Origin: Chaetoceros tenuissimus
Lineage: Eukaryota > Bacillariophyta > Thalassiosirophyceae > Chaetocerotales > Chaetocerotaceae
Direction: 5' to 3'
NCBI GenBank assembly: GCA_021927905.1
Contig: BLLK01000047.1
Location: forward strand, 3,906,001-3,970,000
DNA: 64,000 nt
Positions 1-64,000 of the stretch are shown one piece after another. Both the position numbers and the translations under genes were made by a program. Position 1 is the stretch's first letter; each line of letters begins with the position of its first letter. The notes under the pieces were generated by a model. The model was not told where the DNA came from. It did not search any database and worked only from the letters and a program-made list of their open reading frames with translations.

Positions 1-1185
1 CATTTATATTTCTAAGTGAGGACACTACAGGTACTCCTACTCCTAATAATGAGTTTCTAGATGTTCAAGATGTACATTATCATTCTGTGGATGAAGAAGG
101 GTACTATGTTTTATGTGGAAACATTATCACCGAAGCGGTAAATAGTGCAAGTAATGGCATTCATCTTAAAGACTAGTGTTGCTGGAAATGCATTGTCATT
201 CAAACGCTATCCGGATATCCGTGTCCTCAATTCCATCGTTTCAGATCAAAGTGAAGAAGGTGGCTACGTTGCAGTTGGAATCGGACAAAGGGAAAAACTT
301 TCCGATAGTACAGGAGCTATCATGCTCAGTACCGATTTTGACCTTGTTCCAAGATGCGCTAAAGACGTTCGAGGATCCCTTCTGTGGAACAATGAAGACA
401 CCAGTGGTGGATTCACTTCTGTTATTCAATATGATAGAGATACTTTTGCCATGGTTGGATCAATGTCCGATGGTCAGATTCAACCAAGTCAGAATGTTCT
501 TGTAACAATAGCAAATACACAATGTGAGATTCTCTTGAGTAGACATTATGGCCAAGGAGTAGAAGCTGAAAATGGGCAAGAGTATCGCTATGACGAAACA
601 GGTACTTCAATCACTGTAGTTGGGAAACATCTCTTTATTGCTGGAGTGACTCAAAAGAGTACTGTTGGAGTATGTACCGATCCTGTCTTTAGAGATATCC
701 TTTTATTTCGTATCAACCGTGTCGGAAATGTAATGTTTATGAAACAATATGATCATGATGGAAAAGAAGACATTGCATATGCAGTAACTAAAAGAAACAG
801 GCGCACCAGACCAGTCCTTACGTCTTTTCCACCGAAACCTACTAGACCTCGAGTCGATATATTTATTGCAGGATCATCCGTTTCCAAATCATTCAATGGA
901 AAAGTTGAAAATGATGATGTCTTTCTATTGAATACAAACATGTGGGGAAACATCAAATCTTTTGAAATCTTTGGTGGAGCTTGGGATGATGGAGCCTACC
1001 AAGCAAATATGGACTTGGAAATTACTCCAGATTCCAATGTACTTATTCAAGCCAATACAAAGTCTTTTACATCGAAACAAGCAACGGATCAATATACATT
1101 TCTCATTGAACGATACGATAGTATTCTCAAGCAATGTTATGATTTGAATTTGAACTTAAAATGTTGGCCAATACCCTTTTCCTGA
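1..1185 (+). CDS. Beta-propeller-like repeat protein, 5' partial, one frameshift
   Basis: The coding sequence is already open at the first base and ends at TGA 1183-1185, so the 5' end lies outside the window. The protein is made of degenerate repeats of the form G-x-V-x-G followed by a blade ending in D-x-x-L-L-x-R-I/T-N-x-x-G-N (for example near 690-730 and 910-950), as in bacterial-style propeller repeats of surface proteins. Bases 3-154 are open in frame 3 and continue the same repeat, but from about 155 the homologous reading moves to frame 1 (a glycine codon followed by F-I-L-K). No intron fits the gap. This is therefore a one-base frameshift: a real lesion, an allele or a sequence error. 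Function unknown; a secreted or surface role is inference. Confidence 0.6.
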
Positions 1186-1731
1186 GTATGAAATGTCAGA
1201 TCAGAGTATTGAGATTTTATTTCAAGAGGAAAAGATGGTGACTATTGATGTGAATATGAAGAAAACAATTCTATGTGATAAAAAGGAGAATACAGGAAGA
1301 GATGAGAAAAAGAATAAAGAATGGGAATATTAAAAACTTGCTGAAAAGGTGACGTAACATGTAGTTCAGATGAACTCAAGACCTGAACAATTTATATATA
1401 TTATTATAATTGTATACGTAAAGTCAAGTAATTTTTATTTAAATTATATTCCACATTTCTATCTATTTACCAAGACAACAAAACATTTTCCAATGACAAG
1501 TGTCACCGATCTTCACTTCCACCTTGAACTTCAACTCCAACCCGACAACTTTTTGCGATCGCGGAATGAGAACCCTAATGAACGTGAAGCTCCACAAGCC
1601 TTGACACCACATCTTTCAGCTTCTTTTTCTCAGATCTTCTTCCAGCTTTGCAACTTCATGTCATAAAAATATAAATACAAAGCAACAACGCAAACCAAAA
1701 CACAAACTTACCAACACAAGATATATACAGC
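1186..1731. other. Intergenic spacer with 5' region of the mini-gene
   Basis: No convincing gene. AT-rich. The part near 1599-1625 (TTGACACCA, then CTTTC and AGCTT) resembles 2563-2591 in front of the PDCD4 gene, as if the promoter was duplicated together with the gene start. Confidence 0.5.
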
Positions 1732-2220
1732 ATGGTACACCCAACCAAGTGAGTGATTCGATAGTGCTTTGAACGGAAGGAAACTGTTGTTTGTCTAGAG
1801 AGAGAGATGAGATCACGATTGATGTGAACGTGAGAAGGGTATCTAGTGATTGGCACTTGGATCAGCGGTTGCATGGATTAATGTTACTTTGCATTGTATC
1901 ATGCGTTGCTACTTGCCTATGCTTGAGATCTCTTTGGTCTCCCTTTTCCTTCTCGACATTCAACCTTTCCTTGCTCAGAATGTGAAAGAATAATACATCC
2001 AAGAATGAAAATCACTAACACGCATCTTTTCCCCTTTTTTCATTTACACAGGAACGACGCAAAGAACCCAGTACCAGAATCAAAAGTAGAAGGAGATGGA
2101 AGTGCAAAACGCAACATTGTCCGAAAGCACGATCATGACCCACACCGAAAGGAGAAGAAGCAAGGTGGTGGCGGAGGAGGAAAGGGAAAGTGGGATCCTC
2201 TCGATGATGGTTCAATGTAA
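1732..2220 (+). CDS. 61-residue protein related to the N-terminal linker of PDCD4
   Basis: Two exons, 1732-1748 and 2052-2220, separated by a 303-nt GTGAGT...CACAG intron; the splice joins AA to G and keeps the frame. The product begins M-V-H-P-T-K and ends K-G-K-W-D-P-L-D-D-G-S-M. It is very basic and Gly-rich (a run of six Gly). It matches the PDCD4-like protein next door over G-S-A-K/R-R-N-I-V/T-R-K, then K-K-Q-G-G and G-K-G-K-W-D, but has no MA3 domain. In animal PDCD4 the corresponding Lys/Gly-rich stretch precedes the first MA3 domain and belongs to the RNA-binding part. I infer a partial duplication of the neighbour that kept promoter, first intron and RNA-binding-like tail. Whether it makes protein is unproven; the conserved frame and splice sites favour it. 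Confidence 0.6.
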
Positions 2221-2750
2221 TCACTCTTGTATTGATGGGAGTTCCAGCCTCTAAAGTGCAAAGAGAGTAGGCCTTGAAATTCACGTTTCTTCATAGTAGG
2301 GTCTTGGACTCATGCAGTCACGAGAGGGTTGGAAACTTTCCTTTTTGTAACATTACATTTCATGAAAAACTCTAAATATAAAAACGAAGCTATATTATCT
2401 TCTTTCCTCCTATACGTTGCATTTAAAATATAAATATATTAGGAATTCATTTCTCAATTGCATAGAAGAATCTGGATTGGATCGGAACGGAGTACGCACT
2501 TTGGAAATGCATCAAAATTTGAAAGATCCATCAAACCGTAAAAACTTGGGCTTGACTGACAGTTGACACCAGCAGATCTTTCCAGCTTTCGCCGAGAAGA
2601 TCTTTATCAAACAACACTGATCACATGCATACTCGTTTTGATTTCAGAACAACCCCATCACTCATAATAAAACTCATACCAAAAACATATTACAAAACTG
2701 CAAAGCATACTTACGTCACTTACTCTTTCTGCTTATTAATAAACTAGACA
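2221..2750. other. Intergenic spacer, probable PDCD4 promoter
   Basis: No gene seen. It holds the 3' region of the mini-gene and, near 2563-2591, the segment resembling 1599-1625. Confidence 0.5.
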
Positions 2751-4443
2751 ATGGCAGACTTTCTAAAGAGATCCGAGATTACTATTGAGACCATGGTGAG
2801 TGTTTTCAGGGATGGGATTCTTGTTCTCATGATGGCAACGGAAGTTTCTATTTGAATCTTGAAATGAAATTGCACTCTTTGGAATAGACTATTCTTTGTA
2901 GATCATTTACATGTTTTACATGTTTGAAAAAGCTCTGTTCAAAAGAGGAGAGGAGGACATACATATCATAGACACATGTAAATTCTGAATTCTTCTGACA
3001 CGTACTTCTTTCTCACTTACTGCAACAGGGTAAAGTCCATAACCCATCTGGAGAAGGAGTCAAGGCAGTCTCTGCAGAAGTCAAAAAGAAGACAGTCAAG
3101 TATACCAACAACACTACGCAACTGACTGAAAACCACGAGACAAAAGTCAAAGAGGTTGGAAGTGCCAGACGAAACATTACTCGTAAAAAGGGCGGGAATG
3201 AAATTTTGTTTGATAGTAAAAAGAAGAAACAGGGTGGAGCTGGGTAAGTCTTTTCATTTTCATCTTTCCTTTTACATGACAGTCATTCTGATACTCATTT
3301 ATATATGCAGAAAAGGCAAATGGGATGATATGGAAGCGTACGATGGAACAGATGTCCCGGATGCATTGGATGAAAATGATCCAAACTTTGACGACTATGC
3401 GAATGAATCCAAATACATTCTATCTTCGACACATGGAGCAGATACAGAAGAAGATGAAATACGTGTAGATGATCGTATCGTCTATGGACCATTGTTTACC
3501 CTACAAGAATTCAAAATTCGTTTGGGAGAAGCTATCCAAGAATATTTTGATTCGGCGGATGCGGATGAAGTGGTACGGACTATTCAAGAAATGAGGTGTA
3601 AAGAATATCATGCTGAAGTTGTCAAGAAGGCAATCTCCTTGAGTTTGGATAAAGGACCAAGGGAGCGGGAGTTGATTAGTAGATTGTTGACTTGTTTGCA
3701 TCCTTTGCCTCTTGATGATGAGGATGTCGATGCTGGTTTTGAGAACCTTTTGGATTCTTTGGAAGATTTGAGCATTGATATTCCAGATGCAAAGGTGAGT
3801 TTTTAAAAGTGGAAACTCTTGTTGTATAGATTTCTAAGTTTTGTATTTGCTTACACTTTCTATTTTCATCCTTCTAAAGGTAATTGTTGGATCATTCCTC
3901 GCTCGCGCAATTGTCGACGAAGTACTGCCTCCTGCATTTATATCCAACCGCAACAACAACTACCCAGGAGATGAAGTGACAGAAAAGGCAATGACTCTAC
4001 TCTCAAGAGAACATTGTACAGCTAGACTTGAAAAGATTTGGGGTCCGGGAGACGGACGTCCTGTGGATGAATTGAAGAAGGTCATTGATCAATTGATTGA
4101 GGAATATCTTCTCTCGAGAGAACTGGATGAAGCAGCTCGATGTGTAAGAGAAATGAATGCACCTCATTTTCATCATGAACTTGTGAAACGTGGAGTCAAG
4201 ATCGCAATGGAGAAGGATGGACTTGATCACAATGATTCAGGTGTTTCAGCTCTCGATGCTATAGCTGCGCTTTTCTCTTTCTTGGTCAAGAATGCAATTG
4301 TATCGGAATATCAAGTTTCCAAGGGAATTAGTCGCCTTCATAAAGTTCTAGCGGACATCAAGTTGGATGTACCGGCAGCTCCAGCCATGTTGGAAGAATT
4401 TGAAGAGATGGCAAAGGATGGTGGCTGTGTAGTCAGTGTATAG
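2751..4443 (+). CDS. PDCD4: PDCD4-like protein with two MA3 domains
   Basis: Four exons: 2751-2795, 3029-3243, 3311-3794 and 3880-4443 (435 residues), all GT-AG and phase-consistent. Residues 1-90 are basic with K-K-K-Q-G-G-A-G-K-G-K-W, matching the Lys/Gly element ahead of the first MA3 domain in animal PDCD4, and are followed by the D-P-N-F-D-D-Y motif. MA3-1 lies at about 150-270 and MA3-2 at about 305-425; both show the E-E/Q-Y-x-x-S-x-D-x-x-E/D-A/V pattern. G-S-F-L-A-R-A-I between the domains is also typical. Family members bind the helicase eIF4A and repress translation of selected mRNAs; plant relatives (MRF) link this to TOR and energy status. That role here is inferred from the family. 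Length agrees with animal PDCD4 (~469 residues). Confidence 0.9.
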
Positions 4444-4608
4444 TTGAATCCTGTGAATATACATATTATGGAAGACAGGGAATTGCATTTGCATTTGACA
4501 CTACACATGAGACCCTCACCATTGTTACATATTGAAAGAAGAACTGTATAAAGGAGTAAAAAATTCATTTTATTACTACAGTATTTTGAACACCATTTTC
4601 AAAAGTTT

Positions 4609-6353
4609 CTAGACCTGCTGCAACAAGCCGTCTTCATCAGAGAACAAGTCAAGATCCACAAAATATTCCTCTTCATCAGTTTTTTGAGTAATGAACGCAT
4701 CTAGATCCGCATCCGCATCCCAATTATCATCTTTGGTAAGAACAGACTCGTCAAAGTCTGCCATTGCTTTATTCTCTTCGAGACGAGCCTTCTCCATATC
4801 CTCCTTTTCACGTTCCTCAAAGACATCATTAATTTTGGTTAGAAGGATTTGATTATTAGCATCGATAGCAATGTCATCGGTGGAGTCTCTTCTTGGTGGA
4901 GTAGCAACTAAGCCATTCTCAGTAATTGCAGTGAGCATGTTTTCATCATTCATGGAAGAAGTCGGCTTGTGATAAGTCTTGGTTTCTTCAGTAGATTCAG
5001 CAGACTCTGAAGTTTTCGGAGCCTGAGCTGCGGTAGTGTATCCAAATACTGGGAACATTGAATCAAGAAATTGTTGAGGCTGATTCATTTGAGGCAACAC
5101 CTTCCCAGGATAGTATGGATATTCGTAAAAGTTTGGATGTATTTTGTTACTGGTAAGGATAGTCTTTCCTCTAGACTTTGGTACAGGCAACGGAGGAAGC
5201 GCAACAGAAGTTGGACTGCTTTCCTTTTCGTCTTCTTCCTTCTTCACACCACGCTCTGGAGATGAAAATGAATCAGCATCGGCAACAGTAGAAGCGGTCA
5301 AGGCGGTATGTTCTGAATCATAAGACTTGGCAGTTGGAAGTACATATTGAGACTTGGTTGCAGATCTACTTGGATTCTTGCGGCGAGGCAGTGGCGATTC
5401 CTCAGTCTTGACTTGGGTAGATTTGCCTTTCTTCTTTCTTTTCGAGGTTGACTTGGACTTGGTGACACTGAGAATGACATCCTTATTATGTTGCTTATCG
5501 CGATGATCTGCAAGAAATAAAAAGTCTAGAAAGTGATGAGGCTTCTTTCCCTTTTGGACAGTTGCCTTGAGGTTGCGCTTGCGAACATTCGTAGTCCAAT
5601 TCACTACTTGAGAATAGGAAAGATCAGTTTGCTCGCACAAAGCATTGATTTCGGTCTTGGTTGGAAATGGATGACTCTGTATCAAGAATGGGATAAAGAA
5701 AGAGGGTCAGTCATCCAAATCGAGTGAATACAAGTCTTTTGAAGAAAGCATGGACGTACCTTATTTTCAATCATCCAAGCATTCAAGATATCCGTCTGAG
5801 CTTTGGAATACTTTACAGCAATAGCATCCGACTTTTTCTTTCCTCCACCCTTTCCAACATTTCGAGTCCTCTTGATCTTTGGAGGAGAAGTGAGACTATC
5901 CTTATTCTCAGAACCTTTTTGATACAAGTCAAAACATTTGGACAATTCACCTCTCAACACTCCAATAGCCTGGAACATGAGCCCATCAACCAATTTATTC
6001 TTTCCCTTGTATAAGAGATGTACTCTTGGATTAAATTCCTTATTTGGGATCTTGATCAAACTAGTCTGAAGATGAATGACAAACTTGTTCAAATCATCTT
6101 CACCCTGTTTGCTAGTCAACATGGTTAGCATTTCCGATTCATTAGGCTTTGTACCAGTTGCGAGACAGATGCGGATAGCCTTGAGAGTGAAGCATAGAAA
6201 CATGTAGTATCCAAAGCATTCATGAGCAACAAAGCATTGAAAGTCCGAGAGTAAATGATGTGGAAAAGGTTGTACTTTCCGCTCCACTTTTGATACGACT
6301 AAAGCAGATTTGGCGTCATGTTCTTCTTCCATTTCCTTCTTGATGGGTTTCAT
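4609..6353 (-). CDS. Divergent TALE-type homeobox protein
   Basis: Two exons, 6353-5760 and 5676-4609, joined across an 83-nt intron (GTACGT...ATACAG, phase 0); 553 residues. The intron lies inside the homeodomain: exon 1 ends with helix 1 (I-L-N-A-W-M-I-E-N-K) and exon 2 starts S-H-P-F-P-T-K, the P-Y-P-T equivalent of the three-residue-loop class. Helix 3 reads V-V-N-W-T-T-N-V-R-K-R-N: Trp48, Asn51 and Arg53 are kept, but Phe49, nearly invariant, is Thr. Basic stretches flank the domain (residues ~165-180 and ~270-300); the C-terminal half is acidic and low in complexity, possibly an activation region. Residues 1-160 match nothing I know. Likely a nuclear DNA-binding regulator; targets unknown. 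It is head-to-head with the proteasome gene, 500 bp apart. Confidence 0.8.
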
Positions 6354-6853
6354 AATTGACGACTTTCAGATGCAATGGATTAACTTGGGAGTAGAAGGAT
6401 TTGCAAGAATTATACTTGTATGTGGAACAGCAGAATAATTATAGCAATGTTCCTTGCCTCTCTCAAAATTACAAGTTTTGAGATTATGAGTAGACATGGC
6501 AGAATCAATCATTTCGTTGGCACGATTGATAGATGGAATAGGATGGAAACTTGTGACTGGAAAAGAATAAGAAGAAGCGCATCCAGTTTCACTGATGTTG
6601 GTTGTGAAAGAGGTGTCAAAGTTCACAAAAAAGATACGTACAGACTGTAAATATTTAGAATTGTGAGGAAAACAAATACTATTCATTTATGGCTAGTCTT
6701 TTATCATTTCTAGCCATGGTAGCCCTCTCTTCGTTCGTCAAGCTTCTTTTTGCATCCTTGATTTTTACAAAAGCATCGCGTTGTGGTATCAAGTACAACA
6801 TCTAAATAACATTCAAAAGACCTCTTTTTCAACCCGTATATAAATTTCTAAAA
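6354..6853. other. Divergent promoter region
   Basis: Separates the start of the minus-strand homeobox gene from the plus-strand proteasome gene. A 106-codon open frame at 6366-6686 (minus) has no recognisable features and probably lies in leader sequence. Confidence 0.4.
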
Positions 6854-7738
6854 ATGGCAAGCAGTGGCAGCGGATACGATTTATCATCATCAACATTTTC
6901 TCCCGATGGCCGCATTTTCCAAGTTGAATATGCATCCAAAGCAGTCGAGAATGCAGGAACGGCTCTCGGACTCAAATGCTCCAATGGCGTCGTCCTTTGT
7001 GTAGAGAAGCCTCTATTGAACAAGATGCTCTTACCTTCCAGCAGTAGGAGAATACATACTATTGACTCTCATTCCGGAGTTGCCATTACTGGCTTTGTCA
7101 GTGATGGTCGACAGATGGTCAATAGAGCTCGAGAGGAGTGCAGCAATTACGAAGAAACGTGAGTACTGTTATATATATATATATGTTATTTTATATTTTG
7201 AATTCTTGCAAATGAATCTCATATTTTTATATTTTTACTCGTTAGCTACGGAACCAAGATTCCAAGCAAGGTACTTGGAGAACGTCTCGCTTCCTACGTA
7301 CACTACTTTACACTTCACGGATCCCTTCGTCCATTCGGAACATCTGCACTCGTGGCATCCTATGATCCTGAAACTAAACAACACTCTTTGCAAATGGTGG
7401 AACCATCAGGTGTGGCATACACTTATTATGGTTGTGCAGCGGGTAAGGGTCGTCAACCGGCTAGAACTGAATTGGAAAAGCTTGATGTACATAAACCTGA
7501 AACTAGCATTGATGTCCGAGAGGGAGTCAAGCAATTGGCTAGAATTATTCATTTACTTCATGAAGAGGGAAAAGATAAGCCTTTTGAACTTGAAATGAGT
7601 TGGGTTTGTGAAGAGAGTAATTGGGAGCATAAAGGTGTTCCTAGAGATTATATCAAGGAGGCTGTGGAGTGGGCCAAGAAGGATATTGAAGAAGAAGAGG
7701 AGTTTGAAAGTGATGAAGATGAAGAAATGGAAGACTAG
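6854..7738 (+). CDS. PSMA3: 20S proteasome subunit alpha type-3 (alpha 7)
   Basis: Two exons, 6854-7158 and 7246-7738 (87-nt intron, GTGAGT...GTTAG, phase 2), 265 residues against 255 in human. The alpha-subunit signature is at the N-terminus: Y-D-L-S-S-S-T-F-S-P-D-G-R-I-F-Q-V-E-Y-A. Diagnostic parts follow, such as G-V-V-L-C-V-E-K, G-F-V-S-D-G-R and the Y-G-C-A-A-G-K-G-R-Q-x-A-R-T-E-L-E-K-L segment specific to this subunit. The C-terminal tail is strongly acidic (E/D run from about residue 245), as in other eukaryotic alpha-3 subunits. It belongs to the outer alpha ring of the core particle that gates protein entry. Confidence 0.95.
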
Positions 7739-8162
7739 AGAGACAGCAATTAGGGTTTTGCATTTTTCATGGCAGGAGATTTGTTGGCATGGACACTTGT
7801 CATTTCTTTTTGTTTTTAAACTAATATGAACTATATTTTCAAGATTAGTTTTGGTCAGTCTATTGTCTACGTATCGGCGCTTGCTAGCTATGGCATTACA
7901 CAGGCCAGAATTGCCACTATCACGGTAAAAGATCAACAGAAACGGATTCTTCGCACAATTACGAATACATTATCCATATGAAATATAATACATTTTCTAG
8001 CTAGTTTTCCTTCATATATCTTTCTAACGTTTTTTATATATTTTGTTTTATTCTTGATGTCTCATCTGCTACGAGTTATAGAAAAGCACACAAATCAATG
8101 CCTACAACTCCAAAACAGACTAAACATCAGGTAGCACTTTTCGAACCATTCGCTCTATATAT
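7739..8162. other. 3' regions of two convergent genes
   Basis: AT-rich, no gene seen; lies between the proteasome gene and the plastid protein gene. Confidence 0.4.
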
Positions 8163-8863
8163 TTATTGTCCAAAAGCACTCTTGATTCCATCCAAAAATC
8201 CCTTTTGTTCCTTAACTTCAATTACTTGAATTGTACTCTGCTCTTCACTCAATCCTTCATATGCCAACTTGTACCCAAATTCAAGTTCATCCCTGGACTT
8301 TTTCAACTGTGGATATCCTCTTACAATAGTCTCTACAAGATTCTTTTGATCTCTGAAAAGGGATCCGGATACTCCTGCATCAAGTTGGTTTTTGGAGATA
8401 CCAGCTAGAAGTCCATTATCTCTGTAAGATGCACAAAGTGCTGCGGATCTATCATCTCCCTTGAAGCTTCCACAAGGATACCACATCTATAATTATAAAA
8501 AATATGAGTCACTTATACATACACATAAAATATATAGAAGACAAGAACAATGAATTGACTTACATTTGCTCTCTGAGTACGAACATACAAATTGAAAACA
8601 GGAAGTCCATCTGCACCTGGTCTCTGAGCCTCCATCATTTGTTCTCTCATACCCTGCATCTCCTTCTGACGCCTGTATTGTGCTCTCATTGCAGGTGGAA
8701 CATTATCCTTTCCCTTCTTCATTTCAATAGTTGCTCCAGAAGTGGAAGCCTTTCCAGTGATGAGTACGTTTCCTCCAAATGCAGAGGACATACTAGATCC
8801 TACGCTGAATGCCTGAGCGGAGGACACTGCTGCGATAAGAAGTGCTGCTGTATAGAATTTCAT
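8163..8863 (-). CDS. Plastid-targeted protein resembling HHL1
   Basis: Exons 8863-8564 and 8486-8163 (77-nt intron, GTAAGT...TATAG, phase 0), 207 residues. Residues 1-18 are a signal peptide and the cleavage region reads S-A-Q-A-F-S, the A-F motif of diatom bipartite plastid presequences. The mature part has P-V-F-N-L-Y-V-R-T, then M-W-Y-P, G-D-x-R-S-A-A-L and Y-P-Q-L-K-K-S-R-x-E-L-E-F-G-Y-K-L. This order resembles plant HHL1, a thylakoid protein that protects photosystem II in high light. The match is from memory of the family and has not been aligned. Plastid location is well supported; the photosystem II role is inference. Confidence 0.7.
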
Positions 8864-9248
8864 TTTAGTTGGTGGTGAATTATATTGTAAAATAGGTGAC
8901 TGGAATAACTTTCAGAGTTGCAACTGATGTTTTTCTTAGATCTTCTCGTTCATCAAAGTGGCAGAGAGACAGCCCGTTCACTTTGTGCGTCATCACGTAA
9001 AATGTGGCAGATTTTGTCCCCTTTCTCAGAAAGAGTGGGGGGTTATTTATACCTTTGATTAAGTTTGGAAATAACATGCCACCTATGCATTATGGCTAGA
9101 AATACACGGATAGAAAGAAGAGACGAGAGACGAGCTCCTTTTTCTCTCATTTCTTTTTTATCAGCTGTATCTACGGTATCTATTTAACACTATTTGTGAC
9201 TTCTATCTAAAATCACTGCCCCAATCAGAAACTTATTTGACTTGTAAA
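8864..9248. other. Divergent promoter region
   Basis: Between head-to-head genes. Nothing specific recognised apart from AT-rich runs close to both starts. Confidence 0.4.
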
Positions 9249-10466
9249 ATGGCTTCTACATCAGATACAGTGCGAAGGAGGAAAACGACTTCGAAAAAGA
9301 AGGACACAAAGATATCTCAAGTAGCTACATCAGAGAAAAGAAAGAAAGATACGAATGATGCATCCAATTCGAGTCAAGCTTCGCTATGGGCAACTATAAA
9401 GAAATCTCCAATGTTTTGGATCAGTGCCGTCGTAATGATTCCATACTCTTTATATAATTTTTATCTATATCTATTCCTTCAAAGGCCAGATGCATTACAA
9501 TTGGCAACTCTCAACATGTATCAACCTAGACCAAGGGTCAATCTGACTGACACGCGACAGGTACTCATTGTAGGGACCATTAGTTCCGGTACGACACAGG
9601 TTTCACATGATTTATCAAAGAAACTTCATTTGGAAATTGGACATGAAAATGCAGAAACGAATTGGTCCTTTGTCAGAGATGGAACCGTGAGCTGGTTTCA
9701 TGGTGTACGTTATATCCCCCGACCTGGCATTGATACAGAATTGAAAAATGAATATTTATTTCAGCAAAGTATCAATGCACTTTGTAAACAGGTTTATCCC
9801 AATATGGGCTTTCATCCATTCATGTTTCGTGATGGACAATGTAATTTACGACAAAGTTGGGATGCATGTTGGAAAGATGAGTGTAAACAAGTTTTGACAA
9901 GTGAATGGGGTTGCGGATTAAAAGAAAATGAACATACTTGTGTGACTCCTTTTCAAAATGTATTGCATCAAGTTCGTCATCCGTTAAGGACTATTGAGTC
10001 ACTGGTGACCAAATTTTGCATCAATGGTGTAGAAGGAAAAGTTCAGCCTGTTTTCATTACCTTTGCCAGTGCTTTATTTCCGCAGCATGACTTTTCGTCC
10101 ATGTCATGCATTGAAGCAGCAGGGTATTATGTAGATGAATACAACAATGCCATGTTGGCTGTAGACTTGGACCATTCTTTTCATGTAGAAGAAACGACAA
10201 TTTGCGACATTGCTAAATTGGCTGGTTTTATAGAGAATGACGTTGTCTACGGACCAAACAAAGAAATTGTATCTCGTATTTGCAGAGATGAATACAGCGA
10301 TACAAATCAAATAATGAGATCAAATAGGAATACCTATAATAGTGGCAAATTGAATCTGTCTTGGGATGATTTACTTGGAGGCAAATTTGGAAGCAGAAAG
10401 AATCCCGGAGATAGTGATCTTCTCAATAGAATCAAGCTATTATCGAGTAAGCTTGGTTACTCATAA
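9249..10466 (+). CDS. Type II membrane sulfotransferase-like protein
   Basis: Single exon, 405 residues from ATG 9249. The N-terminus is Lys/Arg-rich and cytosolic, with one membrane helix at about 55-75 (W-I-S-A-V-V-M-I-P-Y). The lumenal part opens with V-L-I-V-G-T-I-S-S-G-T-T-Q, which fits the PAPS-binding 5'-phosphosulfate loop of sulfotransferases (S-G-T-T), and later has Q-V-R-H-P-L-R-T-I-E-S-L, which fits the 3'-phosphate motif (R-D/H-P-x-x-x-x-x-S). Six or more Cys in the middle suggest disulfides, as expected in the Golgi. The acceptor is unknown; sulfation of a polysaccharide is plausible. The fold assignment rests on these two motifs. Confidence 0.65.
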   Translation: MASTSDTVRRRKTTSKKKDTKISQVATSEKRKKDTNDASNSSQASLWATIKKSPMFWISAVVMIPYSLYNFYLYLFLQRPDALQLATLNMYQPRPRVNLTDTRQVLIVGTISSGTTQVSHDLSKKLHLEIGHENAETNWSFVRDGTVSWFHGVRYIPRPGIDTELKNEYLFQQSINALCKQVYPNMGFHPFMFRDGQCNLRQSWDACWKDECKQVLTSEWGCGLKENEHTCVTPFQNVLHQVRHPLRTIESLVTKFCINGVEGKVQPVFITFASALFPQHDFSSMSCIEAAGYYVDEYNNAMLAVDLDHSFHVEETTICDIAKLAGFIENDVVYGPNKEIVSRICRDEYSDTNQIMRSNRNTYNSGKLNLSWDDLLGGKFGSRKNPGDSDLLNRIKLLSSKLGYS

Positions 10467-11085
10467 TTTTCAGAATGAAGGGAAGCGATATTTTTAAAAA
10501 CATTTACAAATATCATACTTCTAAAAATGAATAGCATACGGAATATTTCCATCCAAAGATTCCTTTTTCGAAATCATTCCGAACTTTTTTCGGTAGCCAA
10601 CACAGCCGAACAATCTACGAAAAAAACTGCTTACAAAACTTATTTTTCTCAGTACTTAACCTTAACTCAATATTCATTTGATTTGTAGATGTAAAATGCA
10701 TTTTATACGAATTAAATTTTAAAAATATGCTGTGTCGGGCCTTCATGACATGTCAACTTTTAAAATGATCCGAAAAGAAATAAAATAGCCGAGCTTCCCT
10801 TCTTTTTTTTGACTTTTGGTAAACTTAGATGTGTGACCAGAGGTGAGTAAAATATGATTTCAATAACGCAGCCAAACCATAATTCCAAATTCTTGTAGAT
10901 GAAATTCCGGAGGCAGTGGTAGTGCCAATTGATGTCAGCTAGTGCCACTTGGTGACGCTCACCATCACTGAATGGACAGGACCGGCAAAAAACAGAAAGA
11001 GGAAGAAAACAGATGAATCTCATGAATTCTAGACACATATTAGTACATTTACTTAGCATCTCATGTTCAATTCACCTCATCTTTC
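10467..11085. other. Spacer and upstream region of RING copy A
   Basis: No gene. From about 10640 onward (T-C-A-G-T-A-C-T near 10650, and GAATGGACAGGA near 10969) it is a diverged copy of the DNA ahead of RING copies B and C. Confidence 0.5.
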
Positions 11086-11864
11086 ATGAAAATGAGCAGT
11101 AATGTGTTGAAACAGTTAAGAAATGAGACTTCTCTTGATGTAGCCATCATAGGTGCCCGAAAAATCACTTCAACGCAAAATATTAATACTTCTATTGTAT
11201 TGGACAACACAGTAGACCTCAAAGAAACGATAGGAACAGTTTTGGGTGGACTTGGAATCTTTATCATCCTTTTATTGTACATATGGTGGGAGAGGAGAGA
11301 TTATATAAAAAGGGAAGAAAAGGCTCTGCAAGAAACAAGGAAAGAAGAAATGAAACGCAAGCTCTTGAAGGACAACATGAATATCAAAGTAAGAAGCACA
11401 TTCCATTTTATTGAGTCAAAGAAATTGTATGCTTTTCGTTCCTCATATATCACCATTCCTCTGTTCTATGGCCATAAGATATGTGAAATAATGCCAACAC
11501 TACACATCGATGACGAAGAAGCACAACACCAACAAAAAGCTATATTCAAAAGTCACGAACAACAAGACGGAGATGAGTACTGCTCAACTACTGACGACAG
11601 CCTGGACGACCAATCTCAATCTGCAGCAATAGATCAGAGTCGTAGTCACAGTAACAAGACACAACTACAAGGCGTTATGTGTCCAATCTGCCATGAAGAA
11701 TTTCAAGATGGCGACGAATTGGCTTCTTCGAAAAACGAGGCTTGCTGTGGCGTCATACAGCATTTCACAGCGAGTTTATTCTATCTTGGTTGATGTCAGA
11801 TCATAAAGAGTGTCCAATATGCAGGAGTGACTTTGTAGTTGAGAATCTAGAAAGTGAAGATTAA
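11086..11864 (+). pseudogene. RING-H2 membrane protein copy A, broken in the RING
   Basis: First of six related genes. Exon 1 encodes a short N-terminal region, a membrane helix (G-L-G-I-F-I-I-L-L-L-Y-I) and a Lys/Glu-rich stretch. Donor GTAAGA follows the N-M-N-I-K codons; exon 2 should start after CATAAG (ATA TGT GAA). The RING begins normally (C-P-I-C-H-E-E-F), but five extra bases (about 11749-11753, absent from copies B and C) shift the frame just after the third zinc-ligand Cys. A further ligand codon is TTT where B and C have TGT. The rest of the RING still exists out of frame to 11864. The putative intron happens to be open, so transcripts could be read through. I call it a pseudogene; a RING-less membrane stub cannot be excluded. 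Confidence 0.75.
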
Positions 11865-12355
11865 AATTTACATTATAGAACACGAAGAAAATATATTTCT
11901 AAAAATTCAAAATGAAAAATCAATGTTTATTTCTACAAGACGGATCTGAATTCTGAATCGAATCATCGTTTATGTAGTAGGAGCCATTGGAGATGGTTTT
12001 AAATCAAAAAGAATTTCTATAGAAATTTTTTTAGTCATGAGCACTCAGTACTCAACATTCATTTGGATTGTAGTCGTAAAATAACTTAGATTGAAAACTA
12101 ATGTGGTACATTCAAGTAGGTCGTGTTCTGCAGGTCAAATTGAACTAAAATAGCACGATTTCATATTTTTTAGTTTCCCATCGGTGACGCAAGTAGTGCC
12201 ACTTTGTTGGCTTCAACGAATGAATGGACAGGAACCTGACCAAAAACGAGAAGAGGAAGAAAATTTGATGAATCTCGTTGAGTCTATTCACAAAGTAGAA
12301 GATTACTTACAAATCTCATCTCATATACGTAGAATACAACTAATTCAGGAAGAAA
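11865..12355. repeat. Duplicated spacer/promoter of the RING cluster (unit 1)
   Basis: Almost the same DNA recurs at 13152-13648: identical stretches cover the 3' flank of one gene and the whole upstream region of the next, differing by a few indels and substitutions. The conservation includes a 68-codon frame that opens with GTG, not ATG; I read it as conserved DNA and not as a protein. Confidence 0.85.
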
Positions 12356-13151
12356 ATGAAACCAAGAAATCTATTTGTTCAATCAGCTAATGAGTCTTCT
12401 CCTGTTCACATCATAGGAGACACCACAGACATAACCACTACTGCATCAAATGACACCTCTGTTGAGTTCGTCAACACAGTAGACCTGGAAGAAGTAGCGC
12501 CTGCTCATTCCAACGGACAACATTTAATTGGCCCAATTTTGGGAGGACTCGGAATCTTTATCATCCTTTTATTGTACATATTGGGACAAAGGAAGGAAGA
12601 GAGAGAAAGGAAAGAAAAGGCTCTACAAGAAACAAAGAAAGAAGAAATGAAACGCAAGGTCTTGAAGGACAACATGAATATCAACGTAAGAAGCACATTC
12701 CATTTTATTGAGTCATAGAAATTGTATGCTTTTTCGTTCCTCATATATCACCATTCCTCTGTTCTTTGGCCATAAGATATGTGAAGTAGTGCCAACACCA
12801 CACATCGATGACGAAGAAGCACAACACCAACAAAATGCTATATTCAAAAGTCACGAAGATGGAGATGAGTACTGCTCAACTACTGACGACAGCCTGGACG
12901 ACCAATCTCAATCTGCAGCAATAGATCAGAGTCGTAGTCACAGTAACAAGACACAACTACAAGACGCTATGTGTCCAATTTGCCATGAAGAATTTCAAGA
13001 TGGCGATGAATTGGCCTTATCAAGAAACGAGGCTTGCTGTCATACAGCATTTCACAGCGAGTGTATTCTATCTTGGTTGATGTCAGATCATAAAGAGTGT
13101 CCAATATGCAGGAGTGACTTTGTAGTTGAGAATATAGAAAGTGAAGATTAA
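12356..13151 (+). CDS. One-pass membrane RING-H2 protein, copy B
   Basis: Exons 12356-12685 and 12777-13151; donor GTAAGA, acceptor CATAAG, phase 0; 234 residues. Layout: Thr/Ser/Asp-rich N-terminal segment (~1-62, with N-E-S and N-D-T glycosylation sequons), membrane helix (~63-80), a highly charged K/E/R helix (~81-108), an acidic Ser/Gln/His linker, and a RING-H2 finger at ~175-225: C-P-I-C...A-C-C-H-T-A-F-H-S-E-C...C-P-I-C. The order (short outside part, one helix, cytosolic RING) matches ATL-type E3 ubiquitin ligases, which recruit E2 enzymes at membranes. No cleavable signal peptide is seen, so topology is inferred from the charge distribution. The DNA around it is nearly identical to that around copy C, while the N-terminal segment is not. 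Confidence 0.85.
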
Positions 13152-13648
13152 AGTTTACATTATATAGAACACGAAGAAAATATATTTCTAAAAATTCAAA
13201 ATGAAAAATCAGTGTTCATTTCTACAAGACGGATCTGAATTCTGAATCATCGTTTATGTAGTAGGAGCCATTGGAGATGGTTTTAAATCAAAAAGAATTT
13301 CATAGAATTTTTTTAGTCATGAGCACTCAGTACTCAACATTCATTTGGATTGTAGTCGTAAAATAACTTAGATTGAAAACTAATGTGGTACATTCAAGTA
13401 CTAGGTCGTGTTCTACAGGTCAACTTTTAAAAAACTCCAAATTGAACTAAAATAGCACGAGTTCATATTTTTTAGTTTCCCATCGGTGACGCAAGTAGTG
13501 CCACTTTGTTGGCTTCAACGAATGAATGGACAGGAACCTGACCAAAAACGAGAAGAGGAAGAAAATTTGATGAATCTCGTTGATTCTATTCACAAAGTAG
13601 AAGATTACTTACAAATCTCATCTCATATACGTAGAATACAACTGTTTC
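13152..13648. repeat. Duplicated spacer/promoter of the RING cluster (unit 2)
   Basis: Second copy of the spacer at 11865-12355, with one insertion of about 20 bases near 13425-13440. Makes the repeat unit about 1.3 kb. Confidence 0.85.
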
Positions 13649-14462
13649 ATGAAGAAAATGAAACCAAGAAATCTATTTGTTCAATTAGCTAATGAGTCTT
13701 CTCCTATTCCAGGAGGCACCAAAAACATAACCACTACAACATCAGATGACACCATTTCTGAGTTAGACGTCAAAGTAGACCTCAAAGAAGTAACACCTGT
13801 TCAATCCAAAGGACAACATCTTATCGGCCCAATTTTAGGAGGACTCGGAATCTTTATCATCCTTGTTCTTTACATATTGGGACAAAGGAAGGAAGAGAGA
13901 GAAAGGAAAGAAAAGGCTCTACAAGAAACAAAGAAAGAAGAAATGAAACGCAAGGTCTTGAAGGACAACATGAATATCAATGTAAGTGTCAACACATTCG
14001 TCTCTATTGAAAAAAGACTTATGTGCGTATATTTTCTATTTCTTCATATCTCACCATTCTTCTGTCTGATTGTGTATGATACATTAGACATGCGTAGGTG
14101 TGTCAACACCACACATCGATGACGAAGAAGCACAGCATCAACAAAAATCTATATTCAAAAGTCGCGAACAACAAGACGGAGATGAGTACTGCTCAACTAC
14201 TGACGATAGCCTCGACGACCACTCTCAATCTGCAATAGATCAAAGCAGTAGTCACAGTAACATGATGCTTGAAGATGTTATGTGTCCAATTTGCCATGAA
14301 GAATTTCAAGATGGCGACGAATTGGCTTCTTCCAAAAACGAGGCCTGCTGTCATACAGCATTTCACAGCGAGTGTATTCTATCTTGGTTGATGTCAGATC
14401 GTAAAGAGTGTCCAATATGCAGGAGTGACTTTGTAGTTGAGAATCTAGAAAGTGAAGATTAA
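13649..14462 (+). CDS. One-pass membrane RING-H2 protein, copy C
   Basis: Exons 13649-13981 and 14088-14462; donor GTAAGT, acceptor ACATTAG, phase 0; 235 residues (a second ATG at 13658 aligns with the start of copy B). Exon 2 has exactly the length of copy B (375 nt) and the RING differs by only a few residues. The membrane helix and charged helix are also almost the same as in B. The N-terminal segment (~20-50) is clearly different from B, and the intron is unlike that of A and B. It ends 38 bp from the end of copy D on the other strand, so their 3' ends probably overlap. An E3 ubiquitin ligase role is inferred from the RING-H2 pattern. Confidence 0.85.
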
Positions 14463-14500
14463 AATTTATATCTATAGTAAGAGCAAAAGAGAAAGATAAT

Positions 14501-15235
14501 TTAAACATTGTACATTGCTTTCTGATCCACACTGTCAACAAATGTATCCCTGCAAATTGGACACGTATGATGATTTGAATCTATTATCAGCCATGATAAG
14601 ATACAGTCCACATGATAATAATGGTGACAACTATCATTTGCCGAAGAAGCTATATCGACTTCATTATTGAAATGTTCATAACAGATGGCACAGCTGTATT
14701 TCCAGTCATCCTCACTGCTAATAGATACTGTCACAATCGTTGAGTCGGTATCTTTGTCCAATTCTTCTTTCCGTTCATTTTCCCTATCCTGTTTGTCTCG
14801 TAAGACTTCTTCCTCTGGAAATTTTGTTTCAGGTCCGAAATCATTTTCTTGAGAAGAGGATAAAGTAGTAGAATGCTCTTGTAGTGCTTCAATATCCATG
14901 TCTTGGAGGTGATGATGCAATGCTATGTTTATGAATTTCTTTAGTAAAAACCATGAGTTTCGACGATAACATCATATGATAGTACATGTTGATATGCGTC
15001 GACTCACCGTTATTTTCAATTGGCTTTTCATATCTTCCAGCTGCCGCACTTCCGTTCGGTTTTGATTCCATAAGGCACAAAGGTAGCATGTTAAGAAAAG
15101 GGCAAAAACTACAAGTGCCATCAATACGAGCTCCCATAGATATCCATGTTCAGTACTGGGTTGGTTTCCGATTTCTTTTGGAAGTACTTCGTTTTCTGTG
15201 TCTTTGGAGGTATTTCCATCGGGGTAAATAAACAT
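14501..15235 (-). CDS. One-pass membrane RING-H2 protein, copy D (inverted)
   Basis: Exons 15235-15008 and 14938-14501; donor GTGAGT, acceptor CTAAAG, phase 0; 221 residues. The start is the first in-frame ATG (M-F-I-Y-P-D-G-N-T) after an upstream in-frame stop; an extra 5' exon cannot be excluded. Membrane helix at ~30-50 (L-W-E-L-V-L-M-A-L-V-V-F). Exon 2 opens K-F-I-N-I-A and soon reads D-M-D-I-E-A, matching K-F-S-K...F-D-I-E-A in copy F and K-F-G-T...F-D-I-E-A in copy E, so D, E and F form a second subfamily. The RING is complete: C-A-I-C...C-H-H-Y-Y-H-V-D-C...C-P-I-C. Between the last pairs it has the S-N-H-H segment of E/F, not the S-D-H-K of A-C. Confidence 0.8.
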
Positions 15236-15814
15236 ATACAAGCTCTCGTATATGAACTTCGAGATGTTTGATGGACTCTCTATATTGCTGGTTATTCGCA
15301 ATCATTATTGCTTCTAATTTTGTGATTGAAAATGAGAATCTGTCTAGGATTGGGATAATACAGTTGGGAATAAGAATGAAGAATCAGCCTCCAAAATGCT
15401 TCTGATACTGCAATACTTTCTAGAAGTTAAATTTTACTTACACTCGCTGAGGATTCTCTTATAGTCAGATTGTAGTCGTAAAGTTTGAAAGAATAGTTAT
15501 TATTGTTTTGCAAAATATGAAAGAGTCGTAAAGACACACAGACTTATCTCCATCGTCACGAAAGAAAGCGAACCAAAAGTCATTCTTTCGACAGTTGTCA
15601 ATGACGTATCAAGCCCGAGATGAATTGCAATTGTTATGGTGCGATGCTCCATGTAAAATTTGGAAGCATTCTATTGCTTTCCAAATTGCAAACACAAAGG
15701 CATCAATATATAACTTCATTCCGACTTACAATTGCATTCTAATATCAACAGGTAGACTAAACCTACGTAGCTTTGTAAAGCACAAGAAAATTTAGTGACG
15801 GTTAAAAGTAGGTT
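15236..15814. other. Divergent promoter region between RING copies D and E
   Basis: No gene. A phrase near 15466-15485 (CAGATTGTAGTCGTAAA) recurs in the leaders of copies B and C (GGATTGTAGTCGTAAAATAA near 12065 and 13345), suggesting a shared cis element. Confidence 0.5.
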
Positions 15815-16774
15815 ATGGTGTCAGTAGAAAGGGTTCTTCTTTCTTCTTCAAATACTAACAACAAGCCATTCGCGAAACAAGAAAGGAATCGAACCATAAC
15901 AAAAGTTATCCATTTAAATAAATTGAACTATCAATATGAAAGCAAGTTGCAAACTAGACATGCAACTCATAAAGTTATTGACCATTCATCGAATAAAATG
16001 TTCCTCCAAGAAATTGAACGAATTCATATCGCATTAGATGAGGATGGCGTAGTCACGACTCGTGAAAGTACCTCCAACATTGAGCCTTACGTAGAGCCAG
16101 TAATAGAAACAACTCCAGGACCTAGAGATACTGGTTGGCCATACTTGATTCTTGTTCTAATCTTACTATTGTACCTTTTGATCTCGTGGTATAGAAGACG
16201 AATGAAAAAGAAACAACGCGAGAGAGCTGAACAAGCAGAATTGGAGCGTCTTGCATCTCTCAAGAATCGTATAGCCACCAAGGCTAGTCTTTGATATTGT
16301 CCATTGCTAGTAGGCAACACACTTCAAATATGTAATCATTGCTAATTCTGATTTTGCATCATGAAAAATACAGAAGTTTGGAACTCAAGATTGCCCACAA
16401 AGCTTTGATATTGAGGCACAACAAAAGAATGCTGTCAACAACCCTCAGGAATGCACTCCAAACGCGGCAACAAAAAGCAACAGAGAATCGAAACACTTGT
16501 TGGAAAGTAGCAAAAGTGAAAGTGATAGCTCTTCATTTGAAATCATTAAATGTGGCACAGAAGATGATTGGCAACATACTTGCGCAATCTGCTACGAACA
16601 ATTCAACATGGAAGACGATATAGGCTACTCTAAAAATGAAAAGTGTTGCCATTACTTTCATTTTAAAATTGTATCTTGTCATGGTTGATAATTGACTCGA
16701 ATCATAATCACTGTCCAATGTGCCGGAATACATTTGTCGAAGATAGAGAAGGCAATGTAAGTAGACAAATGTAA
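15815..16774 (+). pseudogene. RING-H2 membrane protein copy E, broken in the RING
   Basis: The first exon (15815-~16282) encodes an N-terminal region, a helix (L-I-L-V-L-I-L-L-L-Y-L-L) and a basic helix rich in R/K/E. No GT donor keeps the frame; AAG|GC at 16282/16283 would give a GC-AG intron of 91 nt ending in ATACAG at 16373, phase 0. Exon 2 starts K-F-G-T-Q-D, as in copies D and F. The RING begins C-A-I-C-Y-E-Q-F, but two extra bases in 16661-16668 (one T, one A against copy F) shift the frame right after the C-C-H-Y-F-H ligands; the remainder (C-I-L-S-W-L...C-P-M-C) is intact out of frame to 16774. Both the weak donor and the frameshift argue for a dying gene. Confidence 0.75.
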
Positions 16775-16923
16775 TAGCACCCTCGACGTAACTCTCTGAA
16801 GCATTGATTTACATAAGAATCACATAACGAATTATGACAGACGTATTCCAACTGCGAATAGTATATATTATGATGACAGCTTAGAGAAAGTATTTTGAGT
16901 GAATTTTATCACCTATCTATGTT

Positions 16924-18264
16924 TTACTTTGAAAATGTAGTATAATTCTTCTCTTTTTCTGGTAGAATGTATTGAAAGTACGGGCAATATTTCCTTGTAT
17001 GAGGTGTTTCCCAAACTCCATGCCTAAATATCCACGGTTTGTGAAATGTCAATGATACAGTAAACATATTGGATTCTTGCATTTCGCGATAAAGTTCCAC
17101 AGGTCCTATTTCTGTATATGGCGAGTACCATCGTTTTGCTGTAAATTCTTCTTGCGTTCCATTATCTATATTACGATAAACATCTAGAAATTCATTAGGA
17201 GTCCTCAGTTCAGTCCCAAATAGGGATGCCTCGAATAGAGTTGGTAATGGAGCACCCATTCCCCTTAAAATAGTGGCAAAGAACATGTCTTCCAGAAATC
17301 CATTATCTAAATTACCTTTGCAAGGTGCCACCTTTCTTTCATCCTCTGATAAGCCAGAATATATGGTTGGACAGTATCGGGTTGCTTTTCTCATCCATTG
17401 GCGTGATCGCATTGAAATACCTCCATTTCCAACTGGTCCAAATTCATGTTTTGTACGAATCTCATCCTCCGTAGGAAAGAGTGGAAAAGAAATATTAGCA
17501 ACGTTACCATCATGGAACCTACTCCATGAATCTGGCATTTCATTACGCAAGTATGTCTTCGGAGGCCAAGGTGCTCCAACATATGCAAACTCTCTCCAAT
17601 TGTCCACATAAAAGGGTCGACAAATGATTCCATCGTTTTGTAAATTCAGAATAAAGTCAGAGTCTTGTTCCAAATATTCTTTATTTCCCCAAAAGTCGTG
17701 ATTCAAAAATAGCTTCGAAATGCCTTCGAAATTATCACAGCTTTTCAGATCATAATGTTCATAATCAAGCACATTCATACGTACTCTGCCACTATTGATT
17801 GCCTCCAAAAATTTTGGATGTGCAATACTACTCTCCTTGATGGAATATGCAACCTGTTCAAAGGCATATTGATCTGTAATACTTTTGGTTATGTTGCTAT
17901 TTTCTTGTAGTTCTTGCTTCACTTTGCAAATGGATGTTTTTATTACAAAACATGTTCGATGTAACGGATAGACATTCGCTGCTGCAGATTCCAGAACCCA
18001 CAGCGACTGTTCAGTCAACTTGGGTTCTATCATGACAACTGTCAAGCTACAATTGCTTGAAATGATTTCTGGATTTGCATACGTATGAGAAATGTTATAA
18101 TTCCTTTGTATTTCATCTTTCGGTTGGCCATGATTTGTATTTGTTTTTGGAACTTTTCTATGATAGGTAAGAACTACTTCTTGTTGTTTGAAAAATCCTT
18201 TGTTTTCCAGCACCACGAACCATGCTGCAAAATAAAGGAAGAAAACCACATCTTTACGAGGCAT
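16924..18264 (-). CDS. DUF5672 glycosyltransferase-like type II membrane protein
   Basis: Single exon, 446 residues, ATG at 18264. Residues ~6-22 are hydrophobic (signal anchor), then a short stem. The C-terminal domain has the DUF5672 marks in order: L-N-H-D-F-W (~190), F-I-L-N-L-Q-N-D-G-I-I-C (~205), Y-V-G-A-P-W-P (~230), G-N-G-G-I-S-M-R-S-R (~280) and a late E-D-M-F-F (~332). DUF5672 has a GT-A-like glycosyltransferase look; donor and acceptor are not known to me. Four N-x-S/T sequons near the N-terminus fit a Golgi lumen protein. It sits inside the RING cluster, between copies E and F, in opposite orientation, so it may have been trapped when the cluster expanded. Confidence 0.8.
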   Translation of the reverse strand: MPRKDVVFFLYFAAWFVVLENKGFFKQQEVVLTYHRKVPKTNTNHGQPKDEIQRNYNISHTYANPEIISSNCSLTVVMIEPKLTEQSLWVLESAAANVYPLHRTCFVIKTSICKVKQELQENSNITKSITDQYAFEQVAYSIKESSIAHPKFLEAINSGRVRMNVLDYEHYDLKSCDNFEGISKLFLNHDFWGNKEYLEQDSDFILNLQNDGIICRPFYVDNWREFAYVGAPWPPKTYLRNEMPDSWSRFHDGNVANISFPLFPTEDEIRTKHEFGPVGNGGISMRSRQWMRKATRYCPTIYSGLSEDERKVAPCKGNLDNGFLEDMFFATILRGMGAPLPTLFEASLFGTELRTPNEFLDVYRNIDNGTQEEFTAKRWYSPYTEIGPVELYREMQESNMFTVSLTFHKPWIFRHGVWETPHTRKYCPYFQYILPEKEKNYTTFSK

Positions 18265-18968
18265 CTCAAAGCACTCAAATTGATTGGTTCTAGCTATACT
18301 TCAATCGTCAAAGTAGAATACTTTTTCATGAAAGAGGCAGATGGTGATTGAAAATGTGAGAGAGTACCGTTTGTCCGTTAGGTACAGTCAGTCGTGTATG
18401 TGTAAACCGTCTTTTACCCGCAAACGGATTCCTCATTTTTTCTTTCTCGGATGTTTTTAACAAAAATGGGATAGAGAGAATAATACAATTTGGATATAGA
18501 TAGTATAGTACGCAATTGTTCCATGTCATAGCTATTTTTTATTATAATTTTGCCATATATCCAGGAACTTTGGGGAGATTCAAAATATTTGCCCAATTCC
18601 AACAAAGTCAACATTGCTCTTTAGTTTCACTAGTTTTTCAATAAGAAGTAGAAGAATGAGTCTTATTCACAAAAGTCCATGTAATATTTATATGTCAATG
18701 CTGGCTCAAAAATTAACATAGGAGAAAGATGGTCGGCTTTAGATTGGATGATGTTTTAACATGTTTGTATCTTTGGCATCTCAGAAGAGCGAAAAGCGTT
18801 CTCATTTTTCTGATCCCACACACCACACAGTGTTCTCTCAAACTGCTATTCCAGTCAAAATGAAGTCTTATCAACACAGTACATAAATCAATAAGAAATG
18901 GCTCCACGAACTTCACTAAACCAATATAACACACATATTCCAAGTAGTCAAGGACCTTCGGGAAAGCA
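18265..18968. other. Divergent promoter region
   Basis: Lies between the DUF5672 gene start and RING copy F. Open frames on the minus strand here overlap the upstream region of F and look spurious. Nothing else recognised. Confidence 0.4.
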
Positions 18969-19780
18969 ATGAACTTACTACTACACGGAGATCGTCTATT
19001 TACAGGAAGAAGCCTACTTGGTATAAACGAAGCACTCACGATTGATGAGAACACAACGATCAATACATATATGCCATCAAAAATCGATGGGCCGCCAGAG
19101 ATTGAACCAAAAGACATTTCAGGGAAGAAACTCAAATGGGAAACAGTATTTGCATACTTCATGCTTGCTCTATTTCTTCTATTATATCTCTTGAGTAAAT
19201 GGCTAGATAGTCGAACAAAAAGAAAACATGCAAAAGAAGCAAAAGAAAGATTGAAAAAGAGAATTGAATATGTAAAGAATCACATGACTATCGAGGTAAT
19301 TTTTATAATTTCTTTTCCACACAGCGTTTGTCCTTCATTTCCCAACTAACATTTTGACAGAAGTTTAGCAAGCAAAATTTAGATTCATCTTTGAAATCCT
19401 TCGACATTGAAGCTCAACTAGAGTGTACAATAGATAACCCGCAAGAAGCCATGTCCCAAAGTAACCGTCAGCAGCTTGACAAAATACACATGACTCAAGA
19501 AGAGAATTCAGATACTAATATTACTTCAAATGAGAAGAAAGAAGATAGTGGTACAATCGAGGCAATGTCCATAGGTATTGAGGATGACTGGAAACATACT
19601 TGTGCAATCTGTTATGAGCAATTCAACTTAGATGATGACATTGCTTCCTCTATAAATGACATCTGCTGTCATTACTTTCATTTAAATTGTATCATGTCAT
19701 GGTTGACGATAGACTCGAATCATCACAGTTGCCCAATGTGTAGAAATGAATTTGTCGGTGAAGAAACAGAAGAAAATTAA
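18969..19780 (+). CDS. One-pass membrane RING-H2 protein, copy F
   Basis: Exons 18969-19295 and 19361-19780; donor GTAATT, acceptor TTGACAG, phase 0; 248 residues. N-terminal ~58 residues with N-T-T sequon, membrane helix F-A-Y-F-M-L-A-L-F-L-L-L-Y-L-L (~62-77), Lys/Arg-rich helix, then the K-F-S-K and F-D-I-E-A phrases of the D/E/F subfamily. RING at ~195-242: C-A-I-C-Y-E-Q-F...C-C-H-Y-F-H-L-N-C...C-P-M-C, all eight ligands present. It is the intact reference for broken copy E, from which it is separated by the DUF5672 gene. Likely a membrane-bound E3 ubiquitin ligase. Confidence 0.85.
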
Positions 19781-20343
19781 TTAAAATATAAAAGAATCTC
19801 GTTAGAAAACACATCATACCAATTGGCTCTCCGTAGAATAGAAAATTTCGAGATAATTCTGAATCATTGAAGATTTACTGAAACATCTCTTGAGCGTGGC
19901 ATGAACCTTGAAAAATGCTATGGACGTTATTCTACCTACTCCCTATCTTCATACTCAATGCAAAGAAGGTTCAAAAGTAAATCAAAAACGGGTCCAGTAT
20001 CTCAAAATTTAGGCAGAGATGCGTTACAGATGTGAAAACATTTGAACTTGCAACAGCCCTTCACCTATTTTCATTATTTTTATAACAATGGACTTGTCTT
20101 TATAAGATAAAAATCAATCTACTTACAAATATTTTAGACACCCCAATCATACGAATGAGCTATTATGATCACCAGCTGCTCCAACGGCTTTGTCTCACAA
20201 ATTTTCGATGAAAACAAGATTTGTTTTTTCATCCACCCACCCCTTTAACGCCGTGAAGTATTGCATTCTGCAACTTCCACAACTGAAACTATACACTTTG
20301 GATCATTCTTCACTATTCAATTCTGTTTTTATTAAAAAGTAAA
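19781..20343. other. Intergenic spacer, kinase promoter
   Basis: No gene seen; AT-rich with a pyrimidine-rich stretch before the kinase start. Confidence 0.4.
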
Positions 20344-22261
20344 ATGGGATGCGTAAAAAGTAAACCAATTTACGATGGTCAAAATAAGGCGAACAATGTG
20401 AAAGATGATCCATCGACTATAGTTGTAGGTTGTGAGGAAGATGAATTCTCTACAACAGATGTTGATCGCAGCCGGAATAGAAACTATGGATCTGATGAGT
20501 CTGCAACTTCAGAAGCTATTAGAACTTCAAGCAGAACAATTCTATCAGACTTGATGACTAGTATTCATAAAATGCCAAGTTATGAACTAGGAAATAATTG
20601 TGTAGATATTGTCACTGCAAATGTTGCACATATATCAAATATCTACGAAGGAGTGGAAGACGGGCCAATTTTAGGATATGGTATAAGTGGTGTGGTCCGT
20701 AAAGTGAAGCATAGAGAGACTGGAGCTGAATTTGCATGCAAGCCTCTACCACTCGATAAGATTGAAACTGAAGAAGGGTTAGACCAATTGAAGGAAGAAT
20801 TAGGCATTTTAATGCAACTGGATCATCCAAATATCGTAAAGTTGGAAGGGGTATATGAAGCCGAAGACCAGATCTTTTTGATTCAGGAGCTTCTGAATGG
20901 AGGTGACCTTTTTGATCATTTGGATGTACAACCAGAAGAGCATTACAGTGAAGCACAATGTGCAAAAGTAGTGAAACAAATGCTTAGTGCAGTTAGGTAC
21001 ATTCATTCCAAAGGCATTATTCATAGAGATTTGAAGTTAGAGGTGAGTATCCACGAGTATGATTTTTGAATAAAAAATTCTTTGCAACATAAATTATTGA
21101 CATACGAATATTATATATAGAATTTTCTCTTCAATGACAAAAGTCCAAACAGTGAATTGAAAATGATTGACTTTGGATTGTCAAAACATTTTAGTAAAGA
21201 TGGAACGAAACATCATGAGCCAGTTGGGACAAGATACACAGTGGCACCAGAAGTTATACTTGGAAATTACGACGAGAAGGTAGATGTAAGTATACGATTC
21301 TAGTATACATATACCATTTCATAATAATCAATCTCGACTATACACTCACGTTTGCAATACCCTGCTCATGTTAGGTCTGGGCCATTGGAGTCATTACTTT
21401 TTTGTTGCTCTCGGGTGAAGCCCCATTTGGTGGATGTAAGTGAAACGATTTCCTATTCTCAATGTGTAAGAATCATCATTCTATATCTAACACTGTCCAT
21501 ATTTATAAGGCTACGAAGGAGAAAGTCCGCTAGAAATCAAGAGAAAGATTCTCAATGCCGAATATTCTTTTGAACCAGTAGAATATTGGAATCATGTAAG
21601 CTCTGAAGCAAAGTCATTTATAAGGCATATCCTCGTTCCAAATCCATTGAAACGACCAGATGCAGCTAGTTGTCAAAATCACCAATGGTTGCAAGAATTC
21701 AATAGTCATAATGAAAAGCCATTATCGATAAATGTACAGAGAGCAATGACAAAGTTTCGCGGCTTCTCAGACATGCGTAAACTACTCTGTGAAGTGATTG
21801 GTTTCACATTGATGCCTGATCAAATCATGGAATTACGAAAAGAATTTGAAAAGCTTGATGTACATCAAACAGGTGAAATATCTTTAGATGGATTGAAACA
21901 GGTACTTTGTAAAAAGAGTAATGAATTTCGCTATACAGAAGAAGAATGTGAGGAAATATTTGATTCAATGAGATTACATGGACAGACTACAATTCATTGG
22001 CATCATTTCTTAGCAGCAGGGCTAAGTGAATGCCATATAGATGATACAAATCACCGATTAGCTTTTGATAAAATTGATACCGAGAAGAAAGGATACATCA
22101 CATTTGATGATATAGTAGATGTAACGGGAGCTTTAGCATTGGATCGCCGAGTTCATAGTCTTCAGAAAGAATTTCGTGCAAACATTGACATTGACATGGA
22201 TGTCGACGAAAAAGTTTATTTTGAAGATTTCGTTCGAATTATGAAGAATGTAGAAAACTAA
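20344..22261 (+). CDS. CDPK-like protein kinase with weak EF-hands
   Basis: Four exons: 20344-21042, 21121-21285, 21375-21435 and 21510-22261; 558 residues, every junction phase-consistent. The N-terminus M-G-C-V-K-S-K predicts N-myristoylation at Gly2 and palmitoylation at Cys3, so membrane attachment. Kinase domain ~107-380: Gly loop G-Y-G-I-S-G-V-V, Lys in F-A-C-K-P-L, H-R-D-L-K-L-E-N split by intron 1, D-F-G, and G-T-R-Y-T-V-A-P-E. After a junction segment come four EF-hand positions (~425-555). The first has D-x-H-x-T-G but Gly at position 12; the second has lost nearly all ligands; the third and fourth end in Asp instead of Glu. Calcium control may be weak or changed. CDPKs act in calcium signalling of plants and protists; substrates here are unknown. 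Confidence 0.88.
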
Positions 22262-22395
22262 AACTATAGCTTGTATTTTTGAAATATGTCATTTTTATCT
22301 TTTTATTTTTGACCAATGCGTTAGTCTAATTTTGTCTGTTTGCGCGTCATGTGACACAACTCTCCGGGTCTCGGGCTACTTTTCTTGAAGATCAA

Positions 22396-22534
22396 GTGGT
22401 TACCACCACTGCCATTCGTCACTTTCTCTTCTAGTGTCTATAGCTAATTTATAAGAGCATTGGCGAAAATTGATGTTTACTAGGAAACCTCAACCATGCC
22501 GCCAAGGTAAGATGCATTTGAGAATCATCTTGCC
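22396..22534 (-). repeat. Split direct repeat Y2 (outer copy)
   Basis: 139 nt, identical by eye to 22752-22890; begins with the near-palindrome GTGGTTACCAC. Confidence 0.9.
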
Positions 22535-22567
22535 AAGGCGGGGGTGGGTGGGAGAGGCTTTTTAATT

Positions 22568-22753
22568 TTTCTATCTTATCTACTAAGCGTGAATTAAGAA
22601 ACAACTGAGAACAACCATTAGGTAGTTGTTTCCTTTCAACATTCAAGTGTTGCTGGTGATGAAGAATATCTCGTTGAGGGGTACACGTGGATGTACATTG
22701 AAGGATGATAACCTGGTGTCTAACCCCTCTACGAGACGTTCCACATTTGCCGT
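22568..22753 (-). repeat. Split direct repeat X2 (inner copy)
   Basis: 186 nt, identical by eye to 26300-26485. It contains a 13-nt imperfect inverted repeat (TCTCGTTGAGGGG against CCCCTCTACGAGA), able to form a hairpin. Confidence 0.9.
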
Positions 22754-22890
22754 GGTTACCACCACTGCCATTCGTCACTTTCTCTTCTAGTGTCTATAGC
22801 TAATTTATAAGAGCATTGGCGAAAATTGATGTTTACTAGGAAACCTCAACCATGCCGCCAAGGTAAGATGCATTTGAGAATCATCTTGCC
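22752..22890 (-). repeat. Split direct repeat Y1 (inner copy)
   Basis: 139-nt partner of 22396-22534; overlaps the end of X2 by the bases GT, the likely recombination junction. Confidence 0.9.
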
Positions 22891-22918
22891 TGCCACCAAA
22901 GCCATAGACGGGTGGGGT

Positions 22919-23758
22919 TTAAAAGAGAGGGACTTCTTGGTTTGGAATTAAGGTGAAATTGCCACCAGTCAGCATGCGTTGACTGAAGTGTTGCATAAGT
23001 TGAGAATTTTGCAGATGTAGGTATCGTAGCATTTCATCAGATCTCCAGCGTCCAAGAAGACGGATGACATCAGAATCGACATTTGCGCACAGCAGAGCAT
23101 TTGCACCAGCAGCTCGCAAGCAGCGTGCGCTAACATCGGATGGAAGGAAACCAAGGGCGGGACCAAGAGCAGCAACATTTGTGCGAAGAGTGTTTGTTAT
23201 ATCAGATGGACAAACATGCACAAGACGTTGTCGTTCTTGGCAAAAATATGTACACAGTGGTGTATTTGGTGCAGCGTTATGCTGTTTCAAATGAATGACT
23301 CTACGTGCCAGCGCTTTGACTGGACAGAGGTAGAATTCTCCACTGCATGAGAGTCCAATGACTTCTCCACGAACTCCATTCTTTTGCGTAGTGAATGTTA
23401 ATGAAACAAAAGTGGCTTGACGGAGTTGTGTGGGTGTAGCTGTCATTGTATTGAGTCGCTGATGGCCAATCCAAAATTGAACATCAGCAAGAAGAAAGGG
23501 ATCACTATCGGTGTTGGAGTAAGAATATTCTCCAGGACGAAGAAGAAAGAAGAAAGCAATGATTATCATGTCAGCTGTGGCATGTTGATTGAAGCTGTTG
23601 CCAGAGAAAGCAATTTGTGCAATTCGACGGATGACTGAAAGAGGAACTGGCTTCACTCTATTTGGAGGCGGGTCCTTTTTCTTGTAAGACTTGATCATCC
23701 TTGCCAAACGAAAATCAATGTTATCATGACAATTTAGTCTTGGGTCCTGTTCACCCAA
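22919..23758 (-). CDS. Tyrosine recombinase of the DIRS-like element
   Basis: 279 residues with a recognisable tyrosine-recombinase catalytic domain (R-P-G-E-Y box in the first half, a second Arg box, G-R-W-R-S and terminal Tyr regions). Overlaps the end of the upstream frame by 25 nt in another frame, as is common in this element class. Confidence 0.85.
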   Translation of the reverse strand: MGEQDPRLNCHDNIDFRLARMIKSYKKKDPPPNRVKPVPLSVIRRIAQIAFSGNSFNQHATADMIIIAFFFLLRPGEYSYSNTDSDPFLLADVQFWIGHQRLNTMTATPTQLRQATFVSLTFTTQKNGVRGEVIGLSCSGEFYLCPVKALARRVIHLKQHNAAPNTPLCTYFCQERQRLVHVCPSDITNTLRTNVAALGPALGFLPSDVSARCLRAAGANALLCANVDSDVIRLLGRWRSDEMLRYLHLQNSQLMQHFSQRMLTGGNFTLIPNQEVPLF

Positions 23759-26208
23759 TTCAAGGTACGTCTGTCCAATGCTCCGTAGGTAATCTTCAGC
23801 TGATCGAGCGCGTATTGGATTCTTGTTGGCTGCATAGAATCCGTGTCGTACTCTGTGGAGGAAGACTTGTAGGTACGGTACTTTGTCCTCGACGGTTTGG
23901 AGTAAGGGATCTTGGCCCAGGACACTTGTGAACTCAATCCACTTTTCCCAGTGTGTGTCAGAGGCGGCGGAACGTCCAGTAGTAACTCCTTGTCGAACTT
24001 CTTGTTCCGCAAAGCCGAGATCACGCCAGAAATCAGCTTTTGTGTCGGGTGCACAATTTTGAAGGTGTATTTCTGTTTGAATTTGGAATTAAAGTGAGTG
24101 AGAAGTTCGCAATTGGATAAATGGAATAAACGAGAAGAGTCATCAGCAAGAGGATTGGATGGTCCGGAGATGTAATCATGCCTAGGAACGTATCTATGAA
24201 AGCGCTGATGAATTCCAAAGAGTCTCAAGAGTTGATGTGTTACTGCTGCATTTGTTGCACTTCCTTTCCTTTCCCAGAAGAGAGTAGCCAGATTATCCGT
24301 CTTGCTGACCAGTGTCCTTTCTCGAACATCCAAACAATGTGCTATCACATCCAAGTGTAGTAATCCTCCAGCTAATTCTAAATCGGAATTTGTAATCTTT
24401 CCTTGAGGATTGTCTTCGGTGACCAAGTCATCAATGATGTCTTGAGGCCACTTGTATCTCCACAGTAACGGATGCAATGTGTTTTTGTTTTTCATACGAC
24501 TTCCAATTGTGTGAGAAGGGAACCAAACACCGCCTGCTCCTTCACCTGACGCATCATGAAAGCCTAAAGCTGATGGTAAAAGTGGCACTAGCTCGGCAAT
24601 ACGAGTTGGTCTCTTTGAAATGTCTTTGAGCATCCATTGAAAATCTGCAATCGATTGATGTACACCCTTCCGCAAAGAAATTCGACTTCTCTTATCCAAC
24701 GATCGCAACGCTTCTTGCATCATTCCAAACATACATCTTGCACCAGGTAGTGCTAAAGCCATAGACCGTAATTCACCAAGAAGCTTATGCCATTTCTTGA
24801 CACCTATGCGTTTCTGTGTTGAGGGAATACTCGATAGAATGGCGCCAAGTCTTTCCTGACGATGCTGTGGAAGCTCAATGGTCATTGCTACTGTATTTAT
24901 GATCCACCCAAGCACTAGCTTGATTGTGCTCCAAGAGCAATCTCCCTTTCTCAACTTTTTGAGTGACACTGGTTCGCGTCTGTATTCACTGTCATAGAAG
25001 TCATTGGGACGGAACACTGTATCAATTGCGTGTAACAATGTGTCTCGGACGTAATTTCGATTACCAGTTTGTGCAAGGGCAATGAAGTCATCAACAAATA
25101 CGTCGATATACTGTAGTAATGTCATAGGGAAGGGTAGAGACGGATCTCTAACAGTAGGAATATCAGTTTGTGATAGTGATGAATTCAGCGTGGTAGCTGA
25201 AACAAATGGGGGCTGCAGCGCAGTAGCTGTAGCAGTTGGGGGTGATATTGGGCCATCCATAGGTGCAGCATGTTTAGAAAGTGGATGAGCTGCAGAAGGA
25301 CTTCCAGCTTGTAGTGAACGATTGGCTAGGTCAGCAATTGTTTCAGTGGCAGTACAGAACGCTGGAGGAGAATTCTTCCAGCCCATTGGCAATACTAGTG
25401 GAAAGGCTACAAGGTTGTTGTGTGTTGCAGAAGGGAAGGTCACTCCCAGCTTGGGTATATCGTCAATGTTGAGGCACAACCGATAAAAGCCATCGGATAA
25501 GTCTACCTTCATAAGCTGGACTGGTCCATGATTGGGATTGGAAAGCAATATTTCGCGAAGTATTCTATCCAAAGCATGACCAAATTGCATGGAATCCAAG
25601 ACCAGTGGCAACGTGTCTTCATTTATATTGTAGAAGCTATAATCGACAATCCATCTAGGTCTTCTCTCGCGTTGTGGAACAACTCCAGGTGGTGATAGGC
25701 GTAGGTTTGGCAATGACTGAACGTCTTCGAATGGCAGGATGATCCACTGCCCTTTCTGCATCATATCCACAAACTCTTCCTCCAGAAAATCAAGATACTC
25801 GAAGCAAGACCGATGACTGCCTCTTTGCAGCGCTTCATCAATACGTTCTTTGCTCCACGGCTTGGTTTTGAAACGAACTGGAACTCCTCTCTTTCTGTAC
25901 TGGTTCAGTACATGACCAGCAGGATGATTTATATTTGTAGTTGCTAAGTCGACTCTGCCTCTTTTAATCTGTATGAACTTTCTCCAACCCACTTTCCTAA
26001 ACAAATCAGCATCCGATTCAATTAACTTACCAATATCACGGTGATGTGGAAGTTTAGTGTTTTTTACACTAGTTTCCACATTCACCTTGATGCGTTTTGC
26101 ATCGTTATTTGATGGGGGTTTTGTTTGAAGGGGGTTGGCTGGCGAGACCGAAGGAATAGGAATAGAAGTAAGGGTAACTGGGCTTAAATTAGGCGCTACA
26201 CTATTCAA
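23734..26208 (-). CDS. Reverse transcriptase/RNase H protein of the DIRS-like element
   Basis: 824 residues. A ~120-residue N-terminal part of unknown role is followed by the reverse transcriptase (residues ~140-440, F-V-D-D core) and an RNase H-type region (~540-700). The absence of an integrase or protease and the adjoining tyrosine recombinase place it in the DIRS order and not among ordinary LTR elements. Confidence 0.85.
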   Translation of the reverse strand: MNSVAPNLSPVTLTSIPIPSVSPANPLQTKPPSNNDAKRIKVNVETSVKNTKLPHHRDIGKLIESDADLFRKVGWRKFIQIKRGRVDLATTNINHPAGHVLNQYRKRGVPVRFKTKPWSKERIDEALQRGSHRSCFEYLDFLEEEFVDMMQKGQWIILPFEDVQSLPNLRLSPPGVVPQRERRPRWIVDYSFYNINEDTLPLVLDSMQFGHALDRILREILLSNPNHGPVQLMKVDLSDGFYRLCLNIDDIPKLGVTFPSATHNNLVAFPLVLPMGWKNSPPAFCTATETIADLANRSLQAGSPSAAHPLSKHAAPMDGPISPPTATATALQPPFVSATTLNSSLSQTDIPTVRDPSLPFPMTLLQYIDVFVDDFIALAQTGNRNYVRDTLLHAIDTVFRPNDFYDSEYRREPVSLKKLRKGDCSWSTIKLVLGWIINTVAMTIELPQHRQERLGAILSSIPSTQKRIGVKKWHKLLGELRSMALALPGARCMFGMMQEALRSLDKRSRISLRKGVHQSIADFQWMLKDISKRPTRIAELVPLLPSALGFHDASGEGAGGVWFPSHTIGSRMKNKNTLHPLLWRYKWPQDIIDDLVTEDNPQGKITNSDLELAGGLLHLDVIAHCLDVRERTLVSKTDNLATLFWERKGSATNAAVTHQLLRLFGIHQRFHRYVPRHDYISGPSNPLADDSSRLFHLSNCELLTHFNSKFKQKYTFKIVHPTQKLISGVISALRNKKFDKELLLDVPPPLTHTGKSGLSSQVSWAKIPYSKPSRTKYRTYKSSSTEYDTDSMQPTRIQYALDQLKITYGALDRRTLNWVNRTQD

Positions 26209-26299
26209 TTCCTTCCAGCCAAGTTTTCACTGGTGAGGCCAGTGCTCCGAGCACAACTGCACCATCGGTGCATATTGGCTGGCAGAATAAGGGACATGA

Positions 26300-26485
26300 T
26301 TTCTATCTTATCTACTAAGCGTGAATTAAGAAACAACTGAGAACAACCATTAGGTAGTTGTTTCCTTTCAACATTCAAGTGTTGCTGGTGATGAAGAATA
26401 TCTCGTTGAGGGGTACACGTGGATGTACATTGAAGGATGATAACCTGGTGTCTAACCCCTCTACGAGACGTTCCACATTTGCCGT
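26300..26485 (-). repeat. Split direct repeat X1 (5' terminal copy)
   Basis: 186-nt partner of 22568-22753 at the 5' end of the element. Its outer edge is 162 bp from the start of the next host gene. Confidence 0.9.
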
Positions 26486-26647
26486 AGTGATGAAGTGGAT
26501 TGCTCCTCGGTACGATGAGAAGCTCAACTGATGACTGATGATCAATCATAAAAGTAATCACTCTTCGCATAAAAAGAATCGAATCTATTAATCCATTCCT
26601 ATAGCTAGAAACAAATCCAATCGTGAGACCTAGTTAAACTTATAACA

Positions 26648-28071
26648 ATGAATCAACCATTTGCACAAGTCATATGCCAGGAATACCCTTTCGCAGCTGA
26701 AGAGGGATGGGTATGTCACCTAGTTGCCGGACACAACAAGCGATTCCTCTATAGAATCCCATCCCCAAAGAATAGACGTGTATAGTCAAGTTTGATACAG
26801 ATCTCAAGACGCTGACTAAGATAGGTCCAGATCTAGGCCTGACCCCATTCAATTACTATAACTGGAATAGAGGTATACTAGCAAATGATGGATGCATATA
26901 TTGTCTTCCTATCGAGAGTGACGGTCGGTTTCTCAAGATTGACACCAAGACAGATGATATTGAAATATTACATATTCAGCTACCAGCTGATGAGACGCCT
27001 CGAGATGATACGTATTTATGGACATCGGGTGCTATAGCTGCTGATGGAAATATATATTATATGCCCTGTTCAGCCCATCGTATCTTAAAATTTGATCCAA
27101 GAACTAGACTGGCAAGTAGCGTAGGGCAAGATCTTGCAAACGAAGTAAATATTGATGAAGAGTCGGATGATGGCTACATTGATTTATATGATGACACTGT
27201 ATTAGGTTCTGATGGATGTCTATATGGTATACCCCATCATGCAAAACATGTGATCCGATTAGATCCTACAAGTCAATTTGTATCCGTAGCAAACCCAGAT
27301 TTCTCAAATGGTAAATTTGACTTGAACTTTTCCAAAATGGATGGAATGGGAAGCGTCCTTCATAGCAATGGAACCATATATGCATTTAAACATGATGAAC
27401 GTGAAGGATCATTGAAAGTTCTCAAGATAGATACCTATAAGTGTACCTATACGGTCAATTCTTTCTATGAAAATTTGCAAGGAAGCGCACATCCTATAGT
27501 TGGACTTGATAATTGTATTTATCTATCTGCATGGTCTCCTTCCAACTCGGTCCTAAAATACGATCCGCAAGAAAATACGATTCAAAACCTCAAAATGTTT
27601 GAGAAAGATGGAATCAATAATTGGGCTAGTGCTGAGGTAGCTTCGGATGGCAATGTATACTTTGTATCAAGCTTTCAAAATCACATGATACAACTCAATA
27701 CCCTTAATGAGTTGACAGATATTTCCCGATTACCAATGATCCAATCGCTTGAAGATTTATTTCGCAATGATGGAGGGAATACAAAGTCTCTTTTCTATAA
27801 TCTCGTTCAAAGATTTGGTCTAGAAAAGGTGATTGAATATCTACCATGTGGTAGAGAATGGAATACAAACTTTGAAAATGACATCCCCTTGTTTCTCAAT
27901 GTTGCATCCATATTTCAAGGGGAGACTGGTAGTAAGCAAGAAAAGGCTTGTACATTGACATTGGTACATCATTTACTAAAACAAAATGTCAACCAGTTTG
28001 TTCAAATGATTGGACATGGACAAGATAGAAACGGGAAGGTATCGCAAAATGAAGATGTTGCAATGAATTGA
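26648..28071 (+). CDS. Beta-propeller-like repeat protein
   Basis: From ATG 26648. The main frame (about 26785-28071) contains at least six repeats with the pattern G-x-I-Y-x-x-P and I/V-L/I-K/R-F/I/L-D-P/T, such as R-I-L-K-F-D-P, V-I-R-L-D-P and V-L-K-Y-D-P, as in propeller blades. The 5' part needs repair or splicing: either an 80-nt intron (GTATGT at 26711, ending GTCAAG at 26790, phase 0, 447-residue product), or a one-base frameshift near 26776, because the sequence in between (L-Y-R-I-P-S-P-K-N-R-R-V) itself looks like a blade. The C-terminal ~110 residues are helical with no known motif. Function unknown. The transposon next to it may have altered its promoter. Confidence 0.65.
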
Positions 28072-28329
28072 TTGCTCTACAATTCTGTTCCCTCTTTACT
28101 CATTAGATTAACTAGTATAGAATATAATAAACATAAATAGTTTAGAAAGAAATGAAATTCACTTCTCATACCGGAAGAAAGAAAGACATATAACTCCACA
28201 CATAAAATCAATGAAAATTGTTTATTCTTTTTGCAACTATTCAATAATTACATCTCCATTTTCCAATAGAATACAATCATCAATGCTTTGAAATAGTACT
28301 TGGGATCGATTAGAGTACCGAAGATCGCT

Positions 28330-29213
28330 TCAAAAGTTGCTTCTTTCAACAAGAGTTGACGAATCTTTCAACCCATCCACTGCACTTTCGAGAAACCTCC
28401 CCATACTCTCCATACTACTCGGAATAGCACAAATAAATGGCTTCTCGCCAAAGTTGAGAAAAACAAAGACAAGATCTAGACCAAGGGTTTTCAGGCCAAG
28501 TATTTCTTGCTTGAAAGAGAAGAATTGCCTAATTTTCTTGATATTATCGTCGGAAAAATGGGTCTCTCCTCTGCCCAAGTCTTTGAAAAACCAATGGTTT
28601 GCTGGACCCTAGAGTTTTCGCTTCAAGTCAGAGTTGACGTTCTATCCATTACCATGTAATGTTATCAAAAATTGTATTCCTTACTCACCTGTTCCTTTTC
28701 ACGATTCCAAAAAATGCTAGCAGGTAGAACCTCAAATTCAGGAGGACTGCGCGTAAAGTTCAAGTCTACAACTAATTCCGTGCTACCAAGCCCTGTTTTT
28801 ACAGACGTAGCTTTTACTTTTTCCTCAATCAAGTCACAATGGTTGATATAGAAATTTTGAAAGATGAATATATGAGAGATGATACTCATACTTGATCCTA
28901 ATGAATGAAGCTCTCTTGTACCCATCATTTTGAATACAGTCGACGCCCACTTCCGTAGATCCTTGTTGTACATAGCGTCCATCTTTTTCAAGAGCTGTTC
29001 CTGCTCTTTGGATCCTAGAGACTGATTCTGAAACTGACGGTTACCATTTTGAACAACGGCTTGACTGGATAACGGTAGGCTTCCATCATTTTGAAATTGA
29101 CGAGAGCCTGTGTTTTCACGCTCACGACTGCTGGTAGAAGCTGAACTAGCTTTGCCCGCAGCGGCTCCTTTTCTATTCTTTTTACTTGCTCTTGATGACT
29201 TCTTCTTCGCCAT
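28330..29213 (-). CDS. MYND-family paralogue 1, internally deleted, no MYND finger
   Basis: Exons 29213-28689 and 28608-28330 (80-nt intron, GTGAGT...CTCTAG, phase 0), 267 residues. It keeps the family N-terminus (M-A-K-K-K-S-S-R-A-S-K-K-N-R-K-G and L-G-S-K-E-Q-E-Q-L-L-K-K-M-D-A-M-Y-N-K-D-L-R-K-W) and the C-terminal exon (G-P-A-N-H-W-F-F-K-D-L-G-R-G, then F-V-F-L-N-F-G-E). About 350 residues present in copy 3, including both MYND fingers, are missing. The junction lies near S-S-M-S-I-I-S-H-I-F, followed directly by the region before E-E-K-V-K-A. The frame is kept across the deletion, so this may be a working short protein. Confidence 0.75.
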
Positions 29214-29288
29214 GTTTCTGCTTTTATTTGAATACTAAGTATAGGAGTAGGTAAGTTTGGGAGCATTTAATTATGAAGAGTAGGTAAT

Positions 29289-29402
29289 CATTGCCTGCCA
29301 TTTTGGAACACATTTTTTCATTTTTGGATCTTCGGTGTTCCGAGAGAAAAAGATGAGAGGAAAGAGAAGAGGCCCAACTATTGTTGAATGACACCTGTCA
29401 AA
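29289..29402 (-). promoter_or_regulatory. Shared upstream block of MYND copy 1
   Basis: Begins TGCCTGCCATTTT and ends in TTGAATGACACCTGTCAAA, with AAAAAGATGAGAG and AGAGAAGAGGCCCAA between. The same block precedes all four copies. It ends 75 bp before the ATG. Confidence 0.75.
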
Positions 29403-29669
29403 AATCTGTCACGAAATTTTTCGTGCTGTTCTTTATGAGAGATGTACTGTATTATTGAAATACAAAAACAATACCAATTCAAATACAAGAAATAGAAATG
29501 GTAAATATTTATTTGAATTACTAGTATAGAATATAATAAACATAAATAGCCTAGGTAGAAATGAAAATCACCTCTCATACCGAAAGAAAGAACAATTTTT
29601 ACAATTTCATGGACCAAAATCAAATAAAACAATTATTCTCACAAATTCTAGTCATCATATTACTGCCGT

Positions 29670-30323
29670 TTATAGGGTCCAGAAAGTTACGAGTCGCATC
29701 TTTCCAAAGTTGAGAAAAACAAATACATGATCTTTACCATACATTTTATAACTTGAAGAGGCGGATTCCCTAATTTCCTTGACATCATCATCGGAATAGT
29801 ATGTCTCTCCTCCACCCAAGTCTTCAAAAACCCAATGATTTGCTGGAGCCTAAATGGTTCATTGCAAATTAGCATCCATTATCTATCTATTACAGATTAC
29901 TATCTGAATTTCCATCCCGTTAATCAGAACATCTTTCTTCTTTGTTGCAGAGATTGCATTCTTGACTAGAAAGACGAGTTTATCAAAGACGACTCTCGTG
30001 TATGGTCCTAATGAATAAAACTCTCCTGTAATTATCGTTGTGTATAGAGTCAACACCCAATCCCCTACATCCTTGTTATAGATAGCGTCCATCTTTTTCA
30101 AGAGACGCTCCTGCTCTTTGGATCCTAGAGACTGATTCTGAATGTGATGATTGGCATCTTGAACAATAGTTTGACTGAAAAGCGGCATGCCTTCATCTAT
30201 GCTGTGAAATAGTTGGAAGTCAGCATTTGTTGCACGACGCTCATTGGTAGTAGAATGTGAACTAGTTTTGGCCGCTGCTCCTTCCTTCTTTCTAGTTGCT
30301 TTTTGTTTCTTCTTCTTCGCCAT
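29670..30323 (-). pseudogene. MYND-family paralogue 2, reduced
   Basis: From ATG 30323 the family N-terminus is intact (M-A-K-K-K-K-Q-K, L-G-S-K-E-Q-E-R-L-L-K-K-M-D-A-I-Y-N-K-D and F-D-K-L-V-F-L-V-K-N-A-I-S-A-T-K-K-K-D-V-L), ending at a stop at 29883 if unspliced. The last family exon survives at 29849-29670 (A-P-A-N-H-W-V-F-E-D-L-G). The middle, with both MYND fingers, is gone. A splice from GTAATC (about 29895) to the TTTAG at 29850 would join the two in frame, but the intron would be only ~45 nt. Either a short protein of ~200 residues or a decaying copy; I lean to the latter. Confidence 0.6.
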
Positions 30324-30400
30324 GTTTTCTATATGATATGAATAGTAACTATATAGGATTGGATAAGCTTGATAGCAGGTAAGTATGAAGTCGGTAATCA

Positions 30401-30505
30401 CTGCCTGCCATTTTGCAACATATCTTTTGGATCTTTTTGTTTTGATGGAAAAAGATGAGAGAAGGAAGAGAAGAGGCCCAACTGTCGTTGAATGACACCT
30501 GTCAA
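30401..30505 (-). promoter_or_regulatory. Shared upstream block of MYND copy 2
   Basis: Same block as at 29289-29402, with CTGCCTGCCATTTTG at one end and AATGACACCTGTCAAAAA at the other. Confidence 0.75.
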
Positions 30506-30781
30506 AAAGACAATTTCGTCTACGAAGTTTTGCTGTTTTTGAAATGATATTTTTGGAACAAATTCAACATGAGATAGAATGACAAATATTTTTCTAATGA
30601 ATTACTTATGCATAATATAATAAACATAAAAGCCTAGGTAGAAATGAAAACCACTCCTCATACACGAAAGAAAGAACAATATATTTGCAAACTATTTATC
30701 ATCACCATTTCAATGTTTCATACTGCATGCAAATATCAATATTTTGGAAAAGCAATTTTGATCGCGGTATCAAAATGTTGA

Positions 30782-32982
30782 CTACTTCTTGTTGAAAAGG
30801 CGACCAAATACCGCTTCAAAAGTCTTTGTCAAAAGTTCTCTAGTGTCTTTCTCATATTGGGCTCTCATCGATTCTGGAATATCATCCCTTTTTCGAGACT
30901 TCATTGCACGTTCGACAAACATCGATTTCATGAGAGATTCCAGACCAAGATTACTCTCCATATTCCCAATAATTCCCACACCAGATGGAATAGCACAAAT
31001 GGAAGGTGTCTCACCAAAGTTGAGAAAAACAAAGACAAGATCTAGATTCAGGCCAAGTGTTTCCTGCTTTGAAGTGACGGATTCCCTAATTTTCTTGATT
31101 TCATTGTCGGAATAATATGCCTTTCCTCTCCCCAAGTCTTTGAAAAACCAATGATTTGCTGGAGCCTACAAGATTTATTTCATGTCAGAGATAATATTTT
31201 TTCATTACCATATGATGTTATCGAAAGATGCATTCCTAACTCACCCTTTCCTTTTCACGATTCCAAAATATGCTTGCCGGTAGAACCTCAAAATTCAGGA
31301 GGACTACGTAACGCTGGCGGGACCTCACCTGATGCACTCGTAAAGTTCAAGTCTACAGCTAAGTCAATGCTAGCAAGCCCTGTTTCTTCAGATACAGCTT
31401 TTACTTTTTCAGCAATCAAGTTACGATGTTCGAGACAGAAATTCTGAGTAATCTCGTCTATATTCTTGTATTTAGTCTTTGCATAAATTTCGCATTGTTC
31501 CTTGTGATCCTTCCAATCTGACACTTGACATTCTTTGGAACAATCTGGATCAGGGGTTAGTGGTAAGTTATGTATTTAAGAGAGTAGAAAACAGGTATCA
31601 ACTTACATCCAATGTATTTACACTTTGCACAAACTAGTAATTGCTTGTCAGGATATACCTTTTCGCATTTTGCACAAATGCGTCTCGTCAAATTGATGAC
31701 AGGTGTATTCTTAGCTCCTTCCGTAGAAACTGTCGTATCGAATTTCTTGACGGATTGTACCTTGAGGCATTCTACCTTGTGCTTCTTCCAATCTGTAACT
31801 TGGCATTCCTTTGAGCAATCTATACAATTGTTGAGTGAGTTAGTGGAGGAAAATATTACAGTAAGAAAGCAATGGTCAGTGACTATACTTACATCCAACT
31901 CCTTTACACTTTGCACAAACGAGCAAAGGGCGTTCTAGATCGATAGTATTGCATTTTGCACAAGAGTGCCTTGCTATATCGATAACTGTCTCGTCTTTAT
32001 CGAGTTCCTTGTCACTAATGTTCTTGCTGCAATTTGATAAATCACTTATCTTCTTGAGCGAGTGAAGGATTTCCATCATGTGTTCATTATCTTTACAAGG
32101 ATGGATACGACCATGAACAATGGCATCTAGTGCATTATGGCATCCAGTTCCTTCCTTGAATATTTTGTGAAGTTCGGCAGTGTACGAATTCAAGTAACCA
32201 AAGAACTTATACAAATGACCATTGTATCCATCTAAAAGAGTTGGCGCATCAACTGGTGGACTCCATGATAGATGAATATGAAGAAGGACTTGCTCCAACA
32301 TTCCAGATTTAGCAATCATTATCAATGGCTTTGCGTCATCTCTTTTCTTCTCGCGGATATGGAAGTAAGAGAGGATCATAGAATGACACATTACATATGC
32401 AGCACCACTGCTCGAATAATGCGTGCCGCTCACAGTTTTCGCTGTATTCGTAAAAGATTTCAAAAGGTCGAGAACCGCGTCCTCGTCGGTATCCATAACA
32501 TGCATTAGTGGTACCATGACATTGACTACCGTATGAAGGTGCAGCCCGTCAAGCAAAACATCTTTCTTTTTAGTTGCTGAGATTGCATTCTTGACAAGAA
32601 AGACTAGTTTATCAAAGACGGCACTCATACATGGTCCTAATGAATAAAACTCTCCTGTACCCAGCATTGTGAGTAGAGTCTCTACCCACTTTCGTAAATC
32701 CTTGTTGTAGATAGCGTCCATCTTTTTCAAGAGACGCTCCTGCTCTTTGGATCCTAGAGATTGATTCTGAATATGATGATTGGCATTTTGAGCCGCGGTT
32801 TGACTGGATAGTGGAAGTCTTCCATCATTTTGAAATGGTCGGAAGTCTGCATTGTTTACTGGTGACATATCTTCTTGTTTGCTGTTGATACGCTCGCTAG
32901 TAGTGGAAGCTGCTTTAGCTTTCCCAGCAGCTCCTTTCCTATTCTTCTTTCTACTTGCTCTTGATGTCTTCTTTTTCGCCAT
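30782..32982 (-). CDS. MYND-family paralogue 3, two MYND fingers, late frameshift
   Basis: Exons 32982-31893, 31819-31607, 31544-31245 and 31165-30782. After a Lys/Arg-rich start comes a helical region (~60-320) without known domain, then two MYND zinc fingers, each split by an intron before the Y-C-S-K-E-C-Q motif: C-A-K-C-N-T...C-A-K-C-K-G-V-G-Y-C-S-K-E-C and C-A-K-C-E-K...C-A-K-C-K-Y-I-G-Y-C-S-K-E-C. The two finger exons are duplicates. MYND fingers bind proline-rich peptides in partner proteins. An extra A (plus strand, run 31290-31293; copy 1 has three) makes a stop at 31288, giving about 519 residues; without it the frame would continue into the last exon (F-V-F-L-N-F-G-E). Could be a sequence error or a real truncation. 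Confidence 0.75.
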
Positions 32983-33065
32983 GTTTCGCCTTGTATGTGA
33001 ATAGTAATTAGGATCGGATCAGCTTGTTGAAAGCATTTATTTACTTTACGAATTAGGTACTTATC

Positions 33066-33170
33066 ATTGCCTGCCATTTTGTACACATTTTTGGATCTCG
33101 GTGTTCCGATGGAAAAAGATGAGAGGAGGAAGAGAAGAGGCCCAATTGTAGTTGAATGACACCTGTCAAA
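33066..33170 (-). promoter_or_regulatory. Shared upstream block of MYND copy 3
   Basis: Same order of phrases as the other blocks: TGCCTGCCATTTTG, then AAAAAGATGAGAG, then GAATGACACCTGTCAAA. Confidence 0.75.
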
Positions 33171-33534
33171 ATCCTGTTTTTTCATAAAAACAAAAAAATT
33201 CGTAATAATTTTTTTCAGTTTGCACTCTCGCATGCTTTTGAACCAAGACTTTATGCACAGTTACCACAGAAGATAGGTAAAAAATATGCATTTATCCCTT
33301 TTTCTATTTATTTTATTGTCCACTAGCTCCTTACTACCTATTCTGTAAGATTTCCTCCAGACGGAAAAATATCATTTTCATCACTTCACCAACCAAATTT
33401 CCCCAAATGTATCTGACTGCAGTTGAACTGCACAAACACAACCAAAATCAGTATCCTCGAAAGAGAGACAAAGAAAGACAAATTTCTTTCCGAGCTTCGA
33501 TGTCATGGAATCTACTATTGTCTTGATATCATTG

Positions 33535-35034
33535 TCAGTATAATATTCTCATGCTGAAACCTACATTCAAATTACTCACCTTTTTCTCACTTTGGTGCAA
33601 GCAATATGTTGCTTGTTCGATCGCAAATTCAGGTAGCTCACGCATTGCTGGTGCTATGACATGTCCGGAACCACAGAAGTCAAGGTCAATCGCCAATTCC
33701 ATAGTTTCAAGACCAGTCTCTACCGATGCAGATTTTAATTTCTCGATGAGCAAGTGTTGATGCTTAGCTAAGAATTTTCTTGTGAACTTCCTTTCTATCT
33801 TGCATTTTGGTTGATCAAATGAGCCACAGTCTACCTTATGATCCTTCCAATCTTCAACTTGGCATTCTTTTGAACAATCTGAAACATGGATGAGCTTCGA
33901 TAGATTGCAAAATAAGCTAGAGAAATGCATTCAATTTCTATACTCACATGAGACAAATTTACATTTTGCACACACTCGCATTTGCTTGCTATGGTCCACC
34001 TTTTTGCATTTCAAGCAGGTACGTCTGAACTGTTCAATGGTTGGGTTTGAAATATTAGTATCAATTAGTTTGAAATATCTCAGATCTATAAATCTCTTCA
34101 GTGAATATAAAGAAGCCATTACAAACTTGTTTTCTTTACATGGACGAACACGACCTTCTAGAATGTCAAGAAGAACATTATGTAAAGGCGATCCTCGTTT
34201 GAACGTTTTGGACATACTGACGTTTGGACAACATAACGTTCTGAAAAAGTTGCGGATCATATGTTCTTCCTGAACAATAAAAGGTTCTAAAAGCCATGGT
34301 AGAGTGATGTGACGTAGAACCTGTTCAAGAATTTCAGACATAAGCACAGTGAAATGTGCAGCTCCCATAGAAATTGTATTATGAAGATGAACGAAACTAA
34401 AGACCATGATCTGACATAAAGTAGATCCGGTTTCTGTAGATATTTTCTTCGTCTCTTTTGTTATTTCTACAAGATCTTCCATAAGAAAACAAAAGGTTCC
34501 ACCAGTGGTGATTGCATCAAAAGTAGCAGTCATCTTCTGCATAATTTCCATCAAAAACATCACTGTAAACTTTAAAACTAATCCTTCAATCATCACACCA
34601 TGTATACTTTCTGAAGTGATTGCAGATATAATCATAGATTCTGCACGTTCTTTTGTTATTTCAAGCCACTCGTTCGCAGATTCCTCAAATACTTTTTCAA
34701 ACATGTGCTTATCTTCACTAAACATATCTTGAATGGTAAACAACCACATCCGTGGATCTTTATAATATAAAAGGTCAGCCGCCGTCCAGCTTTCTATATC
34801 GTTGATGGCCTTTCTCAAGCTATTCTCATCCTTGAATAGTACAACTTCAGACATATTGGAAGCCTCAGCATAAGTATACATAGGACGAAGCCTAATCTCT
34901 CGTGAAGTCAGGTTTGGTTTATTTCGAAGATAACGAAGGTAGGCAGGCACGTGGTCTCCAGCAGGACTAGCTTTCTTACCAGCGACTCCTTTCCTATTCT
35001 TCTTTCTGTTAGAGCTCGACTTCTTCTTCACCAT
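33535..35034 (-). CDS. MYND-family paralogue 4, one MYND finger
   Basis: Exons 35034-33948 and 33878-33535; donor GTGAGT, acceptor GTTTCAG, phase 1; 476 residues if the last frame is read to its stop. The N-terminus M-V-K-K-K-S-S-S-N-R-K-K-N-R-K-G matches the family, but the middle helical region is strongly diverged from copy 3. One MYND finger: C-L-K-C-K-K...C-A-K-C-K-F-V-S-Y-C-S-K-E-C-Q...D-W-K-D-H-K-V-D-C. At 33579 the usual last donor (AAG|GTGAGT) is present, but the next exon has lost its acceptor and its first residues; only Y-Y-T-D-N-D-I-K...F-V-F-L-C-L-S-F remains at about 33540-33380, apparently unused. Confidence 0.7.
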
Positions 35035-35095
35035 GTTTTCTCTATGACATCAAAAGTAGCTTTTAGTGGATAAGCTTGAGAGCATTTATGTAATC

Positions 35096-35212
35096 ATTGC
35101 CTGCCATTTTCAACACATCTCTTTTGGATCTTCATTCTTCATTGTTCCGAGAGAAAAAGATGAGAGTGGGAAGAGAAGAGGCCCAACTGTTGTTGAATGA
35201 CACCCGTCAAAT
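35096..35212 (-). promoter_or_regulatory. Shared upstream block of MYND copy 4
   Basis: Fourth copy of the block, with TTGCCTGCCATTTT, GAGAGAAAAAGATGAGAG and TTGAATGACACCCGTCAAA. Its survival in front of the most diverged gene argues for function. Confidence 0.75.
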
Positions 35213-35532
35213 GTCAATTTTTCTACGAACTTTTTTTTCTTCCAGATGGAAATGAGAAATGAAAGTATTTCACAAGTAGGTACAAACACTGCTTCAATTC
35301 AATTACAGCAAATGAGTACAAATGTAAATAAATTAATATATATTTAGAGAATAGGAAAATTTCGAATGCCCTGATGCAGCTAGAATGAAACATCCTGCTT
35401 TTGAAAAGGAAAATAGAAAGTGTTAAAAAGTGAAAATATGAATGCGAAATATTTCAGCAATAGCTGAGAATAGCATCGCATATGTTCTTTTGGGTTACTA
35501 TTTATATATGCTCTATTTATAATTGCTAGGCT
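35213..35532. other. Intergenic spacer
   Basis: AT-rich 3' side of the PQ-loop gene; nothing recognised. Confidence 0.4.
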
Positions 35533-36219
35533 TCAACAATTGTACTGTTTCTCTTCGACGCACTCCTCTTTATCATCATCATCATTTCTCTTGTCTTTTT
35601 CAGCTGCGATATTCTTCAAAAACACTTCAATCTCATTACTAGCCAACTTGGAAATACTTTCCATTGTTTCCGCATCTTTTGCATCAATCTCCACTTTGTG
35701 AAAGTGACGCAAAGATTTCTTGAGGTAACTCAGTGGATCAAGAGAATGACTAGTTCCTTCAACAGTAGAAATAGGAAATACCGAATTGCTCCCCAAACTA
35801 GCTCTTAGATCATACGTCTTTCTATGAACAGAATCCAAATTCAAGTGGCATGTTCTCACATTCGCACCCTTCATTGCATCACTTTTAAAACTTTGGAGTA
35901 GACTACTTCTTCTATGCGACTGTTGGGATAGTAGCTTTTTATTTCTTTGATCGTAAATCACCTTCATGACAGTCAAAGTAATGATGAAAAACATTTCCAA
36001 AAGACAAGGAACATATACAGCCCAATATCCAAAGTAAATTGCATATGTATTCACTAGAGCCGTACCAAAGATATAAATTGCTTGGTACAAGTATGAAATA
36101 TCAGTGGTACATTTCGTTTTGTATGTGAGAAAGACTTGAGGCAATAGAGACAATGATATGGCCGAGCCACCAATCACACCGACAAGGTTGAGGATATCGT
36201 CTTGCTTTGTTAAAGTCAT
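35533..36219 (-). CDS. Single PQ-loop (SemiSWEET-like) membrane protein
   Basis: Single exon, 228 residues. Residues ~8-90 form one three-helix bundle with the PQ motif: G-G-S-A-I-S-L-S-L-L-P-Q-V-F-L-T-Y-K-T-K, then S-Y-L-Y-Q-A-I-Y and a third helix ending F-F-I-I-T-L-T-V. The remaining ~135 residues are hydrophilic, with a Ser/Arg-rich start and an acidic Lys/Asp end. Eukaryotic SWEETs have two bundles and bacterial SemiSWEETs one, so a single bundle plus a long tail would have to work as a dimer. Substrate unknown; sugar or amino acid transport is family-based inference. Confidence 0.75.
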   Translation of the reverse strand: MTLTKQDDILNLVGVIGGSAISLSLLPQVFLTYKTKCTTDISYLYQAIYIFGTALVNTYAIYFGYWAVYVPCLLEMFFIITLTVMKVIYDQRNKKLLSQQSHRRSSLLQSFKSDAMKGANVRTCHLNLDSVHRKTYDLRASLGSNSVFPISTVEGTSHSLDPLSYLKKSLRHFHKVEIDAKDAETMESISKLASNEIEVFLKNIAAEKDKRNDDDDKEECVEEKQYNC

Positions 36220-36609
36220 TGCAGCTACTAGCTAGTGGTATAGATTGCAAGTTTTAAATATCATTAATTACAATGAAAAGGCTTCTTTCTCCTTCGTTTG
36301 ACATGGGGCTTCTTTTTCAACCTGAATTGTGAGGAAAGAACAGAGAAGATGAGGACGATGCAGAGAAATGAGAAGGCCAATGTCGTGAAACTGACGCCAT
36401 GCGATCATGAAATTGCATGGCTAGTCTTAAAAATTTATTAGCTACAAAATAATACCATTGATGAATGTCAAACAAGATAGAAATAGCCTTTTTCGAAATC
36501 AAACGGTCACAAGCGAGAACAACATGTCCTTCTTCACACAACAGCAGTTGAATTAGTTTCTAAACATAGGTGTTGCTTCTCTATCTCCCTTCATATTAAA
36601 TAAACAAAA
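36220..36609. other. Divergent promoter region
   Basis: Between the head-to-head PQ-loop and UXS genes; no gene or motif recognised. Confidence 0.4.
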
Positions 36610-38104
36610 ATGGAGAGACCACGTTTCCAATACAATGAAAGAGGCCTTCGTGTCCGCAACAAGGAAAAGAGCCGTTATGTGAGTCTTCCATCTCTAACGA
36701 TGCTTCTAGCAGGATGTATGATTGGTGTCTTTCTCCCTTCTACAATGTTGCAACAGAACAAGACCCCAGACATTAACGAGTGGATCAGTACTCAAGACAA
36801 GGCAAAGGCACCAGTAGCTCCAGTAGCAGTAGTACAAGAAGAAAATGCGGTTCCATCTCTCCGTCGTAGTCTTCAAGATGAAGAAAATGCGACTGATTCT
36901 ACCGATGCACAAAAGAGAGTCATGGAACAGTTTTCTCTCTTGTCTTCTCAGTCCATTCCTACTCCTACCACTCCATACGTGATGAAAACTCCTAAACTTC
37001 CAGATAGCCACAGGAAAAAGATTCTCATTACTGGAGGTGCAGGATTCGTTGGAAGTCATTTAGTGGATAAGTTGATGCAAGAAGGTCACGAAGTAATTGT
37101 TATGGATAACTTTTTCACTGGACAAAAGAAGAATATCATGCACTGGATGCAGCATCCTAACTTTAGGTGAGTTATTGTAGTTTTTATATATTATATATTT
37201 CAATCAAATATGTATCTCACGTGTTCATAGTCTCATTGTGCACGATGTGACGGAGCCAATTACCCTAGAAGTAGATCAAATCTATCATCTTGCATGTCCT
37301 GCTTCTCCACCGCATTATCAATACAACCCAGTAAAGACCATCAAGACATCTACCATGGGAACCATCAACATGCTCGGACTTGCGAAACGTATCAAGGCAC
37401 GTATGCTCCTCACTTCCACCTCTGAAATTTACGGAGATCCAAAAGAACATCCTCAAAAGGAATCCTATTGGGGAAATGTAAACACTGTCGGACCACGTTC
37501 CTGTTACGATGAAGGAAAACGTGTAGCGGAAACCATGATGTATTCTTATCGTAATCAGAATAATGTAGATGTACGTGTAGCACGTATTTTCAACACGTTT
37601 GGACCTAGAATGCATCCAAATGATGGAAGAGTCGTGAGTAATTTCATCATTCAATCTTTGCAAAATAAGCCAATGACCATTTATGGTGATGGAAAGAATA
37701 CTAGATCATTCCAGTATGTGAGTGATTTGGTAGATGGATTGCATGCACTCATGAATGGCGATTATGACATGCCTGTGAATCTTGGTAACCCTGATGAATT
37801 CACCGTTGCAGATTTTGCACAAAAAATCAAGACCATGACCAATTCCGAAAGTGAGATTCTATTTTTGGAAAAGAGTCAGGATGATCCTAGTCAGAGAAGA
37901 CCATCTATTGAAACTGCAAAGGAAAAGATTGGCTGGGAGCCAAAAGTACATGTTGATGAAGGATTGAAGCATGCAATCAAATATTTCAAGAGTGTATTGG
38001 ATGCAGATGGTGAGATTATTCCTACTGGTCCAGGAGCTGCAAAGCCAAAGGGTGGGTCAGCTGGACAAGTTTCTGGAGGAGGAGTCAAGACTGTAGAAGA
38101 GTAA
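36610..38104 (+). CDS. UXS: UDP-glucuronate decarboxylase (UDP-xylose synthase)
   Basis: Exons 36610-37166 and 37231-38104 (64-nt intron, GTGAGT...TCATAG, phase 2), 476 residues. Short basic cytosolic start, membrane helix ~28-47 ([12 protein letters not shown]), stem, then an extended SDR domain: [12 protein letters not shown] binds [13 protein letters not shown] and the S-C-Y-D-E-G-K-R YxxxK pair form the active site; H-L-A-C-P-A-S-P-x-x-Y and [10 protein letters not shown] are UXS-specific. It makes UDP-xylose from UDP-glucuronate in the Golgi lumen for xylose-containing polysaccharides. The Gly/Lys-rich tail after residue ~455 is an extension. Confidence 0.95.
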
Positions 38105-38199
38105 GCGATTTTGAAATATACAACTAAACATGATGAAAATAAAAATGACGAGTTTTGGAAAAGTCAACATCTATTTTCTATCTGTAGTTCCATTATAAT

Positions 38200-38673
38200 T
38201 TACATTTTGGACTGTGGAAGTTTTTTTCGTGTAGCACTCAAAACAGCAGTCAACTTCATTGCCAAATTCATCTTACCCTTGACCTTAATCTTTCCTTTCA
38301 TGAATGCTTGCTGTGGCTTTAACTTTCCAGTAATCAACGCTTGCATATTTTCCGATTCCACCATGACTATCAAGTCTGCGTTGTCGACTTCTCCTTTGCT
38401 CACTGAGAAATTTGGTCCTTTGAGGTCAAGAGTGTAGACTTCATTTGTATCTGTAATTTTGAATACCACAATTCCCTATAAGTTAAATTGAAACATGAGA
38501 TGAATAAAAGTTTCAAGGAAATGAAAAGCAAGCAAGCAATAGTAGATACAGAAAATTTTATCTAGAATAAAAGTTCAACATGTACGTACTTTGAATTTTC
38601 TGGACAAAGCCTTTCCTCCATCACCTTGGACGGCCTCTCCCATAGCAGCGAATACTAGAGCAGCTGAAGACAT
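38200..38673 (-). CDS. SCP2-domain sterol/lipid carrier protein
   Basis: Exons 38673-38590 and 38475-38200 (114-nt intron, GTACGT...TTATAG, phase 0), 119 residues, about the size of a single SCP2 domain. Markers: L-D-L-K-G, A-D-L-I-V-M-V-E-S-E-N, and F-M-K-G-K-I-K-V-K-G-K-M-N-L-A-M-K-L, the typical C-terminal helix. The end is S-K-M, a variant PTS1 signal, so import into peroxisomes is likely, as for free SCP2 in animals and plants. It is convergent with UXS (95 bp apart) and head-to-head with the next gene. Confidence 0.88.
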
Positions 38674-38930
38674 GTTGATTACTTTTGAAGAGATATACGA
38701 GTGCTATTTCAATCTCTGTGATGTAATGACCATCACAAAAGCACATGAAAATAAAAAAAGAGAAAACGTGAAACGTCGACGACTTGCCAAATAAAGCAAA
38801 TTTTAAAACTAGCCATTTTTAATAGCCGCACTTTTGCTGTTCTTGTTCCTTGTTCTTTTTTTTCACATAAATAATGTAATTAGACTATTACTGTTGTCCA
38901 TAACTTAAGACTATTCACTATATAAATGCA

Positions 38931-40736
38931 ATGAGAACATCAGCATATATATTTGGAAATGTGGCTGATCAAAAGGTATCAAAAGAGAGGCTCTTGAGAC
39001 GAAAAAGGCGTCGAATAATAGGCATAAGTTTCATCCTATGCTTTATTTCCATTGTCTCGATGGGTTATTTTCAAATACTCTATGTGCTTCAAAATGATAC
39101 CCAGTCGCAGCCAACTGCTTTAGATCGAGATTTTGTAAAGAATTTATTTCAAGCTCATCCTGAACATCCAGAAGAGTTGGGTAGAGAGATAGTTATAGAA
39201 GAAGATGATGAAAACGATAATGGTCAAGAAAAAGAAGAAGATGGAAATGTCGACATGGAAGAGAAGGAAATAGACACAGACTCCGAGTCAGCTGATGAAG
39301 AAGAACGCGATCTTGGTGAAGAGGATTCACTTACAAATACAAAAGACTTAACAGATCCCGAGAAATCCATGGATAAAGACAAGAATGAAAAAGATATTTT
39401 GCGATATTTCCAATTGCCAGATCCAAAGATTCAAGAAGATCCGAAAGCTAGACAAAATATTTTACCAATGCGATCGTCATCTACTTATGCTCAAGTATAT
39501 CGATATGAAGATGAAAATGTTCCACTTAAACTCAAGCCACTCATGCAAGCCAAGAAATGTTTGGATACATGTTGCTTTGAAAAGGTGGCTATATCTATTG
39601 ATCATGAAACGCATCGTATCAAATCTACCATTGATGGATTAGACGTAGCTGAGCTATTATTACACGGTCATGCTGTACCAGATCATTTACAATTTCCCAA
39701 TGGAGTAGATTTTGAACAAGAAATTGTACCATGTGTTCAACCTGGAACCATTATACATGCTGACTCGTATGGGCCACAATTGGATCAAATGTTTTTACAG
39801 CTTCGTCCAAATATGACCACTCCATATGTCTTTATTGCATCCGAGACGGATGGACCACAACCTGATCGAATTCATAGACCTAGAATCGAATCAGACTCTT
39901 TATTGTTACATTGGTATGGTAATAATCCACTCTTTGACAAACCAGCAACCGACATTGAAAAAAAGAAATTTACAGGATTTCCATTAGGTCTATCAAAGTA
40001 TCATCCACAAATGCCATATTTGGATTATTATCTATCTCAAACAAATTATACCAATCCATTTGCACAAGAATTCAAACATCGTTGGATAGATTCATCTACA
40101 TTATTCCATGGTAAAAATGACAGTGATACATTACAAAACGTAATGTTTACCAAATTTGGTCTTCACAATAATGCCAAGCATCGTTGGGAACCATATCGTA
40201 TGGCATGTGGCAATCACGTGTTGGAAGCAAATGGAACAAACCCAGAAATTAACAAGAGAGTATCATGTTCACTCACGGGTGATATGGTTCCCAAACATTT
40301 AGAACGAAATTTTGGAATGTACGATACGTATTCTGCAGCATCGCAGTATTTATTTGGATTATCCCCCCCTGGTAATGGTAAAGATTGTTATAGAACTTAT
40401 GAATTATGGTTATTGGGTGTGATTCCCATCATTAAGGATACTGGTTTTACGAATGCCAAGGGTGCGAATATGTTTCAAGATTTACCAGTGATTGAGTTGC
40501 AACATTTCCGATATAGTCAAGAAGAGTTGGTAAAGATTTTACAAGATTACATTCAGAGTGATGCATTCATCAAGGCTGATTTTAGCAAAGGCTGGAAACG
40601 TTTATTTTTGGGATATTGGAGACATAAAATTGCGAGTGACGCTGGTAGAGAGCATGACTTGGTTCAAGATGAAAATGGCAAGAAATATTTCATGGCTTGG
40701 AAATATTCAAAAATATCTTCTTCAAGTAAGCATTAA
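38931..40736 (+). CDS. Exostosin-like (GT47-type) Golgi glycosyltransferase
   Basis: Single exon, 601 residues. Basic start (R-L-L-R-R-K-R-R-R), membrane helix ~33-52, then a ~100-residue very acidic stem (D/E/N-rich, ~85-150), then a lumenal domain with several N-x-S/T sequons. The C-terminal third has L-F-G-L-S-P-P-G-N-G-K-D-C-Y-R-T-Y-E-L-W-L-L-G-V-I-P-I-I, the nucleotide-sugar-binding signature of the exostosin superfamily (compare S-P-R-G-x-G-x-D-x-x-R-x-x-E). Donor and acceptor cannot be told. With the Golgi UXS nearby it fits cell-surface polysaccharide synthesis, but the pairing may be chance. Confidence 0.8.
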   Translation: MRTSAYIFGNVADQKVSKERLLRRKRRRIIGISFILCFISIVSMGYFQILYVLQNDTQSQPTALDRDFVKNLFQAHPEHPEELGREIVIEEDDENDNGQEKEEDGNVDMEEKEIDTDSESADEEERDLGEEDSLTNTKDLTDPEKSMDKDKNEKDILRYFQLPDPKIQEDPKARQNILPMRSSSTYAQVYRYEDENVPLKLKPLMQAKKCLDTCCFEKVAISIDHETHRIKSTIDGLDVAELLLHGHAVPDHLQFPNGVDFEQEIVPCVQPGTIIHADSYGPQLDQMFLQLRPNMTTPYVFIASETDGPQPDRIHRPRIESDSLLLHWYGNNPLFDKPATDIEKKKFTGFPLGLSKYHPQMPYLDYYLSQTNYTNPFAQEFKHRWIDSSTLFHGKNDSDTLQNVMFTKFGLHNNAKHRWEPYRMACGNHVLEANGTNPEINKRVSCSLTGDMVPKHLERNFGMYDTYSAASQYLFGLSPPGNGKDCYRTYELWLLGVIPIIKDTGFTNAKGANMFQDLPVIELQHFRYSQEELVKILQDYIQSDAFIKADFSKGWKRLFLGYWRHKIASDAGREHDLVQDENGKKYFMAWKYSKISSSSKH

Positions 40737-40768
40737 GCGAATAATAAAGGTTTGTTCTGGCTCTTATA

Positions 40769-40797
40769 GGCACGTCATTGTAATAATGGCCTTGAGC
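40769..40797 (+). promoter_or_regulatory. Two-part motif ahead of the HSF gene
   Basis: GGCACGTCATTGTA (40769-40782) followed after 2 nt by AATGGCCTTGAGC (40785-40797). Both parts recur exactly at 42576-42631, ahead of the next gene. ACGTCA inside the first part is a CRE/bZIP core. Confidence 0.5.
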
Positions 40798-41036
40798 CTG
40801 TAAATTTGCCCGGACTGCTTTACTCGTGACTCAAAATAGTGACATAGTTTCCTCAAGGTCTATTTATCTAAGGTACCTTGGTTTCCTACATAGGTCTATT
40901 TTCGCGAGACGGTCCCATCAAATAGCTTGCCCGGACCGAGACGCAAGAAATAAAAATGTTCTTTTGCTCACATTCCTGTGTGAACTGCGATGTAATACGC
41001 TCTCTCTCTCTCTTAATATCAATCACAAATAAAAAC

Positions 41037-42395
41037 ATGAGAGAACTGCTTTTTCCACAAAAGCTCCACAAAATCCTTGATGACAACCTATTTGAAGAGA
41101 TTATTTCATGGCAGCCTCATGGTAGATCATTCAAAGTTCATCAACAAGGAGACTTTATGAAGAAAGTTTATCCTATTTACTTCAAAAAGACTGTGAAGTA
41201 TCCGTCCTTTCAGCGGCAGCTTAGCTACTATGGCTTCAGACGCCAAGAATTACCAGGACCTGATAAGGGTGGTTACTACCATCCGCACTTCTTGAGAGGT
41301 TGCTTTAGTTTATGTACTCAGCAAGTCTATCGCCATGTCGAAAGAGAGCAAGAAGCCGATGAAAATACACTCCCTTGTTACGACAAGTGTTCAACAAGGG
41401 AGATAGCAGGAGGACTAAAGGTTAAAAGTCCTCTGTACAATAAACAAGGATCGAAAGTTCCTGAGCCAATGTTCTACGAAATGACACCTTTGCCATCCCT
41501 TCCTAATCAGGTAAAAAGCAAAGCAGATAAGGAAGAATTCAATGATACGAGAAGATCTCATCATGATCGTGATTTGCATCCTTTCATGACAATGATGGGT
41601 CCTGATCCCCCTTCCAGTGACTCGTTTCGTTCCGATACAAATGAATACTACCCAAGATATGGACACAAGGAATGGTATTATCCTAGTAATACTGTAGAAC
41701 CCCGTCCTCTCGATGGATGGAAGTATGAGGTCGCTGACTGTTATTATGCTCCTCCATCTCTTTCTTACGATCATGACGGTCGCCAAAACTACCATGATAC
41801 CTCTGTTGATCTATATCATTATCCATACGAACACCAAATCATGATAGAGAATGAAACAACTTCCTCAAGAAATAAAGAGATACGTGACGCTTCACTAGCA
41901 AATGGATATTACTCCAATTATTCTCATGATACTCATTTCGATGATTATGATTATACAAACAGTAATGCCGCAGCACCTGTTCATTCTGCAAAAAGTAGAA
42001 ATATATCAATAGGATATTGTTCGTTCATTCCTGTTCGAGGAGATAAGAAGAGAGAGGACCAAAGCAGTAGTAAAAAGTCAAATGTTGTGTATGTCGAGCC
42101 ACCAAGTCTTCTTCCGGCATCATCAAATTTTGATAATGAGAGCGATCCCATCGAGCCTTCTTCAAGAAGTTTGAATGAAGCTTACTCGACAATGATGGTA
42201 TCAGGAGCAGCAAGAATGTCAGATCCACCCCTCTTGGCTAAAGATGAGTGTAATAGAAAATCAGGAGAAGAAGATGCAGACATCTTTGGTCAGGAAAAAG
42301 CTCTTCTCGATGAGGCTAGACGTTGTATCAATATGGACTCATCTGATGATAGGGATGACCCATTTATGTCATCTTCATTCTCTTTTTCATGGTAA
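41037..42395 (+). CDS. Heat-shock-factor-type transcription factor
   Basis: Single exon, 452 residues from ATG 41037 (a CT-dinucleotide run lies just upstream, 41000-41013). The HSF DNA-binding domain occupies residues ~4-95: F-P-Q-K-L-H-K-I-L, I-S-W-Q-P-H-G-R-S-F-K-V-H, then Y-P-S-F-Q-R-Q-L-S-Y-Y-G-F-R-R, equivalent to the recognition helix N-M-x-S-F-V-R-Q-L-N-x-Y-G-F. The Asn/Met before S-F are replaced. I see no clear hydrophobic heptad (HR-A/B) after the domain, so trimer formation is doubtful. The rest is rich in Tyr, His, Ser and Asp. HSF genes are greatly multiplied in diatoms; target genes are unknown. Confidence 0.88.
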   Translation: MRELLFPQKLHKILDDNLFEEIISWQPHGRSFKVHQQGDFMKKVYPIYFKKTVKYPSFQRQLSYYGFRRQELPGPDKGGYYHPHFLRGCFSLCTQQVYRHVEREQEADENTLPCYDKCSTREIAGGLKVKSPLYNKQGSKVPEPMFYEMTPLPSLPNQVKSKADKEEFNDTRRSHHDRDLHPFMTMMGPDPPSSDSFRSDTNEYYPRYGHKEWYYPSNTVEPRPLDGWKYEVADCYYAPPSLSYDHDGRQNYHDTSVDLYHYPYEHQIMIENETTSSRNKEIRDASLANGYYSNYSHDTHFDDYDYTNSNAAAPVHSAKSRNISIGYCSFIPVRGDKKREDQSSSKKSNVVYVEPPSLLPASSNFDNESDPIEPSSRSLNEAYSTMMVSGAARMSDPPLLAKDECNRKSGEEDADIFGQEKALLDEARRCINMDSSDDRDDPFMSSSFSFSW

Positions 42396-42575
42396 CAATG
42401 ACGAAAAATGTACATAGATTCAAAAAACTATTACTCTAGGATGACTGTAATTTAGTCTTTTGGCAATGAAAATATTACAAGAAGGTATTTTTGTAAAGAT
42501 TCCATTTTTAAGAAGTAGAAGTTAAATATTTGGGTATTTCGTCATTCGTCGTGCAAGAATGTATTGCTTTTTGTT

Positions 42576-42631
42576 GGCACGTCATTGTAGGTAATTTTTC
42601 AGTCCCATCTTCGCTAGAAATGGCCTTGAGC
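42576..42631 (+). promoter_or_regulatory. Two-part motif ahead of the SRPBCC gene
   Basis: GGCACGTCATTGTA (42576-42589) and AATGGCCTTGAGC (42619-42631), the same parts as at 40769-40797 but 29 nt apart. 135 bp from the ATG. Confidence 0.5.
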
Positions 42632-42765
42632 TACGTTTTAGTGAGCATCGCAGATCCAACCCTTTTTCGACCTTCCCTTTTTCTTCAACAAAATCACATC
42701 TTATGTCATAATTGAGGTACGAAGTAGATCACTCCTTATCACTTGAATACTCAATTCAAGCAACT

Positions 42766-43779
42766 ATGATACGCTATATATTATACACGTTTGCTCTCTT
42801 CTGCATAGCAGCAAGCAACGCATCGTCCTTCACAGAGCCGCATGACCATCAAGGCATCGTCTCCCCATTCACCCCCGGAGATCCAAAGATCCCTCTCGAC
42901 TCCAAGGCCCTCTCCATATTGGCACAAGGCAAACCATACCAAACACAGATCCAATCAGGAACAGGAGGAAGAGGACTCGTAGTACAAGATGTAGACGCGC
43001 CAACAGACATTGTATGGGGACGGATCCTAGACTACGACAACTATTCCAACATGGTACCGAAAACAGTCGAGTCCAAAAACTACAATGTAGTACATGTCAA
43101 ATCAAAATCGAAATCAGATCCTCTTGATCAAATCATTTATACAAGAATGAAAGTCGGCTTTCCTGTTCTCAAATTAGAATTTTTCATCAAGCATTTGTAC
43201 TATCCTGAATTGAATAGTTTGACTTGGACATTGGATTACAGTAAAAAGTCTGATTTTAATGATTCATGTGGCTTTTGGTATGTTGTACCTCATCCTGATG
43301 ATAGTCTCAAGACTAGATTGTTTTATTCCGTTGAAGTTGCCTTGTTTGACTGGGTGCCAAAGTTTGTTGTCGATTTCATGTCTACCAAGGCACTAACCGA
43401 TGCTACTGCTTGGGTTAAGAAATTTAGTGAAAAGGAATTTGAAAAACAGGGAGGAAGAGCCAAGTTTGAAATTGCTGTGGTTGATGTTGCTTCTACACAG
43501 ACGAATGTAAAAGATACCAAGGCAAAGAAGGGACTCTTGAAGAAATTGCTATCAGGAGTTACTCTTGGAGCTTATGATATCATTAAAAAGAAGGAAGAAG
43601 AAAAGCTCAAGAAAATTGCTGAAGAAGAAGCTGAAAGGAAACGAGTAGAAGAGGAAGCTCGCTTGAAGGCAGAAGAAGAAGCAAAGAAGAAAATCTTTGT
43701 TTCTTGGACTAGAATAGCAATGGCTTCGTCCATCTTTGTGCTTGGTATATACAATATTCATTTGGGGTTGTCAGGATAG
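42766..43779 (+). CDS. SRPBCC/START-like protein with signal peptide and C-terminal anchor
   Basis: 337 residues from the ATG at 42766; the frame extends upstream, but this ATG starts directly at a signal peptide (I-R-Y-I-L-Y-T-F-A-L-F-C-I-A-A-S). A lipid-binding-like domain follows (~40-250): G-G-R-G-L-V-V-Q-D-V-D-A-P-T-D-I-V-W-x-R-I-L-D-Y-D-N-Y is the opening strand/helix of polyketide-cyclase/START domains, with P-x-L-K-L-E-F and a final helix near A-T-A-W-V-K-K-F. Then comes an E/K/A-rich coiled coil (~275-312) and a last helix (~316-335). Probably in the endomembrane system, carrying or sensing a lipid; ligand unknown. Confidence 0.75.
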   Translation: MIRYILYTFALFCIAASNASSFTEPHDHQGIVSPFTPGDPKIPLDSKALSILAQGKPYQTQIQSGTGGRGLVVQDVDAPTDIVWGRILDYDNYSNMVPKTVESKNYNVVHVKSKSKSDPLDQIIYTRMKVGFPVLKLEFFIKHLYYPELNSLTWTLDYSKKSDFNDSCGFWYVVPHPDDSLKTRLFYSVEVALFDWVPKFVVDFMSTKALTDATAWVKKFSEKEFEKQGGRAKFEIAVVDVASTQTNVKDTKAKKGLLKKLLSGVTLGAYDIIKKKEEEKLKKIAEEEAERKRVEEEARLKAEEEAKKKIFVSWTRIAMASSIFVLGIYNIHLGLSG

Positions 43780-43901
43780 AATCATACATGCAATAAAATA
43801 GAGAATAACATTGTTTTGGCAAGTGCATATCTAGTGGAAAGTGACATGTGTATTGCTCTCTACATCACACACATATTCTTTTTTATCGTTTATCATAAGG
43901 T

Positions 43902-46900
43902 TTATTTAAAATTGATAAGAAAATTCCTTTGGCTCTTGCTGGCGCTTCGAAGCAAATGTCTACGGTGCCCTGAAGCACGCAGATTCGGTTGTACTGTATC
44001 TTGCTCTTCGATCTTTCCCCAAACATCAAGTTGCCATCTCTTCTTGAGACTCATACTTGATAGCAAATGTTCTACGGAGATTTTGGACATGTGACCGTGA
44101 GAACGAAGCAACTTGATGACAGTCTTGCGGCAAGCATTGGCCATAGAAGCATTACCACAAATCATGACATGAGTATTTTTGCATAACAACAATTCAACTA
44201 CTCTTTCTGCATTGTCTTCCAACAAGTCTTGCACATATGTCTTGGGCTCATCACTTTCACGACTGTAGGCAATATGTGAAGTAATGACTCCCTCCTTGTC
44301 CCACCTCTCAATCTTATCCTTGTACAAGAACTCACCCTTTGTTCTACAACCAAAGAAGAAATGCCACTTTGCATACTGTGAATATGACGCAAATTCAGCT
44401 GCTCTTTCTTCCATGAATGCCATGAATGGAGCTATTCCTGTTCCTCCTCCAATCAGAACTACTGGAAACGTTGGATCACTTGGGCATCGGAAAGAACTCT
44501 TCACTACTCTTGCATCAAAGGCAGTACCAGGTGAAAAACTGCGGAGGTAGCTAGAGCAAGTTCCTTTCTCGATTTTGCCATCACTTGTTTCTCGTTGGTA
44601 TAGTCCTACAGTGATTGATAGTGCCTGAGGAGACAGTAGATCTGAGCTAGATATGGAATAAAATCTATCCTTCATTGTTGGCATGAGGACTAATACATCT
44701 GCGATACCAATGACTGGCTTTTGACGCTTTGACTTGATTGTATGGATAGGTTTGCACAAGAGATCCTTGTATACCTCGAAAAAGTCAACAATGGTAGGAT
44801 ATTTATCCTTGAATGTTTGCACTGTCTCATCGCTACCCTTTGCTGTCGCATTTTTACCTATCAAAAGATCAGAGTCTTCTTCGAATCTATGCAAGAGAGG
44901 ATCTATGGAAGGATCAACAAAACTTGCTTGCATTGCTTCGTCAAGCTTAGCATCTACCATTGTCAGCAAGTCAATAATATATGTCGAAGTATTGAAAGAA
45001 AAATCTAACGAACGTTGAAGAGCCAGACGGAGAGTATTATTGGTCAATGCCTTTGACTGAATTTCACTGGTCTCGCCATTCTCTTTTGAAAGAACAGAAA
45101 ACCTCTGTTCAATCAACCAAAACAGACTCGGAGAGTTGCAGTCATACTTCTTTGCCTTTTCAGAGTATGTGGCTGCTGCACTTTTCGAGTCGAACTTAGA
45201 TTTGAGTGGATTACATTTCTCAACTACCTCAGTTAGTTCAAGCTCAAAGCATTTACAAAATCGAATTACTTTGGCCATCGAGTTTAATGGCGACACTGCA
45301 AGATGGTCCCCACTTGTGTAATTCAGTCTCCCATTACATTCCATCTCAATGTGCCTTACTGATGGAACGAGTTTTGTAACATCATTTTCTTGTTCGGAGG
45401 TACGACACAACTCAATATTCTTCGTGCACTTCATGTTATCTAGAGAAAATTTGACAGAATTGGAACCATCTGGAAGCCATGCAATTGAGTATTTCAAGGG
45501 AGAAGTAGATACTCCTTCTTCTTGATTCATAGTCTTGATTTCATTCACAAGTCTCTCAGGTAAGACTTGATTAGAAACATTGGTTGACCATTCAAGAATT
45601 GCTTCTTGATTGCCTCTAGCGCTATCAACCTTTACTATCTCACACATTGATTGAGCACCTACATCCATCATTTTATACCTAAGGTCTTGTCCAGCTTTAC
45701 AGAAGTCAGGATAGAGACTCGATCCTAGAGCTAAGACCGCAAACTGCAGTCCTGTAAAGTCAAAATCGTGAACCTTCTCAAAGAACTCAACTGCATTGGA
45801 TGGAGGAGAGCCTTGTCCAAACGTGGAACAGAGTATGAGCATATACTCAAAGGAAGCACGGGTGTCGCGATCCATGGAGAGTAGTTCGTTCAGTGTGCAG
45901 ACAGTGGGAGAACAAAGCTTCAATCGCTTTGACAAGGATGAAGCACATTGTTCAGCAGTGCCAGTCTCTGAACCATATGCAATGAGTACTTTCGGTACTT
46001 CAACCCTCCTGTTCCGAGTGATGATGAGCTGACTTTGACTTTGTTCTTTCATTAGAGTATTTCTTTTCTTTTGGAAACCCTCTAAGCTAATAAGTTCAGA
46101 TGGGTCACAGCAATAATCATACTGAGGGCACTTCTTGAAGTCTCTCATCTCGAGATGCCAGGTAGGATTCGTACTTCCCAGCAGACCGCCTATCCAGCTC
46201 CACTGAGCCGGACATTCTCGGCCACTTTCTCTTTCTCTCTTGCAATGTGCGAGGAAAGACTCCCCAACACCGACAGGATCTACTACAGTGAATTTTTCCT
46301 TCTCGAAAGAATGTAGAACAGCAGTCTCCAACTCTGCAGAAACCTTTACCTTCACAAGTTTGTCTTCAAGACTAATCCCAAAGATAGGTGCAAGTAGCTT
46401 TGTCACATCATAACGCTCAATAAGATTTCTAACTACCTCGGTTGATAAAAACCATCCATTGAACGGCGAACAAGGATATTTGATACCACCCAAGTTCATC
46501 ATGAAGTTTGTAATAGCAGGGACTGCAGCCCATTTGAGTCCGAGATCTTTCAGTGACGGAAAGTCTGGATGCTCAATCTTAATCTCGTGCACGACTTCCT
46601 TCGGTAATTCATACACAAATGGATGCTCATTGTTCGGAAACTTGAGAACAAGTGGTAACACATCAAATGCGCTTTTCTTCTTTGGAGGCATCCACAACTC
46701 TCTTTCAATTAGCAGTTCTGTGATGTTCACATTAGCTGGATCGCCAAGAATTTGGCCAGTACTTTCATTGATATAGCCAGCATACCGAACAAACTGGGAG
46801 CTCCAAAAACGCATACCAAAGATTTCACTGGACGATTGGGGTCTGAATACAGTCATCACAGATTGTATGTTCGTACCACCAGTAGCAATCTTGAGATGCT

Positions 46901-49034
46901 CTACGCATTCATCAAAGACCTTGCGAGGATTATCACTGACGTGTCTACAATCTCGCACTTGCAAAGTATTCCATGAGATACGACCGACACATTTACTACT
47001 GTTTCTCCAAGCCAATCTTGCACCGATCTCAAGCTCTTCAGGTGTATGAGTATACGTCCCTGTTGCAGAGATCTCAGTTCTCACAGCGAAAAGGCGTTTT
47101 CTTTTAGATTCATGAGTCCAATTCAGCTCAGTTGCAATTTCATCTATGAAACGTTCAGCATCTTTTTGGAGTTTATACTTTGCTTTGATTGGGTACAGTA
47201 TGCCAACCTTGAGGCATTCTTTCCATAGGTACGAAAAGGATTCAGTCAAAATGTCATTTGAATCCAAAAGAGCAATAGATGCAACACTGACAACCTCCTT
47301 TCCTAGCAGCAATAATGCTTCGGCTGTCAGATCCAGATCATTCCATTTCGTACTGAATCTATTGAAAGTCTTTCGGATCTCAGATGATGGATTACTAATG
47401 TCTATAGGAGATTTGGTCATCAATAAAATCCTGCAAAGTAAATGATTAGCGGTAGCACATTAGATATGATGATGAAACATGTTTGCACGTTTTACTTACA
47501 CTTCAAAGATATAGTATGACACTTCTTCAATATCAACATCGGAGAAATGGTCTTCAATATCTTGAATCTTTGCAAAGAGCTTACTGAATGCGGAAGTAAC
47601 AACAACCCTGATCTTATCTTCGATACCATCGTCTTCTATGGAAATTAAATCACGAAGATCTTTAAAGTCTTGCTTTTCAATATGCATGGATGTACGTCCA
47701 AAGGATTCAATCAATGGCAAAACAACCATTCCAGATATGAATTTTGCATGAGCTCCCATTGCATTTATATCCTCTTTTTCGTGATCAAGTGAGTATGGAT
47801 TCTGATTCTTCATCGCCCAAAGGAAGGCATCACAAAGTAGAAGCCAATGCTCTGGCTTCGCTCCATAGCTGGAAAGAGTCTCGCAGAAGCCTTGGATGGT
47901 TGTGCATTCATTTTCATGAATAAATAGGTCCGAAACTTCATTATCTTCGTCTTTGGAACCATTTATCTCTCGGTATGCTTCACGTTGCACATACTGAGCA
48001 TGAGGACAAAGACTCCTTACTGCCATATCAAGCATAGAAACTAGAATGAGACCAATGTCTGACACTCTTTGTCCAAAGTGTAGCGCTAACGAATCCAAGT
48101 TATTTTCTACCAGCCTTAAAGCTTCTTTTTCCAGCTTTCTTGTGCTTGAGACACCATTATTTTCTGTCTCAAAAATGTTTTGAACCCAGAATTGCTGCTC
48201 AAAGTCATTTTTTCTCTCTTCATTTTTAGCAGAAATATCTGTAGCGGCAACGAGGATTCTCCATCGTCCAACGAGAGCCTCTGCAAATTTCGATCGAAAG
48301 GCTAATACCTTGTTCCATGATTCCATGAGAAGTACAACATCTTTCTTACCTTCAAGAAGTACTTGAGTTACGGGCTGTCTCATGTTCAAGTTGTACTCTT
48401 CAAAGTCAACATTCCAAGTTGATTTGAGTGTAACCTTTGCATCATGAAGCAAAAGGAGATGCGGGGACTCGGTAGACGCAATAGAGGAATCATCCAATGA
48501 ATGATCCGATGCTTGGATAAAAGGGATAGAGTGAACCGAATTATCAATACTTGATCTACGTGACGAGTCCATACTTGCATATCTCTTCTTCTTGATGTAC
48601 TTTTGAAAAGTTTTTGAATATTCATTGATATTTCTGGTGGAATGGGAATGCATAGAGTCATCTATATTTTTCTTTTTCATTTCAAGTTGTACCCTTTTGT
48701 CATAAGGATCATCGTTTTTTGTATTTGTAGTTTTTCTAGAGTTGATGTTGTTTGGAACGCTGGTGGAAGAATGTGACGAAGAGGACAATGATTGACGGGC
48801 ATCTAGGCGATTCTTATTACGAGCAGTTTTTTTACCACCAGAGGAAATAGATGTGAGACGTACATTTGCTTTGAATCTATCAAGAAAAGACGCAGAGGAA
48901 GACACAGAGCATGCATCAGAATCATCTGGTACATCAATGCCGATCTCCCCTCTTTTACTGTCGGTCATGAATCCAGCCCTTTTATTGCTGCTATTGTCTA
49001 CTCTTGTTCTCAGTACAGATACATTCGGGGCCAT
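43902..49034 (-). CDS. NOS: Globin-nitric oxide synthase fusion
   Basis: Exons 49034-47500 and 47430-43902, joined by a 69-nt intron (GTAAGT...TTGCAG, phase 2) to a 1687-residue protein. Residues 1-190 are Ser/Lys-rich. Residues ~230-447 look like a globin: L-L-M-E-S-W helix A start, and S-Y-G-A-K-P-E-H-W...A-F-L-W for helices F-G. The usual proximal His position (three before Tyr390) appears to be Leu. The NOS oxygenase follows: heme Cys659 in W-R-N-S-S-K-C-V-G-R, substrate Glu843 in F-N-G-W-F-L-S-T-E, and the pterin-side C-P-A-Q-W-S-W. After a ~40-residue basic linker comes an FMN flavodoxin domain (Y-G-S-E-T-G-T-A-E) without the autoinhibitory insert of nNOS/eNOS, then FAD (R-F-Y-S-I-S-S-S) and NADPH (G-G-G-T-G-I-A-P-F) parts. 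It should make NO and citrulline from arginine with its own reductase. No Cys-x4-Cys zinc site was seen. Confidence 0.92.
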
Positions 49035-50172
49035 TTTGTATTTTGTGTCTTGGACGGTCTGGTTTTGAAAAACAGGTTCAGGTTGACGATGTACTCAATC
49101 TATGCTAAACTTTTTAGGTAGTTACAAAAAGCAAGAGCGAGATTGAGAAAGTTTTGCTAGTACAAAATGATAATGAAATAGTGGTGATGATTTAATGGTG
49201 ACTTACCGACTTATGTTGTAGCTATGATGTGAGTGTGTTATTAAGGGAGAAAGATCGAATGTTATGCAACTTGGCAGCCGGAGTTTGAGTACAACAGAAG
49301 TATGAATGAATGAATCAACAATCAAAAAGCCAAATAGATAGGAAATAGAGCGGTGAAGGAACAACCTATACCTTGTCAGCTATGATTAGAATTTGTGCAC
49401 GAGAACTGAAGGGATCAACTAGTAGAAGAAGTCTAGCTTCCAAAATACGAGTAAGATGAATCAGTGTTTGTGGAACACTACTTTTCAGGTTTCCCGAAAT
49501 GCAAATGTCTCCTTCGGCCGGATTATTTTTATTTCACCGTGTTTGCATCATGCTATACCAGGTTTTCAGTAGGTTGTAGCTTGTACGTGGGGAATCGTAA
49601 CAAAATCAAGGATAATGTAACACGATTCATGACGTATATATTACGTAGTAAGCTTACAGTGGTACGTCAGAAATGCCAGCTGCAAGTACAAGTAGATGTT
49701 GCTGTTGCTCCAGTCAGAGAAACTTTTGAAATTTTCCAAACAAATCAATTATTTGAATTTGTAATTCTCTTTATTGCTTGCTTCGATCGAAGAGCAATAC
49801 TCAATGAGCATCCCAAGAGCGATTACGGGATTGTCGTAGCGAACCACTTTCAGTCTTCGTATGAATTTTCTATGCTTTCTTATTGTCTTGATGAATGACA
49901 AAAGCATTACCTCTGACATACTCGTGTATTTTCCTATTTCATCTTAATCCGATCGAAAGTGGCATGAAAGATGGAAAAATGTAAATGCAAACGAATAATA
50001 TCATACACAGAAATGGTAGGAGTGTCAATCTAGATAATAAAACATTAAGTGATATGGCAAAGATAAAATAGATTTTCAATTTAGCGGATTCTTATGTACT
50101 TATTTTTTTGGTTTTAAAGGGTAGATTTTTCATATATGCAACATGTAGTAATACAAATTTCCAAGATTATCC
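49035..50172. other. Long upstream region of the NOS gene
   Basis: 1.1 kb without a supported gene (a 144-codon plus-strand frame at 49464-49898 opens with GTG and shows nothing). It contains the CRE pair listed separately, and the 3' region of the repeat-protein gene. Confidence 0.5.
49630..49669. promoter_or_regulatory. Inverted pair of CRE-like sites
   Basis: TGACGT at 49630-49635 and ACGTCA at 49664-49669. Pairs of such bZIP sites in opposite orientation control CO2/cAMP- and light-regulated genes in diatoms. Here they are about 600 bp upstream of the NOS start; control of NOS is inference. Confidence 0.4.
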
Positions 50173-52285
50173 TTAGAAAAGGCCAGCATCGTTTTCTTCT
50201 CCATCCAATCCATACAACTGAACAGCGGATGCAGACTTGCGGACACCAGTGGTTTTGCCCAAGTGAGTCTCCACAGTTTTGATTGCAGGCTGATGTTTGA
50301 AAGAAGAAGCTCTGACAGATGAGCCCTGTTTTGGTTTCTCCTCCTTCTTGGTTGAGGTGGTTGCACTTTGAACTGGTGCAGAAGGACGATCGAAGTAGCA
50401 GCGAGCGCATGCAGTTGGGTCTGAAGTAACAACTGGAAGCTCAGTATGCATATAGTCCACTGCAAGTTGTTTAAGAGCAGCGGCATCAGCCAAAATACGT
50501 GCACGCTCTTCAGCTTCTTCGACTGACTCTTGCTCAACAGCAGATGCACGGTCGAAGTAAGAACGAGCACATGCAATGGCATCATTAGATACAACTGGAA
50601 GCTCAGGATGCATATAGTCCACTGCAAGTTGTTTAAGTGCTGCAGCATCAGCGAGAGCCATTGCACGCTCTTCTGCATCCTCAACAGTCTCTTGCTCTGG
50701 AGCAGATGGACGAGTGAAATAATTACGTCCAAACGCAGTTGCATCAGTGGTAGTAACAGGCAACTCTGGATGCATATAATCAACTGCAAGTTTCTTCAAT
50801 GCAGCTGCATCAGCAAGAACTCTAGCACGTTCTTCAGCCTCTTCAAAGGATTCTTGTTCTGGAGCAGATGGACGATCAAAGAAGCATCTTGGTTCAGTTG
50901 ATCCAATGGTGTAAAATTCTCCACTCTCAAGAGATACTTTGTTGACGACTGGAAGTTCAGGATGCATGTAGTCAATAGCCAATTCTTTAAGCTGTTTCGC
51001 ATCAGCAAGGATACGTGCACGTTCCTCAGCCTCTTCAAGGGATTCTTGTTCTGGTGCCGAGGCACGGTTAAAGTAGTTCCGTCCAAATACAGTTGGATCA
51101 GAAGTAGTAACAGGCAATTCTGGATGCATGTAGTCCACTGCAAGCTTCTTAAGTGCAGCAGCATCAGCCAAAATACGAGCCCGTTCTTCTGCTTCCTCCG
51201 TAGATTCTTGTTCAGGAGCAGATGGACGATCAAAGTAGCAACGAGCACAAGCTGTAGAATCATTGGACACGACTGGAAGCTCAGGATGAAGATATTCAAT
51301 AGCAGCCTGCTTAAGTGCTGCAGCATCAGCTAGAGCCATTGCACGCTCTTCTGCTTCTTCCATAGATTCTTGTTCAGGAGCAGAGTATCTATCAAAGTAG
51401 CAGCGAGCACATGCTGTAGGATCATTGGACACGACTGGAAGCTCAGGATGCATGTAATCAACAGCAAGCTGCTTGAGCTGCTTCGCCTCTTCCAAAATTC
51501 TAGCCTGCTCTTCAGCCTCTTCAAGTGACTCTTGGTCAGGTGCAGATGCTCTTTCAAAGAAGCAACGAGTAGCAGCAGCTGCAACAAGAGCAAGTTGTGC
51601 AGCTGGGATTCCAACCTCAGGATGAGCAAAGTCAGTTGCAAGCTTCTTCAACGCAGCTGCATCTTCAAGGATATGTGCACGCTCCTCAGCCTCTTCAAAA
51701 GACTCTTGCTCTGGAGCAGATGCACGGTCGAAGTAGCAACGAGCACATGCAGTTGAATCATTGGTTACAACTGGAAGCTCAGGATGCAAGTAATCAATAG
51801 CAACTTGCTTAAGGGCTGCAGCGTCAGCAAGAATCTGTGCACGCTCTTCTGCTTCCTCAACAGTCTCTTGCTCTGGAGCAGATGGACGATCAAAGTAACA
51901 GCGAGCACATGCAGTTGGCTCAGACTCAACTGGAAGCTCAGGATGTGCGAACATGACTGCGAGCTTTTTAAGCTGCTTCGCATCTTCCAAAATTCTTAGA
52001 CGTTCCAAGAATTCTATAAAAAACACATGTGTTGGTGACATGAATCAATCAAAGGCCAAGAATATAAAGAGAAAAGACATGATGCTTACCTTCGTCATCT
52101 TCTTCCTCCTCTTCATCATCAGTTTCGGAGTCGGTATCAGAGTCGCTGGAGTAATACTCCTCCTCCTCTTCTTGTTCTGACACACGTTTGGAGTCAACAA
52201 CATTTTCCACGTTCAGTCCTCTTTCATTTTCCACCATCTCATCTGGCTGTTGTACTTTTGCTGAAGAGGACGCTTGGTTTCCCAT
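50173..52285 (-). CDS. Protein of ten ~54-residue repeats, probably myristoylated
   Basis: Exons 52285-52090 and 52013-50173 (76-nt intron, GTAAGC...TTATAG, phase 1), 678 residues. M-G-N-Q-A-S-S predicts N-myristoylation. Residues ~38-66 are a Glu/Asp/Ser run. Then come ten tandem repeats: a helix E-E-R-A-R-I-L-A-D-A-A-A-L-K-x-L-A, the fixed phrase D-Y-M-H-P-E-L-P-V, a variable T-A-C-A-R-C-Y-F or T-A-F-G-R-N-Y-F, and a linker R-x-S-A-P-E-Q-E-S-x-E-E-A. Repeats 3 and 7 carry short insertions. The tail is Lys/Ser-rich and ends D-G-E-E-N-D-A-G-L-F. I do not recognise the repeat from any described family. The uniform codon use between repeats hints at high expression or recent homogenisation. Role unknown. 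Confidence 0.85.
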
Positions 52286-52648
52286 TTTAAAATCTTATTT
52301 AGTGAATGCTTTGTGTTTAGTTGTGTTTAGTTTTACTTGTTTTGTTTTTGTGTGTGGATTGGAAGGTTGGCATGAAAAGATTTCAGAAGCAACAGAGGAG
52401 AGATGAAGATGTTGGTTTTCTCCAGTTGAAGACACCTTGAACGAAAGTTCGTGCGGGTGTCAACCTTCAAGATGTCATTTAAGCCCTCAGGCTATTTAAA
52501 AAGCCTATCAATCAAGAAATCTGAAAGCATTCGAAAATGAAACAAAACTTTACCAGAGATTTTCAGACTTTGGATTTCTTCTGTTCTCATAAAATCAAAA
52601 AACACAAAGTTTCATCACTTTGCAAAACGAACTGCAACTTACGAAATC
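52286..52648. other. Divergent promoter region
   Basis: Between the repeat-protein gene and a small basic-protein gene. GT/TTTAG-rich near 52310-52350; no clear element. Confidence 0.4.
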
Positions 52649-52921
52649 ATGGGAAAGAACAAGCAAAAGAAGGAAGAAGAGATCACCCTCTCCAAGTAAG
52701 TCTTTGAGTTTTATTATTGGTTGGACGCTTCTCTTTCACAGAACACTAATGATACATATCTTTTCATCAATTATAGGAAGGATCAGAAGAAGGTTGATAA
52801 GCTAGCTGCAATGATTCCTTACCACGAAGGAAGAAGAAACACCGAGGAGGTTGATAAGATAAAAGGCCAGATTGAAGCTATTTGGCAGAAGACCAGAGAG
52901 GCTGCTTGGGCTACCAACTAG
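52649..52921 (+). CDS. 63-residue basic protein of unknown function
   Basis: Exons 52649-52695 and 52777-52921 (81-nt intron, GTAAGT...TTATAG, phase 2). The product starts M-G-K-N-K-Q-K-K-E-E-E-I and continues with a Lys-rich segment, M-I-P-Y-H-E-G-R-R-N, and a helix ending I-E-A-I-W-Q-K-T-R-E-A-A-W. It is helical and positively charged at the N-terminus, with two Trp near the end. A nucleic-acid or ribosome-associated role would fit the composition, but no family is recognised. The splice phase and clean codon use support a real gene. It lies head-to-head with the repeat-protein gene, 363 bp apart. Confidence 0.7.
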
Positions 52922-54327
52922 ATTGCTCGACTTGTCAGTCAAGAACCATAAGTAATTGGTTCCCAGTTCTATGAACATATTTGAAACATTAAAGCTGTAA
53001 TAAGTAAATATAAGGAGTATATTACGAACAAAATCCTATTTATTCTTCTAGTTTTGTTGCGAATCTAGACCTCCATATCTTTGAAATCTTTGAAGGGGCC
53101 ATGCTCAATCGAAGAACTCCATGCCGAATACTTGTCTGAGAAGAACCATATCCTAAAGAAGGTCCATGATTTCTCTTTTTCCTTGGAAGCAACTAAAGCA
53201 TGAAGGGAAATCTATTCATTGAAACCTAGCATATCTTTTCAATCCGTGTTTAAATTTCCAGTCAAATCAATCAATTCACACATGTGATGACACGTCAAAG
53301 AACACATTCACAATTCACAAACCATGACACTTCACAACGAAATCAATCAATCTCGATTGTACAAAGCTACCAAAAGCATCAGAATATCACTACAGTAAGC
53401 ATAGAATCTTTGTATGAGGAAAAAGATACCAAAGATACCAATACACAAAGCAATCTGCTGCCAAGAAAATGCCAATGAAGAAGAAAAGTCGCTTCTCCAA
53501 GTTCAACTACGAAATGATCCATAGATGCCAAAGCTACAATAGATATCTTGGAAGTCTCAAGTATCGCATGGGAAGAGTAGTACAGTAGCATCAAAAAGAT
53601 ACTGTATTTTCAAGATGACACTTTCCCATTTCACTAGAGAGATGGTGTCAGAATTTTTGGATCTTTGATTGTTTGGATCTCGTGTGTGAAATGCGAACCC
53701 CAAAAATTCTTTGAAGTGTACTTACTAAACAGAACGGCTCAGTTAACGCATATTTAGGGTTCGCATCGGGAGGAAAGTTTCAAAATGGATTATCCCATTA
53801 CTGCCCTTACCTTTCGATACAAAAAGAGGGAGATGATATGTTTAGTCAAATAAAGGTAGATATTTTTTTATTTATCGATGATTTCTGTGTGACAGTTCTA
53901 AGAGCATATTTGAAGTCTTTCGTAAATCGTCACTACTGAATGGGGTCTTGTACCCATTTATGGAATACTCTGTGATACCACAACATATTTGGCCGGGATT
54001 TATCATTTAACGTTCGAGGGACATCAAACCACGCCAACGATAGAGAAAGGTTTGGTGACATTCCACCATGCCCTCAAGAAGTTTCGCCACAATGGAACCG
54101 AGTCTGGATGGATGATTGTAACGAAGGATAGGGTATATCTCCCTATCAATAATAGTTATTACACCTTCCAAAATAGATTCATGTTTATATTTACGTTCCT
54201 TTCAGTACTGAATAGTATTCATATAAATAAGTACGAGTATAATGCATAACATTGCCATTTTCACGTTCAAATCAACCTCCACTTTCATTTGATTTCGTTG
54301 CCCCATTCTTTTTTCCAAAGAGTAATT
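52922..54327. other. Gene-poor 1.4 kb spacer
   Basis: No supported gene; short frames here lack ATG starts or features. It contains two perfect inverted repeats near 53650-53766, listed separately. Confidence 0.45.
53650..53766. repeat. Two adjoining inverted repeats
   Basis: AGAATTTTTGG (53650-53660) pairs with CCAAAAATTCT (53700-53710), and ATGCGAACCC (53691-53700) pairs with GGGTTCGCAT (53757-53766). The two stems share base 53700 and would compete sterically. Confidence 0.5.
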
Positions 54328-55404
54328 TTACTTTTTAATCACAGCTTTGCTAAAAGGCGGAATCAATGCACCCAAGAGAAAGCAAAAGAAAAGTACCATG
54401 GTTACTGTCTGTCTATAGGATGCATCTACCCAGATATCCTTTTGAAGTGGAAGTTGATAAAATGCATTGACAAGCATCAACATGGCTGCGCAAAATAGGA
54501 AAACCTATGAAAATAACACAATGAGTCAATACCAATGTAAAAAGCAAAACATACATGAACCAATCATCATGGTACTTACCCTCTTTCTCACAGCATCAAA
54601 GTAAAACAAGGCAAAGGTCCCAGCAAACATGAAAGCAGTATACTCCACAAGAACCATCATGAACCAAAGCGCCTTTCCACCATTGCTCACTTCAAGCTCC
54701 CCATTGATTTGATTCCCAAACCCAACCATCAAATGATCGGAAATCAAAAAACTAAATCCGGTAGTCATGAAAAACAAGATATTATTATACAATCCTTCTT
54801 TCAAATCAATACCAAATTTTTCCGATCGATTTTTACGATTGGAAGAGAGTGCCAAGAATAGTAGTGCACCAATGGAGAATTTTTCCGGTGCGGATAGATA
54901 ATCTCTCTGATAGAAAAATCCAATCAACGAAGTGACAAGAGGTGAGACTGCATTGGCATAATTCCAAGATTTCATGAGTGATTCATTCGACCAACACATC
55001 ATCATGACACAAAAATACAAACAAAGTCTTAGAATGGTGGTTTGGTATTTAATTTGCATAATTCCCAAATCACCATTGGTACATGCTAGTGGATCAGCTT
55101 CGGAATCGATTTTTTGTGGTGAATATGAAAAGTAGTTGTTGCAATATAGAGTTTCTTCTCCATTTTGTACAGATCTATAAAGGTCAAGACAGTGTGTCAT
55201 TCCGATGGAGATTGTCACGAGTGATGAGAATTGTGCCGGTGTCATTCCTAATGCATTGGATAGTGCCAATGTAGAGAATATGGAGGGTTTCTTGATTTCC
55301 ATTGCTGGAGTGGATGATGTGTCAGTGGTAGAGTTCGCATCTTGCTTGACAGGTGCTGCTTTGGAGGTGTTGTTGGATCTCTTGTTTCTTCGACTGATTG
55401 CCAT
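54328..55404 (-). CDS. Polytopic membrane protein of unknown function
   Basis: Exons 55404-54580 and 54504-54328 (75-nt intron, GTAAGT...TCATAG, phase 0), 333 residues; start chosen at M-A-I-S-R-R-N-K-R. A basic Ser/Thr-rich N-terminus of ~45 residues is followed by about seven hydrophobic segments, including L-C-L-Y-F-C-V-M-M-M-C-W, V-S-P-L-V-T-S-L-I-G-F-F, I-L-F-F-M-T-T-G-F-S-F-L-I and, in exon 2, M-V-L-F-F-C-F-L-L-G-A-L-I. The C-terminus is K-K. A lumenal loop between the first two segments has three Cys. No family recognised. Confidence 0.75.
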
Positions 55405-56720
55405 CTTGTAAGTAGTTTGGTGTAGAATAAGTGCAAGTCTATAGAACTGTTGGTGATGAGCTAAGTATGTTTCCAATGTCCAATGAGATTATGATATGAA
55501 ACACTGTTAGATCTTTTTCCAGAAATGAGCGATGGAGATGCGTTGAAACGGAAACATGAGAGATCTTCCGATATCTGGATGAGAAGTTTGATCAAGTCCG
55601 ACCATCGAAGGAGCGCAGCGACGGAGAAGGTCGGACGCTTACTTAACCCCTACGTACACGAGACCAATACGGTCTTAGTCAAATTTGCGAATTTTGAATA
55701 TTGCGAATATTTTTAGTAATGTTGCTGTATACCATTATTTAGACTTTTAGTAGTAGATAAAGATAGAGTATTCAAACTATTTCATTGTCCATCTCGTTGT
55801 TGAGATATTCCAGGAAAACTACCTAATTTTGGCCTGTTTGGGTTCCTGGGACTCACATGGGAATCGAATCGCTGAGAGCTCATGCGCCAACAAGAATTTT
55901 CCACAGCTCCACCACCTGATCTGCTAACAAACTCAATTGAACAACAACAAACATCAACACCGATTGAAACGAGCTTCAAACAATGTAATCGATTCAAACA
56001 ACCATACAGACATAACAATCAACACATTTCGTATAAGGGTTAGGCTTTGAATGGTGCTCAAAGTGTTCAAAATGAATCGATACGATTGAATTTGATGATT
56101 GGCAATTGAACGAATCACGAATCAATACGAAAATGAGCCAATTCAATCAAATGAAAGCCCTCAAGCTGTCCATTCCTTCTTTGAAGTAGACACTTTTGTA
56201 TTCTCTGTTTCAATTTGATATTTGACCTTTTCATTGACTCCAATCTTCATGCATCCCATGCTCCATGTCGCTTTCATTTTTATATGATACATAGCTACAT
56301 AGCAGGACACGAGATGGATAGCCATAAAACAATGACCATTCCCCTTCTTTTATTTCAACTTTAGGTATTTTTTAAAAAGTAAAAAATAGAAAGTGAATGA
56401 AACCGAATTAAAATCGTGATCAATGCTAAAAAATAGATGTATATTTTATTATTTTCTACAATCTACTAAAGCTTTGATCGCAGATTATCTAGTGGGCAAA
56501 CGGACTTGCCACTAGATACCATCTACATAATAACGGTCATAAAGAAGCGGTTAAAAAGAACCAGAATTTTTAGTTGTCCATGACGTAATTGACGATGCAA
56601 TTAGATGCGATCGAACTTCTGATGCAAGTTCAACGAGGATGTGATTGAATAGATACAAGTCAATCATACTCTAGAGTGCAATCTTTATAATTTCACTACC
56701 AATAACAACTACATTCTATC
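55405..56720. other. 1.3 kb spacer with a short hairpin
   Basis: No supported gene. GTCCGACC (55596-55603) and GGTCGGAC (55629-55636) form an 8-bp inverted repeat around a GC-richer loop (GAGCGCAGCGAC), unlike the AT-rich surroundings; it may be a fragment of an old small repeat. Confidence 0.4.
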
Positions 56721-59351
56721 ATGACTTCATTCCTTGAGAGCATCAATATACTGGACTTTGTAGTTCGGCTTTCAGTTTTACTGGCATTCTCATCATGTGT
56801 CAATCACGTCTTTATCTCGTTTCATAAAAAGATTTGTAAGAACAAGAAAGATACTTCTTCTTCGTCGTCTTCTAGTAAAGGCAGTAATACAGCATCAGTA
56901 TCATCATTACAAGATACGCAAACTTTACAACGAAAGCAGTCATTTTTAAAGAGACATGGAAATGACTACGGTTATACATCTTCTCCAAAGGGACACATTG
57001 ATACTTGGAGAAAACAAGAATTTCCATCCCTCATTCCTCCCATAGATACTACCAATACTAATACTAGCAATAGAACTAGTACTTCTTCAACGACTGAAAC
57101 AAGAGAGGAAAAAGTCTATTTAGATTATGCAGGATCAGCTATACCCTCTAAATCATTATTGGAAAATATCTACAAACAGGAACTACAACATCAAATCATG
57201 GGCAATCCACATTCCAATGGACCTGCTTCCTCTCAATCACTACAAAATATACAACACGTCAAGAAATCTTTATTGGATTTTTTTGGTGGTAATGCAGGTT
57301 GTAAATTTGGACATGAGGGAAATGGAATAGACTATCATCCAGGTTATGATGTGATTTTTACATCGGGGACTACTCATGCATTACATATATTGGCGGAACA
57401 TTTTCATTGGAACAAAGAGGGAAATTCGACTTTTTTGTATTCGCACAATGTTCATACTTCTGTATTGGGGATGCGAGAAGTGGCAATGAGATATGGTGCT
57501 TCCTTTCAATGTAAACATTTAGAAGATATTGCGAATGCGACTTGTGATAATTTTGATACATGGAGTCATGCCCGAGATTCTGGAAATCATTTACTAGTCA
57601 TGCCGTTGGAATGTAACTTTACAGGAAACAAGATGGAAAAAGCTCAAGAAATTATTGCACAAAGTAGACAATCTTCTGGAAATTGGTATACCTGTTTGGA
57701 TATTGCCAAAGCGGCATCTACTTCGTCTATAAATTTGAAGAAATTGGATCCTGATTTTGCAGTTGTGAGTTTTTACAAAATTTTTGGAGCACCGACTGGG
57801 ATTGGTGCTTTATTTGTAAAGAGATCTTCCAAAGATGTTTTATTAAAGAATGGTGGGAAACGAAGGTATTTTGGTGGTGGTAGTGTGGATATTGCATTGC
57901 CGAATTTAGATTATTCCATCAAGAGGAATACTTTGGATTCGTTGGTTCAGGGGACTGTTAATTTTAGAGGAATTACGTCTTTGAAGCATGGCCTTGAAGA
58001 AGTGCAACAATTGGGAGTGACTCACATTAGTCGACATGTACACAGTCTCATTGTGGAATGTTGTACAAGGTTGAAAGGATTGAAACATACCAATGGTCAA
58101 TCTGTGATTGAATGCTACGGACAATGGAGACATGATGGTATTCCAAGCATTCTAGAACAGGGATCTATTCTTTCTTTCAACATAGTGCGGAGTGACGGGT
58201 CCTATGTGGGTTATAATGAAGTGACAAAGCTTGCTGCTTTGTACAAATATCCAATGCAGTTAAGGGGTGGCTGCTTCTGTAATGTGGGGGCATGTCATGA
58301 TGCATTGGGGATAGACGAAAATGAAGCAAAAGAAAATCATCTAAAAACAGGAAAAGTTTGCGGGGATCATTTAGATGTTATCGACGGGAAACCAACTGGA
58401 GCCATACGTTTGAGTTTGGGAAAAGATAGTATATGGGAAGATGTTGACACACTAATTACCTTTATCGAAAAGACCTTTGTGGATGATAATCTAACGACTC
58501 AAAAGGTTATAAAAGCTCAAGGCCCCATTGCACTTGATCTTATTGAAATGTATGTTTTTCCAATAAAGAGCTGTGGAGCTATGCGGGTGAACAAATGGAA
58601 AATGACTCAAAATGGAAAATTTCTATTCGATAGGGAGTTCGCACTTGTAGATAGTTCCGGAATAGCATTGAGACTTTCGCGGTATCCCAAAATGGCATTA
58701 ATTAAACCAATACTGGATATTGAGAGAATGACAATGGAGGTTTCGGCACCAGGGTCTCCAAACCTTGTCGTGGACCTAAAGTCTGATATTGTGAGCCCAA
58801 TGAAAGATGTAAGCGTATGCGGTAATAAATGCAATGGTCGTTTATGGGGGAGTCATGCAGTATCTTCTTGGTTCAGTGACTATCTTGGTGTCCAATGTTG
58901 GTTAGCTCGAGCTGGCAAAGATCCGGGAAATAACGTCTCGGCATTTGAAAATGAGGCTCCACTACTTTTATTGTCAATGCAATCTATTGATGCCTTGAAT
59001 AGAGTACTCAATAACAAAGGGGAGTCTCGCAAAGTTGATGCACGATACTTTCGACCTAATCTTGTTGTCTCATCCAAGCAGCAAACCTATTACAGCAATC
59101 CAGAGGATACATGGAAAGAAATCAAACTCAATGATGCTACTGGAACAAAATTACAAGTTACTGGACAATGCGCGAGGTGTTCCATGGTCGATATTGACCC
59201 AGATAGTTGTATGAAGGGAAAAACTCTTCAAGCGCTATCTGAGTACAGAAGGAATAATGGTCAAATTACATTCGGTATCTTTTTGAAAAAGATGCGCGAT
59301 GAATCGAAAGAAGTTCTGCTCCAAGTTGGAGACACATTAACTTCATTGTAA
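56721..59351 (+). CDS. MOCOS: Molybdenum cofactor sulfurase
   Basis: Single exon, 876 residues. Residues ~130-590 are a class V aminotransferase/NifS-like domain: Y-L-D-Y-A-G-S-A, F-T-S-G-T-T-H-A-L, and V-V-S-F-Y-K-I-F-G with PLP Lys353; R-G-G-C-F-C-N-V-G-A-C supplies the persulfide Cys (518 or 520). Residues ~604-876 are the MOSC domain: V-F-P-I-K-S-C-G-A, F-D-R-E-F-A-L-V-D, F-R-P-N-L-V-V and the late G-Q-C-A-R-C. The enzyme replaces an oxygen of the cofactor by sulfur to activate xanthine dehydrogenase and aldehyde oxidase. Unusual is a hydrophobic segment at ~10-33 and a ~90-residue Ser/Thr linker before the enzyme, absent from plant ABA3 and animal MOCOS as I know them. Confidence 0.94.
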   Translation: MTSFLESINILDFVVRLSVLLAFSSCVNHVFISFHKKICKNKKDTSSSSSSSKGSNTASVSSLQDTQTLQRKQSFLKRHGNDYGYTSSPKGHIDTWRKQEFPSLIPPIDTTNTNTSNRTSTSSTTETREEKVYLDYAGSAIPSKSLLENIYKQELQHQIMGNPHSNGPASSQSLQNIQHVKKSLLDFFGGNAGCKFGHEGNGIDYHPGYDVIFTSGTTHALHILAEHFHWNKEGNSTFLYSHNVHTSVLGMREVAMRYGASFQCKHLEDIANATCDNFDTWSHARDSGNHLLVMPLECNFTGNKMEKAQEIIAQSRQSSGNWYTCLDIAKAASTSSINLKKLDPDFAVVSFYKIFGAPTGIGALFVKRSSKDVLLKNGGKRRYFGGGSVDIALPNLDYSIKRNTLDSLVQGTVNFRGITSLKHGLEEVQQLGVTHISRHVHSLIVECCTRLKGLKHTNGQSVIECYGQWRHDGIPSILEQGSILSFNIVRSDGSYVGYNEVTKLAALYKYPMQLRGGCFCNVGACHDALGIDENEAKENHLKTGKVCGDHLDVIDGKPTGAIRLSLGKDSIWEDVDTLITFIEKTFVDDNLTTQKVIKAQGPIALDLIEMYVFPIKSCGAMRVNKWKMTQNGKFLFDREFALVDSSGIALRLSRYPKMALIKPILDIERMTMEVSAPGSPNLVVDLKSDIVSPMKDVSVCGNKCNGRLWGSHAVSSWFSDYLGVQCWLARAGKDPGNNVSAFENEAPLLLLSMQSIDALNRVLNNKGESRKVDARYFRPNLVVSSKQQTYYSNPEDTWKEIKLNDATGTKLQVTGQCARCSMVDIDPDSCMKGKTLQALSEYRRNNGQITFGIFLKKMRDESKEVLLQVGDTLTSL

Positions 59352-59437
59352 CCAGACTATTATCCTAAACCTAATCAGTGTTCCATGATGTATAAGTAGT
59401 ATTAATTTATATTGTAAAAACAGTGATACTAGCATTC

Positions 59438-59464
59438 GAAATATAGAGTAGTGTCATTCTCAAG
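59438..59464 (-). promoter_or_regulatory. 3' flank element shared with 62140-62166 (copy 1)
   Basis: 27 nt, 24 identical to the copy at 62140-62166. It lies about 68 bp beyond the stop of the MDR gene, probably in the 3' untranslated region. Confidence 0.45.
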
Positions 59465-59531
59465 CATAATCTCCAGTTCTGATGTCTTTGAATCAGACAG
59501 TGTTGCTGTTGGTGCAGCTTAATTTGACGTA

Positions 59532-60548
59532 CTACCAACCGCCTTCTACTTTCACAACAACTCTACCAGATTTTTTTGATTCCTTCTGACGATCCCTCGC
59601 ATTTTCAAAATCTTTGATGTTGTGTGTGCTATCAATAGGACAAGAAATGATTCCTTGTTGTAACCATGACCCAACTAATTCCAAGTCAGCGCGGTTGCAT
59701 TGGACAAAAACACTTTTGTAATGCTTGCCGAAAATGATTGGAAACATCCATGAAAACAGAAATGTGGCAACATTTGGTATTGTATTTACTAGTGTTCCTT
59801 CCTTCGCGAGAGCGTATTTCAAACTTGCAAATGAATATTTCCCGGTTGTATCAAAAATGATGTCATAGCAAGCTGCATTCAAATCTTTTTCTATGTTTTG
59901 TATGGATCTGTCAATGACCAAATCAGCACCTAGTCCTTGAACCTTTGGAACATCATAGGTGCTACAAACCGCATGTACTTTGCTTGCCTTCATTGCCTTT
60001 GCGATTTGGACAGCTTGAGTTCCAACACCACCACCTGCCCCAATAACAAGTACGTTCTTGCCCTCAGACAAGCCTCCAATGTCTCTCATTGCCTGTAGTG
60101 CAGTCAAAGACTCGGTCGTAATAGCAGCAGCAACATCTAGGTCAACACCGGAAGGAATCTTTGCACATTCCAAAGTTGGCACAGTGATGTATTCAGCAAG
60201 AGTTCCCTGCCTTGTTGCAGAATCGTACTGGAGATGACCAAAGACCAAATCACCAACGGTGAGATCATTCTGTTTTGAGGTCGTATTCGTGGTCGTCACA
60301 GAGGAGTCGTCTCCTAGGCTTACAATGGTCCCACTATAGTGCCAACCTGCAACTAAAGGTTTCACTTTCAAATCATGTAAGAGACTACCTGGAATGAACT
60401 CACGATGAGCTACCTCTTCAAAGGCCGTATCTAAGGCACTATACGCAACCTTGATCAAAACTTCTCCAGCTTTAGGAGTTGGTTTCACGTGGTTGCTCAC
60501 AGATGCAACTGCATTGTTGTCTATTTCAATTATCTTCATTGTTGTCAT
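59532..60548 (-). CDS. Quinone-oxidoreductase-like MDR enzyme
   Basis: Single exon, 338 residues. Medium-chain dehydrogenase/reductase layout: GroES-like N-domain (G-E-V-L-I-K-V-A-Y-S-A-L-D, then V-A-G-W-H-Y-S-G-T-I-V, G-D-L-V-F-G) and a Rossmann domain with V-L-V-I-G-A-G-G-G-V-G-T-Q-A-V-Q-I-A-K (~164-182), typical of zinc-free NADPH quinone reductases and enoyl reductases. No structural-zinc Cys cluster is seen. Also resembles the RTN4IP1/ToxD branch. Substrate not predictable. No presequence, so probably cytosolic. Convergent with MOCOS. Confidence 0.85.
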   Translation of the reverse strand: MTTMKIIEIDNNAVASVSNHVKPTPKAGEVLIKVAYSALDTAFEEVAHREFIPGSLLHDLKVKPLVAGWHYSGTIVSLGDDSSVTTTNTTSKQNDLTVGDLVFGHLQYDSATRQGTLAEYITVPTLECAKIPSGVDLDVAAAITTESLTALQAMRDIGGLSEGKNVLVIGAGGGVGTQAVQIAKAMKASKVHAVCSTYDVPKVQGLGADLVIDRSIQNIEKDLNAACYDIIFDTTGKYSFASLKYALAKEGTLVNTIPNVATFLFSWMFPIIFGKHYKSVFVQCNRADLELVGSWLQQGIISCPIDSTHNIKDFENARDRQKESKKSGRVVVKVEGGW

Positions 60549-60744
60549 ACTTCCTCTTCTTGTTATGAATAAATTATGATGGCTTGGTGTTTGATATTCA
60601 ATTTTGTTTTTATAAGGGTGATGATCAAAGAAGAAAGGTTGAGGCTTCTCTTTTGATCAATTGACAACTCTACTAATGAATTCTAAGATCAGATTGGAAA
60701 TCTGAAAGAAGAATAGGCTCTAAGTGTAGAAAACACTTGTACCT

Positions 60745-60772
60745 TACCATGAAAAATTTTCATGGTACCATG
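60745..60772. repeat. Overlapping perfect palindromes
   Basis: TACCATGAAAA (60745-60755), one central base, then its exact complement (60757-60767); overlapping it, CATGGTACCATG (60761-60772) is a second perfect palindrome. TACCATG therefore occurs twice directly and once inverted. About 200 bp upstream of the MDR gene start and 295 bp upstream of the LRR gene start. Confidence 0.6.
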
Positions 60773-60907
60773 TGTCGATAATTGTTCCTCCACTCGTAAA
60801 AAATGAGAACCCATTCGTGACGGTTAGAATAGAGGTTATTTTATCATCTCGTAGGTACTCACTAGTAGTAGAGGCAGCAACAACCAATGACGGCAAAAGT
60901 CAAAATA

Positions 60908-60952
60908 GAGAACAGAGATCAGAGAACACAGAGAACACAGAGAACACAGAGA
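60908..60952 (+). repeat. GAGAACACA tandem repeat
   Basis: Three exact 9-nt units (60922-60948) with imperfect units on both sides. Confidence 0.8.
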
Positions 60953-61066
60953 CAGCATAGACGAGCGAAGTGGTTACTAGTGTTGCGAAACTAGAATACT
61001 CTTGCTGTATCTACACTTCTTCTTTCTTGTAAGACTCTATAGGAGGGCGAGACTCCTTGATTTACA

Positions 61067-61879
61067 ATGAGGGTTCAGACGGAGGAGTGGCGGCAGTTCG
61101 TACCAGGAATTCGAATGTACAAAGGAAAAAAGACTCTCTTTTACAACGGAGAGAAACTTTGGGAAGAAGATGACGAGGACGGTCATCCTCTTGTCTACAA
61201 TGAAGAAGAAAGAAACACTTGGCAAGTCATCATAGTTCTTCCCGGAGTTGAAATCATTCCTTATGGAAATTTTAGTGCATGCAAAAACATTGAGGCAGTC
61301 ATCATGGCCGATGATTCTGTCAGAAAAGTTGATTGGTATGCTTTCAAGGATTGCAAGAGACTCTCATATGTTCGACTTTCAAGCAATCTAGAATTTATTG
61401 GAGATTATTCTTTCAAAAACTGTCACTCTTTGACTTCTATCTTTATTCCACCTTCCTGTAAGTGGATTGGCTACTGGGCATTTAATAGTTGTTCAAAATT
61501 GATTATCTTTGTTGTACCGCAACATACTCAACTCGGCGAAGAAGTGCTTGCAGATACTGCATTGATTAGAAGAAACTATTTCTATGGGTATGTGTATGAT
61601 GGGGGGCTTTATCACGATTCTAATGAAATCGACGACTTGATCAAAAACATCAATGGTGATACAGAGGAATATGCTCTGCATCGAGCATGTTCGTCCTATT
61701 ATCCAATCACCGAGATCATTCACGGAATAGTCAAAAGACAAGGACTCAAGGCTTTGAAGAAAAAGAATGAAATAGGTATCACTCCTCTGCAATATCTAGA
61801 GGAGAATCCTTTTGCTGAAATTAGTCAAAGTGCTTTGATGAAACAATATGTTTTGGAGATGATGGGCGAAGTCGTTTGA
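61067..61879 (+). CDS. BspA-type leucine-rich-repeat protein
   Basis: Single exon, 270 residues. About four LRR_5 repeats (residues ~60-160) of the type I-x-x-Y-A/S-F-x-x-C-x-x-L-x-x-V/I-x-L/I-P/S, for example D-Y-S-F-K-N-C-H-S-L-T-S-I-F-I-P. No signal peptide or anchor. The C-terminal ~90 residues (Y-A-L-H-R-A-C-S-S, then G-I-T-P-L-Q-Y-L-E-E-N-P) look like a short ankyrin-type helical cap, the usual ending of this very large diatom gene family. Probably a binding protein; partner unknown. Confidence 0.85.
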   Translation: MRVQTEEWRQFVPGIRMYKGKKTLFYNGEKLWEEDDEDGHPLVYNEEERNTWQVIIVLPGVEIIPYGNFSACKNIEAVIMADDSVRKVDWYAFKDCKRLSYVRLSSNLEFIGDYSFKNCHSLTSIFIPPSCKWIGYWAFNSCSKLIIFVVPQHTQLGEEVLADTALIRRNYFYGYVYDGGLYHDSNEIDDLIKNINGDTEEYALHRACSSYYPITEIIHGIVKRQGLKALKKKNEIGITPLQYLEENPFAEISQSALMKQYVLEMMGEVV

Positions 61880-62185
61880 ATGTAAAATAAAGTAGAGTAA
61901 AAATCATAGCCCTAGCGGAAACATTTACATAAGATCCTTGTATTTATTTATTTATTTTTATTTCAATAGCTTGTGAGGTAGAAAAGAGAAACTTTATCTA
62001 GCAAGAGATTAAAATTTCTCACTTACTTTACTTTTGTTTTGAGTTTGAACTTCGTGAGTGTATCTATCGATAAACTTATACATTTTGGCATATGTAGAAT
62101 TACGTAATAGATATTTAAATAAAAGGATTAGTAGCTTTAGAAATATAGAATGGTATCATTCTCAAGTCGAGTCTCTTTAGGACTC
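61880..62185. other. 3' regions of convergent genes
   Basis: AT-rich, with a TTTA repeat at 61944-61960 and the shared 27-nt element near its end. Confidence 0.45.
62140..62166 (-). promoter_or_regulatory. 3' flank element shared with 59438-59464 (copy 2)
   Basis: Partner of 59438-59464, about 20 bp beyond the stop of the coiled-coil plastid protein gene. Confidence 0.45.
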
Positions 62186-63946
62186 TTACGGAAGAAATGC
62201 TGTTGCAGAAGACGCAAGAATTTCATGTAAGTCAATAGATTGTAAGGCATCACTAATGAAAGAAAGTGAAATATCTGAAATATCCGAGCTCGCTACTTGT
62301 ATCGAGTCTGCTACCGATGAATGATCGTAGGTATGCAAAGTTTCAGTAATCATAGACACTGTAGAATGAGAATCTACCTGTGATGCAGCATCTTGAACAA
62401 CTTCTTGTATTTTCTCTTCCATTGGTTTGATTGTCTCGATTGTAGACTCCTTGATAACTGTAGTTATTGTTTCTTCGACTGGCTTTATAGATTCCGTAAC
62501 AACTGTAGTTATTGTTTCTTCAACTGGTTTTGTAGCCTCGATTATGATATCGGGACTGGGAGTGACAGTTTTAGTTGCTTCTACAACAGCAGGTTCTGGG
62601 GTAGATGACACCACGTTCGAAATTGTAGTCTGTGTAGTTTCTTCCACAATGTGTACTGGTTCTACAGCAGGTGCAGGAGCACTTGTTACGATATTGTTGC
62701 TCTCTATGGCCTTCTCTACCTCATTGATTGCGCAATCTGTACATTCACTTGCCTTCTTTTCGACTGACTGAATAGAGTTAATAGCAGCTTCGTTAACGGA
62801 TTCCAAAGCTTTTACATTCGAAGCAGTATCGGCAGTATCGCCCTTTACAACATCTTCTGCAGTTTTAATCATTTTTTCTATGGTATCGTCAGCTGATTTT
62901 AGTGTCTCTACAGCTTCTTCGTCAATCTTAGCATCTTTTGCAACAGCCTCTTTCACCATTTCGGCCTTTATTTCATCAGCCTTGATCTTTTCAACCGCTT
63001 CGTCCGTGATTGCCTTTAATGCTGTATATGATGTTTCATCCTTATTCTTTGTAGCTGCGTCAATTGCAGTCTCGACTGAGGTAATGGCAGTGATGACATC
63101 ATTTGCCTTGGAATCCAAAGAGGTCACGGCAGCAGCATCTGCTTGAGCTACCTTGGACATATTTTCTGCTACTGATTCCGCAGCTTTCATTTCTTCAATA
63201 ACTTCTTTCGCCGTAGATTCCAAAACAGTGACAACTTTCGAGTTTCCCAACTCAGTAGCTGCTTCTCTTGCAGTAGATTCTACACTTTCGATCGACTTTA
63301 TCAGTTCTGAACCTTTTTGTTCAAGCTCTAGAATCTCTTTAATATCTTCCTTCACGACAGCCTTTACAGAATCTGCAACTTTATCAGCTGCATCAATACT
63401 TTTCTTGACAGCCTGTGCAGAAGCTTCCAAAGTCTGCTTATCCGTTTCATCAACAGTCTTTTGGATAATCTTTTCTCTCACAGTTCCCATAGTTTCTTCC
63501 GCCTTTTTCATACTCTCTACAACATCAGTAGATACAGTCTTTAAATCTTTGACAGCCTGTGCATCACTTTTGGCAGAGGTAGCAGCTGCTTCTGAAATAG
63601 CTTCTGCAGCCTTTAGATCTTCGACAATCCCCTTGTTGGCAGAAGCCGGATCCAACTTTTGCTTGATGGCAAGTTCCGCAGCTTTTTCAGCAGCTGCAAT
63701 ACTTTTTTCCACAGATTTTTCAGCTTCTTCAATTTCCTTCAAGAAGTAATTTGAGATTCCTTGAGATTTGATTTCTTCCCAACTCTGTTTCACAATTGCA
63801 AGGCGTTCTTCGAGTGATTCATCGGATTGTACATAATTGAGATGTGTAGATTTTCTCGTGTTTATGACGGGAGGAGAAACGAATGCTGAACTCTGAACCA
63901 GGATTGTTGCCGCTACAGTAGATGGTGCCAATATTCTTAATTTCAT
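62186..63946 (-). CDS. Ala/Glu-rich coiled-coil plastid-targeted protein
   Basis: Single exon, 586 residues. Residues 1-22 are a signal peptide ending S-S-A-F-V-S, the A-F-type plastid motif, followed by a short basic transit-like stretch. Residues ~45-410 are nearly continuous helix with repeats of the form A-A-x-x-A-x-x-V-K and K-x-A-E-E/S, no Pro and few aromatics: a long coiled coil like apolipoprotein- or LEA-like rods. Residues ~430-520 are repeats of P-V-E-E-T-I-T-T-V-V/I around Thr/Val/Pro, then an ordinary tail. No enzyme motif. Possibly a structural plastid (pyrenoid, thylakoid edge) protein; inference only. Confidence 0.8.
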   Translation of the reverse strand: MKLRILAPSTVAATILVQSSAFVSPPVINTRKSTHLNYVQSDESLEERLAIVKQSWEEIKSQGISNYFLKEIEEAEKSVEKSIAAAEKAAELAIKQKLDPASANKGIVEDLKAAEAISEAAATSAKSDAQAVKDLKTVSTDVVESMKKAEETMGTVREKIIQKTVDETDKQTLEASAQAVKKSIDAADKVADSVKAVVKEDIKEILELEQKGSELIKSIESVESTAREAATELGNSKVVTVLESTAKEVIEEMKAAESVAENMSKVAQADAAAVTSLDSKANDVITAITSVETAIDAATKNKDETSYTALKAITDEAVEKIKADEIKAEMVKEAVAKDAKIDEEAVETLKSADDTIEKMIKTAEDVVKGDTADTASNVKALESVNEAAINSIQSVEKKASECTDCAINEVEKAIESNNIVTSAPAPAVEPVHIVEETTQTTISNVVSSTPEPAVVEATKTVTPSPDIIIEATKPVEETITTVVTESIKPVEETITTVIKESTIETIKPMEEKIQEVVQDAASQVDSHSTVSMITETLHTYDHSSVADSIQVASSDISDISLSFISDALQSIDLHEILASSATAFLP

Positions 63947-64000
63947 GCTTGGTACAGTGTATTTTTATAACAATGTTGCAATTGCAAACAAATGGATGTG

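What the first reader, a model, noticed from the sequence alone, without database searches (positions are those of the whole stretch)
43902..49034. Complete globin-NOS fusion in a diatom, joined by one short intron
Two large open frames, one globin-like and one a full NOS with its own reductase, are linked by a 69-nt intron that keeps the frame (GT|G valine codon). Globin-NOS fusions are known in cyanobacteria and some algae, but few are characterised and the reductase-bearing type is rare in photosynthetic eukaryotes. One protein could make NO and handle it in the attached domain.
Basis: partly seen in the sequence, partly recalled or inferred. Interest (0 to 1): 0.75.

Follow-up and report, generated by a model that had tools for sequence, protein, structure and literature searches.

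The report
Diatom NO synthase with heme-less globins
A diatom carries four copies of an enzyme that should make nitric oxide and is fused to globin-type domains, but these domains have lost the histidines that hold heme, so they probably act as scaffold or regulator rather than destroying the nitric oxide.

Summary
On the minus strand two exons (49034..47500, 47430..43902), joined by a 69-nt phase-2 intron, encode a 1687-residue NO synthase with its own diflavin reductase. The genome fits Chaetoceros tenuissimus NIES-3715 and holds three paralogues with the same split (introns 70, 89, 91 nt).

The interpretation needs correcting. Globin-NOS fusions in diatoms have been in print since 2015. The counterpart of the syNOS heme NO-dioxygenase globin lies at ~458-597, across the intron. 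There the proximal histidine (syNOS His422) is Trp541 and the E-helix histidine (His391) is Tyr508, in all four copies. The syNOS C2 domain is not detectable. The domain is still under purifying selection.

Most likely this is an NO source whose globins are structural or regulatory, not an enzyme that makes and then removes NO. My searches found no report of this loss. The proximal histidine is also missing in 6 of 28 bacterial relatives, three of them with EF-hands inserted in the globin.

The parts
47500..49034 (-). Exon 1 (aa 1-512, ending in GT of the split Val512 codon)
47431..47499 (-). Phase-2 intron, 69 nt, GTAAGT...TTTGCAG, falls in the E-helix region of the second globin
   Evidence: same position in three paralogues with 70, 89, 91 nt introns
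43902..47430 (-). Exon 2 (last base of codon 512, aa 513-1687 and TAA stop)
48384..49034 (-). N-terminal extension aa 1-217, S/T/N/Q 35%, probably disordered; stands where syNOS has its C2 domain; short conserved basic stretch (YSKTFQKYIKKK in this copy)
   Evidence: no match to bacterial C2 region, probability 0.1%; dN/dS 0.39-0.57
47664..48371 (-). Pseudoglobin-like domain aa 222-457, with an insertion of about 50 aa against bacterial relatives
   Evidence: profile-profile 97.2%, E 3.7e-11
47175..47663 (-). Globin domain without heme histidines, aa 458-597 (interrupted by the intron); counterpart of the syNOS NO-dioxygenase globin
47544..47546 (-). Phe497, the CD1 phenylalanine (syNOS Phe380), kept
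47511..47513 (-). Tyr508, at the place of the conserved E-helix His391 of syNOS
47343..47345 (-). Trp541, at the place of the proximal heme ligand His422 (F8) of syNOS
46104..47177 (-). NOS oxygenase domain (Pfam match aa 597-954) with Cys659, Ile818, Glu843, Trp922/Trp924
   Evidence: roles of these residues recalled, except the Ile, which PMC6104048 names
45588..45983 (-). Flavodoxin (FMN) domain, Pfam match aa 995-1126
44124..44699 (-). FAD/NADPH (FNR) part, best Pfam stretches aa 1423-1614
43905..44027 (-). C-terminal tail from DVWG onward, with SKSQRNFL[IV]NF at or one residue before the end in all four copies

Best explanation
The gene encodes a eukaryotic relative of the cyanobacterial-type globin-NOS (syNOS). 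Inferred function: NADPH electrons pass FAD to FMN to the oxygenase heme, and arginine becomes citrulline and NO. Shown by sequence: in front of the oxygenase sit two globin-type modules. The first matches the heme-free pseudoglobin that forms part of the syNOS dimer interface. The second matches the syNOS NO-dioxygenase globin but has lost its proximal histidine and its conserved E-helix histidine in all four genomic copies, while the domain stays under purifying selection. Inferred: the second globin no longer binds heme in the usual way and does not turn NO into nitrate. Both globins serve as a scaffold for the oxygenase dimer and as a rest for the reductase. The enzyme therefore releases NO as a signal, and NO removal falls to separate globins such as the free-standing histidine-bearing globin in the same genome. 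Loss of the C2 domain fits this, because in syNOS the C2 domain under Ca docks on the globin heme propionates. Control has probably moved to the long basic, serine-rich N-terminal tail or to the longer oxygenase-flavodoxin linker.
For: Best PDB hit is syNOS, E 5.2e-181, aligned from diatom residue 315. Residue table: CD1 Phe in 28 of 28 bacterial rows, syNOS and 4 of 4 diatom copies; His at both syNOS 391 and 422 in 22 of 28 bacterial rows plus syNOS; Tyr and Trp in 4 of 4 diatom copies. Hardly dependent on the alignment: between CD1 Phe and the oxygenase start the window copy and L007 have 0 His, L006 and L005 have 1 each, far from both places. Pfam Globin matches the second domain of L021 (4.1e-8) and L008 (6.9e-5) but nothing in the diatom protein at E<=1. 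Foldseek on the model of aa 205-600: all 7 PDB matches with E<=0.001 are syNOS chains. Foldseek on the model of aa 455-600: the 50 listed of 704 matches are all globins or flavohemoglobins, best E 0.03; Trp541 lies near the C-end of the third-last helix, the F-helix place. dN/dS of the globin 0.10-0.32 over six copy pairs. Separate globin with KKHKAYGV F-helix (L088) and a truncated globin (L089) in the genome. syNOS architecture, pseudoglobin and C2 docking: PMC12922734, abstract, sections 4, 10, 14 and passages.
Against: Taken alone, the diatom globin profile matches the bacterial globin profile only weakly (P 0.016, probability 2.9%, and only over aa 472-518, short of the F helix), so the exact register in the F helix rests on the long alignment and the models. 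Both models have low confidence (pLDDT 59.5 and 62.6), contain 23 intron codons read through, and used an alignment that includes true bacterial globins. No match to the smaller model reached E<=0.001. Heme could still bind through another ligand. In the syNOS study removing C2 abolished NOS activity, so a C2-less enzyme must differ. No expression or activity data. No other diatom sequence could be examined.
Confidence: 0.7

Rival explanations
1. A working globin-NOS as in syNOS: the second globin binds heme by a non-histidine ligand (Tyr507/508, Met, Cys or Lys) and still oxidises NO to nitrate.
For: Globin fold is compatible and CD1 Phe is kept; the domain is under purifying selection; the order of domains of syNOS is kept apart from C2.
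Against: Both conserved histidines are gone in 4 of 4 copies. A Trp at the proximal place does not ligate heme in any globin known to me (recalled). No Pfam globin score at E<=1.
Confidence: 0.15
2. Two separate products: exon 1 and exon 2 are made as different proteins, the NOS starting at Met516 (MTK is present in all four copies), so there is no fusion in the cell.
For: Met516 is conserved in all four copies; read on without splicing, exon 1 ends at a stop just inside the intron of the window copy.
Against: All four copies keep a phase-2 GT-AG intron at the same codon though its length differs (69, 70, 89, 91 nt). Exon 2 would start inside the globin and carry a stray half domain, while in syNOS the two halves form one domain.
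Confidence: 0.06
3. The second domain is in decay and has no role; the N-terminal part of the gene is on its way out.
For: Strong divergence from bacteria (10-16% identity in A4); loss of histidines and C2.
Against: dN/dS 0.10-0.32 for this domain, like the flavodoxin domain (0.08-0.21), in all six copy pairs; Trp541, Tyr508 and Phe497 invariant; frames intact in 4 of 4.
Confidence: 0.07

Closest known systems
syNOS, Synechococcus sp. PCC 7335 (PDB 9q05, 9q06)
   Same: Order pseudoglobin, globin, oxygenase, flavodoxin, FNR, C-terminal tail; Ile near the heme pocket (syNOS Ile in VPAI, given as 695 and 698 in PMC6104048; here Ile818); best PDB match over aa 315-1242 and 1423-1651
   Different: No detectable C2 domain; 217-aa serine-rich tail instead; about 50-aa insertion in the pseudoglobin; globin His422 is Trp541 and His391 is Tyr508; oxygenase-flavodoxin linker longer by about 12 aa
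Diatom globin-NOS (PmNOS of Pseudo-nitzschia multistriata, ScNOS of Skeletonema costatum; PMC4648414, PMC8728061)
   Same: Diatom NOS of the cyanobacterial type with N-terminal globin region
   Different: Four globin-type copies in this genome; the passages mention one or two NOS per diatom species
EF-hand globin-NOS of some cyanobacteria (loci L012, L028, L036)
   Same: Second globin has lost both conserved histidines
   Different: Loss goes with an EF-hand pair inserted between E and F helices; C2 region still seen in L028
Flavohemoglobin (Hmp) and single-domain heme globins
   Same: Globin fold (by model), CD1 Phe
   Different: No proximal histidine; no NO-dioxygenase activity expected

Membership tests
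Nitric oxide synthase (oxygenase plus diflavin reductase) | Oxygenase domain with heme Cys, arginine-binding Glu, pterin-pocket Trp (roles recalled) | tested here: met
   PF02898 2.2e-108; motifs with Cys659, Glu843 and Trp922 in 4 of 4 copies; Trp924 in 4 of 4 (QWSW)
Nitric oxide synthase (oxygenase plus diflavin reductase) | Flavodoxin, FAD and NADPH domains in the same chain | tested here: met
   PF00258, PF00667, PF00175
Nitric oxide synthase (oxygenase plus diflavin reductase) | Citrulline and NO formation | not testable with these tools
   needs protein
syNOS-type globin-NOS | N-terminal C2 domain | tested here: not met
   profile-profile probability 0.1% against the N-terminal region of 22 bacterial relatives; composition and alignment
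syNOS-type globin-NOS | Heme-free pseudoglobin before the globin | tested here: met
   97.2%, E 3.7e-11; all 7 Foldseek matches with E<=0.001 are syNOS
syNOS-type globin-NOS | Globin with CD1 Phe and proximal F8 His (named in PMC6104048) | tested here: not met
   Phe497 kept, F8 is Trp541 in 4 of 4 copies
syNOS-type globin-NOS | No calmodulin-binding segment between oxygenase and flavodoxin | tested here: inconclusive
   linker sequences read only; about 12 aa longer than in syNOS; no binding prediction run
Heme NO dioxygenase (flavohemoglobin-like) | Proximal histidine | tested here: not met
Heme NO dioxygenase (flavohemoglobin-like) | Globin fold | tested here: inconclusive
   50 of 50 listed PDB matches are globins or flavohemoglobins, but best E is 0.03 and the model is of low confidence and built with bacterial globins in the alignment

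The most novel reading that the evidence does not exclude
The globin slot of globin-NOS is a swappable control module whose heme has been thrown away more than once. In this diatom both globins are heme-free scaffolds, the Ca-switch C2 is gone, and four paralogues keep the arrangement, turning a make-and-remove NO enzyme into a dedicated NO signal source. In some cyanobacteria the same slot lost the same histidines and received an EF-hand pair, turning a heme site into a Ca sensor.
Probability: 0.5. Interest if true: 0.65.

Novelty: new variant of a known kind. Interest (0 to 1): 0.52.

Why it matters
Globin-NOS is discussed as an enzyme that makes NO and turns it into nitrate, and is proposed for crop nitrogen use (PMC7554344, passages). 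If diatom members have no heme in the globin, the presence of the domain cannot be read as NO-dioxygenase activity, and diatom NO signalling gains a plausible dedicated source. It also gives a natural test of what the globin scaffold does in NOS without its heme: a diatom with four such genes.

Tried and rejected
Pfam on exon 1 gave nothing, so the domain assignment rests on syNOS and its bacterial relatives. An IMG/VR scan for exon-1 relatives, by two peptide patterns, found none. I first called syNOS His391 'E7' (also in my notes and the printout); the passages of the two syNOS papers that I saw do not name it, and by spacing it could be E7 to E10, so I call it only the E-helix histidine. 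The quick tree (40 rows, 33 NOS and 7 oxygenase-only outgroup rows) puts the four diatom copies with Paraliomyxa at support 80 on a branch of 3.12 changes per column and warns of long-branch joins, so I do not use it to date the loss. Its fewest changes of the histidine state are 4 with and 3 without the outgroup; the direction of the deepest ones (L030, L031) is open. I considered decay and separate products (see rivals). One search was a pattern search that tested nothing useful.

Rows dropped: one search kept 80 of 110 relatives; I took 29 (L008-L036) for the N-terminal analysis. The other 51 (L037-L087) have matches over the oxygenase only and were not looked at further, except 7 used as outgroup. 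L024 was dropped from residue counts and from A3 and A4 because its frame lacks the globin region. The three EF-hand rows were left out of A4 and, with L020, L030, L031 and L024, out of the 'intact' profiles. In the dN/dS table one pair gave no value in the FNR part, and several dS values are near saturation.

Papers: PMC12922734 abstract, sections 4, 10, 14 and passages; PMC4648414, PMC7554344, PMC6104048, PMC8728061, PMC7400543, PMC8613185 passages only; PMC12305248 searched for three terms, none present; other papers seen in listings only. 'No report of the histidine loss' rests on searches of open-licence papers (one search listed 20 of 54); subscription papers were not searched.

Full report
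Observation. Spliced, they give 1687 aa. The genome (41.03 Mb, 68 contigs, window contig 4,456,483 bp) fits Chaetoceros tenuissimus NIES-3715 (41.0 Mb, 85 scaffolds, largest 4.46 Mb; PMC8613185, passages); this identity is inferred, and the contig numbers differ. Pfam NO_synthase finds four copies in it: this one, one 24 kb away on the same contig and strand, one elsewhere on that contig, one on C16. All four have both exons, and the intron (69, 70, 89, 91 nt) sits in phase 2 at the same codon. Since three of the four lengths would shift the frame if retained, splicing is well supported without RNA.

Domain map. The best solved relative is syNOS. Its published layout is C2 1-134, pseudoglobin 179-339 without heme, globin 340-473, oxygenase 474-852, flavodoxin 863-1003, FNR 1017-1468 (PMC12922734, section 10). 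I aligned the four diatom proteins with a syNOS fragment (from residue 213) and 29 bacterial relatives out of 80 loci fetched. Diatom 222-457 falls on the pseudoglobin: profile-profile probability 97.2%, E 3.7e-11. Diatom 453-593 falls on syNOS 340-473, the globin that oxidises NO. The 217 residues before the pseudoglobin show no match to the bacterial N-terminal (C2) region (0.1%) and evolve fast (dN/dS 0.39-0.57).

The missing histidines. In syNOS the hallmarks are Phe380 (CD1) and His422 (F8) (PMC6104048, passages). Of the 29 bacterial rows one (L024) lacks the region. In the other 28, CD1 Phe is present in 28; His at 422 and at the E-helix place 391 together in 22, and also in syNOS. The exceptions are L012, L028, L036, L030, L031 (both lost) and L020 (His at 391, Tyr at 422). 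All four diatom copies keep the CD1 Phe (497 in the window copy) and have Tyr at 508 and Trp at 541. The result hardly hangs on the alignment: from residue 498 to the oxygenase the window copy and L007 have no histidine at all, L006 and L005 one each, far from both places. A second alignment that includes the free-standing diatom globin L088, which has an F-helix histidine, puts Trp541 in the same column.

Structure. AlphaFold2 models (aa 205-600, pLDDT 59.5; aa 455-600, pLDDT 62.6) are of low confidence. Both contain the intron read through as 23 residues and used alignments that include bacterial globins, so they show compatibility with the globin fold and are not independent proof. Foldseek on the larger model gives seven PDB matches with E<=0.001, all syNOS; on the smaller, none at E<=0.001, but the 50 listed of 704 matches are all globins or flavohemoglobins, best E 0.03. 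In the smaller model the helix at aa 526-543 with Trp541 near its end is followed by helices 549-566 and 572-600, as F, G and H in globins. Result against: the globin profiles taken alone match weakly (P 0.016).

Selection. Between copies, dN/dS of the globin is 0.10-0.32, of the pseudoglobin 0.07-0.20, of the oxygenase 0.03-0.10, of the flavodoxin 0.08-0.21; several dS values are near saturation. The domain is kept, so it likely has a role.

Mechanism. Shown: the parts and the lost ligands. Inferred: the oxygenase and reductase make NO; the second globin holds no heme in the ordinary way and does not make nitrate; both globins support the oxygenase dimer, as the syNOS pseudoglobin does; NO removal can be done by other globins of the cell (L088, L089). 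[quoted passage not shown] How the diatom enzyme is switched is open: its tail holds a conserved basic stretch (YSKTFQKYIKKK in this copy, doubled in L006), and its oxygenase-flavodoxin linker is about 12 residues longer than in syNOS. Calmodulin binding was not tested.

Known or new. Globin-NOS in diatoms is known (PMC4648414; PMC7554344; PMC8728061). Loss of the heme ligand in it was not found in searches. I rate it a new variant of a known kind.

Noticed in passing
L012, L028, L036 (cyanobacterial NOS; L028:2397-3509): An EF-hand pair of about 60 aa is inserted in the globin between E and F helices, with both conserved histidines lost (Asn at the E-helix place; Val or Asn at F8). Pfam EF-hand_7 1.1e-12 to 3.2e-11. 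A heme site apparently turned into a Ca site. EF-hands in a Microcoleus and a Sorangium NOS, of another domain order, are in print (PMC7400543, passage).
   Followed up: partly
L020 (Paraliomyxa), L030 and L031 (Acidobacteriota): Non-cyanobacterial globin-NOS relatives also lack the proximal His (Tyr, Gln, Asp in the alignment column); Pfam shows no globin over cut-off in L020 and L030; L031 was not scanned.
   Followed up: partly
G000:C34:3976234-3977307 and window 46104-47177: Two of the four NOS genes lie about 24 kb apart on the same strand, 97% identical in the oxygenase and 50% in the N-terminal tail.
   Followed up: partly
L006:4131-5840 (minus): In the neighbouring paralogue the basic block (YSFQKYIKNKRYDQKR..LESSR) is present twice and is followed by short SGDSIPINKA-type repeats, in the tail that stands in place of C2.
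   Followed up: no
window 50173-52041 (minus): 622-aa frame made of repeats of roughly 54 aa (CYFDRPSAPEQES.EEAEERARILADAAALKQLAVDYMHPELPV...); no Pfam match over its cut-off.
   Followed up: no
window 40956-42395: Heat-shock-factor DNA-binding protein (PF00447, 8.1e-19), beyond the 3' end of the NOS gene.
   Followed up: no
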